From contig JAIUOR010000020.1 of assembly GCA_020161795.1 (NCBI GenBank), positions 1 through 64,000 on the forward strand: a stretch of DNA of 64,000 nucleotides. Direction: 5' to 3'. Below, piece by piece: positions 1-64,000 of this stretch. A program made the position numbers and the translations under genes. Below the pieces are notes generated by a model. The model was not told the origin of the DNA. It saw only the letters and a list, made by a program, of their open reading frames with translations, and made no database searches. This DNA is from Actinomycetota bacterium (GTDB taxonomy: Bacteria > Actinomycetota > Actinomycetes > Propionibacteriales > Propionibacteriaceae). The stretch's first letter is position 1, and each line of letters begins with the position of its first letter.

Positions 1-1
1 G

Positions 2-814
2 ATCCCGCTGCAGGCCTACTTCCGGATCAACACCGAGAACATGGGCCAGTTCGAGCGGACGCTGATCATCGCCGACGAGGGCTCCTACGTCCACTACGTC
101 GAGGGCTGCACCGCGCCGATCTACTCCTCCGACTCGCTGCACTCGGCGGTGGTCGAGATCATCGTGAAGAAGAACGCCCGGGTTCGGTACACCACCATCC
201 AGAACTGGTCGACCAACGTGTACAACCTGGTCACCAAGCGCGCCACCTGCGAGGAGGGCGCGACCATGGAGTGGATCGACGGCAACATCGGCTCCAAGGT
301 GACCATGAAGTACCCGGCGGTCTACCTGATGGGCGAGCACTCTCGCGGCGAGACCCTGTCGATCGCCTTCGCCGGCGAGGGCCAGCACCAGGACGCGGGC
401 TCGAAGATGGTGCACTGCGCGCCGCACACCTCGAGTTCCATCATCTCCAAGTCGGTGGCCCGCGGCGGTGGGCGCTCCTCCTACCGCGGCCTGCTGCAGG
501 TGCAGGAGGGGGCGCACCACTCGGCCTCCTCGGTGAAGTGCGACGCGCTGCTGGTGGACACCATCAGCCGCTCGGACACCTACCCCTACGTGGACGTCCG
601 CGAGGACGACGTGTCGCTCGCCCATGAGGCAACCGTCTCCAAGGTGAGCGACGACCAGCTCTTCTACCTGATGCAGCGCGGCATGGGTGAGGACGAGGCG
701 ATGGCGATGATCGTGCGCGGCTTCGTGGAGCCGATCGCCCGTGAGTTGCCGATGGAATACGCCCTGGAACTCAACCGATTGATCGAACTGCAGATGGAAG
801 GAGCCGTCGGCTGA
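2..814 (+). CDS. sufB: SufB, Fe-S cluster assembly scaffold (5' end outside window)
   Basis: Only the C-terminal 270 residues are present; the reading frame is open to the left window edge. It is the SufB subunit of the SufBC2D scaffold, which builds Fe-S clusters in the cytosol. The visible part is the parallel beta-helix core and C-terminal domain, with typical SufB wording such as [22 protein letters not shown], then the TTIQNWS and GGRSSYRG stretches, and a C-terminal [17 protein letters not shown] helix. The stop codon TGA overlaps the ATG of sufD (TGATG), so the two are translationally coupled. Order B-D-Rieske-C-S-U-T is the usual actinobacterial SUF operon. The promoter and any SufR regulator lie upstream of the window. 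Confidence 0.96.
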
Positions 815-2004
815 TGGCCGCACCCGTGATGGAGGCCGTGGAGGCCCTCGAGTCGCACCTGCATCCCACCCCGTCGTGGGAGCTTGCCGATCACCCGCTG
901 CCCAGTGGGCGCGAGGAGGTGTGGCGGTTCAGCCCGCTGCGCGCGCTGCGCGGCCTGCTGACCGACGGTGGCCCGACCGGCGAGAACCTGGAGTGGGCGA
1001 CCGAGCTGCCCGCGGGGGTGTCCTTCGACCCGATCAGCCTGGAAGCGGCCCGTGAGTTGGCGGTCGAGGCCCCGATCGACCGGGTGTCGGCGCTGGCGGC
1101 GGCCAACGCCTCCTACGCCGCGCGGCTGACGGTGCCGGCCGGCCTGGAGTTGACCGACCCGATCGTGGTCAACGGGGCCGGCGTCGCCGGCTCCTCGGTG
1201 GCCGAGCACCTGGTGATCACCGTGGGCGCCCACGCCAAGGCGACCATCGTGCTGCGCTACACCGGCACCACCACCCTGGCCGACAAGACCGACCTGGTGG
1301 TCGGCGACGGCGCCCAGGTCAACTTCGTCTCGATCCAGGACTGGGATTCCGAGGCGGTCCACGGTGGCCACCACAGCGTGCTGGTCGGCCGGGACGCACA
1401 GGTGCGCACGGTGACCGTGAGCCTGGGCGGGAAGGTCGTCCGGCTCGCCGAGACCGCGAAGTTCGCCGGCCCGGGCGGTTCGCTGGAGCAGTTCGGCCTC
1501 TACTTCGTGGACGCCGGGCAGCACATCGAGCACCGCCTCTTCGTGGACCACAACGCCCCGCACACCCACAGCAACGTCGACTACCGCGGCGCGCTGCAGG
1601 GCCAGGGGGCGCGTTCGGTGTGGATCGGCGACGTGCTGATCCGCAAGGTGGCCGAGAACATCTCCACCTACGAGTCGAACAAGAATCTGGTGCTGACCGA
1701 CGGTTGCCGCGCCGACTCGGTGCCGAACCTCGAGATCGAGACCGGCGAGATCGAGGGTGCCGGGCACTCCTCGACCACCGGCCGGTTCGACGACGAGCAG
1801 CTGTTCTACCTGCGCTCCCGCGGCATCTCCGAGGACGAGGCCCGCCGTCTGGTGGTGCACGGCTTCTTCGCCGACATCATCCGGCGGGTCGGCGTGCCCG
1901 ACGTCGAGGCCCGGCTGATGGCCGCGGTGGAGAAGGAACTGGAGATCATCGTCGGCAATCCCGTCGGCGTCGAGACCACCAGGGCCGCCGGAGCCGCGCT
2001 GTGA
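814..2004 (+). CDS. sufD: SufD, Fe-S cluster assembly protein
   Basis: 396 residues, paralogous to SufB, forming the SufBC2D scaffold with SufB and SufC. The N-terminal helical part carries GREEVWRFSPL (residues 32-42), a hallmark of SufD. The middle is beta-helix (GGHHSVLVGRDAQ region), and the C-terminal domain ends with the DDEQLFYLRSRGISEDEARR helix also seen in SufB. It starts with ATG overlapping the sufB stop and ends at TGA inside the GTG start of the Rieske gene (GTGA), so all three are coupled. Length is normal for the family. Confidence 0.96.
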   Translation: MAAPVMEAVEALESHLHPTPSWELADHPLPSGREEVWRFSPLRALRGLLTDGGPTGENLEWATELPAGVSFDPISLEAARELAVEAPIDRVSALAAANASYAARLTVPAGLELTDPIVVNGAGVAGSSVAEHLVITVGAHAKATIVLRYTGTTTLADKTDLVVGDGAQVNFVSIQDWDSEAVHGGHHSVLVGRDAQVRTVTVSLGGKVVRLAETAKFAGPGGSLEQFGLYFVDAGQHIEHRLFVDHNAPHTHSNVDYRGALQGQGARSVWIGDVLIRKVAENISTYESNKNLVLTDGCRADSVPNLEIETGEIEGAGHSSTTGRFDDEQLFYLRSRGISEDEARRLVVHGFFADIIRRVGVPDVEARLMAAVEKELEIIVGNPVGVETTRAAGAAL

Positions 2005-2336
2005 GCTTCGTCCGTGCCTGCTCGACCGCGGAGATCCCGGTCGGCGGCGTGATCCCGGTCGATCTCGGCGGCGACGCCGACATCGCCGTGGTGAACACCG
2101 CCGAAGGCTTCTTCGCCATCCGCGACGTGTGCTCGCACGGCGAGGTTCCGCTCAGCGAGGGCGAGGTCGACGGCTGCACCCTCGAGTGCTACATGCACGG
2201 CTCGCGCTTCGACCTGCGTACCGGCCTCCCGCTGGAGCTGCCGGCCACTACACCGGTCCCCGTCTACCCGGTGCGGGTGGACGGCGAGGATCTCTACATC
2301 GACCCTGACCATCCGATCGACATCCAGGAGCAGTAA
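2001..2336 (+). CDS. Rieske-type ferredoxin of the SUF operon
   Basis: 111 residues, starting with GTG that overlaps the sufD stop codon by 4 nt (GTGA). The Rieske [2Fe-2S] ligands are plain: C44-x-H46 (CSHG) and C63-x2-H66 (CYMHG). The protein is nearly all Rieske domain, as in small non-haem oxygenase ferredoxins. A Rieske gene between sufD and sufC is common in actinobacterial SUF operons. Its partner is not known from the sequence; electron donation during cluster assembly or repair is an inference. An upstream in-frame extension exists but is the shadow of sufD. Confidence 0.93.
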   Translation: MSFVRACSTAEIPVGGVIPVDLGGDADIAVVNTAEGFFAIRDVCSHGEVPLSEGEVDGCTLECYMHGSRFDLRTGLPLELPATTPVPVYPVRVDGEDLYIDPDHPIDIQEQ

Positions 2337-2340
2337 CCAC

Positions 2341-3108
2341 ATGTCAGAACTCCGTATCAGCGGCCTCCACGTCGAGGTTGACACCGAGAGCGGCCCCAAG
2401 GCCATCCTCAAGGGTGTCGACCTGACCATCCGCAGCGGCGAGGTGCACGCGATCATGGGGCCGAACGGTTCCGGGAAGTCGACCCTGGCCTACTCGATCG
2501 CCGGTCACCCCAAGTACCGGATCACCGAAGGCTCGGTGACCCTGGACGGCGTCGAGCTGACCGAGCTCACCGTCGACGAGCGGGCCCGCGCCGGCCTGTT
2601 CCTGGCGATGCAGTACCCGATCGAGGTTCCGGGCGTCTCGGTGGCCAACTTCCTGCGTACCGCGAAGACCGCTCTGACCGGTGAGGCGCCGAAGGTGCGC
2701 ACCTGGGTCAAGGACGTCAACGTGGCGCTGGAGCGGGTGGGTCTGGACGGCTCCTTCGCCGGCCGCTCGCTGAACGAGGGCTTCTCCGGCGGCGAGAAGA
2801 AGCGCAACGAGATCGCCCAGCTGGAGCTGCTGAACCCCAAGTTCGCGATCCTGGACGAGACCGACTCCGGCCTCGACATCGACGCGCTGCGGATCGTCTC
2901 CGAGGGCGTGAACCGGTACACCGCCCAGGCCGACCGCGGGCTGCTGCTGATCACGCACTACACGCGCATCCTGAACTACATCAAGCCCGACTTCGTCCAC
3001 GTCTTCGTGGACGGCCGGGTCGCCGAGGAGGGTGGTCCCGAGCTGGCCGACAGCCTGGAGATCGAGGGCTACGACCGCTTCGTCAAGGCCGTGAAGGCTG
3101 ATGCCTGA
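2341..3108 (+). CDS. sufC: SufC, Fe-S assembly ATPase
   Basis: 255-residue ABC-type ATPase that powers the SufBC2D scaffold; it is cytosolic and not a transporter. Walker A is GPNGSGKS (residues 40-47), the ABC signature is SGGEKKRNE, and Walker B reads LDETDSGLDID; the last two are in the form characteristic of SufC. It starts 4 nt after the Rieske gene and overlaps sufS by 8 nt, so it is expressed as part of the operon. Confidence 0.97.
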   Translation: MSELRISGLHVEVDTESGPKAILKGVDLTIRSGEVHAIMGPNGSGKSTLAYSIAGHPKYRITEGSVTLDGVELTELTVDERARAGLFLAMQYPIEVPGVSVANFLRTAKTALTGEAPKVRTWVKDVNVALERVGLDGSFAGRSLNEGFSGGEKKRNEIAQLELLNPKFAILDETDSGLDIDALRIVSEGVNRYTAQADRGLLLITHYTRILNYIKPDFVHVFVDGRVAEEGGPELADSLEIEGYDRFVKAVKADA

Positions 3109-4378
3109 GGCCGGCTACGACCTGGCTGCCCTCCGGGCCGACTTCCCGATTCTGGAACGGCGGGTGGGTGACCACCCGCTGGCCTACCTGGATTCGGCCA
3201 ACACCTCACAGAAGCCGCGCCAGGTGGTGGAGGCGATCGCCGCCCACTACCTGGAGCACAACGCCAACGTCGCCCGGGCGATGCACGTCCTGGGCGCCGA
3301 GGCGACCGAGAGCTTCGAGGCCGCGCGGGCGGCGGTGGCCGGCTTCATCGGCGCCGACCGTCCCGAGGAGATCGTCTTCACCAAGAACGCCTCCGAGGCA
3401 CTGAACCTGGCCGCCCACAGCCTGGGCGCCCGGCTCGGCCCCGGCGACGAGATCGTGGTGTCGGTGATGGAGCACCACTCCAATATCGTGCCCTGGCAGC
3501 TGCTGGCCCAGCGCACCGGCGCCACCCTGCGCTGGTTCGACATCACCGCCGAGGGTCGGCTCGACCTGGAGCGGGCCGCGGCCGAGAACCTGATCAACGA
3601 ACGGACGGCGATCGTCTCGCTCACCTGGGTCTCCAATGTCCTGGGGACGGTCAACCCGGTCGCGCGGATCGCCGCGCAGGCGCACGCCGTGGGCGCCACC
3701 GTCGTGGTGGACGCCTCCCAGGGCGTTCCGCAGCTGCCGACCCGGGTGGCCGATCTCGGCGCCGACCTGATCGCCTTCACCGGCCACAAGATGCTCGGCC
3801 CGACCGGCATCGGCGTGTTATGGGGGCGCTACGACCTGCTGGCGACGCTGCCGCCCTTCCTGGGTGGCGGCGAGATGATCGAGGTCGTCACCATGCAGGG
3901 CTCGACCTACGCCCCGCCGCCGCACCGCTTCGAGGCCGGCACTCCGCCGATCGCGCAGGCGGTCGGCCTGGGCGCGGCGGTGGGGTACCTGCGCGGCGTC
4001 GGCATGGACGCGATCGCCGCCCACGAGCACGAGCTGACCGGCTACCTGCTGGGTCGCCTCGCCGAGATCGAGGGGCTGCGCGTCCTGGGGCCGACCGAGG
4101 CGGTTGACCGCGGGGGAGCCGTCGCCTTCACGCTGGCCACCCGCGACGGCCTGGACATCCACCCGCACGACGTCATGCAACTGCTCGACAGCCGCGGCGT
4201 CGCCGTGCGCGGCGGGCATCACTGCGCCCGTCCGTTGCATGACAGGCTGGGTATCCAGTCCTCCACGCGGGCCTCGGTCTACCTGTACACCGCGCCGGCC
4301 GAGATCGATGCCCTCGCCGAAGGGCTGGGGTACGTCCGTACCTTCTTTGAAGGACACAGTTTCGAGGGGCACCGATGA
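3101..4378 (+). CDS. sufS: SufS, group II cysteine desulfurase
   Basis: 425-residue PLP enzyme that takes sulfur from cysteine as a persulfide for Fe-S assembly. The PLP lysine is K230 in FTGHKMLGPTG, D204 and Q207 (VDASQG) position the cofactor, and the persulfide-forming cysteine is C375 in RGGHHCARPLH. The short loop around that cysteine is the group II (SufS) form, which needs a sulfur acceptor; sufU follows directly. Overlaps sufC by 8 nt and sufU by 4 nt. Confidence 0.97.
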   Translation: MPEAGYDLAALRADFPILERRVGDHPLAYLDSANTSQKPRQVVEAIAAHYLEHNANVARAMHVLGAEATESFEAARAAVAGFIGADRPEEIVFTKNASEALNLAAHSLGARLGPGDEIVVSVMEHHSNIVPWQLLAQRTGATLRWFDITAEGRLDLERAAAENLINERTAIVSLTWVSNVLGTVNPVARIAAQAHAVGATVVVDASQGVPQLPTRVADLGADLIAFTGHKMLGPTGIGVLWGRYDLLATLPPFLGGGEMIEVVTMQGSTYAPPPHRFEAGTPPIAQAVGLGAAVGYLRGVGMDAIAAHEHELTGYLLGRLAEIEGLRVLGPTEAVDRGGAVAFTLATRDGLDIHPHDVMQLLDSRGVAVRGGHHCARPLHDRLGIQSSTRASVYLYTAPAEIDALAEGLGYVRTFFEGHSFEGHR

Positions 4379-4839
4379 GCGTCGAGGCGATGTACCAGGA
4401 GATCATCCTGGAGCACTACCGCGAGAAGCATCACAGTGGCCTGCGGGAGCCGTTCGGTGCGCAGGTGCACCACGTCAACCCCAGCTGCGGGGACGAGGTG
4501 ACGCTGCGGGTGCTGCTGGAGGGCGACCAGGTCACCGACGTCTCCTACGACGGCGTCGGCTGCTCGATCTCGCAGGCCTCCACCTCGGTGATGACCGACC
4601 TGGTGATCGGCCGGTCGGTGGACGAGGCGCTGGCGCTGCACGAAGAGTTCACCGCGCTGATGCACAGCCGCGGCGAGACCGAGCCCGACGAGGACACGCT
4701 GGAGGACGCGGTCGCGTTCGCCGGAGTGGCGAAGTTCCCGGCCCGGGTGAAATGCGCCCTGCTGGGCTGGTCGGCGTTCAAGGACGCCGTGGCCCAATCC
4801 GCCGCGGGCATTCGACTGGAGGAAAGCAACGATGAGTGA
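4375..4839 (+). CDS. sufU: SufU, zinc-dependent sulfurtransferase
   Basis: 154-residue IscU-like protein that accepts persulfide sulfur from SufS. Zinc ligands expected for SufU are present: C38 and D40 (PSCGDE), C63 (GCSIS) and C127 (VKCALLGW). The insert between the second and third cysteine (roughly residues 85-120) is longer than in true IscU scaffolds, which supports SufU. Starts with ATGA overlapping the sufS stop and overlaps sufT by 8 nt. Confidence 0.96.
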   Translation: MSVEAMYQEIILEHYREKHHSGLREPFGAQVHHVNPSCGDEVTLRVLLEGDQVTDVSYDGVGCSISQASTSVMTDLVIGRSVDEALALHEEFTALMHSRGETEPDEDTLEDAVAFAGVAKFPARVKCALLGWSAFKDAVAQSAAGIRLEESNDE

Positions 4840-5206
4840 GCAGCCCCGTCCCTCCGACCTGGTGCAGGACACCTTCCCCGACGAGGTGGGCCGCGCCCGC
4901 CCGACCGAGGAGGAGGTGCTCGACGCGATGCTCGACGTGGTCGACCCGGAGTTGATGGTGAATGTCGTCGACCTGGGCCTGGTCTACGGCGTCCACATCG
5001 ACGAGCAGAACCACGCGACCCTCGACATGACGCTCACCTCGCCGACCTGCCCGCTGACCGACCGGCTGGAGTACGACACCCAGCTGGCCCTGGAGGGCCT
5101 GGTGAGCGGCGTGACGATCAACTGGGTCTGGCTGCCGCCGTGGACCCTGGACAACATCACCGAGGAAGGCCGCGAACAGCTCCGCGCCATCGGCTACAAC
5201 CTCTGA
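4832..5206 (+). CDS. sufT: SufT-like MIP18/DUF59 protein, Fe-S maturation
   Basis: 124-residue MIP18 (DUF59) family protein. The family core DVVDPELMVNVVDLGLVYGV and the TSPTCPLTD segment with its conserved cysteine are visible. Such proteins help load Fe-S clusters onto client enzymes, and the gene is regularly the last one of actinobacterial SUF operons, as here. Start ATG overlaps the sufU end by 8 nt. About 45 nt separate its stop from a large palindrome that begins the next transcription unit. Confidence 0.92.
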   Translation: MSEQPRPSDLVQDTFPDEVGRARPTEEEVLDAMLDVVDPELMVNVVDLGLVYGVHIDEQNHATLDMTLTSPTCPLTDRLEYDTQLALEGLVSGVTINWVWLPPWTLDNITEEGREQLRAIGYNL

Positions 5207-5253
5207 CCCACCGGGTCCGCAGATCTCGCCTGCGCGGGGATGACAACCGGACG

Positions 5254-5284
5254 CTAATCTGATATCAATTAGATATCAGATTAG
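5254..5284 (+). promoter_or_regulatory. Perfect 13-bp inverted repeat, candidate operator
   Basis: Two perfect 13-nt arms (CTAATCTGATATC and GATATCAGATTAG) flank the 5-nt centre AATTA. The core holds two GATATCA sites 11 bp apart, one helical turn, each itself centred on palindromic GATATC. It is strikingly A+T-rich in a 70% G+C region and ends just before the Shine-Dalgarno of the SPFH gene, so it must overlap the promoter or transcription start. The ribbon-helix-helix protein encoded at the end of the same unit is the obvious candidate ligand; that pairing is inferred. Confidence 0.75.
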
Positions 5285-5298
5285 AGAGGGTGATCGTC

Positions 5299-6279
5299 AT
5301 GACCGATCCGAGTTTCCGTCCGAACGAAGACGTCCAGGAGACCGTGGGCGGCGAACCCGCCGGGGTGCCGGTGGGCCATGCCGGGGCGCGGGTCGAGATC
5401 GATGAGAAGCGCGCCTGGTCGGCCAACGGCTTCCTCGCCCTGCTGGCCGCCGTCGTGTTCTCGCTGCTGGGGGTCGGGGGATTCGTCCTGGCTGGCATCA
5501 CCGACGACGCCGGCGGCAACGGCGCTCCGTTCGGCTTCGGCGGCGTCCTGGTTCTGATACTCGGCATCGTCGCGATCGCCTCGATCACGATCGTCTCGCC
5601 CGGCCAGACCCGCGCGCTGCAGTTCTTCGGACGCTACATCGGGACGATCCGCACCCCGGGGCTGAGAATGGTCGTCCCGTTCTCGACCGGCAAGAAGGTC
5701 TCGGTGCGGGTGCGCAACTTCGAGACCAGCGAGCTGAAGGTCAACGACGCCGACGGCAATCCGGTCAACATCGCCGCGATCATCGTGTGGCAGGTGGCCG
5801 ACACGGCCAAGGCGGTCTTCGCTGTCGACAACTTCACCGAGTTCGTCGAGGTGCAGTCCGAGGCCGCGCTGCGGCATATCGCCTCGACCCACCCCTACGA
5901 CAATGCCGGGCCGGGTGAGGAATCGCTGCGCGGCTCCACCGACGTGGTGGCCCGCGAGCTGGCCGAGGAAGTGGCCGCCCGGATCGCGATCGCCGGCCTG
6001 GAGGTCATCGAGGCCCGGATCTCGACCCTGGCCTACGCTCCCGAGATCGCCCACGCGATGCTGCAGCGGCAGCAGGCCGCCGCTGTGATCGCGGCGCGGG
6101 AGAAGATCGTCGAGGGTGCGGTGAGCATGGTCGAGAGCGCGCTGCGGCAGCTGGAGGCCGACGACGTGGTGCAGCTGGACGAGGAGCGCAAGGCCGCCAT
6201 GGTGTCGAACCTGCTGGTGGTGTTGTGCGGCTCCTCCCAGGCAACGCCGGTGGTCAATACCGGGTCGCTCTACACCTGA
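5299..6279 (+). CDS. SPFH/Band 7 domain membrane protein
   Basis: 326 residues. A hydrophilic N-terminus is followed by two membrane segments (about 43-66 and 79-98) and an SPFH/Band 7 domain (about 100-280, starting IVSPGQTRALQFFGRYIGTIRTPGL). The C-terminal part is helical. Such proteins oligomerise at the membrane as flotillin-like scaffolds; the substrate is unknown. ATG 5299 is preferred over GTG 5290 because GAGAGG at 5284-5289 lies 9 nt before it. It follows a perfect palindrome and is 3 nt from a ribbon-helix-helix gene, so the two probably form one autoregulated unit. Confidence 0.9.
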   Translation: MTDPSFRPNEDVQETVGGEPAGVPVGHAGARVEIDEKRAWSANGFLALLAAVVFSLLGVGGFVLAGITDDAGGNGAPFGFGGVLVLILGIVAIASITIVSPGQTRALQFFGRYIGTIRTPGLRMVVPFSTGKKVSVRVRNFETSELKVNDADGNPVNIAAIIVWQVADTAKAVFAVDNFTEFVEVQSEAALRHIASTHPYDNAGPGEESLRGSTDVVARELAEEVAARIAIAGLEVIEARISTLAYAPEIAHAMLQRQQAAAVIAAREKIVEGAVSMVESALRQLEADDVVQLDEERKAAMVSNLLVVLCGSSQATPVVNTGSLYT

Positions 6280-6282
6280 GCC

Positions 6283-6534
6283 ATGGCTGAGGAGACGACC
6301 GGCGGCCGTGCCGAGCGCAAGCCGGTGCTGCTGCGGCTCGATCCGGCCGTCCATGCTGCGCTCGTCCGGTGGGCGGCCGACGATCTGCGCTCGCTGAACG
6401 CCCATATCGAGCTGCTGCTGCGGCAGGCCCTGACAACCGCGGGGCGCAGCCCCAAGCAGGCCGGGCCGCTTCCCAAGCGCGGGCGTCCGGCGCTGCGGTC
6501 GGGCGGGGCTCCGGAGCCCGCCGATCCCGGGTGA
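6283..6534 (+). CDS. Ribbon-helix-helix (Arc-like) DNA-binding protein
   Basis: 83 residues. Residues 13-50 (KPVLLRLDPAVHAAL, then LRSLNAHIELLLRQAL) fit the Arc/CopG fold: one beta strand, a helix, a turn and a second helix ending in LLRQAL. The Pro/Gly/Arg-rich tail (55-83) looks disordered. Located 3 nt behind the SPFH gene. Known members are transcription repressors or antitoxins; no toxin-like gene is adjacent, so a repressor of its own operon through the palindrome at 5254-5284 is the simplest inference. Confidence 0.8.
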   Translation: MAEETTGGRAERKPVLLRLDPAVHAALVRWAADDLRSLNAHIELLLRQALTTAGRSPKQAGPLPKRGRPALRSGGAPEPADPG

Positions 6535-6626
6535 GCCGGTATGGAATGGCAGCCGGAGGCGGCGAAGGATGGGCGCGGCGAGTGGTTCTGCGCGTCCATC
6601 GCCGGCTCCGGGGGTCGACCGGCCCG

Positions 6627-6632
6627 TAGGAT
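6627..6632 (+). promoter_or_regulatory. -10 box for leaderless AI-2E permease mRNA
   Basis: TAGGAT ends 6 nt before the GTG start at 6639, and there is no Shine-Dalgarno. The spacing puts the transcription start at or next to the start codon. The same arrangement recurs at many operon heads in this window. Confidence 0.65.
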
Positions 6633-6638
6633 GACGCC

Positions 6639-7841
6639 GTGACTCGTCAAGATCAGGCGCCGGATCCCACCGACAACCCGGTGGAGGAGGTGCTGGCCGC
6701 CGATGGCGCGGAGCTCATCGTCCCCGAACTCCCGCCGGTGCAGAACCCGCTGCAACGCGTGATCGCCCACCTGGGGCAGCCCTTCAGCTTCGGGCTGATC
6801 GCCACCCTCGGGGTGCTGACCGCCCTCGGGCTGGGGAGCATGGCCGCCTCGCTGTCGACGATCTGGATCTACATCGGCGTCGCGCTGTTCATGGCCATGG
6901 CGCTGGATCCGCTGGTCGGCTGGCTGGAGAAGCGGCATATGTCGCGCGGGCTCAGCATCACCGTGGTCTTCGTCGGCTTCGCGGTGGTGTTCGGCGGGCT
7001 GCTGGCCATCGTGATTCCGATGGCGGTCGGCCAGGTGGTCGCCTTCGCCCAGTCGGTACCCGGGTGGATCACGTCCGTCCAGCAGGCCGAGTGGTTCCAG
7101 AACCTGCTGGCCGGCACCGGCAGCCAGACCGCGGTGGTGGACGCGCTGGACCAGGTCCGCAGCTACCTGTCGAATCCGTCCAACCTGCTGGCGATCGGCG
7201 GTGGAGCGCTGGCGGTCGGTTCCGGCATCATGTCCGGGATCACCGGCGGCATGTTCATCCTGATCCTGACGCTGTACTTCATCGCCTCGCTGCGCGGCAT
7301 GAAGACCGCCATGTACCGGCTCGCCCCGGCCTATGCCCGCACCAAGGTGGCCGAGATCACCGATCACATCACCTCCTCGGTGGGCGCCTACATCTCCGGC
7401 ATGTTCATCCTGGCCGTCTGCAACGCGGTGTTCTCCTTCATCCTGCTGAGCGTGCTGGGCGTCCGGTTCGCCGCCCTGCTGGCCGTGCTGGCGCTCTTCA
7501 TCACGATGATCCCGATGATCGGTTCGGTCACCTTCTGGCTGATCGCGCTAAGCGTCTGCCTGTTCCAGTCCTGGTGGGTGGGCCTCGTCTTCGGGCTGGT
7601 CTACTTCGCCTACATGCAGGTCGAGGCCTACGTGATGACCCCGCGGGTGATGTCGAAGCAGGTCGAGATCCCCGGCTCGCTGGTGATCATCTCCGCCCTG
7701 GTCGGCGGCACCCTGCTGGGCCTGCTGGGTGCGCTGATCGCGGTGCCGGTGACCGCCTCGCTGCTGATGATCGTCCAGAAGCTGTTCATCCCCCGCCAGG
7801 ACGCCAAGCTCGACGCTCCGCCAGGCAGCACCCTGGCCTGA
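6639..7841 (+). CDS. AI-2E family transporter (PerM-like permease)
   Basis: 400-residue integral membrane protein with about eight hydrophobic segments and the family pattern: paired N-terminal helices (FSFGLIATLGVLTALGLG, WIYIGVALFMAMALDPLVGWL), a soluble middle part, and C-terminal helices with FAALLAVLALFITMIPMIGS and the YMQVEAYVMTPRVMSK segment. The family (PF01594) includes autoinducer-2 exporters and Na+/H+ antiporters; substrate cannot be told here. GTG start follows a -10 box by 6 nt. Confidence 0.93.
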   Translation: MTRQDQAPDPTDNPVEEVLAADGAELIVPELPPVQNPLQRVIAHLGQPFSFGLIATLGVLTALGLGSMAASLSTIWIYIGVALFMAMALDPLVGWLEKRHMSRGLSITVVFVGFAVVFGGLLAIVIPMAVGQVVAFAQSVPGWITSVQQAEWFQNLLAGTGSQTAVVDALDQVRSYLSNPSNLLAIGGGALAVGSGIMSGITGGMFILILTLYFIASLRGMKTAMYRLAPAYARTKVAEITDHITSSVGAYISGMFILAVCNAVFSFILLSVLGVRFAALLAVLALFITMIPMIGSVTFWLIALSVCLFQSWWVGLVFGLVYFAYMQVEAYVMTPRVMSKQVEIPGSLVIISALVGGTLLGLLGALIAVPVTASLLMIVQKLFIPRQDAKLDAPPGSTLA

Positions 7842-7893
7842 GCGTCCCAGCCCGGTTTGGGGTGTGGCGGCCGGGCTGGGAGAATAGTGGATT

Positions 7894-9492
7894 GTGCTGG
7901 TTGCGCGAGAGGTCGAGGTACGGGCGGGTGCCCGGTTGCTGCTGTCCCCGGTGAGCTTTCAGATCGCCGCGGGCGACAAGATTGGCCTGGTCGGACGCAA
8001 TGGCGCCGGCAAGACAACGCTCACCCGGATCCTGGCGGGGGAGGGACTGCCCGCCGCCGGCCAGGTGACCCGGTCTGGGCAACTCGGCTACCTGCCGCAG
8101 GATCCGCGCACCGGCGATCTCGACCAGCTCGCCAAGGATCGGATCCTCTCCGCGCGGGGTCTGGATCAGATCCTCAAGCGGCTCACCCGCTACACCCTGG
8201 CGATGGCCGAGGAGGTCGGTGAGGCGCAGGAGGCCGCGATGAAGTCGTACTCCCGCGCCGAAGCCGAACTGGCCGCCGCCGGGGGCTACCCGGCCGAAGC
8301 CGAAGCAGCGCGGATCGCCGCGAACCTGGGCCTTCCCGACCGGGTGCTGGGCCAGCCGCTGCGGACCCTCTCCGGTGGCCAACGGCGGCGGGTGGAACTG
8401 GGCCGCATCCTGTTCTCCGGGGCCGAGACCATGCTGCTGGACGAGCCCACCAACCACCTGGACGCCGACTCGATCGTGTGGCTGCGGAACTTCCTGGCGG
8501 GCTACTCCGGCGGGTTGATCGTGATCTCGCACGACACCGGCCTGCTGGAGGCGACGGTCACCAAGGTCTTCCACCTGGACGCCAACCGCGCCGAACTCGA
8601 CATCTACTCGATGGATTGGAAGCGCTACCTGCTGCAGCGCGAGACCGACGAGAAGCGCCGCAAGCGGGAGCGCGCCAACGCCGAGCGCAAGGCCGAGGCA
8701 CTGCTCGCCCAGGCCGACAAGATGCGGGCCAAGGCGACCAAGGCGGTGGCCGCCCAGAACATGGCCAAGCGGGCCGAGAAGCTGTTGGCCGGGCTGGAGG
8801 CGGAGCGGGCTGCCGACAAGGTCGCCAAGATCCGGCTGCCCAAGCCGGCGCCCAGCGGCAGGACCCCGCTCACCGCGTCCGAGCTGTCGAAGTCGTACGG
8901 CTCGCTGGAGGTGTTCACCGATGTCGACCTGGCGATCGACCGGGGGTCCAAGGTGGTGGTGCTGGGGCTGAACGGCGCCGGCAAGACCACCCTGTTGCGC
9001 ATCCTCTCCGGGCTGGAGCAGCCCGACACCGGCAAGGTGGTGCCCGGCCACGGGTTGCGGCTGGGCTACTACGCCCAGGAGCACGAGACCCTGGACGTCT
9101 CCCGCTCGGTACTGGAGAACATGATGACCGCCTCGCCGGATCTGAACGAGACCGAGGTGCGCAAGATCCTGGGCTCCTTCCTGTTCTCCGGCGACGACGT
9201 CGAGAAGCCGGCCCGGGTGCTCTCGGGCGGGGAGAAGACCCGGCTGGCGCTGGCCATGCTGGTGGTCTCGGCGGCCAACGTCCTGCTGCTGGACGAGCCC
9301 ACCAACAACCTCGACCCGGCCTCCCGCCGGGAGGTGCTGCAGGCCATCCACGACTACGCCGGCGCGGTCATCCTGGTCACCCACGACGAGGGGGCGGTCG
9401 AAGCCCTCGTCCCCGACCGGATCCTGCTGTTGCCCGACGGCATCGAGGATCTCTGGAACCCCGACTACGCCGAACTGATCTCCCTGGCCTGA
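7894..9492 (+). CDS. ABC-F family ATPase
   Basis: 532 residues with two ABC ATPase domains and no membrane segments. Walker A motifs are GRNGAGKTT (about 34-42) and GLNGAGKTT (about 357-365); signatures are SGGQRRRVELG and SGGEKTRLALA; Walker B regions read LLDEPTNHLD and LLDEPTNNLD. A charged, coiled linker (KRRKRERANAERKAE, about 250-275) joins the domains. ABC-F proteins act on the ribosome as translation factors or antibiotic-resistance factors; which applies is not visible. GTG start, with AGAAT(A) about 7-8 nt before it, suggests a leaderless mRNA. Confidence 0.93.
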   Translation: MLVAREVEVRAGARLLLSPVSFQIAAGDKIGLVGRNGAGKTTLTRILAGEGLPAAGQVTRSGQLGYLPQDPRTGDLDQLAKDRILSARGLDQILKRLTRYTLAMAEEVGEAQEAAMKSYSRAEAELAAAGGYPAEAEAARIAANLGLPDRVLGQPLRTLSGGQRRRVELGRILFSGAETMLLDEPTNHLDADSIVWLRNFLAGYSGGLIVISHDTGLLEATVTKVFHLDANRAELDIYSMDWKRYLLQRETDEKRRKRERANAERKAEALLAQADKMRAKATKAVAAQNMAKRAEKLLAGLEAERAADKVAKIRLPKPAPSGRTPLTASELSKSYGSLEVFTDVDLAIDRGSKVVVLGLNGAGKTTLLRILSGLEQPDTGKVVPGHGLRLGYYAQEHETLDVSRSVLENMMTASPDLNETEVRKILGSFLFSGDDVEKPARVLSGGEKTRLALAMLVVSAANVLLLDEPTNNLDPASRREVLQAIHDYAGAVILVTHDEGAVEALVPDRILLLPDGIEDLWNPDYAELISLA

Positions 9493-9496
9493 ACCG

Positions 9497-9599
9497 CGCC
9501 CACCCGACCTCGCCCACCTCAACCTCCGCGCCTCCGCCCACCCCCGATCTTCGCTCACCTCGGCCTCCGCCCACCTCTGCCTCCGCCCACCTCAACCTC
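9497..9599 (+). repeat. 16-bp tandem repeat (CGCCCACCTCnnCCTC)
   Basis: About six degenerate copies of a 16-bp unit. Clear copies start at 9511, 9552, 9568 and 9584; those at 9511 and 9584 are identical (CGCCCACCTCAACCTC). A 17-bp variant is at 9535 and a partial copy at 9497. The unit is purely pyrimidine/C-rich on this strand and 16 is not a multiple of three, so it is not coding. It fills the gap downstream of the ABC-F gene and looks like a variable-number tandem repeat. Confidence 0.8.
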
Positions 9600-9644
9600 C
9601 GCATCCGCAGAAACCGGGTGATTCCGGGCGTGTGCCCGGATTAT

Positions 9645-9670
9645 CCGGGCAGCAGGGCTCGGCTGCCCGG
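9645..9670 (+). terminator. Stem-loop, weak intrinsic terminator candidate
   Basis: CCGGGCAGC (9645-9653) pairs with GCTGCCCGG (9662-9670) around an 8-nt loop, followed by TTTGTGCT. A 9-bp G+C-rich stem with a short, imperfect T tract. It could end the ABC-F transcript 150 nt downstream of the gene. Confidence 0.45.
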
Positions 9671-9791
9671 TTTGTGCTGGTGGATGGCGGCATGATGGGC
9701 GGGTGAACCTGCCCCCTGCAACGAATCCGGTCGTTCCGGAGTGTTCTGGGGTGTGGGAGCGAATCCGGCGGCCGAACCGATCGAACGGTCG

Positions 9792-10283
9792 ATGATGGCC
9801 GAGCTGGGCTTCGACGCGTTCGTGCGGGAGCGTTCGGCGGGGCTGTTGCGGTTCGCGCACCTGCTGAGCGGCAATCCCGACGACGCCGCCGAGCTCGTGC
9901 AGGAGGCGCTCACCAACCTCTACCCGCGCTGGGAGCGGGTGGCGGGCGCCGGCGATCCCGAGCCGTACGTGAAACGCAGCATCGTCAACTCCCGCAACAC
10001 CCGGTGGCGACGGCATCGCGAGACTCCGGCTGGTGACCCGTCCGAACTGGACGGAGTGGCAGCCGACCCCGCGAACGCCTGGGCAGACGCCGAGGTGTTC
10101 GGACGGCTGTTCGCCACCCTGCCCGCCCGGCAGCGGGCCGCGCTGATCCTGCGGTTCTACGAGGATCTGGACTTCGCCGCGATCGGCCGCCAGCTCGGCT
10201 GCGCCGAGCCCAGCGCCCGCTCACTGGTGCACCGTGCACTGGCCGATCTGCGCACCCGAATGCCCGGGAGGGACGATGACTGA
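9792..10283 (+). CDS. SigE-family ECF RNA polymerase sigma factor
   Basis: 163 residues from ATG 9792 (ATG 9795 follows; GTG 9741 would add 17 poor residues). Region 2 (about 8-75) has FDAFVRERSAGLLRFAHLL and the VQEALTNLYPRWERV stretch; region 4 (about 105-155) has LPARQRAALILRFYEDLDFAAIGRQLGC. This wording is typical of the actinobacterial SigE-like ECF family. The last 8 nt overlap the next gene, a membrane protein, so that product is the likely partner or anti-sigma. No zinc-binding anti-sigma (ZAS) motif is seen. Confidence 0.9.
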   Translation: MMAELGFDAFVRERSAGLLRFAHLLSGNPDDAAELVQEALTNLYPRWERVAGAGDPEPYVKRSIVNSRNTRWRRHRETPAGDPSELDGVAADPANAWADAEVFGRLFATLPARQRAALILRFYEDLDFAAIGRQLGCAEPSARSLVHRALADLRTRMPGRDDD

Positions 10284-12120
10284 ACGGCTGCCCGACGACC
10301 GTGCCGAGCAGGCGGCACGCACCTGGTTCGCCCAGCAGGCGTCCGCCGCGCCGGGCCAGATCGACCCCGTCGCCATCCGGGCCGCCGCCAGCCGGCGGCA
10401 GCGACTCCGGTTCACCGGCGTGCTGGCCGTTGCCGCCGTCCTGCTGGCCGTGCTGGTGATCGTCCCGCTGGCCCTGCGCCCGGCGAATCCTCCGGTCACC
10501 GGCATCCCCGCCCCGTCGGTGTCCGAGCCCACCTGGACGGCCACCTCGTCGCCCCCGCTCAGCCCCCGCTTCGGCAGCCTCACCGCGTGGCTGGACGGCC
10601 GGTTCTACATCCTCGGCGGCTGGGGCGGTGGCGACGGAGGCCCCTGCCCACCCGGCAGCACGTGCGACATGAAGATCCCGAACCTGCGCGACGGTGCCGC
10701 CTACGATCCCACGACGGACAGCTGGACCACGATCGCCGAGGCCCCGATCACGATCGGGCAGGAGTTCAGTGCCGTAGTGGTCCTGCAGGGTGTCCTCTAC
10801 CTGGCGGACCGGTTCGATGACGGCTCGTTCTGGGCCTATCACCCGGATGCCGACGAGTGGCAGGCACTCGCCCGACCACCGGGTTTCCGGCAGATGGTGG
10901 CCACCTCCGCCATGATCGTCGTCAACACCTATGACGACAACATCGTCCATCAGGCCTATCGTCCGTCGGAGGATGCCTGGGCACGGCTGCCGGATGGACC
11001 GATCGACTCCTGCTACGGGTTGAGTGCCTGGGCGGTGGGCGAGCGGGTGCTGGTACTAGGTCGCTGTGGTGCGGATGACACCGAGCTGCGCACCAGCTTC
11101 TACGACCCGGGCACGGACCAGTGGAGCCAGGCCAGGGCGATTCCCGACGTCGTCGCCGAGCCGACTGCCGGATACGACGACGAGGAGGCGGTCTACGTGG
11201 CGGGCGCGCTGATCTGGCCGGATTCGCTCGCTGCGGATTCGCCCATGCCGAAGCCCGGCATCTTCGACATCGCGACCGGTACCTGGCGCGACGTGAGTGC
11301 CGCCGATTCATCGGGTGGCCTCTCCTTCCGCGGGATGCCGGCCCCCGTCACCCCCGCCGTGCTGGAAGGGCTGGGCCTGGTGGAGGCCAACGGCAACCTG
11401 CTGGACGTCCGGACTTCGACCTGGGTTACGGTTCCGGAGGCGCCGGAGCCGGATCGCTGGGACCCGGTGGTGGCGTCCGGCCCGGACTCGCTGCTGAGCT
11501 GCTTCGGCTACCTCTACAGCGACGATTCCTTCGACGGCGGACGCTTCGCTCCGGGCTGCCAGCTGCTCACCCTCGGTTCGATCGACCCGCCAAGTCCGAC
11601 CGGGACGCCCACGCCGACGAGCCCGACCGGGACTCCCACACCGCTGAGCCCGACCGGCTCAGCCACACCCGTGAGCCCCACCGAGGTGCCTGGAAAGGTC
11701 TTCCGCGGGACGCTGCAGGAGTACAACGATGCGCGCATGGCCTGCGTGGCGGGGTACGGACTGACCGTTGTCCCCGGGGATCCGAACGACCTACCGAGCT
11801 TCGGCGTGTCGGCTGAGGGGGTCGGCCAGGATCGCGTGGACGAAGTGCTCGCGCTCTGCGACGAGGAAGTGGGCGTGCTGTACACGCCACCCGCGACCGA
11901 AGCGAGCATGACCGACGAGTACGAGTGGCTGGTCGGGCAGTACGAGTGCTTGGTCGCGGCAGGGTTCCCCGCAGCGGAACCGCCTCCCCTCGAGGTGGTG
12001 CTGGATCGCTGGCGCACCGGGGGCCACTCCACCTATGACCCCATGGCCACGCTCCTGGACCAGTACGACGCCGCGCTGGCCGCCTGCCCGCGCACGACGG
12101 CGGAATGGCCACGTCAGTGA
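10276..12120 (+). CDS. Membrane-anchored Kelch-like protein coupled to the sigma factor
   Basis: 614 residues from ATG 10276, preceded by GGGAGG; the annotated overlap with the sigma gene is 8 nt. Cytoplasmic N-terminus (1-45), one membrane segment (about 46-66, VLAVAAVLLAVLVIVPLAL), then an outside part with Kelch-like beta-propeller blades (GRFYILGGWGGG, YDPTTDSWTTIAEAP, YHPDADEWQALARPP). A Thr/Pro/Ser repeat linker with TSPTGTPTP-like units (about 435-475) leads to a C-terminal cysteine-containing domain. The topology suits a transmembrane sensor or anti-sigma, but no known anti-sigma domain is recognised; function inferred from coupling only. Confidence 0.75.
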   Translation: MTERLPDDRAEQAARTWFAQQASAAPGQIDPVAIRAAASRRQRLRFTGVLAVAAVLLAVLVIVPLALRPANPPVTGIPAPSVSEPTWTATSSPPLSPRFGSLTAWLDGRFYILGGWGGGDGGPCPPGSTCDMKIPNLRDGAAYDPTTDSWTTIAEAPITIGQEFSAVVVLQGVLYLADRFDDGSFWAYHPDADEWQALARPPGFRQMVATSAMIVVNTYDDNIVHQAYRPSEDAWARLPDGPIDSCYGLSAWAVGERVLVLGRCGADDTELRTSFYDPGTDQWSQARAIPDVVAEPTAGYDDEEAVYVAGALIWPDSLAADSPMPKPGIFDIATGTWRDVSAADSSGGLSFRGMPAPVTPAVLEGLGLVEANGNLLDVRTSTWVTVPEAPEPDRWDPVVASGPDSLLSCFGYLYSDDSFDGGRFAPGCQLLTLGSIDPPSPTGTPTPTSPTGTPTPLSPTGSATPVSPTEVPGKVFRGTLQEYNDARMACVAGYGLTVVPGDPNDLPSFGVSAEGVGQDRVDEVLALCDEEVGVLYTPPATEASMTDEYEWLVGQYECLVAAGFPAAEPPPLEVVLDRWRTGGHSTYDPMATLLDQYDAALAACPRTTAEWPRQ

Positions 12121-13310
12121 AGACGACCCACCCTGATCCCGCTGGACGACGATGGCCGCGGTTCGCCGTGCTGGTGGCCGCCGCGGCCGTGCTGGCCGCG
12201 CTGGTGATCTTCCCGCTGGCGTCACGTCCGGCGGAACCTCCGCTCTCCGGAATCCCCGCGCCCTCGGGGACGGAATCACCGAGCCCCACCGGGTCACCGG
12301 CGGATCCGACCGGGGCGCCCACCTCCGGTGCCGGGGGCCTGGTCTGGCGTGAGGCCGCGCCGCCCGACCCCGAACCGCGGCTCGAGCCGCTGATGGTCGC
12401 GGCAGGCGATGGCTACTACCTGATCGGCGGCTACCGTCACGGCCCGGACGGGGACGACGTCCACCTCGAGGACGGCTACCGATTCGACCCGGCCGGCGAC
12501 AGCTGGACGTCGATCGCCGATCTGCCACAGGTCGCCCTCTCCCACCCGTACCGGATGACGGCGGACGTGGTGGGGGAGACCGTCTTCGTCCACTTCGTCT
12601 TCGAGGAGCGGGGCGAGCTCTGGGCCTACGACACCGCGGCGGACAGCTGGCGGAAGATCGAGGACACCGGCGAGAGCGAGTATTTCGCCAGCACCGAGGA
12701 CGGGCTGGTCAAGGTTCTCTCCGACGAGGGCAGTTCCCGACTGCTCCTGCTGACCGATGGCGATCACCAGTGGGAGGATCTGCCCGAACTTCCGATGGGG
12801 CGCCGGCTCTTCCGACTCGGCGATCACCAACTCGGCTACCTGACCTTGGACCGGGTCGCGGTGCTCGACACCACCACCCGCAGCTGGCAGACCCCGTCCG
12901 AGCCCGGGGACGTCCTGAACCACGACGCCTACGGGGTGGATGGCGCCGCGGTCTTCGTCTACCCGCCGGACAGCGAGGGCGAACTCATGCCCAACCACAA
13001 GTACGGCCTCGACGTCGTCACGCTGGTGGACGGAACCTGGCGGCACATCGAGCCCATGCTCACCGACGGCGGGCTGGGCTCCCAGATCGGGCCGGTCACC
13101 GGGGGCTGGATCGTGATTTCCGGCAACTTGTTCGATCCTCACACCCAGGAGTGGTTGTCGGTTCCCGCGATCCCCGGTAGCGACTACCGGTGGGCTGTGC
13201 CCACGGCGGCCGGCGGCTCGCAGGGAGTGCTCACCTGCTTCCCGATCCGCGACATCGACGAGGACGAGCCACAACACTCCGGCGAGTGCTACTTCCTCGC
13301 CGTGCCGTGA
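12105..13310 (+). CDS. Second membrane-anchored Kelch-like protein
   Basis: 401 residues; ATG 12105 overlaps the previous gene by 16 nt, and GTG 12117 (overlap GTGA) is an equally possible start. Very short cytoplasmic N-terminus, membrane segment at about 19-38 (FAVLVAAAAVLAALVIFPLA), a Pro/Ser/Thr spacer, then propeller-like repeats (YYLIGGYRHG, YRFDPAGDSWTSIADLP, AYDTAADSWRKIEDTG). Clearly a paralogue of the upstream protein: both share the ...PLASRPAEPP/PLALRPANPP juxtamembrane segment. Lacks the longer cytoplasmic part, so it may be an accessory ectodomain rather than the sigma regulator. Confidence 0.75.
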   Translation: MATSVKTTHPDPAGRRWPRFAVLVAAAAVLAALVIFPLASRPAEPPLSGIPAPSGTESPSPTGSPADPTGAPTSGAGGLVWREAAPPDPEPRLEPLMVAAGDGYYLIGGYRHGPDGDDVHLEDGYRFDPAGDSWTSIADLPQVALSHPYRMTADVVGETVFVHFVFEERGELWAYDTAADSWRKIEDTGESEYFASTEDGLVKVLSDEGSSRLLLLTDGDHQWEDLPELPMGRRLFRLGDHQLGYLTLDRVAVLDTTTRSWQTPSEPGDVLNHDAYGVDGAAVFVYPPDSEGELMPNHKYGLDVVTLVDGTWRHIEPMLTDGGLGSQIGPVTGGWIVISGNLFDPHTQEWLSVPAIPGSDYRWAVPTAAGGSQGVLTCFPIRDIDEDEPQHSGECYFLAVP

Positions 13311-13314
13311 GCCC

Positions 13315-14526
13315 TCAGATCGCGCCCGCCAGGTGGGCCCCGGCCACGTAGCCGGCGGCGAAGGCGGCGGCCACCTGTGCCACGGCCTCGTCGTCGGGCA
13401 GGAATTCGGGGTGGTGCAGCCCGATCTCGTGGCGGCCGTCATGGGTGGGGCCGTGGCCGGTGCCGACGAAGACCATCAGGCTCGGCGCGAGCCGGGAGTA
13501 GTGCGAGAAGTCGTCCGCGCCCAGCGAGCGGAAGGGCTCGTAGGCCGGGAGCATCCCGTAGCCGTTCAGGAGTGGTTCGGTCAGGCGCGCCAGCCGGGCG
13601 TCGTTGGCGAGCACCGGATCGCCGGTGATGATCCGCACCTCGGCCCGGGCGCCGCGCGCCCGCGCGGTGTGTTCGGCCAGCCGGCGGATCGCCTCGTGCA
13701 GGTGCACCTGATCCTCGTCGTGCATGGTACGGATGATGCCGTGCAGCGAGCCGCTGGCCGGAATCACGTTGTGGGAGGCCCCGGCCCTGATCTCGCCGAC
13801 CGTGATCAGCGCCGGACGGATCGGATCGATGGTGCGGCCGATCAGTTCCTGCAGGCCCAGCACGATGGTGGCCAGGATCGGGATCGGGTCGATCGCGATA
13901 TGCGGGTAGGCGCCGTGTCCCGGCTCGCCGTGCACCACGATGTCGAACTCGTCGGCGGCGGCGTTCACCCCGCCGCTACCGGCGCTCACCACGCCCAGCG
14001 GCAGCCGGGGCTGGACGTGAACCCCGATCATCGCCCGTAGATCGTTGCGCTCCAACAGACCCGAGGCGGCGATATCGGCGCCCCCGGAGGGCTGCACCTC
14101 CTCCCGGGGCTGGAAGACCCCCAGCAGCCCCACCGGCAGCGACCGCATCCGTCGCGCGGCCTGCAGCAATGCCCAGGCGCCCGCCATATGGACGTCGTGA
14201 CCGCAGGCGTGCATTGCGCGAGGCGTCGTGGACGCCCAGGGCACCGCGGTCTGTTCGGCCACCGGCAGGGCGTCCAGTTCGGCGCGGATTCCGATCGCCG
14301 AGCCCGCCGGGCCGACGCGGGTGACGAAGCCGGTACTGGCCACCGGGGTGGCCGGCAGGCCGGCCAATGCCTGGCGCAGCCGTGCCGCGGTGGGCCCCTC
14401 GACGCCGCCCAGGTCAGGAGCCCGGTGCAGCTCGTGCCGCAACTCCACAGCCTCCGGCAGTACGGCGTGCAGGTGCTCGGAGAGATCGTGCAGCAGGGAT
14501 GCGGCGGTGGGCGTCGGCCAGGTCAC
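13315..14526 (-). CDS. M20-family amidohydrolase
   Basis: 403 residues. Motifs of the M20D amidohydrolases (IAA-amino acid hydrolase, hippurate hydrolase, N-acyl amino acid deacylase): ACGHDVHMAGAWALL (C108, H110), FQPREE (E142/E143) and IGVHVQP (H170), which would bind the two metal ions, plus a dimerisation insert. Cytosolic hydrolysis of an N-acyl amino acid or peptide is expected; the substrate is not evident. Last gene of a minus-strand operon, 5 nt after the methyltransferase. Converges with the Kelch gene, 4 nt apart. Confidence 0.9.
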   Translation of the reverse strand: MTWPTPTAASLLHDLSEHLHAVLPEAVELRHELHRAPDLGGVEGPTAARLRQALAGLPATPVASTGFVTRVGPAGSAIGIRAELDALPVAEQTAVPWASTTPRAMHACGHDVHMAGAWALLQAARRMRSLPVGLLGVFQPREEVQPSGGADIAASGLLERNDLRAMIGVHVQPRLPLGVVSAGSGGVNAAADEFDIVVHGEPGHGAYPHIAIDPIPILATIVLGLQELIGRTIDPIRPALITVGEIRAGASHNVIPASGSLHGIIRTMHDEDQVHLHEAIRRLAEHTARARGARAEVRIITGDPVLANDARLARLTEPLLNGYGMLPAYEPFRSLGADDFSHYSRLAPSLMVFVGTGHGPTHDGRHEIGLHHPEFLPDDEAVAQVAAAFAAGYVAGAHLAGAI

Positions 14527-14531
14527 GCCGG

Positions 14532-15353
14532 CTATTCTCCCCCAGCAGTGGGGATGATCGGGCGGAAGATCCGCAGTGTGGCGTCCAGGTGGTCGGCGAC
14601 CGGCTCGTTGGGAGGGGTGGGCTGGTGGAAGGCGTTGGGCCCCATCGCGATCACATCGCCGGCCAGTTCCGCGCTGAGCTCGACGGGAGTGCGCAGGCGC
14701 GCGGTGCCGTGTAGGTCGAAGAATTCAGCCGCGGCGGCGAGCAGCCGCTGCTGCTTGTCCGGCTCGATGCCGAGCAGGCCGTGGTGCTCCCGCAGCGCGG
14801 CCAGGTGGCCGGGGTTCGGGGTCAGTACCAGCAGCCGTCCCTCTCCGCGCAGGACGCGGGCGAACTCGGCCAGATTGCGCGGGGCGAAGGCGCACACGAC
14901 GGCGTCCACCGCGCCATCGCGTACCGGCAGGCCAGCCCAGACGTCGGCCACCACGGCGGCGATCCGGGGGTCGGCCCGGGCGGCCACCTTGGCCGCGGCC
15001 ACCGAGACGTCCAGCGCGACGCCCCGGGCGTGCGGTTCGTCGGCCAGGCAGCGACGCAGGTAGTGCGCCGTTCCCGACCCGACCTCCACGATCCGGCGCG
15101 AGCCGCGCGCGTACTGGGCGACCAGGCTCACCAGGGGGTCGAAGACGCCCGAGGCCAGCACCCGGCCGCGTGCGGCCAGCATGGCCGGGGTGTCGGCGTT
15201 CGCCGGTTGCGCCTGCGCCAGCAGGTTCAGGTACCCCTGCCGGGCGACGTCGAAGCTGTGGCCCCGCTCGCACCGGCCGGCCGAGGGCTCCAGTTGAAGC
15301 TCACCGGCGCAGTGCGGGCAGGCCAGCAGACCGGCCGCCGCACCGAGGGTCAC
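14532..15353 (-). CDS. RlmA-like 23S rRNA (guanine-N1) methyltransferase
   Basis: 273 residues from GTG. N-terminal zinc site C12, C15, C28, H32 (CPHC...CERGHSFD), then RQGYLNLLAQ, the standard RlmA N-terminus. The SAM-binding motif is VEVGSGTAHYL. RlmA enzymes methylate G745 or G748 of 23S rRNA in the exit tunnel; actinobacterial RlmA-II contributes to tylosin resistance. Which guanine is modified cannot be decided from sequence alone. One nucleotide separates its start from the stop of the lipoprotein gene. Confidence 0.87.
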   Translation of the reverse strand: MTLGAAAGLLACPHCAGELQLEPSAGRCERGHSFDVARQGYLNLLAQAQPANADTPAMLAARGRVLASGVFDPLVSLVAQYARGSRRIVEVGSGTAHYLRRCLADEPHARGVALDVSVAAAKVAARADPRIAAVVADVWAGLPVRDGAVDAVVCAFAPRNLAEFARVLRGEGRLLVLTPNPGHLAALREHHGLLGIEPDKQQRLLAAAAEFFDLHGTARLRTPVELSAELAGDVIAMGPNAFHQPTPPNEPVADHLDATLRIFRPIIPTAGGE

Positions 15354-15354
15354 G

Positions 15355-16131
15355 TCAGGCCTTGACGAACTGCAGCCCCCGGCCGTCGGCCGCCATCAGC
15401 TCCAGGACGCCGTGGCTCACCGAGGCCATGGTGGCCGCCGGGAGCAGCTCCAGCACCAGGTTCTCCTGCGCGGTCAGAGCCTCGTCCAGGCACGCCATCC
15501 GGGTGCTCATCAGCGGGCCGATCTCGATGCTGTCGCCGTCGAGGGTGTAGCTGCCGCGGAAGGTGTTGCAGGCCTTGCCCGACAGGGCTTCGGCCTCGAA
15601 GCTCAGGGTCACCGTGGAATCGGCGACCGGAGCGGAGATGGTGGAGCCGTCGATCAGGCCGCCCAGCACCCAGGAGGTGCCCGTCAGGTCCAGCGGCGGC
15701 ACCGGCGCCAGCAGCAGGGCCACCGCTCCGTCGCCGTCCAGCATTTCGACCGTGTCGCCCGCGAAGCGCACCGAGACCACCGTCTTGAGCGCGGCATGGA
15801 AGGCGGTCTCCTGCTGGTCGCGGCCGTTGTCGGTGCAGAGCATGGCGGTCATCATGAGTTCGCCGAAGCTGATCTCCGTCCCGGTCAGGGTGTACGTCCC
15901 GGTCAGGGTGTACGTCCCGCCGAAGTTGTTGCAGCCGCTGTTGCCGCCGACCTCGTCCGCCGCGCCGAAGTCGATGGTCGGCTGGAAGTCGGGAATGGTC
16001 GGCTCGCCCTGGATCTCGGTCACCACCCAGGAGGTGTTGTTCAGCGACGCTGCCGGGCCTGCCGGTACCACCGCGGTACAGCCCGTCAACAGCACCGCCG
16101 CGGCTGCCACCGCGACCGTCCAGACCTTCAT
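15355..16131 (-). CDS. META-domain lipoprotein
   Basis: 258 residues, starting at the ATG that overlaps the SURF1 stop (ATGA). A lipoprotein signal with lipobox LLTGC (Cys18) is present. Two META (DUF306/HslJ-like) domains follow: about 30-130 and 140-258, each beginning NNTSWVV / TGTSWVLGG and containing the GKACNTFRG / NSGCNNFGGTY core. A short duplicated stretch TLTGTYTLTGT lies near residue 95, matching an in-phase 15-nt DNA repeat around 15891-15920. Function of META domains is unclear; surface-exposed stress protein is the usual guess. Confidence 0.88.
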   Translation of the reverse strand: MKVWTVAVAAAAVLLTGCTAVVPAGPAASLNNTSWVVTEIQGEPTIPDFQPTIDFGAADEVGGNSGCNNFGGTYTLTGTYTLTGTEISFGELMMTAMLCTDNGRDQQETAFHAALKTVVSVRFAGDTVEMLDGDGAVALLLAPVPPLDLTGTSWVLGGLIDGSTISAPVADSTVTLSFEAEALSGKACNTFRGSYTLDGDSIEIGPLMSTRMACLDEALTAQENLVLELLPAATMASVSHGVLELMAADGRGLQFVKA

Positions 16132-16901
16132 GAATCCCCCTTCGTGGCGCGTCGCGCCCTGATGTCCGACCGAATCAGCACCACGAGGCCGACCGCGGCC
16201 ATCGCGCTGAACATGAACCATTGAACCGCATAGGACAAGTGGTTGCCCTCGGTCAGCTCCGGTGGCATCACCGGAACCAGATCGCCACCGGACGGCGGAG
16301 TCAGTTCCAGCACGCCCACGTACCCGTTCACCAGCGGGTAGGGCAGTGCCTGCGCGATCGCGTCGGAGTTGATCAGCCGGACCAGCCCGTTCACGGGAAC
16401 CGCCGCGTTCTCAGGCCCGCGCTCGTTGCGCCGGACGTGGCCGACGATGGTCACCTGGCCGGTGGGCGCCGGGGGAGCGGTGGTCGGGAAGTCCTGGTCG
16501 GACGGGCGCACCCCGAAGCCGCGGTTCACCAGCAGATGCCGCCCGTCCTCGGTACGCAGCGGTGTGAGGATCTCGTAGCCGGATTGGCCGTTGTTGCTGC
16601 GGTAGCGGACGACGAACTGATGCTCCCCGTCGAAGACCCCGCTCACCCGGACTCGCTGCCACTGGTCGGCCTCGGTGATCTCGGGGCCGAAGACCTCCGA
16701 CCACTCCAGCACCGGCGCGTTCTCGTGGACGGCCACCGCCTCATTGCGCTCCCGGCGCTGCTCCAACCGGTCGAGTTGCCAGTAGCCCAGGTTGACGAAG
16801 GCGATCACCAGGGTGACCACCAGCACGGCCAGCGCCACCCAGCGCGGCCATAGCCGGCGCCCGGCGGACGGCTTGCCCATCGGGGAGTCGAACAGCTTCA
16901 T
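16128..16901 (-). CDS. SURF1 family protein (cytochrome oxidase biogenesis)
   Basis: 257 residues from ATG 16901. Two membrane segments, near residues 20-41 (VALAVLVVTLVIAFVNLGYWQL, with the family's GYWQLDRLEQRRERN) and near the C-terminus (FMFSAMAAVGLVVLI), enclose an extracytoplasmic domain with LVNRGF and the GHVRRNE motif. SURF1 proteins assist haem insertion into aa3 cytochrome oxidase. Starts 4 nt inside the DUF3099 gene and ends 4 nt inside the META gene, so strongly coupled. Confidence 0.93.
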   Translation of the reverse strand: MKLFDSPMGKPSAGRRLWPRWVALAVLVVTLVIAFVNLGYWQLDRLEQRRERNEAVAVHENAPVLEWSEVFGPEITEADQWQRVRVSGVFDGEHQFVVRYRSNNGQSGYEILTPLRTEDGRHLLVNRGFGVRPSDQDFPTTAPPAPTGQVTIVGHVRRNERGPENAAVPVNGLVRLINSDAIAQALPYPLVNGYVGVLELTPPSGGDLVPVMPPELTEGNHLSYAVQWFMFSAMAAVGLVVLIRSDIRARRATKGDS

Positions 16902-17227
16902 GAGTCGGAATCCACCACCTGACCGGGCACGGTCTCGGGGTTGGCCAGCTCCGGATGGTCGGCCTCGGCCTGGGACGGCGTTGCCGGGGGCTGGGAGCGC
17001 AGGTCGATCGCATTCGCCAGCAGCACCGCCAGCGCGGGCAGCACGGCCGCGGCAACGAACAGCAGCAGGTTCCACGGCATGGGGGTGACGGTGCCGCCCA
17101 GGAAACACACCACCCGTATCGCCATCGTCCACAGGTAGCGGGTGCGGCGTGCGTTGGTGTCGAGGGTACGGCTGAAGCGGGCGCTGGTGATGACCGCCTG
17201 CCCGTCCCGTTCCCGATGTCGAACCAC
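16898..17227 (-). CDS. DUF3099 family membrane protein
   Basis: 109 residues from GTG. Two predicted membrane segments: about 36-50 (AIRVVCFLGGTV) and 51-72 (WNLLLFVAAAVLPALAVLLANAI), then an acidic tail. The TLDTNARRTRYLWTMAIRVVCF stretch is typical of DUF3099 proteins, which in actinobacteria sit next to SURF1. Function unknown. First gene of the five-gene minus-strand operon; TAGGCT ends 6 nt before the GTG. Confidence 0.85.
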   Translation of the reverse strand: MVRHRERDGQAVITSARFSRTLDTNARRTRYLWTMAIRVVCFLGGTVTPMPWNLLLFVAAAVLPALAVLLANAIDLRSQPPATPSQAEADHPELANPETVPGQVVDSDS

Positions 17228-17233
17228 CCTTCC

Positions 17234-17239
17234 AGCCTA
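17234..17239 (-). promoter_or_regulatory. -10 box of the DUF3099-SURF1 operon
   Basis: TAGGCT on the minus strand, 6 nt before the GTG at 17227. No Shine-Dalgarno fits, as GGAAGG directly abuts the GTG. A leaderless start is inferred. Confidence 0.6.
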
Positions 17240-17349
17240 CGCGTGGCCACGCCGGCCGGCGCCACGGGCCACCCCCCGGCCGCGCCGACGGAGCCGGGGG
17301 GTCGGCATGTTGTGGGGTGGGCTACCGCCAGAACCCGCCGGATACCCGC

Positions 17350-17355
17350 TAGCGT
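17350..17355 (+). promoter_or_regulatory. -10 box of the fabG-inhA unit
   Basis: TAGCGT ends 7 nt before the GTG at 17363, consistent with a leaderless transcript. Confidence 0.55.
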
Positions 17356-17362
17356 TGCCGCC

Positions 17363-18079
17363 GTGACCGAAACAGCAAGCCGTAGCGTCATCGTCACCGG
17401 GGGCAACCGGGGCATCGGACGCGCCATCGTGGAACGCTTCGTCGCCGACGGCCACAAGGTGGCCAGCTTCAGCCGGGCCGGGGACGCCCCCGACGGCGCC
17501 CTGGGCATCGCCTGCGATGTCGGCGATCCGGCCGCGGTCGACGCCGGCTTCGCCGCCGCCGAGGCCGCCCACGGCCCGGTCGAGGTGCTGGTCGCCAATG
17601 CCGGCGTCACCAAGGACACCCTGATCCTGCGGATGAGCGAGGAGGACTGGGCGGGCGTCCTCGACGTCAACCTGACCGGCTCGTTCCGGGTGGCCAAGCG
17701 GGCGGCGAGGTCGATGATCCGCGGCCGCTGGGGCCGGATCGTCTTCACCGGCTCGGTGGTCGGCCTCTACGGGTCGCCCGGGCAGGTGAACTACTCCTCG
17801 TCCAAGGCTGCGCTGGTGGGGCTGGCCCGCTCGCTCACCCGCGAGATCGGCGGCCGCGGGGTGACCGCCAACGTGGTGGCCCCCGGCTTCATCGAGACCG
17901 ACATGACCGCCGTGCTGTCGGAGGAGTTGGTCGCCAAGTACAAGGCGACCACCCCGGCCGGACGCCTGGGACAGCCGGAGGAGGTCGCCGCGGCGATCGC
18001 CTTCCTGGCCTCCGAGCAGGCCGGCTTCATCTCGGGTGCGGTGATCCCGGTCGACGGCGGCCTCGGCATGGGCCACTGA
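17363..18079 (+). CDS. fabG: FabG/MabA, 3-oxoacyl-ACP reductase
   Basis: 238-residue short-chain dehydrogenase, NADPH-dependent, reducing 3-ketoacyl-ACP in FASII. The nucleotide site is TGGNRGIG (12-19); the catalytic set is N103, S131, Y144 and K148 (YSSSK). The C-terminal IPVDGGLGMGH ending matches MabA (FabG1) of mycobacteria. GTG 17363 is chosen because upstream in-frame sequence is the antisense of the DUF3099 gene and a -10 box sits just before it. Followed 26 nt later by the InhA-type enoyl reductase, the mycobacterial mabA-inhA order. Confidence 0.95.
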   Translation: MTETASRSVIVTGGNRGIGRAIVERFVADGHKVASFSRAGDAPDGALGIACDVGDPAAVDAGFAAAEAAHGPVEVLVANAGVTKDTLILRMSEEDWAGVLDVNLTGSFRVAKRAARSMIRGRWGRIVFTGSVVGLYGSPGQVNYSSSKAALVGLARSLTREIGGRGVTANVVAPGFIETDMTAVLSEELVAKYKATTPAGRLGQPEEVAAAIAFLASEQAGFISGAVIPVDGGLGMGH

Positions 18080-18105
18080 GCGGACGAACAGACGAAAGGA
18101 CAGTG

Positions 18106-18876
18106 ATGGGAATCCTGGAGGGCAAGAACATCCTGGTCGCTGGGGTGACGATGAACACCTCGATTGGTTACCGGGTGGCCGAGATCGCCCAGCGCGAGGG
18201 CGCCACCGTCCTGGTGTCGAACTTCGGCCGGGCGCTCAGCCTCACCCGCCGGATCATCAAGCGGCTCGACCCCGAGCCGGTGCTGCTGGAGGTTGACGTC
18301 ACCAATGACGAGCACCTCGCCGGCCTGGCCGACCAGGTACGCGAGCACGTCGACCACCTGGACGGCGTCGTCCACTCGATCGCCTTCGCCAACCCGGAGA
18401 CCGCCCTGGGCGGCAAGTTCCTGACCACCCCGGCCGATGACGTCAAGACCGCGATCCACGTCTCGGCGTATTCGCTGGCCAGCCTCACCATGGCCTGCCG
18501 CCCGCTGATGAGCAGCGGCGGCTCGGTGGTGGGGCTCACCTTCGACGCCCGGCAGTCCTGGCCCACCTACGACTGGATGGGCGTGGCCAAGGCGGCGCTG
18601 GAGAGCACCTCGCGCTACCTGGCCCGCTATCTCGGCCCGGATGGGATCCGCTGCAACGTTGTCGCGGCCGGCCCGCTGTCGACGATCGCCAAGAAGGCCA
18701 TCCCGGGTGCCGAGACCTTCGACGACATCTGGGCCGAGCGCGCCCCGCTCGGCTGGGACCCGAAGGATCTCGACCCCACCGCCCGCGCGGTGGTGGCGCT
18801 GTTGTCGGACTGGTTCCCCGCGACCACCGGCGAGATGGTGCATGTCGACGGCGGCCTGCATTCCACCGGCGCCTGA
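18106..18876 (+). CDS. fabI: InhA-type enoyl-ACP reductase
   Basis: 256 residues, NADH-dependent enoyl-ACP reductase of FASII. N-terminal ILVAGVTMNTSIGYRVA binds NADH. The catalytic pair is Y155 and K162 in YDWMGVAKAALE, and HSIAF holds S91, equivalent to the serine hit by isoniazid-resistance mutations in InhA. ATG 18106 is favoured over GTG 18103 because GAAAGGA lies 6 nt before it. Co-transcribed with fabG. Closer in motif wording to mycobacterial InhA than to E. coli FabI. Confidence 0.94.
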   Translation: MGILEGKNILVAGVTMNTSIGYRVAEIAQREGATVLVSNFGRALSLTRRIIKRLDPEPVLLEVDVTNDEHLAGLADQVREHVDHLDGVVHSIAFANPETALGGKFLTTPADDVKTAIHVSAYSLASLTMACRPLMSSGGSVVGLTFDARQSWPTYDWMGVAKAALESTSRYLARYLGPDGIRCNVVAAGPLSTIAKKAIPGAETFDDIWAERAPLGWDPKDLDPTARAVVALLSDWFPATTGEMVHVDGGLHSTGA

Positions 18877-18892
18877 GGGCTCCTCCGACCGG

Positions 18893-18898
18893 TAGGTT
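18893..18898 (+). promoter_or_regulatory. -10 box of the ABC ATPase gene
   Basis: TAGGTT ends 6 nt before the ATG at 18905; no Shine-Dalgarno. Leaderless start inferred. Confidence 0.6.
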
Positions 18899-18904
18899 TA
18901 GCCC

Positions 18905-19720
<816 letters not shown>

Positions 19721-19782
19721 AGCCGGCCCGCCGATACCCAGTCGGCTGGCATCATGGAGGCATCCAACACCAGGAGAGTCCG

Positions 19783-20244
19783 ATGTGGGAGTGGCTGAGC
19801 GATAACGTCTGGTCGATCTGGCTCGTGTTGGGCGCCGGGCTGGCGGTCACCGAGCTGATTACCCTGGACTTCACGCTGTTGATGCTCGCCGCTGGCGCGG
19901 TCGCCGGCGGGGTGACGGCGTTGGTGTTCCCCGGCCTGCTGTGGCTGCAGATCGCGGTGGCCGTGGTGGTGGCGATCCTGATGCTGGCGCTGCTGCGTCC
20001 CACCCTGCTGGAGAAGATCCGCCGGATGCCGGGCTACCGCTCCTCGGTCGACAAGCTGGTGGGCAGCAGCGGCGTGGTGGTGGCCGAGGTGACCGGGACC
20101 TCCGGTGAGGTGAAGCTCGCCGGTGAGGTCTGGACGGCGCGCAGCGTGGACGGCGCCGCGATCGCACCCGGTGAGCAGGTGGAGGTCTACCAGGTGGACG
20201 GCGCCACGGTGGTGGTCTATCCCCGCCATCAGGCATTGCCCTGA
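19783..20244 (+). CDS. NfeD-like membrane protein
   Basis: 153 residues from ATG 19783, with CAGGAGAG before it. Three close membrane segments (about 10-27, 29-50, 53-71) are followed by an OB-fold NfeD domain (about 85-150; VGSSGVVVAEVTG ... GEQVEVYQVDGATVVVYP). NfeD proteins work with stomatin/SPFH partners, and the next gene encodes exactly such a protein. Short form, lacking the ClpP-like protease domain. Confidence 0.9.
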   Translation: MWEWLSDNVWSIWLVLGAGLAVTELITLDFTLLMLAAGAVAGGVTALVFPGLLWLQIAVAVVVAILMLALLRPTLLEKIRRMPGYRSSVDKLVGSSGVVVAEVTGTSGEVKLAGEVWTARSVDGAAIAPGEQVEVYQVDGATVVVYPRHQALP

Positions 20245-20301
20245 GGCCTCGCCCGGCGTTGGTCTGCCGCCGGTAGGGTGGAAGGCGACTGAGGAGGTCC
20301 G

Positions 20302-21483
20302 ATGCCTGAAGCCGTGATGATCATTGTGTGGATCCTGGTCGCAGCGATCGTGGTCGCGATCCTGGTGCGTTCCGTCCGGGTGATCCGCCAGCAACAGGTG
20401 GCCGTCGTCGAACGGCTGGGCAAGTTCCGTCGCACCCTGGATTCCGGTCCGCACCTACTGGTGCCGTGGATCGACCGGGTGCGCTACATGATCGACCTGC
20501 GCGAGGCGGTCGTCCCGTTCCCGCCGCAGGGCGTGATCACCGAGGACAACCTGATGGTCAGCATCGACTCGGTGATCTACTACCAGGTGGTCGATCCGGT
20601 CCGCGCGGCCTACGAGGCGCAGAACTACATCCAGGCCATCGAACAGCTCACCATGACCACGCTGCGCAACATCATCGGCGGCCTTGACCTGGAGCAGACC
20701 CTGACCAGCCGCGAGGAGATCAACCAGAAGCTGCGCGCCGTCCTCGACGAGGCCACCGGCAAGTGGGGCATCAAGGTCAACCGGGTCGAGTTGCGCTCGA
20801 TCGAGCCGCCGGCCACGATCCGCGACGCGATGGAGAAGGGCGCCCGGGCCGAGCGCGACAAGCGGGCCGCGATCCTGATCGCCGAGGGCCAGCGGCAGTC
20901 GCAGATCCTCTCGGCCTCCGGCGAGAAGGAATCGGCGATCCTGCGCGCCCAGGGCGACCGTGAGTCGACCGTGCTGCGTGCCCAGGCCGACCGGCAGGCT
21001 GCGATGCTGCGGGCCGAGGGCGACGCCCAGGCGATCCACACCACCTTCTCGGCGATCCACGCCTCCAAGCCCACCCCCGGCCTCCTCTCCTACCAGTACC
21101 TGCGGATGCTGCCCCAGCTGGCCAAGGGCGACGCCAACAAGATGTGGATCATCCCCAGCGAACTCAACGACGCGCTGAAGGGGCTCGGCTCGATGATCGG
21201 AGGCGCGGCCAGCGGGTCGGCGCCGGCCGACGATCCGGACGAGGTGGCGGCCGAGTTCACGGCACCGGAGAAGGTCGACGTGATCGCCGAGATCGAGGCC
21301 CAGAAGGCCGCCGAGGAGGCCGAGTCGCAGCGGTCGGTGCAGCAGGCGATCGCCGAAGCCGCCGCCATCGAGGGGCGTCGTGCCGCGGCGGTGGGCACCG
21401 TCCCGGCCGCTCTGGATCCCGCGGCGCCGTCCGAGACCGAGGCCGCGCCGCAGCGGGCCGAGACCGATACCGAGCCTGCCTAG
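20302..21483 (+). CDS. SPFH/stomatin family protein (slipin/QmcA-like)
   Basis: 393 residues. N-terminal membrane anchor (about 5-25), an SPFH domain starting VIRQQQVAVVERLGKFRRTLDSGPHLLVPWIDRVRYMIDLRE, then a long charged coiled coil (about 175-250, ERDKRAAILIAEGQRQSQIL) and an Ala/Glu-rich tail. Stomatin-like proteins form ring or cage assemblies at the membrane and often control proteases; the NfeD partner is upstream. SD GAGGAGG precedes ATG 20302, and TAGGGT at 20274-20279 may give it its own promoter. Its TAG stop shares CTAG with the opposing gene. Confidence 0.93.
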   Translation: MPEAVMIIVWILVAAIVVAILVRSVRVIRQQQVAVVERLGKFRRTLDSGPHLLVPWIDRVRYMIDLREAVVPFPPQGVITEDNLMVSIDSVIYYQVVDPVRAAYEAQNYIQAIEQLTMTTLRNIIGGLDLEQTLTSREEINQKLRAVLDEATGKWGIKVNRVELRSIEPPATIRDAMEKGARAERDKRAAILIAEGQRQSQILSASGEKESAILRAQGDRESTVLRAQADRQAAMLRAEGDAQAIHTTFSAIHASKPTPGLLSYQYLRMLPQLAKGDANKMWIIPSELNDALKGLGSMIGGAASGSAPADDPDEVAAEFTAPEKVDVIAEIEAQKAAEEAESQRSVQQAIAEAAAIEGRRAAAVGTVPAALDPAAPSETEAAPQRAETDTEPA

Positions 21484-22445
21484 GCGGCTTCCGGACGCCT
21501 GGCGTAACGCTCGGCGAGGCTGGCGCAGGCCATCAGCTGGGCCTGGTGGAAGACCATCAGCGGCAGCATCAGCAGCCCGATCGGCGCCCCGGCGAACAGC
21601 ACGGCGGCCATCGGCAGGCCGCTGGCGAGCGACTTCTTCGTGCCGCAGAACTGGATGGCGATGGCGTCCTGCGTGCTGAAGCCGAGCCGGCGGGCCAGCC
21701 ACCAGGTGACGGCCAGCACCAGCGCCAGCAGCGCCAGGCAGATCCCGATCAGGATCGCGATCTCTGCCGCCGAGACCTGCGACCACATGCCCTCGCGCTG
21801 CCCGGCGGCGAAGGCGCCGTAGACGACCAGCACGATCGAACCGCGATCGACCAGCTTCAAGCCCGGATGCGAGGCCACGAAGCGTGCCGTCCAGGGCCGT
21901 GACAGCTGACCTAGCACGAACGGCAGCAACAACTGCAGCAGGATGTCGATGATCGCGCTCGTCGTGAACTCCACCCGTCCGGCCAGCAACAGCCAGCACA
22001 GCGCCGGGGTGAGGAACACGCCCAGGATGTTGGACGCCGAGGCGCTCACCACCGCCCCGGCCACATTGCCGCGGGCGATCGAGGTGAAGGCGATGGAGGA
22101 CTGGACGGTCGAGGGCACCAGCGTGAGGTAGACCAGCCCGGTGAGCAGCGCCGGGCTCAACCAGGCGCCCGCGACAGCGGCGATGCCCAGGCCCAGCAGC
22201 GGGAACATCAGGTAGGTGAACGCCAGGATGGTGACGTGCAGCCGCCAGTGCTTCAGCCCGGCCAGGGTCTCCGCCGGGCTCAGCCGGGCGCCGTAGAGGA
22301 AGAACAGCAGCGCGATGGCTCCGGTGGTCGCCCCGTCGACGATGCCCACGCCGACCCCGGTCACGGGGAGGACGGTGCCCACCACCGCCGCCACGAGGAT
22401 GGCGAGCAGGAAGCGGTCGATCGGGAGTTTGGTGAGCCAGGACAT
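21480..22445 (-). CDS. Bile acid:sodium symporter family protein (SLC10A7/YfeH-like)
   Basis: 321 residues with about ten hydrophobic segments. The family signature region TLVPSTVQSSIAFTSIARGN and the C-terminal TQDAIAIQFCGTKKSLASG-type segment identify the SLC10A7/YfeH branch of bile-acid symporter homologues (PF13593). Probably a Na+-coupled transporter at the inner membrane; the substrate is not known. Divergent from the TrmH gene with overlapping -10 boxes; its stop overlaps the stomatin stop tail to tail by 4 nt. Confidence 0.9.
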   Translation of the reverse strand: MSWLTKLPIDRFLLAILVAAVVGTVLPVTGVGVGIVDGATTGAIALLFFLYGARLSPAETLAGLKHWRLHVTILAFTYLMFPLLGLGIAAVAGAWLSPALLTGLVYLTLVPSTVQSSIAFTSIARGNVAGAVVSASASNILGVFLTPALCWLLLAGRVEFTTSAIIDILLQLLLPFVLGQLSRPWTARFVASHPGLKLVDRGSIVLVVYGAFAAGQREGMWSQVSAAEIAILIGICLALLALVLAVTWWLARRLGFSTQDAIAIQFCGTKKSLASGLPMAAVLFAGAPIGLLMLPLMVFHQAQLMACASLAERYARRPEAA

Positions 22446-22453
22446 CGCTGCTC

Positions 22454-22463
22454 ATCCTAGGGT
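22454..22463. promoter_or_regulatory. Overlapping divergent -10 boxes (ATCCTAGGGT)
   Basis: Plus strand TAGGGT (22458-22463) ends 6 nt before GTG 22470. Minus strand TAGGAT (22459-22454) ends 8 nt before ATG 22445. The two hexamers share two base pairs at the centre of CCTAGG, so polymerase cannot occupy both at once. Both genes appear leaderless. Confidence 0.6.
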
Positions 22464-22469
22464 GGCTGC

Positions 22470-23294
22470 GTGGCGACGGTGATTCCGGTGGAGCGAGCGG
22501 ACGACGAGCGGCTGGCGGACTATGTCGGCCTGCGGGAATCCAGCCTCCGGAAACGACTGGAGACCGAGCGGGGAGTGTTCATCGCCGAAGGCAGCAAGGT
22601 GATCCGGCGGTCGATCGAGGCCGGCTACCCGCCGCGGTCGTTGCTGCTCGCCGAGCGCTGGCTGGCCGAGCTCGCCGATCTACTGGACCCCCTGGAGGTG
22701 CCGGTCTATCTGGTCAGCGAGGCGGTCGCGGAGGAGGTGACCGGGTTCCACGTCCATCGCGGCGCGCTGGCCTCGCTGCACCGGATCGAGCGCTGGAGCG
22801 TGGCCGACGTGCTGACCGGCCGTCGCGTGATGGTGCTGGAGGATCTGGTCGACCACACCAATGTCGGGGCGATCCTCCGCAACGCCGCCGGTCTGGGCTG
22901 GGACGGAGTGCTGGTCAGCGCCCGGTGCGCCGATCCGCTCTACCGGCGTTCGATCAAGGTCTCGATGGGCACCGTCTTCGCGCTGCCCTGGGCACGGCTA
23001 CCCGAAGGGGCCGACCTGAACGAGGTACTGCGCGGGTTTACGGTGGCCGCGCTGGCCCTGAGCCCCACCGCGCTCAGCCTGGACGAGTTCGCCGACCGCT
23101 TCCGGCACGCCGAGCGGCTGGCGCTGTTGCTGGGCACCGAAGGCCATGGGCTGAGCCGGCAGTGGCTGGCGGCCGCGGACGCCGTGGTGCAGATCCCCAT
23201 GTACGGCGGCGTCGACTCGCTCAACGTGGCGGCCGCCAGCGCGATCGCAGGCTACGCGCTGGCACCAGCTACTCGGGGCGTTGCTTCGGGCTGA
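22470..23294 (+). CDS. TrmH (SpoU) family RNA methyltransferase
   Basis: 274 residues. N-terminal substrate-binding domain (GVFIAEGSKVIRRSIEAGY), then the SPOUT knot with its three motifs: LEDLVDHTNVGAILRNAAGLG, LLGTEGHGLSRQWL and PMYGGVDSLNVAAASAIAGY. It probably 2'-O-methylates rRNA or tRNA; the exact nucleotide cannot be told. The 3' end overlaps the convergent deformylase gene by 26 nt. Confidence 0.92.
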   Translation: MATVIPVERADDERLADYVGLRESSLRKRLETERGVFIAEGSKVIRRSIEAGYPPRSLLLAERWLAELADLLDPLEVPVYLVSEAVAEEVTGFHVHRGALASLHRIERWSVADVLTGRRVMVLEDLVDHTNVGAILRNAAGLGWDGVLVSARCADPLYRRSIKVSMGTVFALPWARLPEGADLNEVLRGFTVAALALSPTALSLDEFADRFRHAERLALLLGTEGHGLSRQWLAAADAVVQIPMYGGVDSLNVAAASAIAGYALAPATRGVASG

Positions 23295-23853
23295 CCGGCC
23301 AATCCGCGGGGTAGAGGTGGGCGAGCTCCTCGGCCTGGGAGTAGAGCTTGCGACGGACCCGGTTCGACAGCCGGTCGCCGAAGACGATGCCGTTGAGGTG
23401 GTCGGTCTCGTGCTGCAGGCAGCGGGCGAGTGTGCCCGTGCCCTCGACCCGAACCGGGTTTCCGTCGACGTCCACCCCAGTGCACACCGCGAAGTCGGGT
23501 CGGGCGAGCGGCTGGTAGCCGCCCGGTAGCGACAGGCAGCCCTCGTCCTCGGAGACCAGTTGGCGCGCGTCGCCGGCGGGCAGGGCGACCACCGGATTGC
23601 ACACCACGCCGCGGTGGAAGACATCGTTGGCGTCGGGGCAGTCGTAGACGAAGACGGCCAGGTCCACACCCACCTGGGTGGCGGCCAGCCCGACGCCGCG
23701 GGCGGCCTCCATGGTCGCGAACATGTCGCGGACCAGGGTGCGCAGCTCGTCGTCGAAGGACTCCACGCGACGGGTCGGCGCGTGCATCACCGGAGTGCCC
23801 CAGCGGGTGATCGGCAGCAGGCTGCCGCCCGTCATCAGTTCGGTGACATCCAT
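23269..23853 (-). CDS. def: Peptide deformylase
   Basis: 194 residues from ATG 23853, with GAGGAG about 10 nt upstream. Removes the formyl group from nascent proteins. All three metal-enzyme motifs are intact: GVGLAATQ (53-60), EGCLS with C106, and HETDH with H148, E149 and H152. Further in-frame upstream sequence is antisense to xerD and is excluded. Converges with the TrmH gene. Confidence 0.95.
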   Translation of the reverse strand: MDVTELMTGGSLLPITRWGTPVMHAPTRRVESFDDELRTLVRDMFATMEAARGVGLAATQVGVDLAVFVYDCPDANDVFHRGVVCNPVVALPAGDARQLVSEDEGCLSLPGGYQPLARPDFAVCTGVDVDGNPVRVEGTGTLARCLQHETDHLNGIVFGDRLSNRVRRKLYSQAEELAHLYPADWPVSPKQRPE

Positions 23854-23967
23854 CCTGGGTCTACTCCTCGATCCTGGGGCCCGCTGGGAGCCTGCTTCTG
23901 CGCCGTGCGTCATCCTAGCCGCGCGTGGCGGCTTGCTCTGGGGTGCGCCTCCGCGCAGGCTGAGGGG

Positions 23968-24909
23968 GTGAGTGCCCCGACTCCTGAGCTGACCGATGCG
24001 CAGGCCGAGCTGATCGCCGACTTCCGGCAGCACCTCGCCGCGGAGCGGAACCTCTCGGCGCACACCGTCCGGGCCTACTGCGGCGATCTGGCCAACCTGT
24101 TCGGCCACCTGGAGCGGGTGGGGGAGGGCGACCTGGCCGACATCGACCTGATCGCGCTACGCCGCTGGCTGGCCTGGCAACAGGCCGGTGGCGCGGAGCG
24201 CGCCACCCTGCAGCGCCGGGCAGCCGCCGTCCGGACCTTCTTCGCCTGGGCCAGGCGCACCTCGCGGATCGCCACCGATCCGGCGGCCGGGCTGCGCTCG
24301 CCACGAACCGACCGACGACTGCCCCCGACCCTGGAGGCCGACCAGGTGACCGCGGCCCTGGAGCAGTTGGAGGAGGCTGCCGCCGCCGCGGAGGACGACG
24401 ACCGGCGGGCGATCGCCTGTCGCGACCTGGCGATCGTGGAGGTGCTGTACGCCGGCGGCATCCGGGTCTCGGAGCTGTGCGGGCTGGATCTCGCCGACCT
24501 GGACGCCGGGCGGGGCGTCGTCCGGGTCTTCGGCAAGGGCGGGAAGGAACGCACCGTCCCGCTCGGCATCCCCGCCTGGCGAGCGCTGGACGCCTGGTCG
24601 CGGTTGCGTGGCCGGCTGGCACGCGATGCCGGTGACGCCGTCTTCGTCGGTGACCGCGGTGCCCGGATCGACCCCAGGGTGGTGCGCCGCCTCGTCCACC
24701 GCGTGCTGGGGAGCGTCCCCGGAGCAGCCGATCTCGGCCCCCACGGCCTACGTCACGCCATGGCCACCCATCTGCTGGAGGGCGGCGCCGACCTGCGCTC
24801 GGTGCAGGAGATGCTCGGTCACGCCTCGCTGGCCACCACCCAGCTCTACACCCACGTCACCAACGACCGGCTCCGCGCCGCCTTCCAGCAGGCCCACCCC
24901 CGAGCCTGA
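23968..24909 (+). CDS. xerD: XerD-type tyrosine recombinase
   Basis: 313 residues from GTG 23968 (AGGGGG immediately upstream). N-terminal SAM-like DNA-binding domain (about 12-100) and C-terminal catalytic domain. The catalytic set is complete: R166 (GGIRVSEL), K190 (GKGGKER), H259 and R262 ([12 protein letters not shown]), H285 (LGHASL), Y294 (TTQLYTHV). Length and lack of phage context point to the chromosomal dimer resolvase XerC/XerD; XerD is the slightly better fit, but XerC is not excluded. Stands alone between convergent or divergent neighbours. Confidence 0.9.
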
Positions 24910-24945
24910 GGCCGTGCGCCGGCCACGCCGGGCTACCGCCGAGTC

Positions 24946-25461
24946 TCAGCCGCGCTCGGCGATGGCAGTGGCGTCGGCCTCGGAGAGGAGCCGGATCTCG
25001 GGTTTCTCGAAGAGCAGCATGGGGTCGAGGTAGGTGTCGCCGCGGCGTAGCCCGAGGTGCAGGCAGGCGTCGGCGCCACCGCCGCAGTCATGACCCTCGA
25101 CGAGCTGTCCGATCACCGTGCCGGCCGTGACCGAATCGTCGACCGAGACGCTGGCGCGGACCGGCTCGTAGGTGGTGCGCAATCGGCCGTGGATCACCGT
25201 CACCACCGGCTTGCCGGCGACCTCTCCCGCGAAGCCGATCCGGCCGTCGGCCGCGGCTCGCACGGACGTTCCCGGCTCGGCCCGCAGATCGATGCCGCGA
25301 TGGCCGGCCAGCCACGGTTCGTCCGGCGGATCGAAACCCCTGATCACCGGGCCCGCCACCGGGCGAACCGCCGATCCGAGGGCGGCGGGCGCAGCCACCA
25401 GCCAGGCCAGCACGGCCACGATCGCGACGGCCGGCCAGCGCCGGCGTCCCTTTGTTCTCAT
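24946..25461 (-). CDS. Secreted M23/LytM-domain protein, catalytic His replaced
   Basis: 171 residues. Signal peptide (about 1-30) with cationic start MRTKGRRRWP, then one LytM domain. Zinc ligands H54 and D58 (HRGID) and H135 are present, but the HxH motif reads C133-L-H135, so the first, catalytic histidine is cysteine. C126 nearby could pair with C133. Possibly a degenerate endopeptidase that activates or binds other hydrolases. Divergent from rpsB. Confidence 0.85.
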   Translation of the reverse strand: MRTKGRRRWPAVAIVAVLAWLVAAPAALGSAVRPVAGPVIRGFDPPDEPWLAGHRGIDLRAEPGTSVRAAADGRIGFAGEVAGKPVVTVIHGRLRTTYEPVRASVSVDDSVTAGTVIGQLVEGHDCGGGADACLHLGLRRGDTYLDPMLLFEKPEIRLLSEADATAIAERG

Positions 25462-25532
25462 GCCTGGTCACCTTGGCCGGCAGCCACCGGATCCCGCCGG
25501 TGAATCCGGATGGCTGTGGACGGCCGGAGGCT

Positions 25533-25541
25533 TGTGGACAA
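25533..25541 (-). promoter_or_regulatory. DnaA-box-like 9-mer
   Basis: TGTGGACAA, which is TTGTCCACA on the minus strand, an exact match to the high-G+C DnaA box. A weaker copy (CCGTCCACA on minus) lies at 25515-25523. It sits 27 bp before the rpsB -35 region. Could be chance. Confidence 0.35.
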
Positions 25542-25567
25542 CTCCCGCCGTCCGAGTCGTTCCCCAG

Positions 25568-25598
25568 TTGGCGCCGGTCGCCGGTCACCGCGTAGAAT
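25568..25598 (+). promoter_or_regulatory. Promoter of rpsB-tsf
   Basis: TTGGCG (25568-25573) and TAGAAT (25593-25598) with 19-bp spacing. The -10 is strong, the spacing slightly long. Leaves an untranslated leader of about 180 nt before rpsB. Confidence 0.65.
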
Positions 25599-25711
25599 CA
25601 CCAGAGCGACTCGGCAGATCCGGGTCGACTTCGCATGCAGTCTGTTCGCCGGCAGGCGGGCCGAACCCCGAGGTCCCACACCAGGGTGGTCAGTAGGCGA
25701 CTGCATCAGGG

Positions 25712-25730
25712 GAGCCGAAGAGCTCGGCTC
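25712..25730 (+). ncRNA. Hairpin in the rpsB leader
   Basis: GAGCCGA (25712-25718) pairs with TCGGCTC (25724-25730) around AGAGC. It lies in the ~180-nt leader between the promoter and rpsB. S2 represses its own synthesis through the rpsB leader in several bacteria; whether this hairpin takes part is inference. The rest of 25462-25785 holds no gene. Confidence 0.45.
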
Positions 25731-25785
25731 CGACAACCCAAGCGGGATGGGGCGCAGCGCCCGGCCCGCGCAGAAAGGAACGGCC

Positions 25786-26763
25786 ATGGCCGTCGTCACC
25801 ACGCGCCAGCTGCTCGACAGCGGCGTCCACTTCGGACATCAGACCCGCCGCTGGAACCCGAAGATGAAGCGGTTCATCTTCGCCGAGCGCAACGGCATCT
25901 ACATCATCGACCTGCAGCAGTCGTTGACCTACATCGACGCCGCCTACAAGTTCGTCAAGGAGACCGTCGCCAAGGGCGGCCAGATCCTCTTCATCGGCAC
26001 CAAGAAGCAGGCCCAGGAGGCGATCGCCGAGCAGGCGACCCGCGTCGGCATGCCCTACGTGAACCAGCGCTGGCTGGGCGGCATGCTCACCAACTTCGGC
26101 ACCATCTCCAAGCGCATCGGCAAGATGAAGGAGCTGGAGGGCCTCAACTTCGACGACGTCGCGGCCTCGGGCCTGACCAAGAAGGAACTGCTGCAGCAGA
26201 AGCGCAAGAAGGAGAAGCTGGCCAAGACCCTGGGCGGCATCCGTGACATGGGCCGGCTGCCGCAGGCGATCTGGGTGGTCGACACCAAGAAGGAGCACCT
26301 GGCGATCGACGAGGCCCGCAAGCTGCGGATCCCGATCATCGGCATCCTGGACACCAACTGCGATCCCGACGAGGTCGACTTCGCCATCCCGGGCAACGAC
26401 GACGCGATCCGCTCGGTCGCGCTGCTGACCCGCGTGGTCGCCGACGCCGTCGCGGACGGGCTGCTGGCCCGTTCGGCCGCCGCCACCAGCGGCGAAGAGG
26501 CCGAGCCGATGCCCGACTGGGAGCGCGAGCTGCTGGCCACCACCGACACCGCTGCGGTCTCCGAGGCCGAGGCTGTCGAGGGCAGCGACCTGCAGGCCAA
26601 CGAGCTCGCGGACGCCGTCGAGGGCGCCGTGGCCGAGACCGAGGCGCTCGCCGAAGTCGCTGAGGCCAACGAGGCCACTGAGGCCGTTGAGGTCGCCGAG
26701 GACGCCGCCGCGCTGGCCGCTGACGCCGCCGCCGAGGCTGCTGCCGAGCCCGAGACCAACTGA
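25786..26763 (+). CDS. rpsB: 30S ribosomal protein S2
   Basis: 325 residues from ATG 25786 (AAAGGAA upstream). Begins [27 protein letters not shown], the universal S2 start. The core ends near residue 235; the remainder is a long acidic Ala/Glu tail, longer than usual, ending in EPETN. First gene of the rpsB-tsf-pyrH-frr-cdsA-rlmN cluster. In-frame sequence upstream of the ATG is leader, not coding. Confidence 0.98.
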
Positions 26764-26796
26764 CCATTCCCCACTGACAGGACGACAACAACCAAG

Positions 26797-27609
26797 ATGG
26801 CAATCACTGCTGCTGATGTGAAGAAGCTCCGGGATCTCACCGGTGCCGGAATGATGGACGCCAAGAAGGCGCTCACCGAGGCCGACGGCGACTTCGAGGC
26901 CGCCACCGAGATCCTGCGGGTCTCCGGCCAGGCCAAGATGGCCAAGCGCTCCGACCGCGAGGCGAGCAACGGCCTGGTCGCCTCCGCTGGATCCACCGTG
27001 ATCCAGCTGGGCGCCGAGACCGACTTCGTGGCCAAGAACGCCGAGTTCATCGAGCTCGCCGAGCAGATCGCCGCCGCGGTGGACGCCGCCGGCGCGCACG
27101 GCGTTGAGGCGGCCAGCGCGGTCGCGCTCCCGTCCGGCCAGACGGTCGCCGAGGCGGTCGCCGAGCTCAGCGCGAAGATCGGCGAGAAGCTGGAACTGGC
27201 CAACGCCGCCAGCTACGCAGGTCCGGTCAGCGTCTACCTGCACAAGCGGTCCTCGGATCTGCCCCCGCAGGTCGGCGTCATGATCGAGTACGAAGGTGCC
27301 GACGCCGACTTCGTCCGCGGTATCGCGATGCAGATCGCCGCGATGTCTCCCCAGTGGGTGACCCGCGACGAGGTGCCGGCCGACGTGCTGGAGAAGGAGC
27401 GCCACATCGCCGAGCTCACCGCTCGCGAGGAGGGCAAGCCCGAGGCGATCATTCCCCGGATCGTCGAAGGCCGGCTGGGCGGCTTCTACAAGGAGGTCGT
27501 CCTGCTCGACCAGGCGTCGGTTTCGGACGACAAGCTGACGGTCGGCCAGTTGCTGGACAAGAATGGGGTCACCGTGAAGCGGTTCGTCCGCTTCTCCGCC
27601 GGAGCCTGA
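26797..27609 (+). CDS. tsf: Elongation factor Ts
   Basis: 270 residues. Guanine nucleotide exchange factor for EF-Tu. N-terminal UBA-like helix bundle (AADVKKLRDLTGAGMMDAKKAL), then the EF-Tu-contacting core with TDFVAKN. 33 nt downstream of rpsB, its conserved partner. Only weak Shine-Dalgarno (AGGA farther upstream). Confidence 0.98.
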   Translation: MAITAADVKKLRDLTGAGMMDAKKALTEADGDFEAATEILRVSGQAKMAKRSDREASNGLVASAGSTVIQLGAETDFVAKNAEFIELAEQIAAAVDAAGAHGVEAASAVALPSGQTVAEAVAELSAKIGEKLELANAASYAGPVSVYLHKRSSDLPPQVGVMIEYEGADADFVRGIAMQIAAMSPQWVTRDEVPADVLEKERHIAELTAREEGKPEAIIPRIVEGRLGGFYKEVVLLDQASVSDDKLTVGQLLDKNGVTVKRFVRFSAGA

Positions 27610-27642
27610 CCCGACCTCGTGTCTCGAGAAGAAGGAGCCCCC

Positions 27643-28356
27643 GTGCCCAGTCCTTACCGCCGCGTCCTACTCAAGCTCTCCGGTGAGGCGTTCGGGGGAG
27701 GCTCGATCGGCGTCGACCCCGACGTGATCGCCAGCCTCGCAGCCCAGATCGCCGGCGTGGTGGCGAGCGGGGTCGACGTGGCGATCGTGGTCGGCGGGGG
27801 CAACTTCTTCCGGGGCGCCGAGCTGCAGACCCGTGGCATGGATCGTGCCCGGGCCGACTACATGGGCATGCTCGGCACGGTGATGAACTGCCTGGCACTG
27901 CAGGATTTCTGCGAGAAGGCCGGGGTGCAGACCCGGGTGCAGAGCGCCATCGCCATGGGCCAGGTCGCCGAGCCGTACATCCCGCTGCGGGCCATCAGGC
28001 ACATGGAGAAGGGCCGCGTCGTGATCTTCGGTGCCGGCTCGGGCATGCCCTTCTTCTCCACCGACACGGTGGCCGCCCAGCGGGCGCTGGAGGTCAACGC
28101 GGACGTGCTGCTGATGGCCAAACAGGGCACCGACGGCGTCTACGACTCCGACCCCCGCACCAACCCGGATGCGGCCAAGTTCGACCATCTCAGCTACGAC
28201 GAGTTCCTCGCCCGCGACCTGAAGGTGGCCGACGCCACCGCGGTCAGCCTGGCCCGGGAGCACGGCCTGCCGATGGTCTTCTTCGACCTCGGGGTCGAAG
28301 GCAACATCGCCCGTGTGGTCGCGGGTGAGAAGATCGGTACAACCCTGCACGCCTAA
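27643..28356 (+). CDS. pyrH: UMP kinase
   Basis: 237 residues from GTG 27643, which has GAAGGAG before it; GTG 27619 further upstream lacks one. Phosphorylates UMP to UDP. Amino-acid-kinase fold with [12 protein letters not shown] at the start, [10 protein letters not shown], and the [13 protein letters not shown] segment binding ATP. Standard neighbour of tsf and frr. Confidence 0.97.
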
Positions 28357-28383
28357 GGTTGCGGGAGCTGAAGGGAGACGGAC

Positions 28384-28941
28384 GTGATCGCCGACATCAT
28401 CAAGGACGCTGAGCACCGGATGGACGGGGCGGTCGAACATGCCCGGGAGGAGTTCGGTGCGATCCGCACCGGACGGGCCCACCCGGCGATGTTCAACAAG
28501 CTCCTGGTCGACTACTACGGCACGCCCACCCCGCTGCAGCAGCTCGCCACCTTCCAGGTTCCCGAGGCACGGGTGGTGCTGATCAGCCCCTTCGACCGCA
28601 ACGCGATGGCAGGCATCGAGAAGACGATCCGCGATTCCGACCTGGGCGTCAACCCGGCCAACGACGGCAACGTCATCCGGCTGGTGCTGCCGCAGCTCAC
28701 CGAGGAGCGGCGCAAGGAGTACATCAAGCTCGCCCGGCACAAGGCCGAGGAGGCCCGGGTCGCGGTGCGCAACACCCGCCGTCACGCGATCGACGCCACC
28801 AACAAGCTGGTCAAGGACAAGGAGATCGGCGAGGACGACGCCCGCGGCGCCGAGAAGCAACTCGATCAGCTGACCAAGAAGCATGTCGATGCTGTGGACG
28901 AGCTGCTGAAGGCCAAGGAAGCTGAACTGATGGAGGTCTGA
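28384..28941 (+). CDS. frr: Ribosome recycling factor
   Basis: 185 residues from GTG 28384. Splits post-termination ribosomes together with EF-G. Contains the family stretches FGAIRTGRAHPAMFNKLLVDYYGTPTPLQQLA and RRKEYIKLARHKAEEARVAVRNTRR. Its final A is shared with the ATG of cdsA (TGATG), so the two are coupled. Confidence 0.98.
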   Translation: MIADIIKDAEHRMDGAVEHAREEFGAIRTGRAHPAMFNKLLVDYYGTPTPLQQLATFQVPEARVVLISPFDRNAMAGIEKTIRDSDLGVNPANDGNVIRLVLPQLTEERRKEYIKLARHKAEEARVAVRNTRRHAIDATNKLVKDKEIGEDDARGAEKQLDQLTKKHVDAVDELLKAKEAELMEV

Positions 28942-29816
28942 TGACCTCACCCGATTCCGCGCCGACTCCGGCGCCCGCGCCGGTCAAGGCCGGACGCGAT
29001 CTGCCGGCCGCCATCCTGGTGGGGGTCGGTCTGCTCGCGGCGGTGGTCGTCACCCTGATCTGGTGGCACCCCGGCTTCATCCTGCTGATCGTCGTGCTGA
29101 CCTGCATGGGCGCGGTCGAGGTGCATCACGCCCTGAAGCGGATCGGGATGAACTCGGCGATCGTGCCGATCGTGGTGGGGACGATCGCCATCATCGGGGG
29201 CACCTACGCCGCGGCGATCCTGCAACCGATCGGCGGCATCCCGTGGCATGAGGTGCTGCTCGGCTGCCTGGCCATGACCGTCCTGCTGGCGCTGGTCTGG
29301 CGGATGCCAGGCGGCGCCGACGGCTATGTCAAGGACGCCGCGGCCAGCCTGTTCACGATCAGCTACATCCCGCTGCTGGCCTCCTTCATCGGGCTGCTGC
29401 TGGCCTCCCCGCACGGTGCCTGGAAGCTGGTGATGCTGGCGCTGTGCGTGGTCGGCAGCGATACCGGCGGCTATGCCTTCGGCGCCACCCTGGGCCGGCA
29501 TCCGATGGCGCCCAATATCAGCCCGAAGAAGACCTGGGAGGGGCTGGCCGGTTCGGTCGTCACCGCCTCGGCGGTCGGCATGGCCGCCGGCGGCCTGCTG
29601 CTCCACCTGCCATGGTGGTTCGGGCTGGCGATGGGTGTGAGCTGCGTCATCTTCGGCACGGCGGGCGACCTGATCGAGTCGCTGATCAAGCGCGACGTCG
29701 GTATCAAGGACATGTCCTCCTCGCTGCCCGGCCATGGCGGAGTGATGGACCGGCTCGATTCCATGTTGGTGGCCGCGCCGGCCGGCTGGCTGCTGTTCAC
29801 CCTGCTGCCGGTATGA
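28941..29816 (+). CDS. cdsA: Phosphatidate cytidylyltransferase
   Basis: 291 residues, polytopic (about eight membrane segments) after a Pro/Ala-rich N-terminus. Makes CDP-diacylglycerol for phospholipid synthesis. The family signature near the C-terminus is complete: [28 protein letters not shown], with SPKKTWEG earlier. Coupled to frr upstream and to rlmN downstream by 4-nt overlap (ATGA). Confidence 0.95.
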
Positions 29817-31027
29817 CCAAACCGCTCACTCCGCAGGAGGAATCCGCCTACGCCGAGCTGGTCGCCCATGCCGAGGCGGGCCGGACCGTCCCACTGGTGA
29901 TGACCGCGCCGCGGCTCGGCAAGCCTCCGGTGCACTGGCTCGATCTCGACACCGACGCCCGGGCGTCCCTGGTGGCCGACCTCGGCCTGGCGAAGTTCCG
30001 CCGCGGGCAGCTCGACCGGCACCTCTTCGATCACCTCAGTCTCGATCCGGCCGAGTGGACGGACATGGCCCGCGCCGACGGCGACCGCCTGGCCGCCGCC
30101 GGGTTGCCGTCCCTGCTCACCCGGGTGCGCGATCTCTCCGCCGATGCCGGGACGACGGTGAAGACGCTGTGGCGACTGGTCGACGGCTCGCTGGTGGAGT
30201 CGGTGCTGATGAGGTACGGCGTCCCCGGCCTGCGGGCGTCCGGCAAGGGACGCGAGCGGGCCACCGTCTGCATCTCCTCCCAGGCCGGCTGCGGCATGGC
30301 CTGCCCGTTCTGCGCCACCGGCCAGGGCGGTCTGCAGCGCAACCTCACCGCGGCCGAGATCCTGCTGCAGGTGATGGATGCCGCCCGTACGTTGCGCGAC
30401 GGCGGCGTCCCGGGTGGCTCCGGCCGGGTGAACAACATCGTGTTCATGGGCATGGGCGAGCCGATGGCCAACTACAAGGCGGTGCTGGCCGCCGTCCGGA
30501 CGATCACCGCGCCGGTGCCGAACGGGCTCGGCATCTCGGCCCGTGGCGTGACCATCTCGACGGTCGGGCTGGTGCCCCGGATCAGGCAGCTCGCGGACGA
30601 AGGGCTGCCGGTCACCCTGGCGGTGAGCCTGCACGCCCCGGACGACGAGCTGCGCGACGAGCTCTGCCCGATCAACACCCGCTGGAACGTCGCCGAGGTG
30701 GTGGACGCCGCCCACGGCTACTTCACCGCGACCGGCCGCCGGGTCTCCATCGAGTACGCCCTGATCCGCGACGTGAACGACCAGCCCTGGCGCGCCGACG
30801 CGCTGGCCGAGGTGCTGCGCCGCCGTGGCGGTCACAGCTGGGTGCACGTCAACCTGATCCCGCTCAACCCCACGCCCGGCTCGAAGTGGACCGCCTCCCG
30901 CCGCAAGGACGAGGCCGAGTTCGTTCGCCGCCTGGAGGCAGCCGGCGTCCAGGTCACCGTCCGCGACACCCGCGGCCGCGAGATCGATGCGGCATGTGGG
31001 CAGTTGGCGGCGGAGGCGATCGAGTAG
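29813..31027 (+). CDS. rlmN: RlmN, radical-SAM rRNA/tRNA (adenine-C2) methyltransferase
   Basis: 404 residues from ATG 29813. The [4Fe-4S] SAM cluster is bound by C160, C164 and C167 (CGMACPFC), within the conserved [25 protein letters not shown] and the C-terminal cysteine of IDAACGQL (accepts the methyl group) are present. Modifies A2503 of 23S rRNA and A37 of some tRNAs. Last gene of the rpsB cluster. Its Fe-S cluster depends on assembly systems such as SUF. Confidence 0.95.
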
Positions 31028-31479
31028 ACGGAGCCGGCAGAGGATCATGACGACTGCGCGTTCTGCCGAGGCAGAGCAGCAGCTCATCAGGGAGATCTGC
31101 GATCGGAGAATCCGTTCCCGGCAACGGAGGCTTCGGGTTGAGCGAGCCCGGTGGCGTTCCCTGGCATGCGGAGGAGCATGCGGTCAGTCGCGAGGGAGCT
31201 GGTGGCGACTGAGCCGTCGGCTCATGCCCAGCCTGCGGCGAACGCTCACTGGCTCCTTCGCTGCGCGGCCAGCGCCACGTCGCTTATGAGGCTTACACAT
31301 CGCACAGCCACGCCATGTGCGGGACGGATGCTGGTTGGTCACTGGAGATTCCCGTCTCGGCTTCGTCTGCGGACGAAGAGAACGACACTACTCGGGGTGG
31401 TGGACGTAACGAAATCTGCCTTCCGCGTCCCGGGCTGCCAGCTGCACCCTGGCCGTTGACCGGCGTCAGGGCATGCCGG
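31028..31479. other. Atypical intergenic stretch, possible gene remnants
   Basis: 452 nt without a convincing gene. An 80-codon ORF (31047-31289, plus) and an overlapping ORF in another frame (31151-31459) exist. Both are Arg/Ser-rich, use many codons rare in the neighbours (AGA, GTT, TCT, CGT) and match nothing I recognise. A 7-bp hairpin (CTTCGTC/GACGAAG, 31361-31378) is present with no T tract. Lower G+C than either side; it flanks the HNH gene and may be transferred or decayed DNA. Confidence 0.4.
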
Positions 31480-32667
31480 TCAGGCGGCGGGTTCCGCGTG
31501 AGGGGTCGGAGGGTTGGGGTTGAAGTAGAGCCAACGGGTCTGGAGGGCTTCTCCGGTCGGCCCGCGCCAGGCAGGTTGAGGTAGATCTGGGGGAGGGGCC
31601 TTCAGGTTGGCCGGGCGCAAGGGATGCCCATGGTGGTTGTTGAAGACCAGCCCGGCGATGCGCTGCGGGTCGCCGTCGATGGTGAAGCTGCCTTTGTGGA
31701 GTTCGCCGTGGTGGAACGGGCAGAGGCTGATCAGGTTGGAAGGCTCGGTGACCCCGCCGTCGCGCCAGTGCTGGAGATGATGGTTCTCGAGGAAGCCGGT
31801 GGCCTGGCAGCCGGGGTAGCGGCAGCCCTTGTCGCGATCCTCGATCAGGACGCGGATGCGTTGCGGGACGATGCGGTGCTGGCGTCCTACGGCGACGGGC
31901 CTGCCATCGGTTTCCCAGACCGGGACGATGGTGGCATCGCAGGTGTACCGGTCTGCGAGGTGTCCGGGTAGGGCTCCCTTCCTGTGGAGCCAGGTCTGCT
32001 GGTCGGTGTCCAGGTGCAGCAGGACGCGGTAGCGGTTGCGACGATTGTCGGACGCGACGGCGTCCAGGGAGCGGTGCGCGACCTCGACGAATCCGTCGGC
32101 CAGGGTGGCCTCGGTGTGGCCGGCGGTGAACAGCGCGTCCTTGGCCTCGCGGATGGCCTGCTCGATCAGTTCAGCCTTCACGAGATCGCTGGTGGCGTAT
32201 CGCAGCAGGAACTGGTCGTCGAGGCGGCTCAGCTGCAGGGTGTCAGGCTTCACTCGTGGCTCGTGCTTGCGAGGCTCGGCGAACCAACCCGACAGCCCAC
32301 GACGGAGCTGGGTGACCGTCGCGCTCTCGGCGAAGGCCGTCACATCGGCGGAGTGCGTCGCGGGCACCCGATGGGCGAGTATCGCGACCTGATCCAGGGT
32401 GAGCCTGCCCTCGTTCAGCCGCTCGATCGCCTCAGGAAGGTCGTCGACGCGGTGGGCGATCGTGGTGAGCTTGCGGACGGTGCCGCGGTCGAGCCCGGTC
32501 CGGAACTCGAGGAAGTGCTCGACGGACCTGATGCCATCACCGACCCAGGCTTCGTCGGCGATGATCTGTGCGGTTGTGGCCACCAGTTGGGCGTGAAGCT
32601 GCGCGACCTGGCCGGACAGCACGCCGACCGCCGTGGAGGCTGTGTGCCAGTCGAGCCGGGTTTCCAT
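31480..32667 (-). CDS. DUF222/HNH endonuclease family protein (13E12 type)
   Basis: 395 residues from ATG 32667. N-terminal DUF222 domain (about 20-230) and a C-terminal HNH nuclease domain (about 283-325) with CRYPGC, ENHHLQHWRDGG, SNLISLCPFHHGELH, i.e. intact catalytic histidines and zinc cysteines. Such proteins form a multicopy family in actinobacteria (13E12 repeat proteins in M. tuberculosis); their role is unknown and spread by transfer is common. A+T-rich promoter region with a LexA-box-like site lies just upstream. In-frame N-terminal extension beyond 32667 is shadow. Confidence 0.9.
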   Translation of the reverse strand: METRLDWHTASTAVGVLSGQVAQLHAQLVATTAQIIADEAWVGDGIRSVEHFLEFRTGLDRGTVRKLTTIAHRVDDLPEAIERLNEGRLTLDQVAILAHRVPATHSADVTAFAESATVTQLRRGLSGWFAEPRKHEPRVKPDTLQLSRLDDQFLLRYATSDLVKAELIEQAIREAKDALFTAGHTEATLADGFVEVAHRSLDAVASDNRRNRYRVLLHLDTDQQTWLHRKGALPGHLADRYTCDATIVPVWETDGRPVAVGRQHRIVPQRIRVLIEDRDKGCRYPGCQATGFLENHHLQHWRDGGVTEPSNLISLCPFHHGELHKGSFTIDGDPQRIAGLVFNNHHGHPLRPANLKAPPPDLPQPAWRGPTGEALQTRWLYFNPNPPTPHAEPAA

Positions 32668-32680
32668 GCCCCCATAATAA

Positions 32681-32696
32681 TAGAACATACATTCGA
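32681..32696 (-). promoter_or_regulatory. LexA (SOS) box-like site before the HNH gene
   Basis: On the minus strand: TCGAATGTATGTTCTA, compared with the actinobacterial consensus TCGAAC-N4-GTTCGA: 10 of 12 fixed positions match. It ends about 13 nt before the start codon and overlaps the A+T-rich promoter (TATTAT lies between). Some M. tuberculosis 13E12 genes are known members of the LexA regulon, which raises the likelihood. Confidence 0.55.
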
Positions 32697-32735
32697 ATAC
32701 AAGCGGTATCGCGGTGCCTGACCCGAAGCCCAGCG

Positions 32736-34364
32736 CTACTCGGCGAAGGGGCGGATGTCGGCGTACTCCGCGATGACGGCCTCGATGTGCGCGACGGCTG
32801 CGTCGTCCAGACCGGCGTCGCCGGTCACCGCGCGCCAGCCCGCCGTGACCACGTCCCCATAGTTGTGGCCGTGGTGGGCTGGGACGGATTCGCCCATCAG
32901 CATGTCGACGGTGACCTGGACGGCGGTGACGCCGGGAATCCAGGTCATGGACGGGCTGACGTCCGGCGCCCGCTGGCCGGGCTCCAGCCACTCCGGGGAG
33001 CGCCAGAGCAGTTCCGGGCCCAGCCAGGTCACCGGGTCGGTGGCGTGCTGCAGGTAGAGCACGCGAGGCCGCGTCCATTCGCCGCCGAATTGCTCGTCGT
33101 CCGACCGGGACATCCAGCGGACCTCGCGGCCGCCGTCCAGTACCGGCTGCCAGGCCGGGCTACCCGGGTCGCGGGCGCCCTGCAGTGAACGCCACAGCGG
33201 TGAACCGTTGGGGCTGCCCACGAACATCGCACCATCGGTGCGGGCGCGGAGGTCGGTCACATCGGCGAACACCGCCTGGCTGCCGTGGGCGCCCAGGCTG
33301 AGCCCATAGCTGATCAGTCGGGGACGGGAGTCGGCCGGCAGTTCCCGCCACACCGCGTACACCTGGGCGAAGAGCTCCTCGGCGGCGGCCACGGGAGCGT
33401 CCGGGTCGAAGAGGAACGAGACCCAGCTCGGGGTGTAGGCGTACTGCATCGAGGCGATCGCGGTGTTGCCGGCGTGCAGGTACTCGACGGCGTCGGTCGT
33501 CTGGGCCTCCAGCCAACCCGAGCCGGTGGTGGTCGCCACCACCAGGACGTCGCGGTCGAAGGCTCTGGTGCGTCGTAGTTCGGCGACCACCAGTTGGGCA
33601 CGCTCGGCGAGGGTCGGGGCTGATTCCAGCCCGGCATAGACCCGGATCGGTTCCATCGCCGCCACGCCCGTGACCGCTGTGATCTCGCCGGCCGTTGGCC
33701 CGCCGGCGAGGAAGTTGCCGCCGTGGCGGCCAACGTCCTCCCACGCGATGGCGGAGCCGGAGCCCGCCGACCGGTACGGCGCAGCCGGTTCGATCGCCTC
33801 GGCGTCCGGCAGGCCGTTGCGGTCGGCGTAGATCGAGTCGACCGCCGCCAACGCGCCACCCACCAGCAGGCCCAGCGCGAGGACGACGACGGTGCCGGCT
33901 CCCAGGACGCCGGCCAGCACGCCTCGCCGTCGGCGCAGAGAGCCGAAGACCCGACGAACGCCCTTGCCGGCAGCGAGCAACAGCACGACCAACGGCAGGA
34001 ACCCGCTCAGGAAGCCGGCCACCGACGAGGTGGGCAGCGGCGGCATCTCCACCATCCGGCGCACCTCGTTCTGCCACATCATCGCCAGCGAGGACAGCCC
34101 GGCGAGGGCAATCAGCCAGGCGAGCCCGTAGCCGATCCACCACCGGCGCTGGGCAACGGCCGACGGCCGCCAACGCACCCGGGAGCCCACCAGGGCGAGG
34201 ATCGCGGCGCCGACCAGATAGCCCAGCCCGAAGGCGAGCGCCGCCACAGCTCCCTGCAGTACGGCAGGCCGCGGCAGCAGCGAGGGAGTCACCGACAGCC
34301 CGGCCAGGATCAGGCCGAGCGCCGATCCACCCGGATCGACCTGCCACCAGCGGCGTTGCGACAT
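32736..34364 (-). CDS. Abhydrolase_9 family membrane protein
   Basis: 542 residues. Four N-terminal membrane segments (about 10-55, 73-95, 105-125, 140-165) are followed by an extracytoplasmic alpha/beta-hydrolase-like domain with nucleophile elbow YGLSLG (in LISYGLSLGAHGSQAVF). This matches the actinobacterial alpha/beta-hydrolase family PF10081 with its N-terminal membrane domain. Possible lipid or ester hydrolase at the cell surface; substrate unknown. TACTCT ends 7 nt before the ATG, so probably leaderless. Confidence 0.85.
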   Translation of the reverse strand: MSQRRWWQVDPGGSALGLILAGLSVTPSLLPRPAVLQGAVAALAFGLGYLVGAAILALVGSRVRWRPSAVAQRRWWIGYGLAWLIALAGLSSLAMMWQNEVRRMVEMPPLPTSSVAGFLSGFLPLVVLLLAAGKGVRRVFGSLRRRRGVLAGVLGAGTVVVLALGLLVGGALAAVDSIYADRNGLPDAEAIEPAAPYRSAGSGSAIAWEDVGRHGGNFLAGGPTAGEITAVTGVAAMEPIRVYAGLESAPTLAERAQLVVAELRRTRAFDRDVLVVATTTGSGWLEAQTTDAVEYLHAGNTAIASMQYAYTPSWVSFLFDPDAPVAAAEELFAQVYAVWRELPADSRPRLISYGLSLGAHGSQAVFADVTDLRARTDGAMFVGSPNGSPLWRSLQGARDPGSPAWQPVLDGGREVRWMSRSDDEQFGGEWTRPRVLYLQHATDPVTWLGPELLWRSPEWLEPGQRAPDVSPSMTWIPGVTAVQVTVDMLMGESVPAHHGHNYGDVVTAGWRAVTGDAGLDDAAVAHIEAVIAEYADIRPFAE

Positions 34365-34371
34365 GGGCGTC

Positions 34372-34377
34372 AGAGTA
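34372..34377 (-). promoter_or_regulatory. -10 box of the Abhydrolase_9 gene
   Basis: TACTCT on the minus strand, 7 nt before ATG 34364; fits the recurrent leaderless layout. Confidence 0.5.
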
Positions 34378-34452
34378 GACCTCCGCGGACGGCCGCCCTG
34401 GCGCTGGTCACCGATCGCGGATGCCGCAGGTGTATCCGCCCGGCAGGCGGGA

Positions 34453-34797
34453 TCACCGCTCGATCTCGGCCACCCGGGCCGCGATCAGCCGCTCCAGGAC
34501 GTCGGCGGGGATCGGCTGCTCGGCGGTGAACCGGACGGTGCCCTTGGCCAGCGAGAAGCCCGCCAGGTCGTCGCGGACGGTGTCCAGCGCTGCCGGGCTG
34601 AACGGGTACAGCCCGATATGGCCCTTGGCGTTCATCACCGCCAGCAGGGGTTTGCCGCGGTAGCGCAGCGCCGGCATGCCGTAGCCGACGCCGTCGACCG
34701 CGTCCGGCACGAGTTCCCGCGCGCGCTGGTAGACCGCCGTGATCGCCGTCCGTTCCGGCTCGGGCAGTTCGGCCAGGTAGTCGTCCAGCTCGGACAT
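34453..34797 (-). CDS. DUF1801 / YdhG-like protein
   Basis: 114 residues, whole length a DUF1801 domain: YLAELPEPERTAITAVYQRARELVPDA, then GYGMPALRYRGKPLLAVMNAKGHIGLYPF. Related to the Fra-like 'iron chaperone' and YdhG proteins; the real function is uncertain. Starts 9 nt after the KDPG aldolase stop, so likely co-transcribed with it. Confidence 0.88.
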   Translation of the reverse strand: MSELDDYLAELPEPERTAITAVYQRARELVPDAVDGVGYGMPALRYRGKPLLAVMNAKGHIGLYPFSPAALDTVRDDLAGFSLAKGTVRFTAEQPIPADVLERLIAARVAEIER

Positions 34798-34806
34798 GGG
34801 CGCGGC

Positions 34807-35424
34807 CTATCGCCGCGCGACCGCGTCGGCGGTGAGCTGCCGCACCGCGGCGAAGTCTCCGGCGCGGATCGCCGCGGCCGGCACCATCCAGGAGCCGCCG
34901 ACCGCGATGACCGACGGCACGGACAAGTAGTCGGCCAGGTTGTTCAGCCCCACCCCTCCGGTCGGCACGAACTTCACCTGGCCGAACGGCGCCGACAGCG
35001 CCTTGATCGCGGCGGGGCCGCCGAAGGTGCCGGCCGGGAAGAACTTCAGGGTGTCCAGGCCCAGCTCCAGCGCGGCCTGGATCTCGGTGGGTGTGACCGC
35101 GCCGGGCAGCACCGCGACGCCCCGCTCCCGGGCGCGCTCGACCACGGCCACGCTCGTGCCCGGCGAGACGATGTAGCTGGCGCCGGCATCAACCACCCGG
35201 TCGACCTGATCGGCGGTCAGCACGGTTCCGGCGCCCACCAGCATGTCGCCGCGGGCGGCCATGATGCCGATCGACTCGATCGCCGCGTCGGTACGCAGGG
35301 TCACCTCGGCAACCGGAAGCCCGCCGGCCACCAGTGCCTCGGCCAGGGGCGCGGCGTCGGACGCGCTGTCGAGCACCACCACGGGGATGATGCGATGGGC
35401 GGCCAGTGCCTCCAGTGTGCTCAC
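34807..35424 (-). CDS. eda: KDPG/KHG aldolase
   Basis: 205 residues from GTG 35424, with AGGAGG 8 nt before it. Class I aldolase cleaving 2-keto-3-deoxy-6-phosphogluconate to pyruvate and glyceraldehyde-3-phosphate. Schiff-base lysine K127 (LKFFPAG), catalytic E40 and R44 (AEVTLRT), and GAGTV at 65-69 are visible. No Entner-Doudoroff dehydratase or sugar kinase is next to it. Divergent from dxr, sharing a 160-nt gap. Confidence 0.92.
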   Translation of the reverse strand: MSTLEALAAHRIIPVVVLDSASDAAPLAEALVAGGLPVAEVTLRTDAAIESIGIMAARGDMLVGAGTVLTADQVDRVVDAGASYIVSPGTSVAVVERARERGVAVLPGAVTPTEIQAALELGLDTLKFFPAGTFGGPAAIKALSAPFGQVKFVPTGGVGLNNLADYLSVPSVIAVGGSWMVPAAAIRAGDFAAVRQLTADAVARR

Positions 35425-35573
35425 TACTGCTACCTCCTGTTGCCGGCCCACGGCCGTCCTGCCTCTCCGGCGCTGGGCCGGTTCCGCTGTCGAGCATAGG
35501 GTCGCCCGGCACGGCTGGCCACTGATGCGGCACGCTGATCCGGTCCTCGGTCGGGGATTGCCGCAGCCGCCCA

Positions 35574-35579
35574 TACACT
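35574..35579 (+). promoter_or_regulatory. -10 box of the dxr operon
   Basis: TACACT ends 7 nt before the GTG at 35587, with no Shine-Dalgarno; leaderless start inferred. Confidence 0.5.
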
Positions 35580-35586
35580 GACGCTT

Positions 35587-36762
35587 GTGCGTAGCGTGGT
35601 GGTCCTGGGCAGTACCGGGTCGGTCGGCAGCCAGTCCGTCGAAGTGATCGGCTCCCGGCCGGACCTTTTCGAGGTGGCCGGGCTGTCCGCCGGAGGCTCC
35701 TCGGTGGGGTTGCTGATAGAGCAGGCCCGCCAGCTCCGGCCCCGGATCGTCGCGGTGCAGGATCCGGCGGCCGCCGCGCGGCTGCGCGCCGAGTTGCCGG
35801 GGGTCGAGGTCTGGGAAGGGCCGGACTCATCGATCCGGCTGGCCGCGCTGGAAGCCGACGTCGTGCTGAACGCCATCACCGGTGCCGCCGGTCTCCGTCC
35901 CACCCTGGCCACGCTCGCCGCCGGAACAACGCTGGCCTTGGCCAACAAGGAGTCCCTGGTGATCGGCGGCCATCTGGTCACCGATGCCGCCGCCGAGGGC
36001 CAGATCGTCGCGGTCGACTCCGAGCACTCCGCCTTCGCCCAAGCGCTGCGGGCCGGCCGGGCCGAGGAGGTCCGCCGGCTCATCCTGACCGCTTCGGGCG
36101 GGCCCTTCCGCGGCCGCCCGCGGGCCGAACTCGCCAACGTGACCCCGAATCAGGCGCTGGCCCACCCCACCTGGAACATGGGCCGCGTGATCACGATCAA
36201 CTCCGCCACCCTGGTGAACAAGGGGCTGGAACTGCTGGAGGCGAGCCTGCTCTACCACGTGCCGCTGGAGGCGATCCAGGTGGTCGTCCATCCGCAGTCG
36301 GTGGTGCACTCGATGGTGGAGTTCTGCGACGGCTCCACCATCGCCCAATGCTCGCCGCCGGACATGAAGCTGCCGATCGCGCTCGCCCTCACCTGGCCGG
36401 AGCGGCTGGCGGATGTCAGCGGCCCCTGCGACTGGACCCAGGCCACCGCGTGGACCTTCGAGCCGCTGGACGACGTGGCCTTCCCGGCCGTCGAGCTCGC
36501 CCGCCGGGTGGGCCTGGCCGGCGGCGTCGCGCCGGCGGTCTACAACGCGTCCAACGAGATCGCGGTGGACGCCTTCTGCGCGGGGCGGCTGAGCTTCACC
36601 GGCATCGTGGACGTGGTCGGCTGGTGCGTGGACCGGCTGGACGACCCGGACGCGACCGACTTCGGCGAGCTCTCGGTGGACGCGGTGCTGGCCGCCGACG
36701 CCTGGGCGCGGACGGCCGCGGCCGGCCGTATCACCGACCTGGAGGAATCATGGAGCTGCTGA
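35587..36762 (+). CDS. dxr: DXP reductoisomerase (MEP pathway)
   Basis: 391 residues from GTG. Converts 1-deoxy-D-xylulose 5-phosphate to MEP, the target of fosmidomycin. NADPH motif GSTGSVGSQSVEVI (8-21), ANKESLV, metal ligands in VDSEHSA, and the ASGGPFRG loop are present. Overlaps rseP by 13 nt; ispG, two genes on, is in the same pathway, the common dxr-rseP-ispG order. Confidence 0.96.
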   Translation: MRSVVVLGSTGSVGSQSVEVIGSRPDLFEVAGLSAGGSSVGLLIEQARQLRPRIVAVQDPAAAARLRAELPGVEVWEGPDSSIRLAALEADVVLNAITGAAGLRPTLATLAAGTTLALANKESLVIGGHLVTDAAAEGQIVAVDSEHSAFAQALRAGRAEEVRRLILTASGGPFRGRPRAELANVTPNQALAHPTWNMGRVITINSATLVNKGLELLEASLLYHVPLEAIQVVVHPQSVVHSMVEFCDGSTIAQCSPPDMKLPIALALTWPERLADVSGPCDWTQATAWTFEPLDDVAFPAVELARRVGLAGGVAPAVYNASNEIAVDAFCAGRLSFTGIVDVVGWCVDRLDDPDATDFGELSVDAVLAADAWARTAAAGRITDLEESWSC

Positions 36763-38039
36763 CCACGATCGGCTTCGGGATTCTCTTCTTCGCGCTCATC
36801 ATGGTCTCGGTGGCCCTGCACGAAGTGGGTCACATGCTGCCGGCCAAGCGGTTCGGCGTCCGGGTGCCGCAGTACATGGTGGGCTTCGGCCCGACCCTGT
36901 GGTCGACCACCCGCGGCGAGACCGAGTACGGCATCAAGGGCTTTCCGCTGGGTGGCTACGTCCGGCTCCTCGGCATGTACCCGCCCGGCTCCAGGCGGGA
37001 GGGGAAGGCCAGCCGGGTCGCGGAGCTGGCCGATGCGGCACGGGCCCAGGAATGGTCGCAGATCACCCCGCAGGACGTCGCCGACAACCGGCTCTTCTAC
37101 CAGAAGAAGACCTGGCAGAAGCTGGTGGTGATGTTCGGCGGGCCGTTCATGAACATCCTGATCGCCTTCGCCCTGTTCTGGGGGATCACCGCCCTGTACG
37201 GGGTGAACCGCGCCCAGACCACGATCTACCACGTCTCACAGTGCATCGTCGCCGACAGCACCCAGCGCGACTGCGAGCCCGGCGATCCGCCCACCCCGGC
37301 CGCCGAGGCCGGCCTGCGCGCCGGCGACACGGTGATCGAGTTCAACGGCACGGCGATCACCAGCTACGAACAACTCAGCGGGCTGATCCGCGCCAACCTC
37401 GACAACGAGGCGCGGATCGTCGTCGAGCGCGACGGCGACCGGGTCGAGCTCACCCCGGTCAATACGGTGATCACCCAGGTACGCGACAGCTGGGATCCCT
37501 CGCGGATCGTGTCGGCCGGCTTCCTCGGGGTGTCGCCGGAGTACGTCCTCACCAAGGGCGGCCCGGTCGAGGCACTCTCCGACATGGCGACGATGGCCGG
37601 GCAGAGCCTGGTGGCGCTGGCGCAACTGCCTGTGAAGGTGTGGAACCTGGTGGTCGACATGGTCACCGGACAGCCGCGCGACATCTACGGACCGATCAGC
37701 ATCCTGGGCGCCAGCCAGGTGGCCGGCCAGGTGATCGCGCAGGAGGATCTCAGCTGGCAGGCCCGCGCCGTCACCTTCGCCTCGCTGCTGGGTTCGATCA
37801 ACCTCTTCCTGGCGATCTTCAACCTGGTGCCGCTGCCGCCGCTGGACGGCGGCCACATGCTGGGCGCGGTCTGGGAATGGCTGCGCCGCCAGGGGGCGAG
37901 GCTGCTCCGCCGGCCCGACCCCGGCCCGGTGGACACCGCCAAGCTGCTGCCGGTCGCCTACGCCGTCGGCGGATTGCTGCTGCTGAGCGGAATCGTGCTG
38001 ATTCTGGCCGATATCATCAACCCCCTCCAGCTGTTCTGA
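36750..38039 (+). CDS. rseP: RseP/Rip1-type site-2 protease
   Basis: 429 residues from ATG 36750 (GGAGGAA before it). Intramembrane zinc metalloprotease: HEVGH (H24, E25, H28) in the first membrane helix, a PDZ domain (about 170-260, GLRAGDTVIEFNGTAI), and the third ligand in LPPLDGGH (near 364). Typical members finish the degradation of anti-sigma factors, so it could act on membrane anti-sigma proteins such as the partners of the ECF factors in this window; that link is inference. Coupled to dxr by a 13-nt overlap. Confidence 0.94.
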   Translation: MELLTTIGFGILFFALIMVSVALHEVGHMLPAKRFGVRVPQYMVGFGPTLWSTTRGETEYGIKGFPLGGYVRLLGMYPPGSRREGKASRVAELADAARAQEWSQITPQDVADNRLFYQKKTWQKLVVMFGGPFMNILIAFALFWGITALYGVNRAQTTIYHVSQCIVADSTQRDCEPGDPPTPAAEAGLRAGDTVIEFNGTAITSYEQLSGLIRANLDNEARIVVERDGDRVELTPVNTVITQVRDSWDPSRIVSAGFLGVSPEYVLTKGGPVEALSDMATMAGQSLVALAQLPVKVWNLVVDMVTGQPRDIYGPISILGASQVAGQVIAQEDLSWQARAVTFASLLGSINLFLAIFNLVPLPPLDGGHMLGAVWEWLRRQGARLLRRPDPGPVDTAKLLPVAYAVGGLLLLSGIVLILADIINPLQLF

Positions 38040-38053
38040 CGAGGGCGGACGGG

Positions 38054-38083
38054 TAGGCTGGCCGGCGGAGCCGAGCCGCCGGC
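38054..38083 (+). promoter_or_regulatory. -10 box and leader hairpin of ispG
   Basis: TAGGCT (38054-38059) is followed by GCCGGCGG/CCGCCGGC (38061-38068 and 38076-38083), an 8-bp stem in the short leader or at the end of the rseP message. No T tract follows it. ispG has its own Shine-Dalgarno (GAGGAG). Confidence 0.5.
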
Positions 38084-38103
38084 TCGAGACGAATGAGGAG
38101 TAG

Positions 38104-39252
38104 ATGACCGTCAACCTGGGGATGCCCGCCGTTCCGCCGCCCGTGCTGGCTCAGCGCCGTCCGACCCGGCAGATCAAGGTGGGCAAGGTGGCCGTCGGTG
38201 GCGATGCGCCGATCTCGGTGCAGTCGATGACCACCACCAAGACGACCGACATCAACGGCACGCTGCAGCAGATCGCCGAGCTGACCGCTACCGGCTGCGA
38301 CATCGTGCGGGTGGCCGTCCCCAGCCAGGACGATGCCGACGTGCTGCACATCATCGCCAAGAAGAGCCAGATCCCGGTGATCGCCGACATCCACTTCCAG
38401 CCGAAGTACGTCTACGCCGCGATCGACGCCGGCTGCGCGGCCGTCCGGGTGAACCCGGGCAACATCCGTGCCTTCGACGACCAGGTCAAGCAGATCGCCC
38501 AGGCGGCCTCCGACGCGGGGGTGTCGATCCGGATCGGGGTCAACGCCGGGTCGCTCGACAAGCGGCTGCTGGCCAAGTACGGCGCGCCGACCGCCGAGGC
38601 GCTGGTCGAATCGGCGCTCTGGGAGGCCAGCCTCTTCGAGGAGCACGACTTCCGGGATTTCAAGATCTCCGTCAAGCATCACGACCCGGTTGTCATGGTG
38701 CGCGCCTACGAACTGCTCTCGCAGGCCTGCGACTACCCGCTGCACCTCGGGGTCACCGAGGCCGGGCCGGCCTTCCAGGGGACGATCAAGAGCTCGGTCG
38801 CCTTCGGCGCGCTGCTGGCGAAGGGGATCGGCGACACCATCCGGGTCTCGCTGTCCGCGCCGCCGGCCGAGGAGGTGAAGGTCGGCATCAAGATCCTGGA
38901 GTCGCTGAACCTGCGTCCCCGGCATCTGGAAATCGTCTCCTGCCCCTCCTGCGGCCGCGCCCAGGTGGACGTCTACAAGCTGGCCGACGAGGTCACCGCC
39001 GGGCTGGAGGGCATGGAGGTGCCGCTCCGGGTCGCCGTCATGGGCTGCGTCGTCAACGGACCCGGCGAGGCCCGCGAGGCGGATCTGGGCGTGGCCTCCG
39101 GCAACGGCAAGGGGCAGATCTTCGTCAAGGGTGAGGTGATCAAGACGGTGCCCGAATCCGAGATCGTGGCCACCCTGATCGCCGAGGCCAACCGGCTGGC
39201 GGCCGAGGCACCCGCGGACGCGACCGGTTCCGTCCGGGTGAGCGTGGGCTGA
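38104..39252 (+). CDS. ispG: HMBPP synthase IspG/GcpE (MEP pathway)
   Basis: 382 residues. Reduces MEcPP to HMBPP with a [4Fe-4S] cluster held by C280, C283 (CPSC) and C315 ([10 protein letters not shown]), with E322 as the fourth ligand. N-terminal TIM barrel starts [24 protein letters not shown]. Normal length for bacterial IspG. Depends on Fe-S assembly and shares the isoprenoid pathway with dxr upstream. Confidence 0.96.
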
Positions 39253-39255
39253 GCC

Positions 39256-40086
39256 ATGTCCGCCCGGATCCTGACGGCCGCGGACGCGCCGTTAGTCCGG
39301 GATCTCGTTGCCGCCGATCCGGTGGGCAATGTCTTCATCGGCTCCCGGCTCGACGCCGGTGTGCTCAGCCCGGCCGGCCCGGGGGTGTTGTGGGGCTGGC
39401 CGGCTGAACAGCCGACGGCGCTGCTGCACATCGGTGCCAACCTGGTGCCGCTGGCACCCGACCTGGCAGCGATCCCGGCCTTCGTCGAGGCGGCCGGACG
39501 ACGCCGCACCTGCCAATCGATCGTCGGGCCGAGCTGGCTGGCCCTGCCGCTGTGGCAGGCTCTGGCCGAGCGCTGGGGGAGCCCCTATCGCGATGTGCGC
39601 GAGGTGCGCCGGCGCCAGCCGGTGATGAGTCTCTCCGGGCCGCCCGGCTGCGCGAGCCATCCCGGCGTCCGGCCGATCACCGGCGCCGACTTCGCCAGCT
39701 ACCTGGAGGCCTCGATCGCGATGTACACCGAGGAGGTCGGCTCGGATCCGCTGTCCGTCGGCGGCGGCGTCGGCTACCGCGGCTACTGCCGCTGGCTGGT
39801 CGACTCCGGCCGGGCCTACGGCATCGTCAAGGACGGCCGGGTGATCTTCAAGAGCGACGTGGGCGCCGCCAGCGACGGGGTGGCCCAGATCCAGGGGGTC
39901 TGGCTCGACCCCGCGCTGCGCGGCCGCGGCCTGGCCGCTCCGGCCATGGCGGGCGTAGTGGAGTACATCCTGGCCGACTACGCCACCGCGTCGCTCTACG
40001 TCAACGACTTCAACGTGCGCGCGATCCGCTGCTACCAGCGGGTCGGCTTCACCACCGTGGGCGAGTTCGCGACGATCCTGTACTGA
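39256..40086 (+). CDS. GNAT acetyltransferase with DUF4081-like N-terminus
   Basis: 276 residues, 3 nt after ispG. The N-terminal half (about 1-130) resembles DUF4081; the C-terminal half is a GNAT domain with acetyl-CoA loop VWLDPALRGRGLAAPAM and the C-terminal VNDFNVRAIRCYQRVGFTTVGEF. A gene of this type follows ispG in many actinobacteria. Acceptor unknown. Confidence 0.87.
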   Translation: MSARILTAADAPLVRDLVAADPVGNVFIGSRLDAGVLSPAGPGVLWGWPAEQPTALLHIGANLVPLAPDLAAIPAFVEAAGRRRTCQSIVGPSWLALPLWQALAERWGSPYRDVREVRRRQPVMSLSGPPGCASHPGVRPITGADFASYLEASIAMYTEEVGSDPLSVGGGVGYRGYCRWLVDSGRAYGIVKDGRVIFKSDVGAASDGVAQIQGVWLDPALRGRGLAAPAMAGVVEYILADYATASLYVNDFNVRAIRCYQRVGFTTVGEFATILY

Positions 40087-40097
40087 CGCGGAGTCGC

Positions 40098-40103
40098 TAG
40101 GCT
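40098..40103 (+). promoter_or_regulatory. -10 box of proS
   Basis: TAGGCT ends 6 nt before the GTG at 40110; leaderless start inferred. Confidence 0.6.
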
Positions 40104-40109
40104 AAGCCG

Positions 40110-41894
40110 GTGATCACCCGACTCTCCAGCTACTTCGTCCGCACCCTGCGCGAGGATCCCGCCGACGCCGAACTGCCCAGCCACAAGCTGCTGGTGCGGG
40201 CCGGCTACATTCGGCGGGTCGCGCCCGGCATCTACTCCTGGCTGCCGCTCGGGCTGCGGGTGCTGGCCAAGGTGGAGCAGATCGTCCGCGAGGAGATGGA
40301 CGCCATCGGCGCCCAGGAGGTGCGCTTCCCGGCGCTGCTGCCGCGCGAGCCCTACGAGGCCACCGGACGCTGGACGGAGTACGGCCCGAACCTGTTCCGC
40401 CTGCACGACCGGAAGTCCGGCGACTACCTGCTCGGCCCCACCCACGAGGAGATGTTCACCCTGATGGTGAAGGATCTCTACTCCTCGTACAAGGACCTGC
40501 CGCTGGCGCTCTACCAGATCCAGATCAAGTACCGCGACGAGGCCCGGCCGCGCGCCGGCCTGCTGCGCGGGCGCGAGTTCATCATGAAGGACTCCTACTC
40601 CTTCGACATCGACGACGCCGGCCTGGCCGCCTCGTACCAGCGCCATCGGGACGCCTACGTGCGGATCTTCGATCGGCTCGGCCTGGAGTACGTGATCGTG
40701 CAGGCCACCTCCGGGGCTATGGGCGGCTCGGCCTCGGAGGAGTTCCTGGCGGTCTCGCCCAACGGCGAGGACACCTTCGTCCGTTCGCCGGGAGGCTACG
40801 CGGCCAATGTCGAGGCGGTCTCGATCGCCCCGCCACAGCCCACCGACGCCGAAGGGATCCCGGCGCCCCGCGCGATCCTCACCCCCGGCGCCGCGACCAT
40901 CGACACCCTCGTGGACGCAGCCAACCAGGTCGCGCCGCGGGCGGATCGTCCTTGGCGGGGCAGCGACACGCTGAAGAACGTCGCCTTCCGGCTGGTCTGG
41001 CCCGACGGTCGCTCCGAGTTGCTCGTCGTGGGCCTGCCCGGTGATCGGGACATCGATCTGAAACGGCTGGACGCGGCCATCGCGCCGGCCGAGGCGACCC
41101 CGCTGACCGAGGAGGACTTCACCGCCAACCCCGGCCTGGTGAAGGGCTACATCGGCCCGGTCGCGCTGGACGGCGACGCAGTGCTGGCGCACCTGGGCAG
41201 CGAGGCTGCCACCGGCATCCGCTATCTGGTGGATCCCCGGGTCGTGCCCGGCACCGCATGGCTGACCGGCGCCAACGTCGCCGACACCCACCTGATCGAT
41301 GTGGTGGCCGGGCGGGACTTCACCGCCGACGGCGTGCTGGACGTCGCCGAGATCCGCGACGGAGACCCGGCGCCGGACGGTTCCGGTCCGCTCAGCCTGG
41401 CCCGCGGCATCGAGATGGGCCACATCTTCCAGCTCGGCCGCAAGTACGCCGACGCGCTGGGGCTGAAGGTGCTGGATTCCAACGGCAAGCTGGTGACGGT
41501 GACCATGGGCTCCTACGGCGTGGGCGTCTCCCGTGCTGTCGCCGCGGTGGCCGAGGCCACCTGCGACGACAAGGGCCTGTCCTGGCCGCGCGCCCTGGCG
41601 CCGTTCGACCTCCAGATCGTCGCCACCGGCAAGGACGAGGCAGTGTTCGCCGCCGCCGAGCAGCTGGCCGCGGAACTGGACGCCGCCGGTGTCGCCGTGC
41701 TGCTGGACGATCGCAAGGCATCGCCCGGGGTGAAGTTCGCCGACGCCGAACTGCTCGGCATCCCCACCACCGTGATCGTGGGACGCGGTCTGACCGACGG
41801 CCTGCTGGAACTCCGCGACCGGGCCACCGGGGAGCGCAGCGACCTGCCCGTCGAGGGCGCGGCCGCGCGGCTGAGGGAGATCGTCGCCGGGTAG
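40110..41894 (+). CDS. proS: Prolyl-tRNA synthetase, bacterial (long) type
   Basis: 594 residues from GTG. Class II synthetase: motif 1 [20 protein letters not shown], motif 2 [27 protein letters not shown], motif 3 [10 protein letters not shown]. The large insertion (about 240-400) is the editing (INS) domain that hydrolyses Ala-tRNA(Pro), marking the E. coli-like form. The C-terminal anticodon-binding domain begins [11 protein letters not shown]. Confidence 0.97.
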
Positions 41895-42024
41895 CAGCCG
41901 GCCGGTGGTCGCCAGATCCCGGAGGTCAGGCCCGGGTGGCGGTAGTGGGGTCGGGGCCTGGCCCTTCTCCCGTCATCCCGGTCGTGGCCGAGATGGGGCT
42001 CTCCGGAAACACAGCGGGCCCGGC

Positions 42025-42030
42025 TAAGCT
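42025..42030 (+). promoter_or_regulatory. -10 box of the rimP-nusA operon
   Basis: TAAGCT about 40 nt before ATG 42070, giving a short leader with GAAGGAC as Shine-Dalgarno. The 175-nt gap between proS and rimP holds no gene. Confidence 0.4.
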
Positions 42031-42069
42031 GGCCGACTACAACCGCACCGGACAATCGAAGGACGCTCC

Positions 42070-42543
42070 ATGAAGATCCCCGACCTGGAACGGCTGCTGA
42101 CGCCCGTCGTCGCCGCCCAGAACCTCGAGATCGACCGGATCGAGGTGCTGTCGGCCGGACGGCGCAAGGTGGTACGCGTCTTTCTCGACGGTGACGGGCC
42201 CGAGGGGTTGGGGCCGTCCCTGGATGAGATCGCCGAGGCGACCCGGGCGATCTCGACCACGCTGGACGACTCGCCGATCACCGGCCAGGCTCCCTACACG
42301 CTGGAGGTGTCCTCCCGCGGCGTGGGCCGTCCGCTCACCGAACCCAAGCACTACCGACGCAACCGGGGCCGCCTGGTGACGGTAGCCGGGGCAGCCCTCG
42401 ATCTCACCGGACGGATCGCCGCCGTCGCTGACGGCCAGGTGACCCTGGACGTGGACGGCACGACGCACAGCATCGATCTCGATGCGATCGACAAAGCAGT
42501 GGTGCAGGTGGAGTTCAGCCGCCTGCCCGAGGAGGAGATCTGA
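42070..42543 (+). CDS. rimP: Ribosome maturation factor RimP
   Basis: 157 residues. Helps assemble the 30S subunit. N-terminal domain with [19 protein letters not shown]-like start ([16 protein letters not shown]) and the [20 protein letters not shown] segment between domains. First gene of rimP-nusA-ylxR-infB; stop overlaps the nusA ATG (TGATG). Confidence 0.94.
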
Positions 42544-43511
42544 TGGACATCGACCTTCAAGCGCTCAAGCAACTGGAGCGTGACAAGGAGATCCGGATGG
42601 ATGTCCTGTTGCGCGCGCTCGAGGACGCGTTGCTCAACGCCTACGCCAAGACCCCGGGCGCGATCGACGGCGCCCGGGTTACCGTCGACACCAAGTCGGG
42701 CAAGGTCACGGTGCTCGCGCCCGAGCTGGACGACGAGGGAAACCAGGTCGGCGAGTTCGACGACACCCCGGAGGGATTCGGCCGGGTGGCGGCGGCGACC
42801 GCGCGGCAGGTGATCTTCCAGCGGCTGCGCGAGGCCGAGGACGAGCAGAAGTTCGGCCACTTCTCGGCCACCGAGGGCGACATCCTGCTGGGCGTCGTCC
42901 AGCAGGATCGCGACAGCCGTACCGTCCGGGTCGACCTGGGCTCGATCGAGGCCATCCTGCCGCTGGCCGAGCAGGCGCCGGGGGAGGAGTACACCCACGG
43001 CAAGCGGCTGCGGGTCTACGTCGTGAGCGTGCGGCGCGATCCCCGCGGCCCGCAGGTGGTGGTCTCGCGGACCCATCCCGGCCTGGTGGCCAAGCTCTTC
43101 CGGCTCGAGGTGCCCGAGATCGAGCAGGGTGTGGTGGAGATCAAGGCGATCGCGCGAGAGGCCGGACACCGCACCAAGATCGCCGTGCTCAGCCACGCCA
43201 AGGACATCTCGGCCAAGGGCGCCTGCATCGGGCCGATGGGCCAGCGGGTGCGCGCGGTGATGCATGAGCTGAACGAGGAGAAGATCGACATCATCGACTA
43301 CTCCGACGACCCGGCGGAGTTCGTGGCGCAGGCCCTCTCGCCCGCCAAGGTCACCGCGGTGACGGTGACCGATGCCACCGCCAAGGCCGCCCGGGTGATC
43401 GTTCCCGACTACCAGCTCTCGCTCGCGATCGGACGCGAGGGGCAGAACGCCCGGCTCGCCGCCCGGCTCACCGGCTGGCGGATCGACATCCGTCCCGACA
43501 CCGCCGAGTAG
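42543..43511 (+). CDS. nusA: Transcription factor NusA
   Basis: 322 residues, short actinobacterial form lacking the C-terminal acidic repeats of E. coli NusA. Order: N-terminal RNAP-binding domain, S1 domain ([23 protein letters not shown]), two KH domains ([18 protein letters not shown] ... [18 protein letters not shown]). Controls pausing, termination and rRNA antitermination. Coupled to rimP. Confidence 0.97.
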
Positions 43512-43513
43512 GG

Positions 43514-43765
43514 GTGGCTGCGCCGATCCGGATGTGCGCCGGCTGCCGCGAGCGCGCTCCCCAGGCCGAGTTGCTCCGGCTGGTCTGGCAGGAGGGCGCC
43601 GGCGTGGTCGTCGACGCCGCTCGTCGCCTGCCCGGCCGTGGGGTGAGCCTGCATCCGGGTTGCGCCGCCCTGGTGCTCCGCAATCGCGGAGTGGGGCGTG
43701 GCCTGCGCCGCGAGGTGGACGGCGAGCAGCTGCGCGCCTTGCTGGATTCGCTGCCGCAGGGGTGA
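43514..43765 (+). CDS. YlxR family RNA-binding protein
   Basis: 83 residues from GTG, 2 nt after nusA. YlxR core: IRMCAGCRERAPQAELLRL, and LPGRGVSLHPGC. Small nucleic-acid-binding protein of the nusA-infB operon; homologues are reported as RNase P modulators and nucleoid-associated regulators. The stop codon directly precedes a hairpin at 43771. Confidence 0.9.
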   Translation: MAAPIRMCAGCRERAPQAELLRLVWQEGAGVVVDAARRLPGRGVSLHPGCAALVLRNRGVGRGLRREVDGEQLRALLDSLPQG

Positions 43766-43770
43766 AGACA

Positions 43771-43788
43771 CCCGCCTGCGAAGGCGGG
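43771..43788 (+). terminator. Stem-loop downstream of ylxR
   Basis: CCCGCCT (43771-43777) and AGGCGGG (43782-43788) around GCGA. No T tract follows, so intrinsic termination is doubtful. The wording GAAG..CCCGCC...GGCGGGGAGC also resembles right ends of IS200/IS605 elements. Confidence 0.4.
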
Positions 43789-43847
43789 GAGCTCGGGGTG
43801 GCAACCCACGCCACGCCGCCGATTAAGTGACCGGGGCGCATCGGCGT

Positions 43848-43853
43848 TAGACT
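43848..43853 (+). promoter_or_regulatory. -10 box before infB
   Basis: TAGACT about 135 nt before the infB start. A 5-nt loop hairpin (GTCCGCC 43865-43871 / GGCGGAC 43877-43883) follows at the expected 5' end of the message. Confidence 0.5.
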
Positions 43854-43908
43854 GTTCGCTGCGCGTCCGCCGCCGTGGCGGACACAACCAGAAAGTGGGC
43901 TAACGCTC

Positions 43909-43951
43909 ATGACCACTCGATGAGTACCCAGAAATGAGCAACAACAACTAG
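43909..43951 (+). promoter_or_regulatory. Chain of three overlapping mini-ORFs in the infB leader
   Basis: Three 4-5 codon ORFs, each beginning inside the stop of the one before through ATGA: MTTR (43909-43923), MSTQK (43920-43937) and MSNNN (43934-43951). A purine stretch (GAAAGTGGG) precedes the first ATG. They end 35 nt before the infB start, whose own Shine-Dalgarno is GAAGGAGAG (43976-43984). Reads like a translation-coupled leader; could be chance in a non-coding leader. Confidence 0.4.
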
Positions 43952-43986
43952 CTGGTCTGCGCACAGCGCGGGCCTGAAGGAGAGTA

Positions 43987-46791
43987 GTGGCCAAGGTCCG
44001 CGTCTACGAGCTCGCCAAGGAGCTCGGGGTCGATAGCAAAGCTTTGCTGAAGACCATCAACGACATGGGAGAGTTCGTCCGGTCCGCCTCATCGACGATC
44101 GAGGCACCCGTCGAACGCCGCATCAAAGAGAAGTTCGCTGCCCAGGCAGCCGAGCCGACGACCGCCAAGCCCGCCGCGCCGGCACCCGCCAAGCCTGCTG
44201 CCCGAGCGGCCAAGCCCGCGGCGCCGGCCGAGCCGGCCGCGCCCGCAGCCGCGGCTCCGGCCCCGGAAGCGACGCCGAAACCGGCACCCGCGCCCCAGGC
44301 CGCTCCGGCGCGCCCGGCGACCCCACCGGCAGCCCGGCCCTCGTCGCCCGCCGCGGCGACCCCCGGTGCCGCGACGCCGCGTCCGGCCGCGCCCGCCCCA
44401 CGTCCGGCTGCCGCCGGCTCCCCGACGCCGGGACCTCGTCCCGGGCCGCGTCCGGGCACCCCGGCCGCCGGTTCCCGCCGGCCCGGCACGCCCCGGCCCG
44501 GCAACAACCCGTTCGCGTCGAGCCAGGGGATGGGCGTACGCCGTCCGCGGCCCGAAGGCACCGGTACCGGCCAGGCCCGTCCCGGCGACCGCAGCGGTGG
44601 CCGTCCTGGTGAGAACCGGATGCCCCGCCCCGGTGGCACGGGAGGCCTGCCCGGCATGCCGCGGCCGAATCCCGCGATGATGCCGCAGCGCATGAACTCC
44701 GGGCTCGGTAGCACGCCGCGCGCCGGTGCCCGCCCCGGCGGCGCTCCCGGCGGTGGCCGCGGACGTCCGGGTGGCGCGCCGGGTCGCAGTGGCGGCGGTG
44801 GCGGCGCTCCCGGTGCCGGCCCGATCGGCGGTGGCCGCGGTGGCCGCGGCGGTCGCGGTGGCTCCGGCACCCAGGGTGCCTTCGGGCGTCCCGGCGGCCC
44901 GGCTCGCCGGGGACGCAAGTCGAAGAAGCAGCGCAGGCAGGAATTCGACCAGATGGAGGCGCCGTCGATTGGCGGCGTGCGCATCCGGCAGGGCGACGGG
45001 CAGACCGTCCGGCTCCGCCGCGGTGCCTCCCTGACCGACCTGGCCGAGAAGATCGGCGTCGAGCCGGCGTCGCTGGTGCAGGTGCTGTTCCATCTCGGCG
45101 AGATGGTGAACGCCACCCAGTCGGTGGCCGACGACACCCTGCAGGTGCTGGGTGCCGAGCTCAACTACAACATCGAGGTCGTCTCGCCCGAGGACGAGGA
45201 TCGCGAGCTGCTGGAGCGCTTCGACATCGAGTTCGGCGAGGACGCCGGTGGGGAGGAGGATCTGGAATCCCGCCCGCCGGTGGTCACCGTGATGGGTCAC
45301 GTCGACCACGGCAAGACCAAGCTGCTGGACGCGCTGCGCGACAGCAACGTGGTGGCGGGCGAGGCCGGCGGCATCACCCAGGCGATCGGCGCCTACCAGG
45401 TGGCCACCGAGGTGGACGGCCAGGAGCGCAAGATCACCTTCATCGACACCCCCGGTCACGAGGCGTTCACCACCATGCGTGCCCGCGGTGCCAAGTCGAC
45501 CGACATCGCCGTGCTGGTGGTGGCCGCCGACGACGGCGTGATGCCGCAGACGATCGAGGCGCTGAACCACGCCAAGGCGGCCGACGTGCCGATCGTGGTG
45601 GCGGTGAACAAGATCGACAAGGAGACCGCCGATCCGGTCAAGGTGCGCGGCCAGCTCACCGAGTTCGGCCTGGTGCCGGAGGAGTACGGCGGCGACACCA
45701 TGTTCGTCGACGTCTCGGCCGTCACCAAGCAGGGCCTGGACGAGCTGCAGGAGGCGATCATCCTGACCGCCGACGCCGCTCTGGACCTGCGCGCCAACCC
45801 CGACATGGACGCCCAGGGCGTCGCGATCGAGGCTCACCTCGACCGCGGTCGAGGCCCGGTGGCCACCGTCCTGGTACACCGTGGCACGCTGCGCGCCGGC
45901 GACTCGATCGTGGCCGGCTCGGCTCACGGCCGGGTCCGGGCGCTGATCAACGACCACGGCGAGACCGTCGACGAGGCGCCTCCGTCCATGCCGGTGCAGG
46001 TGCTCGGCCTGACCTCCGTGCCCGGTGCGGGCGACAACTTCCTGGTCGTCGAGGACGACCGGATGGCGCGCCAGATCGCCGAGCAGCGGGAGGCCCGGCA
46101 GCGGGCGGCCCTGCTGGCAAGGACCACCCGCCGGCGGACCCTGGAGGATCTCTTCAAGGAGATGCAGGAGGGCGAGACCCAGGAGCTGCGGCTCATCCTC
46201 AAGGGCGATTCGGCCGGTTCGGTCGAGGCGCTGGAGGATTCGCTGTCGCAGATCGACGTGGGCGACGAGGTCGTGCTGCGGGTCATCGACCGCGGCGTGG
46301 GCGCCATCACCGAGACCAACGTCTCGCTGGCGGCGGCCTCCGACGCGGTGATCATCGGCTTCAACGTCCGTCCGCAGGGCAAGGCCACCCAGATGGCCGA
46401 CGCCGCCGGCGTGGACATCCGGTACTACACGGTGATCTACGCGGCGATCGACGAGGTCGAGGCAGCTCTGAAGGGCATGCTGAAGCCGATCTTCGAGGAG
46501 CAGGTGCGCGGCCAGGCCGAGATCCGGGAGATCTTCAAGTCTTCCAAGATCGGTACCATCGCCGGGTGTAGGGTCATCGACGGCTCGATCCGGCGCAACG
46601 CGTCGGCTCGGCTGCTGCGTGACGGCATCGTGGTGCACACCTCGTCCATCGCCTCGCTGCGGCGGGAGAAGGACGACGTCACCGAGGTCCGCGAGGGCTA
46701 CGAGTGCGGCATGACGCTGGCCGACTACTCCGATATCAAGGTCGGCGACATCATCGAGACCTTCGAGATGGTGGAGAAGCCGCGCAACTGA
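43987..46791 (+). CDS. infB: Translation initiation factor IF-2
   Basis: 934 residues from GTG. N-terminal IF2N domain ([21 protein letters not shown]), then a very long Pro/Ala- then Gly/Arg-rich linker (about 55-310). A second IF2N segment follows, then the GTPase domain with GHVDHGKT (from 437), DTPGHEAF, and NKID; domains II-IV complete the C-terminus. Brings initiator tRNA to the 30S subunit. The linker has extreme G+C and repeats of P-A and G-R type. Confidence 0.98.
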
Positions 46792-46805
46792 GCAGGACGG
46801 CGGCT

Positions 46806-46830
46806 GAGACTCACGCGCGGCGTGAGTCTC
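46806..46830 (+). terminator. Perfect 11-bp hairpin between infB and rbfA
   Basis: GAGACTCACGC (46806-46816) and GCGTGAGTCTC (46820-46830) pair perfectly around GCG. No T tract follows (GAAGCCCC). Either a U-less terminator, an attenuator or an mRNA processing/stability element in the 124-nt gap before rbfA. Confidence 0.55.
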
Positions 46831-46915
46831 GAAGCCCCGGTCCTTGGAGGCTCGGCCACCAACCGACCTCGGGGGCCGGGGCTGCCGCCGCTTCACGCAC
46901 TGAGAGGAGAGGTGG

Positions 46916-47353
46916 ATGACAAACCCGTATCGGGCCAAGACGGCCGAGCAGATCAAGGTGATCGTGGCCGGCATGCTGGAACGCCGGATCAAGGATCCGC
47001 GGCTCGGCTTCGTCACGGTGACGGACGTGCGGCTCACCGGCGACGGCCGGGAAGCGACCGTCTTCTACACCGTCCTGGGCGACGCCGAGGCGCGGGCCGA
47101 CTCCGCCGTGGCGCTGGCCTCGGCCACCGGCCTGCTGCGCTCGACCGTCGGCAAGCAACTGGGCCTGAAGTTCACCCCGACGCTCACCTTCGTGCTCGAC
47201 GCCGTCGAGGAGGAGGCCGCCCAGATCGAGGAGGCGCTCGCCCGGGCCAAGGCCCGGGATGCCGAGGTCGCCGCCCAGGCCGCCGGGGCCAGCTACGCCG
47301 GCGACCCGGATCCCTACCGGAAGCCGGATGCGGACGAGGTCGCGGTTGACTGA
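46916..47353 (+). CDS. rbfA: Ribosome-binding factor A
   Basis: 145 residues from ATG, with GAGAGGAGAGG upstream. KH-like 30S maturation factor; core [43 protein letters not shown] is typical. Acidic/Ala-rich tail. Overlaps truB. In many actinobacteria a DHH phosphoesterase gene lies between rbfA and truB; here it is absent. Confidence 0.95.
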
Positions 47354-48242
47354 CGGCCTGATCGTCGTCGACAAGCCGGCCGGCTGGACCTCCCATCAGG
47401 TCGTCGGCCGGCTTCGTCGCATCCTCGGCACCCGTAAGGTCGGCCACGCCGGCACCCTGGATCCGATGGCCACCGGCGTGCTGCTGGTGGGTGTCGGACG
47501 GGCGACCCGGCTGCTGGGCCACCTGGCGCTCACCGACAAGAGCTACGACGCCACCATCCGGCTCGGCGCGGCGACCACCACCGACGACGCCGAGGGCGAG
47601 GTGACCGAGGCCCGTGGCGCCGACGGGCTGGAGCAGGCACGGATCGAGGCTGCGATGGCCTCCTACCGGGGCCGGATCTCGCAGGTGCCCTCGGCCGTGT
47701 CGGCGATCAAGGTGAACGGCCAGCGTGCCTACGCCCGCGTCCGGGCCGGCGAGCAGGTCGAACTGGCCGCCCGCGAGGTGACCGTCTCCCGCTTCGACAT
47801 CGTCCGGATCAGCTCGGCGCCCGGCACCGGCTCGACGATCTATACAGATGTAGAGGCCACTGTCAACTGCTCCTCGGGAACCTACATCCGCGCGCTGGCC
47901 CGCGACCTGGGACGCGATCTCGGGGTGGGCGGTCATCTCACCGCGTTACGGCGCACCCGGGTCGGTCCGTTCACCCTGGCCGAACCGCATTTGCCGCCGG
48001 AGGCGCTGGACGTACCGGACGGCTCCCCGGTGCCGCTGCTGAGCCCGGCGGAGGTCGCCCGGCGCTGCTTCCCGGTCGTCGAACTGGACGAGGCCACGGC
48101 GGTCGGCGTCCGTCACGGGCAGCCGCTCGCGCAACCGGTGCCGGCCGACCCCACGGCCCTGCTGGCCGACGGGGAGTTGCTGGCCCTCTATCGTCCCAAG
48201 GGCGACGGGGCCACGCCGGTGGCCGTGTTCGTGGCCGGCTGA
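47328..48242 (+). CDS. truB: tRNA pseudouridine-55 synthase
   Basis: 304 residues from ATG 47328; TTG 47346 (giving [14 protein letters not shown], closer to the family start, with GAGG before it) is an alternative. Makes pseudouridine 55 in the tRNA T-loop. Catalytic aspartate D45 in [15 protein letters not shown], and the [21 protein letters not shown] segment are clear. C-terminal PUA-like part. Overlaps rbfA by 26 nt, or 8 nt with the TTG start. Confidence 0.94.
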
Positions 48243-48282
48243 GCCGGGTTGTATCGTTCGCGATGTCTAGGAAAGGTGGCCA

Positions 48283-49209
48283 GTGGAGCGCTCGGTAGTC
48301 GTCATCGGCAACTTCGATGGGGTGCATCCCGGCCACCTGGCCGTCCTGGCGGAGGCCCGCGGCCGGGAGCCCGGCCTGCCGCTGATCGTCGTCACCTTCT
48401 GGCCCCACCCGGTCTCCGTGCTGCGACCGGAGGTGGGCCCGATGCTGCTCACCGGCCTGGAGGAGCGGATCGAGCTGCTGACCGGTGCGGGTGCGGATCG
48501 GGTGGAGGTCGTGACCTTCACCCCGGAGCTGGCCGCCTGGTCGCCGCAGCGTTTCGTCGACGACATCGTGCTGCCGCTCAACCCCGCCCGCGTCGTGGTG
48601 GGGGCGAACTTCCGATTCGGCCACCGCGCCGCCGGTACCGTGGAGACCCTGCGCGAGCCGGCCGCCGGACGGTTCGAGGTCGAGGGCATCACCCTGGTGC
48701 GCTACGGCGACGAGGAGACCTGTTCGACGCTGATCCGGGAGGCCCTGGCCGCGGGTGAGGTGGCGCACGCCGCCGAGCATCTCGGCCGGCCGTTCGCCTT
48801 CCGCGGGATCGTCGCCCACGGTGACCGTCGGGGCCGGGAGCTGGGGTTCCCGACCGCCAACCTCCCCGTCCCGGCCGCCCTGGCCTGCCCCGAGGACGGG
48901 GTGTACGCCGGCTGGCTGACCCGCCGCGACCACCTCGACGCGCACGGGGAGCCGTTGCCGACAGGGGAGCCGCCGCAGCGCTGGCCGGCTGCCATCTCGG
49001 TGGGCACCAATCCGACCTTCGACGGGATCGACCGCCGGGTGGAGTCCTACGTGCTCGACCGCGACGACCTGGAGCTCTACGACGCCCCCGTGGTGGTCGA
49101 GTTCATCGACCGGATCCGCGGTCAGATCCGGTTCGACAGCATCGACGGGTTGATCGTCCAGATGGCCGACGACGTGGAGCGGACGCGCCGCGTGCTGGGC
49201 CTGAGCTGA
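48283..49209 (+). CDS. ribF: Bifunctional riboflavin kinase/FAD synthetase
   Basis: 308 residues from GTG, with AAAGGTGG upstream. N-terminal FMN adenylyltransferase domain (GNFDGVHPGHLAVL, 6-19), C-terminal flavokinase domain (GRELGFPTANL, SVGTNPTFDG). Produces FMN and FAD. Standard neighbour of truB; a possible TATCGT -10 lies in the 40-nt gap. Confidence 0.95.
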   Translation: MERSVVVIGNFDGVHPGHLAVLAEARGREPGLPLIVVTFWPHPVSVLRPEVGPMLLTGLEERIELLTGAGADRVEVVTFTPELAAWSPQRFVDDIVLPLNPARVVVGANFRFGHRAAGTVETLREPAAGRFEVEGITLVRYGDEETCSTLIREALAAGEVAHAAEHLGRPFAFRGIVAHGDRRGRELGFPTANLPVPAALACPEDGVYAGWLTRRDHLDAHGEPLPTGEPPQRWPAAISVGTNPTFDGIDRRVESYVLDRDDLELYDAPVVVEFIDRIRGQIRFDSIDGLIVQMADDVERTRRVLGLS

Positions 49210-49215
49210 CCCCGG

Positions 49216-49707
49216 TCAGTGGGCGAGCAGCGACTTGCGGTAGACCGCGTCGTGCCGCTCGGTGACCTGGGTGGCGCCGGCGGCGTCCACGACCTCATAG
49301 CTGGTGAGCAGGTGATCCCCGGTGGGGGTGTAGTCCAGCCCGATGTACATCGGGATTGCAGCGGCGTTGTCCGGGTCGACCCGTAGGAAGACCTCGACGA
49401 AGTCGCGCTCGCGGGCGCTGTTCTCCAGGTAGCGGGTGAGCGCTCGACCGGCGCCCAGCCGCCGGAACTCCGGGTAGACCCACAGGCTCTTCAACTCCGG
49501 GCAGAGCTCGCTCTCCGGATTGCAGTCCAGCACGCAGAAGCCCAGCAGCACGTCGCCCTGCTCGGCGACGGCGAAGAGATAGTCACCGGCCTGCTGGCGC
49601 TGGAAATGCCGTAGCGCCAGATGCGCGTCCGGATGCGCCTCGCGGGAATGCAGCACGGGCAGATCCTCCGCTGCAGCGAGCCGGACGGTGATCAGGTCGG
49701 CGGGCAT
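49216..49707 (-). CDS. GNAT family N-acetyltransferase
   Basis: 163 residues from ATG 49707, with GGAG 5 nt upstream; a 21-residue longer start at 49770 is less likely. GNAT acetyl-CoA loop in LWVYPEFRRLGAGRALTRYLE and a C-terminal AAIPMYIGLDYTP helix. Substrate unknown. Convergent with ribF, 6 nt apart. Confidence 0.85.
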   Translation of the reverse strand: MPADLITVRLAAAEDLPVLHSREAHPDAHLALRHFQRQQAGDYLFAVAEQGDVLLGFCVLDCNPESELCPELKSLWVYPEFRRLGAGRALTRYLENSARERDFVEVFLRVDPDNAAAIPMYIGLDYTPTGDHLLTSYEVVDAAGATQVTERHDAVYRKSLLAH

Positions 49708-49878
49708 ACGCACTCCGATGGTCGGCGAAGGGACAACTCCAGTGTTCCCGGTCGATCGTGCCGGGCGCAACGTGTCTTGCCCATCGGGCGCGCGGCAATG
49801 CGGGCAAACGAGGTTTGGCCCCGCGGCTGTGAGGCAGCTGCTAATAGGCTGTGCGTACCATCACCAGGAGGAATCATC

Positions 49879-50673
49879 ATGAGGATCATCGGCGCACTCG
49901 CCGTCGGTACCGTCGGCATCGCCCTGCTGACCGGCTGCGGCGCCCCTGCCCCATCCACCCCGTCCGCTCCCACCACGACCCCGCCGGCGGCCACCACCCC
50001 GGCACCCGCACCGTCGGAGACGACTCCCGCCGCGCCGAGCGGCGGCTCGGACATCTCCGTGGAGGAGTTCCTGCAGCGCGTGAATCGCGCCGAGATGAAG
50101 ACCTACACCGTGGACATGGACATGTCCACGGAGGTCGAGGGGACGCCGATGACGATGACGACGTCCGGCAGCTTCGACAACAGCGACCCGGAGAACCCGC
50201 GCTCCCACATGAAGATGAACGTCATGGGCATGGAGATGGAGATGATCCTCGTCGACGGGGACGCCTTCCTGAAGGCCGCGATGCTCGGCGACCAGTGGAT
50301 GAAGATGGATCCCAAGGATGCTGCGGAGCTGGCTGGCTCCTCCAGCGTCGACATGGCGCAGTGGACGCAGGACTACGGCAAGAACCTCGAGTCGGTGGAG
50401 TTCGTCGGTGACGAGACGCTCGACGGCATCGCCGTCTCCCACTACCGGCTCACGATGAACCCCGAGGCGCTGCAGGATCTCGGCGTGGACGACGCCTCCT
50501 TCGAGGTGACCGATGCCGTCGTCGACGTCTGGCTCGACGGCGAGGGTTTCACCCGCCAGTTCGCCATGGACATGAAGGGCGAGGTGCCCATCACCATGAC
50601 CACCACGATGGACAACTTCAACGAGCCGGTGACCATCGAGGCGCCGAAGGACTGGGTGGAGATGCCCAAGTAG
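49879..50673 (+). CDS. LppX/LprAFG-like lipoprotein, methionine-rich
   Basis: 264 residues from ATG 49879 (AGGAGGAA before it). Lipoprotein signal with LLTGC (Cys20), a Thr/Pro/Ala linker (25-55), then one domain resembling LppX/LprG (half-barrel with a lipid-binding cavity), ending IEAPKDWVEMPK. Unusual methionine-rich runs such as HMKMNVMGMEMEMI (about 110-124). Homologues carry lipids or glycolipids across the envelope. A TAGGCT -10 is at 49845-49850. Confidence 0.82.
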   Translation: MRIIGALAVGTVGIALLTGCGAPAPSTPSAPTTTPPAATTPAPAPSETTPAAPSGGSDISVEEFLQRVNRAEMKTYTVDMDMSTEVEGTPMTMTTSGSFDNSDPENPRSHMKMNVMGMEMEMILVDGDAFLKAAMLGDQWMKMDPKDAAELAGSSSVDMAQWTQDYGKNLESVEFVGDETLDGIAVSHYRLTMNPEALQDLGVDDASFEVTDAVVDVWLDGEGFTRQFAMDMKGEVPITMTTTMDNFNEPVTIEAPKDWVEMPK

Positions 50674-50687
50674 GAGCAGGACAACAC

Positions 50688-50719
50688 GAAGGGCCGTCAC
50701 CGTCAGGTGGCGGCCCTTC
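50688..50719. terminator. Bidirectional intrinsic terminator
   Basis: GAAGGGCCGTCACC (50688-50701) pairs with GGTGGCGGCCCTTC (50706-50719) over 14 bp with one G-U, loop GTCA. Lies between the convergent lipoprotein and pntB genes, so it can end both. T-rich tract is poor on plus, better on minus (GTGTTGTCC). Confidence 0.8.
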
Positions 50720-50731
50720 GTCGCGGTTGGA

Positions 50732-52162
50732 TCAGCCCAGCGCCTTCAGGATGTCGTCCACCCGCTGCTTGGCGTCGCCGAACAGCATCTGGGTGTTCTC
50801 CTTGAAGAACAGCGGGTTCTGGACGCCGGCGTAGCCGGTGGCCATCGACCGCTTGAAGACGATCACGTTGTCGGCCTTCCACACCTCCAGCACCGGCATC
50901 CCGGCGATGGGGGAGTTGGGGTCGTCCAGGGCGGCCGGGTTGACGGTGTCGTTGGCGCCGATCACCAGCACCACGTCGGTGCCGGGGAAGTCGTCGTTGA
51001 TCTCGTCCATCTCCAGCACGATGTCGTAGGGCACGTGCGCCTCGGCCAGCAGGACGTTCATGTGGCCCGGCAGACGACCGGCGACCGGGTGGACGCCGAA
51101 CCGGACGTCGATGCCATGGGCCCGCAGCTTCGCCGTCAGGTCGGCCACCGGATACTGCGCCTTCGCCACCGCCATGCCGTAGCCCGGCGTGATGATCACC
51201 GACTTGGCGTTCCACAGCAACTCGGCCGCGCCGGCGGCGTCGATCTCGCGGTGCTCGCCCTGCTCCTCCTCACCGGAGCTGACCTTGCCGCCGTCGGAGC
51301 CGAAGCCGCCCAGGATCACCGAGATGAAGGAACGGTTCATCGCCCGGCACATGATGTAGGACAGGATGGCGCCGGAGGAGCCGACCAGCGAGCCGGTGAT
51401 GATCAGCAGGTTGTTGTTCAGCATGAACCCGGCGGCTGCCGCGGCCCAGCCCGAGTAGGAGTTGAGCATCGACACGACGACGGGCATGTCGCCGCCACCG
51501 ATCGCCGCCACCATGTGGAAGCCGAGGGCGAAGCCGATGACCGCGATCGCGATGATCAGCACCCAGCCCAGCGTGGCGTTCTGCTCGCCCGCGATAACGA
51601 ACCAGATCATCAGCGCGAAGAAGAGCAGGAAGGCGCCGATGTTGAGCAGGTTGCGTCCCGGCAGGGTCAGCGGACGGGACTTCATCTTGGCCGAGAGCTT
51701 GAGGTAGGCCACCACCGATCCGGTGAAGGTGTAGGCGCCGATCAGGACGCCGAGCGCCACCTCGACCATGTGCACCGCGTCCCCGTGCCCTTCGGCGACG
51801 GCGAAGGAGTTGAAGCCGACCAGCACGGCCGCCATGCCCACGAAGGAGTGGAAGGCGGCGATCAGTTCGGGCATCTGGGTCATCTCGACCTTGCGGGCGA
51901 TCGGCGTGCCGATCACCGCGCCGATCGCGAGCACGGCGGCGATCAGCAGCAGGGTGACCACCGGCGAGAGCCGATCCGGCTCGGTCGCCGACATGTTGAC
52001 CGAATGGATGATCGTGGCGATCAGGGCCAGCGCCATGCCGACCATGCCGGCCAGATTGCCCATCCGGGCGGTGGTCTGCTTGGACAGCCCGGCCAGGGAG
52101 AGGATGAACAGCACCCCGGCAACGATGTAGAGCCCCTGGATGAAACCGAGCAGCATGCTCAT
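50732..52162 (-). CDS. pntB: NAD(P) transhydrogenase subunit beta
   Basis: 476 residues. Proton-translocating transhydrogenase beta subunit: about eight or nine membrane helices (1-285), then the NADP(H)-binding domain III with [39 protein letters not shown] and [12 protein letters not shown]. Couples proton entry to NADPH formation. Overlaps pntA by 4 nt. Confidence 0.96.
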
Positions 52163-53709
52163 GCCTCCTTCTTGAACATGCTGAGCATCCGGTACGACAC
52201 CAGGAACCCGCCGAAGATGTTGATGGCCGCGATGGTGGCCGCGATGAACGACATCACCAGCACCGCGATATTGGTCGAGCCCAACTGGAGGAGCGCCCCG
52301 ACCAGGATGATGCCCGAGATGGCATTGGTCTGCGCCATCAGCGGAGTGTGCAGCGAGTGCGAGACGCCGCTGACCACGTAGAAGCCGACCACCACGGCCA
52401 GCGCGAACACCGTGAAGGCGCCCACGAAGCTCGCCGGCGAGAAGGTGACCGCGAGGATCACCAGGGCCGCCGCGATCACCGACGCCACCAGCCGGCGCTT
52501 GCCGCGGGCCGCGGCCTCGGTCGCCTCACGAGCGGCCTTGGCCTCCGGATCCTCCACCGGGGCGGCAGCGACGGCGGCGGGCGCCGCCGACACCTGAACC
52601 GGTGGCGGTGGCCAGAGCGCCTCGCCGCCGCGCACCACGGTCATGCCGCGCAGTACGACGTCGTCCAGGTCGAGCACCAGCTCGCCGTCCTTCTCCGGCG
52701 TGAGCAGCTTGAACAGGTTGACCACGTTGGTGCCGTACAGCTGCGAGGCCTGGGTGGGGAGGCGGCCGGCCAGATCGGTGTAGCCGATAATCTTCACGCC
52801 GTTGGCGGTGACCACCAGTTCGTCCGGCTTCGAGCCGGCGACGTTGCCGCCGTTGGAGGCGGCCATGTCGACGATCACCGAGCCGGGCCTCATCGAGGCC
52901 ACCATCTCCTCGGTGATCAGCCGGGGCGCGGGGCGTCCGGGGATCAGCGCGGTGGTGATGATGATGTCGACGTCCTTGGCCTGCGCGGCGTAGAGCGCGG
53001 CGGCGGCCCGGTTGAAGTCGTCGCTGGTCTCCTTGGCGTAGCCGTCGGTGGAGACCTGCTGCTCCACCTCGACCGCCAGGAACTCGCCACCCATCGACTG
53101 CACCTGCTCGGCCACCTCGGGACGGGCGTCTGTGGCGCGGACGATCGCGCCCAGCGACTTCGCCGTGCCGATCGCTGCCAGCCCGGCCACGCCGGCGCCG
53201 GCGACCAGCACCTTCGCCGGCGGTACCTTGCCCGCGGCGGTCACCTGGCCGGTGAAGAAGGAGCCGAACTCGTTGGCCGCCTCGACCACCGCGCGGTAGC
53301 CGGCGATATTGGCCATCGAGGACAGCACGTCCAGCGCCTGCGCGCGGGAGATGCGGGGAACCGCGTCCATCGCCAGCACGGTGAGGTTGCGCCGGCCCAG
53401 CTTCTCGACCAGTTCGGGGCTGCGCGCCGGCGCGATCAGCGAGATCAGCGTGGCCCCGTCCGGCAGCAGGGCGAGCTCATCGTCGGTGGGGGCGTTGATC
53501 TTGGCCACGATCGGGCCGGTCCAGGCGCTCGCCCGGTCGACGATGGTCGCGCCCGCCGCCTCGTAGTCGGCGTCCGGGTAGGACGATTTCGCCCCGGCAC
53601 CCGCCTCCACTGCCACCTCGTACCCGAGTTTGATCAACTGAGCTACGGTCTTCGGGGTGGCAGCGACGCGTGTCTCGCCGCCAGGCTCCCGGGGAATCCC
53701 GATCCGCAT
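52159..53709 (-). CDS. pntA: NAD(P) transhydrogenase subunit alpha (fused)
   Basis: 516 residues, E. coli-like fused alpha: NAD-binding domain I (1-365; [19 protein letters not shown] start, [22 protein letters not shown]), Pro/Ala/Glu linker, then four membrane helices (about 400-510). Many actinobacteria split this into PntAA and PntAB. The pntAB pair sits between ribF and rpsO, an uncommon place. Confidence 0.95.
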
Positions 53710-53838
53710 CTTCGTGACGTGTCCTTCCAGTGATGCCGAATACGGCCAATGGGCGGCAGCCTAGTGGTTCCGGCGCGCGGTCTCGTGCCATCCGGGCAGC
53801 CTGGAAGGCCTGATTCGCGGTCGAAGCGGTGAACCCGG

Positions 53839-53844
53839 TACAGT
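53839..53844 (+). promoter_or_regulatory. -10 box of rpsO
   Basis: TACAGT about 120 nt before the rpsO start; no clear -35. The divergent gap 53710-53965 holds this and the pntA promoter region, no gene. Confidence 0.4.
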
Positions 53845-53965
53845 GGTGGCGCCGTCACATCGGCCGCGGAAGCCCAAGAGCTCCTGACGATCCTCGAGAT
53901 TTCGACATCGTGCCACCTGGCATCAGGAGCGCCGCGCAACGGGAAACCGAGAGGAGCAGCCCTTC

Positions 53966-54229
53966 ATGGATGCCGAGACCAAGCAGAAGATCATCGAAGA
54001 GTACGCCACCAAGCCTGGTGACACCGGGTCGCCGGACGTGCAGATCGCGCTGCTCACCAAGCGGATCGCCCACCTGACCGAACACCTCAAGCAGCACAAG
54101 GGCGACCACCACAGCCGCCGTGGGCTCATGCTGATGGTCGGCCAGCGGCGCCGCCTGCTCAACTACGTCGCCAAGCAGGACGTCGAGCACTACCGTTCGC
54201 TGATTGCCCGCCTCGGCCTGCGTCGGTGA
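53966..54229 (+). CDS. rpsO: 30S ribosomal protein S15
   Basis: 87 residues. Full S15 sequence: [42 protein letters not shown] and the [23 protein letters not shown] end. Binds the central domain of 16S rRNA. Followed by pnp, the order found throughout bacteria. Confidence 0.98.
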
Positions 54230-54244
54230 CACCGGAAACTCACA

Positions 54245-54277
54245 GATAGGGAGTGGCCCTCGCGGCCGCTCCCTATC
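54245..54277 (+). terminator. Long hairpin between rpsO and pnp
   Basis: GATAGGGAGTGGCC (54245-54258) pairs with GGCCGCTCCCTATC (54264-54277): 14 bp with one G-U, 5-nt loop. It starts 15 nt after rpsO and is followed by GGCATACC, no T tract. Position matches the rpsO terminator and RNase III site of E. coli, where PNPase autoregulates. The rest of 54278-54456 is pnp leader without a gene. Confidence 0.7.
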
Positions 54278-54456
54278 GGCATACCTGGGACGGAATCGTC
54301 CGCCCCGCACCTCACAACTCAACAACGCCGCCGCAGATCGCCTTCGGTCCTCGGTAGTGGCCTTCGGGGGCAGCCACCTTCATGGGGCTGGCTCCCGCGG
54401 GCCTCGATCGAAGACCGGGACGGGTACTGGCAGGTGGCCTCACCGAAAGGAAACCC

Positions 54457-56667
<2,211 letters not shown>

Positions 56668-56684
56668 TCGCCTGGTTCATCGTG

Positions 56685-56710
56685 AAGCGCCGCCCCTCGG
56701 GGCGGCGCTT
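56685..56710 (+). terminator. Intrinsic terminator of pnp
   Basis: AAGCGCCGCCC (56685-56695) pairs with GGGCGGCGCTT (56700-56710) around CTCG, then TCGCG. 18 nt after the pnp stop. Strong stem, weak T tract. Confidence 0.75.
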
Positions 56711-56797
56711 TCGCGTCCACCGGGCGTCCGGAATCTTGGGGGACAACTGATTCAGGAGTTTGGGTAGGGGCTGCTTTGATCAGCGTCCGCTTCGAAA

Positions 56798-56958
56798 CGC
56801 CGATCTGCCGGGGTTATGGGCTTCGACCAGCCAGGCGACAGCGTCGTTCGCCGATCTACCGGGGTTACCAGCCCATCCCACCGTCTGGTAACCCCAACAG
56901 AGCGGCGTTTGAACCGACGGCGCCCGTTTCGCCTGCTCATAACCCCGGCAGATCGGCG
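56798..56958 (+). repeat. Symmetric cluster of four 20-bp repeats (two direct, two inverted)
   Basis: Copies at 56798-56817 and 56849-56868 (plus) and at 56888-56907 and 56939-56958 (inverted). Consensus CGCCGATCTGCCGGGGTTAT. The outer pair is identical in 20 of 20; the second differs at two positions and the third at four. Start-to-start spacing is 51 bp in both halves, making a 161-bp near-palindrome. The centre, CCAG/CTGG with loop 56872-56884, could fold. No gene lies in 56711-57157; this cluster is what that stretch holds. Confidence 0.85.
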
Positions 56959-57157
56959 AATCGATGCGCTGGAGCCCGGGGGACCAGACCGGCCCCCGTC
57001 CGCCTTGCTGATCGCCGGTGACCGCTGACCCGGGGGAGTGCTGATCTAGGTTGGCCGTCGCGGTGGCATTGAGCCCGAGTCGGCGACGAAGGAGCACCTG
57101 GGCGACTCCGCGGTGATCGACCTCGACTCGAAGCCGGATTCAGCCCGAAACCAGGGG

Positions 57158-57240
57158 TGCCCGAGGGGGGAGTCGAACCCCCACGTCCTTTCGGACTGAC
57201 GATTTTGAGTCGCCCGCGTCTGCCATTCCGCCACTCGGGC
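57158..57240 (-). tRNA. tRNA-Leu (CAA)
   Basis: 83-nt class II tRNA on the minus strand. Acceptor GCCCGAG/CTCGGGC with discriminator A; D-arm GGCGGAATGGCAGACGC; anticodon stem GGCGA/TCGTC around loop CTCAAAA, giving anticodon CAA; variable arm GTCC-GAAA-GGAC; T-arm GGGGG-TTCGACT-CCCCC. CCA is not encoded (A is followed by CCCC). Reads UUG codons. Confidence 0.95.
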
Positions 57241-57286
57241 CGGGCCGGTTTCATCCGGCTCAGGACCGCCCACGATTCTGTCACAC

Positions 57287-57317
57287 TTGCAGAGCCGTTG
57301 CGTGCACGCGGTAACCT
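57287..57317 (+). promoter_or_regulatory. Promoter of pdtaR
   Basis: TTGCAG (57287-57292) and TAACCT (57312-57317), 19 bp apart. The leader of about 50 nt carries a hairpin GGGCCCT/AGGGCCC (57330-57336 and 57340-57346). Confidence 0.5.
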
Positions 57318-57371
57318 CGACACTGCTCAGGGCCCTGGGAGGGCCCCGCTCTATTCCTGAGGACGACACCG

Positions 57372-58010
57372 ATGACCAGCAAGCCGAAATCCGACCGTAC
57401 CGAGTCGACCGCCGCGCCGCTGCGCGTGCTCGTGGCCGAGGACGAGGCCTTGATCCGCCTCGACCTGGTCGACATGTTGCGCGAGGAGGGCTACGACGTG
57501 ATCGGCGAGGCCTCCGACGGTGAGGAAGCCGTCGCCATGGCCCGGGAACTCGACCCCGACCTGGTCGTGATGGACGTCAAGATGCCCAAGACCGACGGCA
57601 TCACCGCCGCCGCCACGATCGCCGAGGAACGGATCGCCGCGGTCGTGATGCTCACCGCGTTCAGCCAGCGCGAGCTGATCGAGCGGGCGCGTGAGGCCGG
57701 CGCGATGGCCTACGTGGTCAAGCCGTTCGATGCCTCCGACGTGGTGCCGGCGATCGAGATCGCGATGGCCCGGTTCGCCGAGATCCGCGCGGTCGAGGCC
57801 GAGGTCGCCGACCTCGAGGAGCGGTTCGCCTCGCGCAAGGCCGTGGACCAGGCCAAGGGGCTGCTGCAGGAGGGCCTGGGGCTCAGCGAGCCGGAGGCGT
57901 TCCGGTGGATCCAGAAGACCGCCATGGACCTGCGCAAGTCGATGCGCGAGGTCGCCGAGGGCGTCATCGAGCACTCCCGCTCCGGCGGCAAGGGAAAGCC
58001 GCTGGGCTGA
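57372..58010 (+). CDS. pdtaR: PdtaR-like response regulator with ANTAR domain
   Basis: 212 residues. Receiver domain (about 18-130) with acidic pocket E23/D24, phosphoacceptor D68 (VVMDVKMP), T95 and K117; then a coiled helix and an ANTAR RNA-binding domain (about 140-195, VDQAKGLLQEGLGLSEPEAFRWIQKTAM). PdtaR of M. tuberculosis, paired with the kinase PdtaS, binds hairpins to prevent termination. No kinase gene is adjacent here. Converges with gltA, 4 nt apart. Confidence 0.93.
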   Translation: MTSKPKSDRTESTAAPLRVLVAEDEALIRLDLVDMLREEGYDVIGEASDGEEAVAMARELDPDLVVMDVKMPKTDGITAAATIAEERIAAVVMLTAFSQRELIERAREAGAMAYVVKPFDASDVVPAIEIAMARFAEIRAVEAEVADLEERFASRKAVDQAKGLLQEGLGLSEPEAFRWIQKTAMDLRKSMREVAEGVIEHSRSGGKGKPLG

Positions 58011-58014
58011 GGCC

Positions 58015-59292
58015 TCAGCGGGCGTCGAGCGGAACGTAGTCCCGGCGGGCGTAGCCGGTGTAGATCTGCTTGGGGCGCGCGATCTTCTGCTCGGGATCGG
58101 TGATGAACTCCTGGTACTGGGCCGCCCAGCCGGCGGTCCGGGGTACGGCGAACAGCACGGTGAACATCTCCGGCGGGAAGCCGAGCGCCTCGTAGATCAG
58201 GCCCGAGTAGAAGTCGACGTTGGGGTACAGTCGGCGGGAGACGAAGTACTCGTCGGTCAGCCCGTACTTCTCCAGTTCCTGGGCCACCTCCAGCAGCGGG
58301 TTGACGCCGGTGATCTCGAAGACGTCGTCCACCGCCTTCTTGATGACCCGGGCGCGCGGGTCGTAGTTCTTGTAGACCCGGTGGCCGAAGCCCATCATCC
58401 GCACGCGGCCGGCCTTGACGCCCTCGATGAACTCCGGGACGCGCTCCACCGTCCCGATCTCGCGCAGCATCTTCAGCACGGCCTCGTTCGCCCCGCCGTG
58501 CAGCGGGCCGTGCAGGGCGCCGACGCCCGCAGACACGCAGGTGTAGAGGTCGTTGCCCGAGCTGGCCACCGAGCGGACGGCGGACGTAGAGCAGTTCTGC
58601 TCGTGATCGGCGTGCAGGATGAACAGCACCTCGACCGCCCGGATCAGCCGCTCGTCGGCGTGGTAGCGGCGCTCGGCCTGCTTGAACAGCATGGCCAGGA
58701 AGTTGTGGCAGTAGCCGTAGGCGTCGTCCGGGGCGATGTAGGGCTTGGCCTTGCCCTTGCGGTAGGCGAAGGCCGCGAGCGTGGGCATCTTGGCGATCAG
58801 CCGGGCGATGTTCAGCGCGCGGGCCTCGGGGTCGGTGAAGTTCTGGGCGTCCGGGTAGAACGAGTAGAAGGCGGCCGTAGAGGCCATCAGGATGGTCATC
58901 GGATGGGCGTCGTAGGGGAATCCCGCCAGCACCGTCTTCAGCTTGTCCGGCAGCATCCGGTGCTCGGTGATGAGCTGTTCCCATTCCGCCAGTTGGCTCG
59001 CATTCGGCAGTTCCCCGTTGAGCAGCAGCCAGGCGACCTCCAGGAAGCTGGCGCTCTCGGCCAGCTGCTCGATCGGGTAGCCGCGGTACTCCAGAATCCC
59101 GGCGTCGCCGTCGATGTAGGTGATCGACGACCGGCACGAGGCGGTGTTCACATAGCCCGGGTCGTAGGTGGCCAGCGGGCCTCCCTCCACCACGAACTGG
59201 CGCAATTCGGTCGCCCGGATGGTGGCGTCCGTGATCGCCAACTCCCGCTCGGTGCCGCTGCCCGGATGCGTGATCTGAAGGAGGTCTGCCAT
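58015..59292 (-). CDS. gltA: Citrate synthase
   Basis: 425 residues, hexameric type II (NADH-sensitive-like) length. Condenses oxaloacetate and acetyl-CoA. Active-site regions: HADHEQNCSTSAVR, GPLHGGANEAVLKML and GFGHRVYKNYDPRARV (two histidines; the aspartate lies further on). The N-terminal domain (DATIRATEL, YRGYPIEQLAESASFLEVAWLLLNGELP) is of gram-negative/actinobacterial GltA type. TAGGGT ends 6 nt before ATG 59292. Confidence 0.96.
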   Translation of the reverse strand: MADLLQITHPGSGTERELAITDATIRATELRQFVVEGGPLATYDPGYVNTASCRSSITYIDGDAGILEYRGYPIEQLAESASFLEVAWLLLNGELPNASQLAEWEQLITEHRMLPDKLKTVLAGFPYDAHPMTILMASTAAFYSFYPDAQNFTDPEARALNIARLIAKMPTLAAFAYRKGKAKPYIAPDDAYGYCHNFLAMLFKQAERRYHADERLIRAVEVLFILHADHEQNCSTSAVRSVASSGNDLYTCVSAGVGALHGPLHGGANEAVLKMLREIGTVERVPEFIEGVKAGRVRMMGFGHRVYKNYDPRARVIKKAVDDVFEITGVNPLLEVAQELEKYGLTDEYFVSRRLYPNVDFYSGLIYEALGFPPEMFTVLFAVPRTAGWAAQYQEFITDPEQKIARPKQIYTGYARRDYVPLDAR

Positions 59293-59298
59293 GTGGGC

Positions 59299-59304
59299 AC
59301 CCTA
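59299..59304 (-). promoter_or_regulatory. -10 box of gltA
   Basis: TAGGGT on minus, 6 nt before ATG 59292; leaderless start inferred. Confidence 0.6.
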
Positions 59305-59386
59305 CGTTGTTGCGCCTTCGCGGGTGGGCGGTCCGCGATATTGGTGTGCTGCCAGGCGGCCGATCGCCGCCCGGCCACGCGCGGTT

Positions 59387-59415
59387 TTGACCCTTCCGAG
59401 ACGGCGCGGTAATCT
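59387..59415 (+). promoter_or_regulatory. Promoter of rplM-rpsI-glmM
   Basis: TTGACC (59387-59392) and TAATCT (59410-59415) with exactly 17 bp between: the best housekeeping sigma promoter in the window. Leader of about 80 nt to rplM. Confidence 0.8.
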
Positions 59416-59503
59416 TGATCGGCGTTGCGCTGTGGTCTGCCCGAGAGGCACATCCCGCGTCCGCTGACAGTGAAGACAACTCATGGAAGCAGGTCTACGA
59501 CCC

Positions 59504-59947
59504 GTGTCTACGTATAGCCCGAAGCCCGGGGAGGTCACCCGGAACTGGCACGTGATCGATGCCGACGATGTCGTGCTCGGCCGCCTGGCCGTGACCGCCG
59601 CGACCCTGCTGCGCGGCAAGCACAAGGCGCAGTACGCCCCCCATGTCGACACCGGTGACTTCGTCGTCGTGATCAACGCCTCCAAGATCGCCCTGACCGG
59701 CAACAAGCGCACCGACAAACTGGCCTACCGGCACTCCGGCCGCCCCGGCGGCCTGAAGTCGGTTCCCTACGGCGAACTGCTCGACCGTGACCCGCGTCAG
59801 GCCGTCGAGCGCGCCGTGTGGGGCATGCTGCCCAAGAACAAGCTCAGCCGTCAGCAGCTCAAGAAGCTGAAGGTGTACGCCGGCCCCGAGCACCCGCACA
59901 CCGCCCAGAAGCCGCAGCAGTACCAGATCACCCAGATCGCCCAGTGA
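59504..59947 (+). CDS. rplM: 50S ribosomal protein L13
   Basis: 147 residues from GTG 59504, giving [22 protein letters not shown], the usual actinobacterial start and length; ATG 59483 would add seven residues. Contains [16 protein letters not shown] and the [14 protein letters not shown] core. Paired with rpsI as in most bacteria. Confidence 0.96.
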
Positions 59948-59958
59948 CAGGAAGCACC

Positions 59959-60477
59959 GTGACCGACATCGTCGAAGAGACTGCGACCACCGACGAGTTC
60001 GTCCCCTTCACCGAGGGCGAGCGCGAGATCGCTTACCGCGCCGAAGCCGTGCCGAGCACCGCGGTGCCCGGCGGGCGTCCGGCAGTGGTGGCGCCCGGAG
60101 GCGCGACCGGCCGCCGCAAGGAGGCCATCGCCCGGGTGCGGATCGTCCCCGGCACCGGCCAGTTCTCGATCAACGGCCGCAGCCTGGACGACTACTTCCC
60201 GAACAAGCTGCACCAGCAGACGGTCAACGAGCCCTTCGTGACCGCCGCTGTGGTCGGCTCCTACGACGTGATCGCCACGATCGTTGGCGGCGGTGTGACC
60301 GGCCAGGCCGGCGCGCTGCGCCTGGGCATCGCCCGCGCCCTCAACGGGGTGGACGCCGAGGCCAGCCGTCCCGCGCTGAAGAAGGCCGGGCTGCTCACTC
60401 GTGACGCCCGGGTCAAGGAACGCAAGAAGGCCGGCCTGAAGAAGGCCCGCAAGGCTCCGCAGTACAGCAAGCGGTAA
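59959..60477 (+). CDS. rpsI: 30S ribosomal protein S9
   Basis: 172 residues from GTG 59959 (AGGAAG before it). An N-terminal acidic/Ala-rich extension of about 45 residues, then the S9 core ([19 protein letters not shown] ... [32 protein letters not shown]) and the conserved C-terminal KAPQYSKR that touches the P-site tRNA. Confidence 0.97.
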
Positions 60478-60488
60478 TCCCGCTACCG

Positions 60489-61841
60489 ATGCCCCGGCTC
60501 TTCGGCACCGACGGAGTGCGCGGCACCGCCAACGTCGAACTCACTCCCGAGTTCGCGTTGCAGGTGTCCAGCGCCGCCGCCCACGTGCTGGCAGAGGCCG
60601 GGGCTTTCGGCTCTCATCGCCCGCGTGCGCTGGTGGGACGCGATCCGCGTGCCTCCGGGGAGTTCCTGGAAGCGGCGGTGATCGCCGGTCTGGCTTCCTC
60701 AGGGGTCGATGTCGTGCGGCTGGGCGTGGTGCCCACCCCGGCGGTGGCCTACCTGGTCAACCAACTGGACGCCGACCTCGGCGTGATGCTGTCGGCCAGC
60801 CACAATCCCGCTCCCGACAACGGCATCAAGTTCTTCGCCCGGGGCGGGGTGAAGCTGGACGACGATCTCGAGGACGACATCGAGGCCCGGATCGGCCAGC
60901 CCTGGCAGCGACCGATCGGCGCCGGCGTCGGGCGGGTCACCCCCGATCTGGGTGCCTACGAGGCCTACGTCGCGCACCTGGTGTCGAGCCTGGGCGCCGA
61001 CGGCAGCCTGGAGGGGCTGAAGGTGGTGATCGACGCCGCCAACGGCGCCGCCTACCGCACCGCCCCCGAGGCCTTCGCCGCGCAGGGCGCGGAGGTCGTC
61101 CTGATCAACGCCGAGCCCGACGGGCTGAACATCAACCTGCGCGCCGGCTCCACCCACCCCGAATCGCTGCAGGCCGCCGTCGTCGAACACGGAGCCGACC
61201 TGGGGATCGCGCTGGATGGGGACGCCGACCGCTGTCTGGCCGTCGATGCCGACGGTTCCCTGGTGGACGGCGACCAGATCATGGCCATCCTGGCGGTGGC
61301 GATGAAGGCCGATCGCACCCTGCACAGCGACACGGTGGTCGCCACCGTGATGAGCAATCTGGGCTTCATGCAGGCCATGAAGCGCCATGGCATCGTCGTC
61401 GACGTCACCAAGGTGGGCGACCGCTACGTGCTGGAGGCGATGAACGCCAACGGGTTCACCCTCGGCGGCGAGCAGTCCGGGCACGTCATCATGAGCGAGT
61501 TCGCCACCACCGGCGACGGTGTGCTGACCGCGCTCCACCTGGCCGCCCAGATGGCCCGCAGTGGTCGCACGATGGCCGAGTTGGCGAGCGTGATGACCCG
61601 CTTCCCGCAGGTGCTGCTGAACGTCCCCGGAGTGCGCAAGGCCCGCGCCGGCATCGACCCCGAGGTGAACGCCGCCGTCACCGCGGCCGCCAAGGAGCTG
61701 GGCGATTCCGGACGGGTGCTGCTGCGTCCCTCCGGCACCGAGCAGCTGGTGCGGGTGATGGTCGAGGCCACCACCGGCGAGCAGGCGAACGAGATCGCCG
61801 AGCGCCTCGCCGATGTGGTGAAGGCCCGGCTCAGCCTGTAG
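60489..61841 (+). CDS. glmM: Phosphoglucosamine mutase
   Basis: 450 residues. Converts glucosamine-6-phosphate to glucosamine-1-phosphate for peptidoglycan. Begins [15 protein letters not shown]; the phosphoserine is S104 in [12 protein letters not shown]; the metal loop is DGDADR; sugar loop GGEQSGH; phosphate loop [12 protein letters not shown]. 11 nt after rpsI, so likely in the same transcript. Confidence 0.96.
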
Positions 61842-61856
61842 CTGGTGGGTCCGCGA

Positions 61857-61927
61857 GAGGATTTGCACCGAATCAGCGCGGAACCGCCCAGATCGCCGCG
61901 ATTCCGGCATCCGCAGTGCAAATCCTC
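61857..61927. repeat. Long interrupted inverted repeat after glmM
   Basis: GAGGATTTGCAC (61857-61868) and GTGCAAATCCTC (61916-61927) are perfect 12-nt arms. Inside, GAAT..CGCGG and CCGCG.ATTC can pair too, giving a stem of about 20 bp in a 71-nt element. May terminate glmM or be a REP/MITE-like repeat. Confidence 0.65.
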
Positions 61928-61975
61928 CCATGTCGCGACCGCACGTGTCGGTGCAACACAGCCTGCGGGTCACCG

Positions 61976-62042
61976 GGGACGGTTCCTCCTGGTTCACCGC
62001 CCAATTGAAGTGCTGACCAGGTGGGACATCAGGAACCGTCCC
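61976..62042. repeat. REP-like inverted repeat (GGGACGGTTCCT ... AGGAACCGTCCC)
   Basis: Perfect 12-nt arms at 61976-61987 and 62031-62042 with a 43-nt centre. The right arm encodes the last residues of the broken monooxygenase on the minus strand, whose stop lies at 62029-62031. Resembles palindromic repeats associated with REP-type transposases, but no transposase is near. Confidence 0.6.
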
Positions 62043-63121
62043 TGCTGTCCCAGTCGGCCAGGATGGCTCGGGCCGCGTCCCGGCCGGCCCGATTCGCCCC
62101 GACGGTCGACTGGGAAGGGCCGTAGCCGATCAGGAACAGGCGGGTTCGGTGATCGAGCGTCCGCGTTCGACCTGGATACCGCCCGCCGCAGTGGTCAGGC
62201 CCAGGGGGGTGAGGTGGTCGAGGGCGGGGTGGAAGCCGGTGGCCCACAGGATCACGTCCGCTTTCACCAGGGTGCCGTCGGGCATCAGCACCCCATCCGG
62301 TTCGATGGCGGTGAACATCGGGTGCCGCACCAGCGCGCCGCGCTCGCGCGCCTCGATCGCCCAGGGCGACCAGTGCATGCCGGTGGCTGAGACGATCGAC
62401 ACCGGGCCCAGGCCCCGGCGGGCGCGCTCGGTCACCTTCTCGATGGCAGCGATGCGGCGTCCCTCGTCGAACTCGCCGGTCTCCCAGACCGGTTCGCGCC
62501 GGGTCACCAGTAGGTCTGGGCCACCCGCGAGATCTCGTTGAGCAACTGGATCGCGGAGACTCCCGCCCCGACGACGACCACCCGCCGGCCGGCGAACTCG
62601 TCGGCGCTGACGTAGTCGTGGACGTGCAGCTGCCGTCCCCGAAAGCTCTGCGTGCCGGGGATGTCGGGAAGGTAGGGGTTGGTCCAGGTGCCGGTGGCAT
62701 TGACCACCCAGCGAGCGGCCCAGGTGCCTGCCTCCGATTCGACGAGGAGCCTGCCCCGTGGGCCGTCGTCCGCCCGGCGCACCGCCCGCACCGTGACCGG
62801 ACGGCGCACCCGCAGGTCGTTGGCCGCCTCGAAGGCGGCGAAGTAGGACGGTAGGGCGTCGACGCTCGGCGTGCCGGGATCCACGGGCGGCTGGTGCATC
62901 CCGGGCAGGTCGTAGATGCCGTTGACCGTTCCCATCAGCAGTGAGCGCCAGCGGTGCTGCCAGGCGCCGCCCGGCCGCGGATTGGCGTCCAGCATCACGA
63001 AGCTGCCGGTACCCGGGGGCTCCCCGGGAGTGCGCAGGCCGCGGCGTCGCAGGTGGTGACCTGCCGAGAGCCCGGCCTGGCCGGCCCCGATCACGAGGAC
63101 ATCGAGCTGGGACGGCTTCAC
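62029..63121 (-). pseudogene. Flavin-containing monooxygenase-like gene, two frameshifts
   Basis: Three consecutive pieces in different frames. Piece 1 (63121-62504) has the FAD motif GAGQAGLSAG, ATGTWTNPYLP and the NADP motif GAGVSAIQLL, and ends TYW-TGA. Piece 2 (62507-62130) continues at once with VTRREPVW and contains LWATGFHPALDHL. Piece 3 (about 62132-62029) carries RLFLIGYGPSQSTVGANRAGR. Both breaks fit single-base losses in G and C runs (TGGTG for TGGGTG; CCCG for CCCCG). Otherwise the sequence reads as one NAD(P)/FAD-dependent monooxygenase of about 360 residues. Real decay or homopolymer sequencing errors are both possible. Confidence 0.8.
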
Positions 63122-63186
63122 GTGGCCGACGCTACCGCGAGCCGAGCGGGTGCAACGAAATCCCGGGCTGCCAGACTCTTTCCAGT

Positions 63187-63717
63187 GTGAGTGTCGACAA
63201 CCGGATCGGAGTCGCGGTGGGGGTTGAGCCTTCGTTCGACGACTACGTCCGGGCGCGCTCGGACGGTCTGCTGCGGCTGGCCTGGCTGATCACCCGGAAC
63301 TGGGAGGATGCCCGGGACGCCGTTCAGGACGGCTTCGCGGCGCTCTATCCGCGCTGGCATCGGCTGCCGGAAGGCGACCGCCGGCACGCCTACGTGTCCC
63401 GGACGGTCGTCAACGCCTGCCTCGCGGTGATCCGGCGGCGCCGCGCCCAGCCGGTGGCCGATCCGTCCGTTCTGGCGGAGGCGCCGGTCTCGGCGGACGC
63501 GAGCACGGCGATCGCCGCCGCCGACGAGGCATGGCGGCTGTGCGCCGAACTTCCGCCGGCCCAGCGCGCGGCGGTGGTGCTGCGCTTCTACCGCGACTAC
63601 AGCTTCGGCCAGATCGCCGAGGCGCTCGGATGCCCGGAATCGACCGCGCGCTCCCACGTCCACCGGGCGATGGCGACGCTGCGTTCCCGGCTCGGAAAGG
63701 GTGACGACGATGAATGA
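63187..63717 (+). CDS. SigE-family ECF RNA polymerase sigma factor (second copy)
   Basis: 176 residues from GTG 63187. Region 2: FDDYVRARSDGLLRLAWLI ... VQDGFAALYPRWHRL; region 4: LPPAQRAAVVLRFYRDYSFGQIAEALGC and ARSHVHRAMATLRSRLG. Same subfamily as the factor at 9792. Its last 8 nt overlap the next membrane-protein gene, exactly as in that cassette. GACTCT ends 8 nt before the GTG, so it may be leaderless. Confidence 0.9.
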   Translation: MSVDNRIGVAVGVEPSFDDYVRARSDGLLRLAWLITRNWEDARDAVQDGFAALYPRWHRLPEGDRRHAYVSRTVVNACLAVIRRRRAQPVADPSVLAEAPVSADASTAIAAADEAWRLCAELPPAQRAAVVLRFYRDYSFGQIAEALGCPESTARSHVHRAMATLRSRLGKGDDDE

Positions 63718-64000
63718 CGAGGAGCGGGCCTTCTGCGATGCGCTGCGGCGAGCCGACACCGTCGAGGTGCCGGTGCCGCCGCTCGACCCGGCCGAGATTT
63801 CGGGCAGGGGGCATCGGGTGCGGCCGGCCTGGCGCGACGCGTTGGTGGCAGCCGTCTGGGTGGTGGCTTTGGCGGGCGTGGGCATCGCCGTGTTCTCCAG
63901 CGTCGGCCGCGGGATCCCCGCGGTCCCGGTCGCGCCGCACGTGGAGGCGACGGGCGCCACGGTCGAGGTCGACCTCTTCTCCGGCCGGGAGAATCCGGTG
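63710..64000 (+). CDS. Membrane protein coupled to second sigma factor (3' end outside window)
   Basis: 97 residues seen, running off the window. Cytoplasmic N-terminus (MNDEERAFCDALRRAD), one membrane segment (about 42-62, ALVAAVWVVALAGVGIAVF), then outside residues ending VEVDLFSGRENPV. The DLFSGRENP stretch resembles a D-[IV]-F-S-G-R-P-N-P motif recurrent in secreted proteins of unknown function. Probably the sensor or anti-sigma of the upstream factor; inferred from coupling and topology. Confidence 0.7.
   Translation, partial: MNDEERAFCDALRRADTVEVPVPPLDPAEISGRGHRVRPAWRDALVAAVWVVALAGVGIAVFSSVGRGIPAVPVAPHVEATGATVEVDLFSGRENPV

Follow-up and report, generated by a model that had tools for sequence, protein, structure and literature searches.

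A putative ECF sigma factor/anti-sigma operon in which two membrane-anchored Kelch propellers may form the sensor

Among the membrane proteins whose genes immediately follow those of ECF sigma factors, the ones known from characterised systems are mainly inhibitors. In the SigI/RsgI systems, the carbohydrate sensors of clostridia, the partner joins a short anti-sigma part in the cytoplasm, through a single membrane helix, to interchangeable ectodomains; we know of no RsgI protein with a Kelch ectodomain. The regulon side of clostridial SigI/RsgI has been described (PMC10766802). RsiV is an anti-sigma factor that acts as a lysozyme receptor, its ectodomain binding the ligand directly and triggering proteolytic release (PMC5014341). 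Among the class II proteins, helix 1 of CnrY binds sigma4 (PMC7406223), and CnrY works with a second protein, CnrX (PMC4598750). A recognised class I anti-sigma domain is encoded next to only about a third of ECF sigma factors (PMC7406223). No Kelch propeller serving as an anti-sigma ectodomain is described in the papers searched, a set without the central ECF classification and the actinobacterial survey.

Here we describe three genes from a window of 64,000 nucleotides (the whole stretch of DNA analysed); all features lie on its forward strand. They encode an ECF sigma factor (9792–10283, ATG at 9792 or 9795, TGA at 10281–10283), the membrane protein K1 (10276–12120, ATG at 10276, stop at 12118–12120) and a second Kelch protein, K2 (12105–13310, ATG at 12105). 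Our main reading, to which we give a probability of about 0.68, is that they form a one-operon transmembrane signalling unit, in which K1 would be an anti-sigma factor that combines a minimal helical domain with a propeller sensor. The sigma and K1 genes overlap by 8 nt and the K1 and K2 genes by 16 nt, the start and stop positions agreeing with the initial annotation on both counts.

The sigma factor is a two-domain ECF protein of the sigma70 type, with sigma2 and sigma4 only: its Pfam matches are above cut-off (PF08281, 48.1 against 25.7; PF04542, 30.6 against 24; also PF04545), as is NCBIfam TIGR02937 (54.9 against 42.9 bits). Of the full-length NCBIfam matches, TIGR02983 (SigE-fam_strep) is the strongest by a wide margin; its score of 129.9 bits is below the curated cut-off of 141.55. 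The AF2 model of the sigma factor (mean pLDDT 88) places the sigma4 helices at residues 99–107, 111–122, 127–134 and 138–155; region 4 opens with the first of these, and the loop after the second contains Asp124. Upstream, at 9717–9744, a motif match identifies a candidate ECF-type promoter, TGCAAC-N16-GAGTGT. The pattern TGCAACN{15,17}GMGTGT has one exact match in the whole genome of this organism, at this position before the sigma gene (control, 0), and CAAC-N(15 to 18 nt)-G[ACT]GT/CGTC precedes 122 of the 268 related sigma genes compared, against 5 antisense and 7 shuffled matches. The uniqueness of the motif, its position directly before the sigma gene and its conservation upstream of relatives indicate autoregulation, in which the sigma factor would transcribe its own operon from 9717–9744.

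Sigma loci were gathered from the family, order and class (217 distinct sigmas), from GTDB contigs (80) and in a last set (80). A membrane protein, usually with a short cytoplasmic N-terminus, is encoded behind 171 of the 217 sigmas of the first set, and the same kind of partner is found behind 71 of 80 in the GTDB set, which includes the closest relative, a Propionicimonas MAG, and behind 71 of 80 in the last set. That relative makes it probable that the host belongs to the Propionibacteriaceae. Many of the sigmas that have no such partner belong to one family of actinomycetes with large genomes. The overlap between sigma and partner is 4 nt in 100 and 8 nt in 36 of the 171 loci of the first set, and 4 or 8 nt in 41 and 27 of the 71 GTDB loci. 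This recurrence shows that the sigma/K1 overlap is more than chance, and a chance overlap was therefore rejected; such translational overlap would keep the amounts of sigma and K1 in step. The genome of this organism has eight strong SigE-type sigmas, and at loci L003–L008 each sigma gene is followed by an overlapping gene for a single-pass protein with 40–60 cytoplasmic residues. The gene at L005 is a second SigE-type sigma gene of the window (63229–63717); its partner, from 63710 onward, overlaps it by 8 nt, runs beyond the window, and is a single-pass protein with the same kind of tail and a non-Kelch ectodomain. The ectodomains of 100 non-Kelch partners mostly have no Pfam match, others being DUF4232, Gmad2/Germane, META, serpin, LCP (LytR-CpsA-Psr) and PknH_C; serpin, LytR-CpsA-Psr and spore-germination (Gmad2/Germane) ectodomains sit, in some partners, behind the same kind of tail. 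The operon exemplifies a sensing design that is common in actinobacteria but little described, in which ectodomains can be exchanged.

Hydropathy, Pfam Kelch motifs and the AF2 propeller agree with the initial annotation of K1 as a single-pass protein with a cytoplasmic N-terminus and external Kelch blades. Its architecture comprises a cytoplasmic anti-sigma-like domain, a membrane helix (about residues 43–65, 10402–10470, from hydropathy and an AF2 helix at 31–61), an extracellular propeller and a C-terminal Cys domain. The propeller (residues ~80–442, 10513–11601) is of the Kelch or galactose-oxidase type: Kelch_6 and Kelch_1 match above their cut-offs in K1 (31.7 against 25.3 and 24.7 against 20.1), as do the Kelch profiles in K2 (31.3 and 32.3), and AF2, run on 7 sequences, builds a beta propeller at K1 residues 86–432 with pLDDT mostly 80–97. 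Foldseek matches this model to Kelch domains (E 1.8e-14), and VIA-align matches it to galactose oxidase (Z 19.4, rmsd 4.5 Å over 306 residues, 14% identity), a likeness of fold only. Motifs and predicted fold together make K1 a Kelch propeller protein. The initial annotation had staked its proposal in advance on two points, that the blades be borne out by structure prediction and that homologues share a conserved cytoplasmic motif; the first is borne out by the confident K1 model, and the second by the profile described below.

The conserved cytoplasmic domain of K1 occupies residues 1–42 (10276–10401) and is defined by a held-out profile, by coevolution and by AF2, which predicts a helix at 8–23 and a juxtamembrane helix, 31–61, entering the membrane (confidence here is low to moderate). 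These 42 residues contain neither Cys nor His, so that the zinc anti-sigma motif is absent, as the initial annotation had noted, and a zinc anti-sigma identity for K1 was rejected. In the consensus of the tails, E..LR..L...A is followed by a linker with Pro, one hydrophobic position and a run rich in Arg, and then by the membrane helix; the first hydrophobic position is Leu in most partners and Ala in K1. A profile was built from 144 tails, those of K1 and its ortholog being held out; it gives the K1 tail 17.2 bits, against a maximum of 12.0 in 2000 composition shuffles; without its basic end the tail scores 12.1 bits, a value reached by 3 of 2000 shuffles. Since it is kept across widely differing ectodomains, the tail is, on the sequence evidence, a module independent of the ectodomain. 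Compared with solved structures, including those of anti-sigma factors, and with Pfam, the tail profile gave only chance matches, none of them significant. The NCBIfam model NF052375, 'anti-sigma factor', matches the juxtamembrane and membrane segment with 16–22 bits (cut-off 100) and was set aside as evidence. Several distant ECF sigmas of the same genus (L012, L013, L014, L018 and L052) are followed by a single-pass protein without overlap and with a different tail; in L012–L014 and L052 this tail recurs as xALxxxxPD...W......R...L, and it is perhaps another small anti-sigma type.

Mean-field DCA was applied to sigma/partner pairs, first to 217 and then to 284, the larger set including the first. 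The strongest inter-protein coupling joins sigma 103 and tail column 24, in helix 1, and strengthened from 4.3 SD in the smaller set to 6.7 SD in the larger; the couplings of tail helix 1 cluster at sigma 96–108. In the 284 pairs the ten top couplings between sigma4 helix 1 and tail helix 1 average 0.93 against a null maximum of 0.61, the sigma 97–112 region having been picked after the first data set, so that the test on the larger set is not fully independent. The null consisted of 95 lineage-preserving shuffles, in which partners were swapped only within clusters of similar sigmas, and none of the 95 reached the observed helix–helix signal. The transmembrane control (0.66) lies near its null (maxima 0.71 and 0.65), slightly above it at finer clustering. 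Tail column 18 is Arg in 150 of 231 pairs whose sigma has Asp124 and in 9 of 53 whose sigma does not, and the pair is retained in the window's operon as D124 of sigma and R15 of K1. Genes so closely linked covary in part through shared phylogeny; as the covariation of tail helix 1 with sigma4 helix 1 goes beyond all 95 shuffles, the K1 tail probably binds sigma. The initial annotation had proposed the short cytoplasmic part as a new type of anti-sigma domain. This is borne out in part: the cytoplasmic part is conserved and covaries with sigma4, but the tail is general to the sigma clade rather than specific to Kelch proteins, and of the two Kelch proteins of the operon it belongs to K1 only.

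The alternative that survives best, although we consider it unlikely, is that the Kelch proteins are enzyme- or adhesin-like envelope effectors under sigma control, the tail serving only topology and translational coupling and sigma being controlled otherwise. The K1 fold is close to that of galactose oxidase, the positive-inside rule would account for the basic residues ahead of the membrane helix, and Kelch relatives occur as free lipoproteins without a sigma: among 28 non-redundant Kelch ORFs, one of which is K2, automatic detection places 19 behind a sigma, and a sigma likewise precedes L004 and L054 (the latter at the locus of L007); of those with no adjacent sigma, three (L032, L036 and L053) have an N-terminus that resembles a lipoprotein signal. 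However, these three have no tail, helix 1 lies well upstream of the basic stretch and is conserved across unrelated ectodomains, and it covaries with sigma4 far more than the transmembrane segment does. It is less probable still that the tail, once bound to sigma, acts not as an inhibitor but as a positive co-factor or a membrane tether. Covariation supports a sigma–tail contact and does not give the sign of the effect, and RskA is reportedly a dual activator and inhibitor; against this, autoregulated sigmas need a brake, and the characterised membrane partners in this position mainly inhibit.

In the anti-sigma reading that we prefer, helix 1 of the K1 tail would dock on the helix that opens sigma region 4 and on a loop beyond it, sigma2 may be contacted by the basic juxtamembrane residues, and K1 would thereby hold sigma at the membrane, away from RNA polymerase, a binding suggested by conservation and coevolution. 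The K1 and K2 propellers would together be the sensor. Binding or loss of a ligand, which we guess to be a glycan or an envelope component, would change or cleave K1, free sigma and amplify the operon. Release might proceed by regulated proteolysis involving an M50 site-2 protease; the genome's single M50 match lies inside the window (36786–37892), a weak pointer to proteolytic release given that M50 proteases are found in 14 of 14 control genomes.

Both Kelch proteins are anchored in the membrane, as the initial annotation had it, but K2 has only about 17 cytoplasmic residues and no conserved N-terminal domain (ORF, Pfam and tail-profile score, the last being 2.7 bits), and K2 as a second anti-sigma factor was rejected on that score. 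Its transmembrane and juxtamembrane segment (12159–12267) is a partial copy of K1 positions 10408–10519, detected by local DNA alignment (113 alignment columns, score 102 against a shuffled maximum of 38). A sister genome has a single 765-aa ORF made of tail, membrane helix, propeller 1 and propeller 2, and K2 is 69% identical to the second half of this protein. The C-terminal 4-Cys domain of K1 (11683–12117), single copy in the genome, is absent from the sister-species protein and 54% identical to a free-standing lipoprotein that carries a lipobox (L027); it looks like a captured lipoprotein domain. The split between K1 and K2 likely resulted from an insertion and a partial duplication, which would have left the two propellers of one sensor separately anchored, a direction of change that we infer from these comparisons. 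As K2 has no tail domain and is fused to K1 in the sister species, it is probably part of the K1 sensor. That K2, a separate and separately anchored protein in this genome, is instead an independent second regulator (co-anti-sigma or decoy) is improbable, given that it has no cytoplasmic domain, that the sister species joins it to the K1 propeller in one chain and that its membrane segment was copied from K1. On contig C45 of the same genome (L007/L051/L054) a paralogous sigma gene is followed by one for a 786-aa protein with two Kelch blocks, an unsplit double propeller.

Like the class I proteins (RseA, RsiW, RskA and the zinc type), K1 is membrane-anchored, encoded directly behind an ECF gene and provided with an ectodomain that would serve as sensor; it differs in its tail, which has ~42 residues instead of ~100, no four-helix bundle and none of the HxxxCxxC motifs often found in that class. 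The covarying sigma positions also differ, lying in sigma4 helix 1 and in the loop that contains residue 124, whereas class I contacts involve helices 4.2 and 4.4 (PMC7406223). The three helices of the class III protein RsbN are not found in the K1 tail, which in AF2 has one full helix and a juxtamembrane helix of low to moderate confidence. The likeness is greater to class II, CnrY and NepR, which have a very short cytoplasmic helical domain without zinc, CnrY being membrane-anchored too. Class II domains embrace sigma2 and sigma4 with two short helices; the size and helices of the K1 tail fit this pattern, as does the covariation of helix 1 with sigma4, which suggests the same docking as in CnrY, while a sigma2 contact is weak. 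No sequence similarity to CnrY or NepR is detectable; K1 is actinobacterial, and it carries its putative sensor in the same protein instead of dividing the task as CnrY and CnrX do. The best reading is that the tail is a minimal helical anti-sigma domain resembling class II, either a type of its own or a class II-like domain that has diverged. More tentatively, and with somewhat less than even chances, several hundred SigE-type partners in actinobacteria might have tails of one uncatalogued anti-sigma class of ~40 residues, distinct from I–III, with helix 1 on sigma4 helix 1 and with interchangeable ectodomains attached (Kelch, Gmad2/Germane, META, DUF4232, serpin, LCP), with this operon as its double-propeller form split into two anchored proteins. 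A small conserved tail with such a sigma contact (D124–R15, sigma4 helix 1) would give many members of this abundant actinobacterial sigma clade a regulator, and would make the sensors of the clade identifiable.

In layout, K1 resembles RsgI, with the same succession of short tail, single membrane helix and interchangeable ectodomain. It lies outside that family: SigI is not part of this ECF clade, the sigma factor of the operon being ECF, and Pfam RsgI_N matches neither K1 nor the other tails. With RsiV it would share the role of receptor-type anti-sigma factor, from which it differs both in its ectodomain and in its anti-sigma domain. By analogy with these two systems, we propose that K1 works as RsgI and RsiV do, as a receptor anti-sigma factor, without belonging to either family.

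Follow-up and report, generated by a model that had tools for sequence, protein, structure and literature searches.

The 161-bp element described here, found in a window of 64,000 nucleotides (the whole stretch of Propionibacteriaceae DNA that was analysed), is one of the orphans in a family of four-site DNA arrays. Judged from sequence comparison it is probably an orphan copy of the cognate DNA of a nuclease with AbiEi-like and DUF559 domains, and the findings point to an undescribed system in which a DNA-cutting enzyme would be accompanied by its own dispersed recognition arrays.

The array contains two direct and then two inverted 20-bp sites whose starts are 51, 39 and 51 bp apart (Table 1), which bears out an earlier note's description of a near-palindrome of four repeats with an identical outer pair and the same 51-bp pitch in both halves. 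When identity is summed over the six possible pairs of sites (maximum 120) it scores 104, and it is not a chance arrangement because the second-best place in the window scores 68 and shuffled sequences 64–68. Site 3 is the least exact of the four. The bases beside successive copies, whose alternation that note also reported, are AAA and ATT in turn; they appear to belong to a site somewhat longer than 20 bp rather than to lie outside it. As had been stated, no gene lies inside the array, and the pnp terminator and a tRNA-Leu gene stand on its two sides. An ordinary Actino-pnp RNA leader (Rfam RF01688) is found 5' of pnp at 54343–54419 of the window.

Table 1. Parts of the array and its neighbours, in window positions
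Feature	Position	Strand	Basis
Hairpin 3' of pnp, likely the pnp terminator (context, outside the array)	56685–56710	+	
Site 1, CGCCGATCTGCCGGGGTTAT	56798–56817	+	repeat analysis
Spacer 1, 31 bp; kept in length but not in sequence	56818–56848	.	copy comparison
Site 2, CGCCGATCTACCGGGGTTAC	56849–56868	+	repeat analysis
Central spacer, 19 bp; with sites 2 and 3 forms a 59-bp dyad	56869–56887	.	
Site 3, CGCCGCTCTGTTGGGGTTAC	56888–56907	-	
Spacer 3, 31 bp	56908–56938	.	copy comparison
Site 4, CGCCGATCTGCCGGGGTTAT, same as site 1	56939–56958	-	repeat analysis
tRNA-Leu(CAA) (context, outside the array)	57156–57240	-	

A genome search for the 20-mer, which the note had proposed, finds it at eight intergenic places, each time in the four-site form; seven of these arrays are orphans and one stands behind an AbiEi-like/DUF559 nuclease gene. 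The congener G009 also has eight such arrays, G025 has six and G004 at least one of the same motif type, and in a scan of genome contigs the pattern occurs only in records of Propionicimonas sp. MAG25 and Actinobacteria bacterium HGW-Actinobacteria-2. From copy to copy, spacer sequence varies and spacer length hardly does. One array of the window genome (L097, C8, 6139–6176) has its site 4 tandemly duplicated, 18 bp apart, and is the only one seen with a fifth site.

The C-terminal part of the partner protein is a DUF559/MTES_1575 nuclease domain of the Vsr-like PD-(D/E)XK type (Pfam), and its N-terminus resembles the winged helix-turn-helix (wHTH) antitoxins of the AbiEi group (weak Pfam matches to AbiEi_4, E 2e-4, and AbiEi_3_N, below the cut-off; padloc AbiEi match, E 5e-12). 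Residues E224, E228, D259, E270, D272 and K276 are invariant in 22 nuclease proteins and are likely catalytic, an assignment that rests on the PD-(D/E)XK motif. An AlphaFold2 model of the nuclease, made from two sequences only, has a pLDDT of 43 and is too poor for use.

A protein search of the genus and family gave about 68 close relatives of the nuclease that could be examined, in four genera, and an array of the same geometry adjoins about 64 of the 68 genes, usually 0–5 bp past the stop codon. The scored arrays at the 3' end of the gene or behind it number 59, and for 56 the start falls within -31 to +21 nt of the stop codon; in five further genes the array stands on the 5' side. Control open reading frame ends reach the threshold score in 5 of 700 cases. 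Within 250 bp upstream no second array stands at the other end of the genes of this clade, two partial upstream matches (L366, L370) being seen. The 51-39-51 geometry is absent from the distant-subfamily genes sampled across other genera. Each nuclease gene or lineage has its own array motif, giving about 57 gene-motif pairs of one fixed geometry, and a single genome can hold many nuclease paralogs, each with a motif of its own.

Dispersed arrays have the same motif as a nuclease gene of their genome. When 1.16 Mb of the single-contig genome G014 was scanned blind, three motif families rose above background and each belonged to a resident nuclease gene. In a blind scan of 336 kb of G035, a member of another genus, all six motifs found were likewise those of resident nuclease genes; neither scan gave a clear array without a matching resident gene. 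In G014 five arrays of one family all share a 40-bp centre. The orphans were also considered as scars of decayed nuclease genes, a reading that is ruled out because no nuclease remnant lies within 3 kb of any of 27 orphan arrays.

Comparison of the same chromosomal places in different genomes shows how the motifs change. Arrays 5' of rplU in G014, G028 and G027 have the 51-39-51 geometry with unrelated motifs, as has an array 3' of pnp in G021. The rplU-side arrays each abut the stop codon of a DUF559 protein gene; five orthologous genes at this place have three unrelated motifs (CGCCGATCTGTTGGGGTTAT in G009, a CGCGG..GTTACCGAAT-type motif in G028 and G014, and TGCGCCCGCAGAGCCCGAAT in G027), and those from G009, G027 and G028 group together in a clade with support of 100/98. 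Array position and geometry thus persist between species and the motif changes. Among 22 genes, motif similarity follows protein similarity best in the N-terminal hundred columns (Mantel r 0.44, with 0 of 2000 shuffles as high) and most weakly in the C-terminal nuclease domain (r 0.21, 22 of 2000 shuffles); this correlation may partly reflect shared ancestry.

In three pairs of orthologous arrays of G000 and G009, site positions 1–8 and 13–20 are 92% identical, whereas positions 9–12 are 44% and the spacers 47–56% identical; the sites have therefore been kept in place across the species split. Among the eight arrays of G009 identity is 91% for the sites and 33% for the spacer cores (28% when shuffled). 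The spacers drift to near randomness at fixed length and the site cores are conserved between species, and this conservation in place argues for binding by a protein. A pyrimidine-purine step at mid-site was considered as a general feature and fails in another motif lineage.

We suggest that the N-terminal wHTH domain binds each 20–23-bp site, with one nuclease per site and four copies forming a single complex on the array. The PD-(D/E)XK domain would act on the array DNA, and the array would by this means spread to new intergenic places; gene and array together would spread rarely. The arrays would then be dispersed non-autonomous partners of the nuclease that spread without the gene, as REPINs are to RAYTs.

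Site conservation over species splits also fits a host function and counts against this explanation. The strongest rival gives the protein a role in the host, as a regulator or nucleoid protein; the arrays would be its immobile functional binding sites under host selection, and the nuclease domain would be defensive or vestigial. Site cores conserved at orthologous positions, the known role of AbiEi-type wHTH proteins as operator binders and the small number of arrays per genome (about 2–8 per motif) are in its favour. However, the genes that adjoin arrays have neither a function nor a promoter orientation evidently in common, the gene-side arrays are mostly found behind the gene and not at its promoter, and motif and orphans change together between species; the invariance of the likely catalytic residues and the many paralogs of one genome, each with its own motif, also speak against a regulator. 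We regard this role as possible, though on balance unlikely.

One locus may record movement: G011 has gene and array there, and in G007, G008, G015 and G025 the place is no more than a short intergenic gap. On the right the G011 insert ends with the final base of the array, and its left border lies about 100 bp before the gene. No transposition intermediate and no recent full-length array copies were found, and no transposition event has been caught because paralogous arrays have only their sites in common. Presence or absence at a locus, dispersed intergenic copies and the near-palindromic form would also suit an ordinary MITE, in which the arrays would be miniatures derived from a conventional transposon with two transposase sites per end. 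Such an origin is improbable, since the nuclease clade yielded no parent element bounded on each side by a half array and the partner gene matches no known transposase family in Pfam. Inverted sites are present as in MITEs, but target-site duplications at the array borders are not above control, and the internal sequence that MITE copies share is lacking, the spacer cores being about as similar as random sequence.

Distant relatives of the nuclease have a gene-specific repeat on either side of the gene; at 13 of 15 loci the two flanks share a 14-of-16 match, which 16% of mismatched flank pairs also show. Inverted or direct flanking repeats were seen at the distant AbiEi-DUF559 genes L294, L414, L415, L418, L419, L420, L422, L180 and L187, in geometries other than 51-39-51. 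On sequence grounds these two-sided repeats look like the ends of a mobile unit. It seems rather probable to us that the close clade is a new class of partnership between AbiEi-wHTH/Vsr-like nucleases and their own array populations, with the motif free and the 51-39-51 spacing set by the shape of a tetramer, within a wider superfamily with two-sided repeats.

Two side observations concern other repeats of this kind. Behind pnp in G014, G028 and G001 (L187, L180 and L190) there is another AbiEi-like gene, accompanied by CTTCGCTACC-type repeats that recur about every 21 bp, and the spot behind pnp seems to attract AbiEi-like elements. G008 has repeats of the form CCCTTCGACAAGCTCA (L166, near 1768), and the distant nuclease gene L422 is flanked by the related motif GCTTCGACCC; the common dispersed CCCTTCGACAAGCTCA repeat may have the same kind of nuclease partner.

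The earlier note had offered four options, of which a protein-binding locus and a REP-type mobile repeat both come close and the other two, structured RNA and an attachment site, fall away. That the palindrome acts by folding on itself, as RNA or cruciform, is very improbable. The predicted hairpin is very stable (-99.5 kcal/mol, against -58.6 for shuffles), but it is so because the sites are inverted; spacers 1 and 3 are no more complementary to each other than swapped spacers (0.338 vs 0.325), and at the variable bases facing sites are no more alike than sites that do not face each other. With no Rfam family matched and no compensatory changes in the predicted stems, the structured RNA was rejected. 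A phage or island attachment site, suggested by the nearby tRNA-Leu gene that the note had called a landing site, has next to no probability and is refuted by the distribution of the arrays: the same array is also present elsewhere, at unrelated loci of several genomes, beside unrelated genes and with no flanking duplication above control, the tRNA is incidental, and viral contigs and phage records encode no relative of the nuclease (plasmids have two distant ones).

The nuclease gene of the window genome lies on a contig other than that of the window (C15, about 176255–176905). It has lost residues 22–109 and one reading frame, the G009 copy being intact, and thus the window element is an orphan with an apparently broken master gene; this reading, and that of the G014 family I nuclease gene, which is also frameshifted, depend on assembly quality. 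The arrays of the window genome are looser at mid-site than those of G009, and the window array may by now be a relic that drifts, or remaining selection may still keep it as a site. Breaks near residues 84–141 are seen in C15:176255–176905 of the window genome, L125 (G014), C312 (G017) and C14 (G015); they could be due to chance decay, error in the metagenome-assembled genomes (MAGs), which several of the compared genomes are, or a shared weak point.

Among known systems, the AbiE type IV toxin-antitoxins share the AbiEi-like N-terminal domain and inverted repeats of about 23 bp. AbiEi of S. agalactiae and Rv2827c of M. tuberculosis recognize inverted repeats of 23 bp with a domain of this kind, and the two Rv2827c repeats together cover 23+13+23 = 59 bp (PMC3985639, PMC7319586), as do sites 2 and 3 of the window array. 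The present system differs in that a nuclease domain follows the wHTH domain and the ten genes neighbouring the nuclease include no DUF1814 toxin gene, in the nested order of its sites, two direct then two inverted, and in that its arrays are mostly behind the gene and dispersed over the genome, whereas AbiE repeats are found only in the operon promoter. The Vsr-like PD-(D/E)XK domain, with its residues kept in the partner gene, is shared with Vsr-like DUF559 and homing endonucleases, of which Caulobacter VsrA is active in vivo (PMC12907096). However, the papers searched describe no dispersed cognate arrays for these enzymes, and each gene here has an intact array beside it instead of lying inside its target. 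The open-access papers searched gave no description of such arrays with DUF559 proteins.

The closest likeness in organization is to REPIN-RAYT, in which a single-copy enzyme gene stands beside its cognate repeat, non-autonomous repeats of the same motif are dispersed between genes, and several enzyme-repeat pairs with distinct motifs persist for long in one genome (PMC3116915, PMC8049555). The nuclease arrays too adjoin the enzyme gene and recur with the same motif at dispersed intergenic places, with several pairs of distinct motif per genome and long persistence. Nevertheless the nuclease-array pair is not a member of REPIN-RAYT, because its enzyme is a wHTH-PD-(D/E)XK nuclease and not a Y1/HUH (IS200-like) transposase, and its repeat is four non-palindromic 20-bp sites at 51-39-51 and not a pair of short hairpins (REPs); its arrays also number about ten per genome, where REPINs number dozens to hundreds, and have spacers without homology between copies. 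For the AbiEi-like/DUF559 proteins, a large and poorly understood nuclease family, each gene gains a concrete candidate DNA partner, so that its specificity becomes predictable and testable, and the gene-motif pairs of one geometry are a natural data set for a wHTH recognition code. If the proposed partnership is true, it would be a second, independent enzyme-plus-dispersed-repeat system beside REPIN-RAYT, so general theories of such partnerships would become testable.
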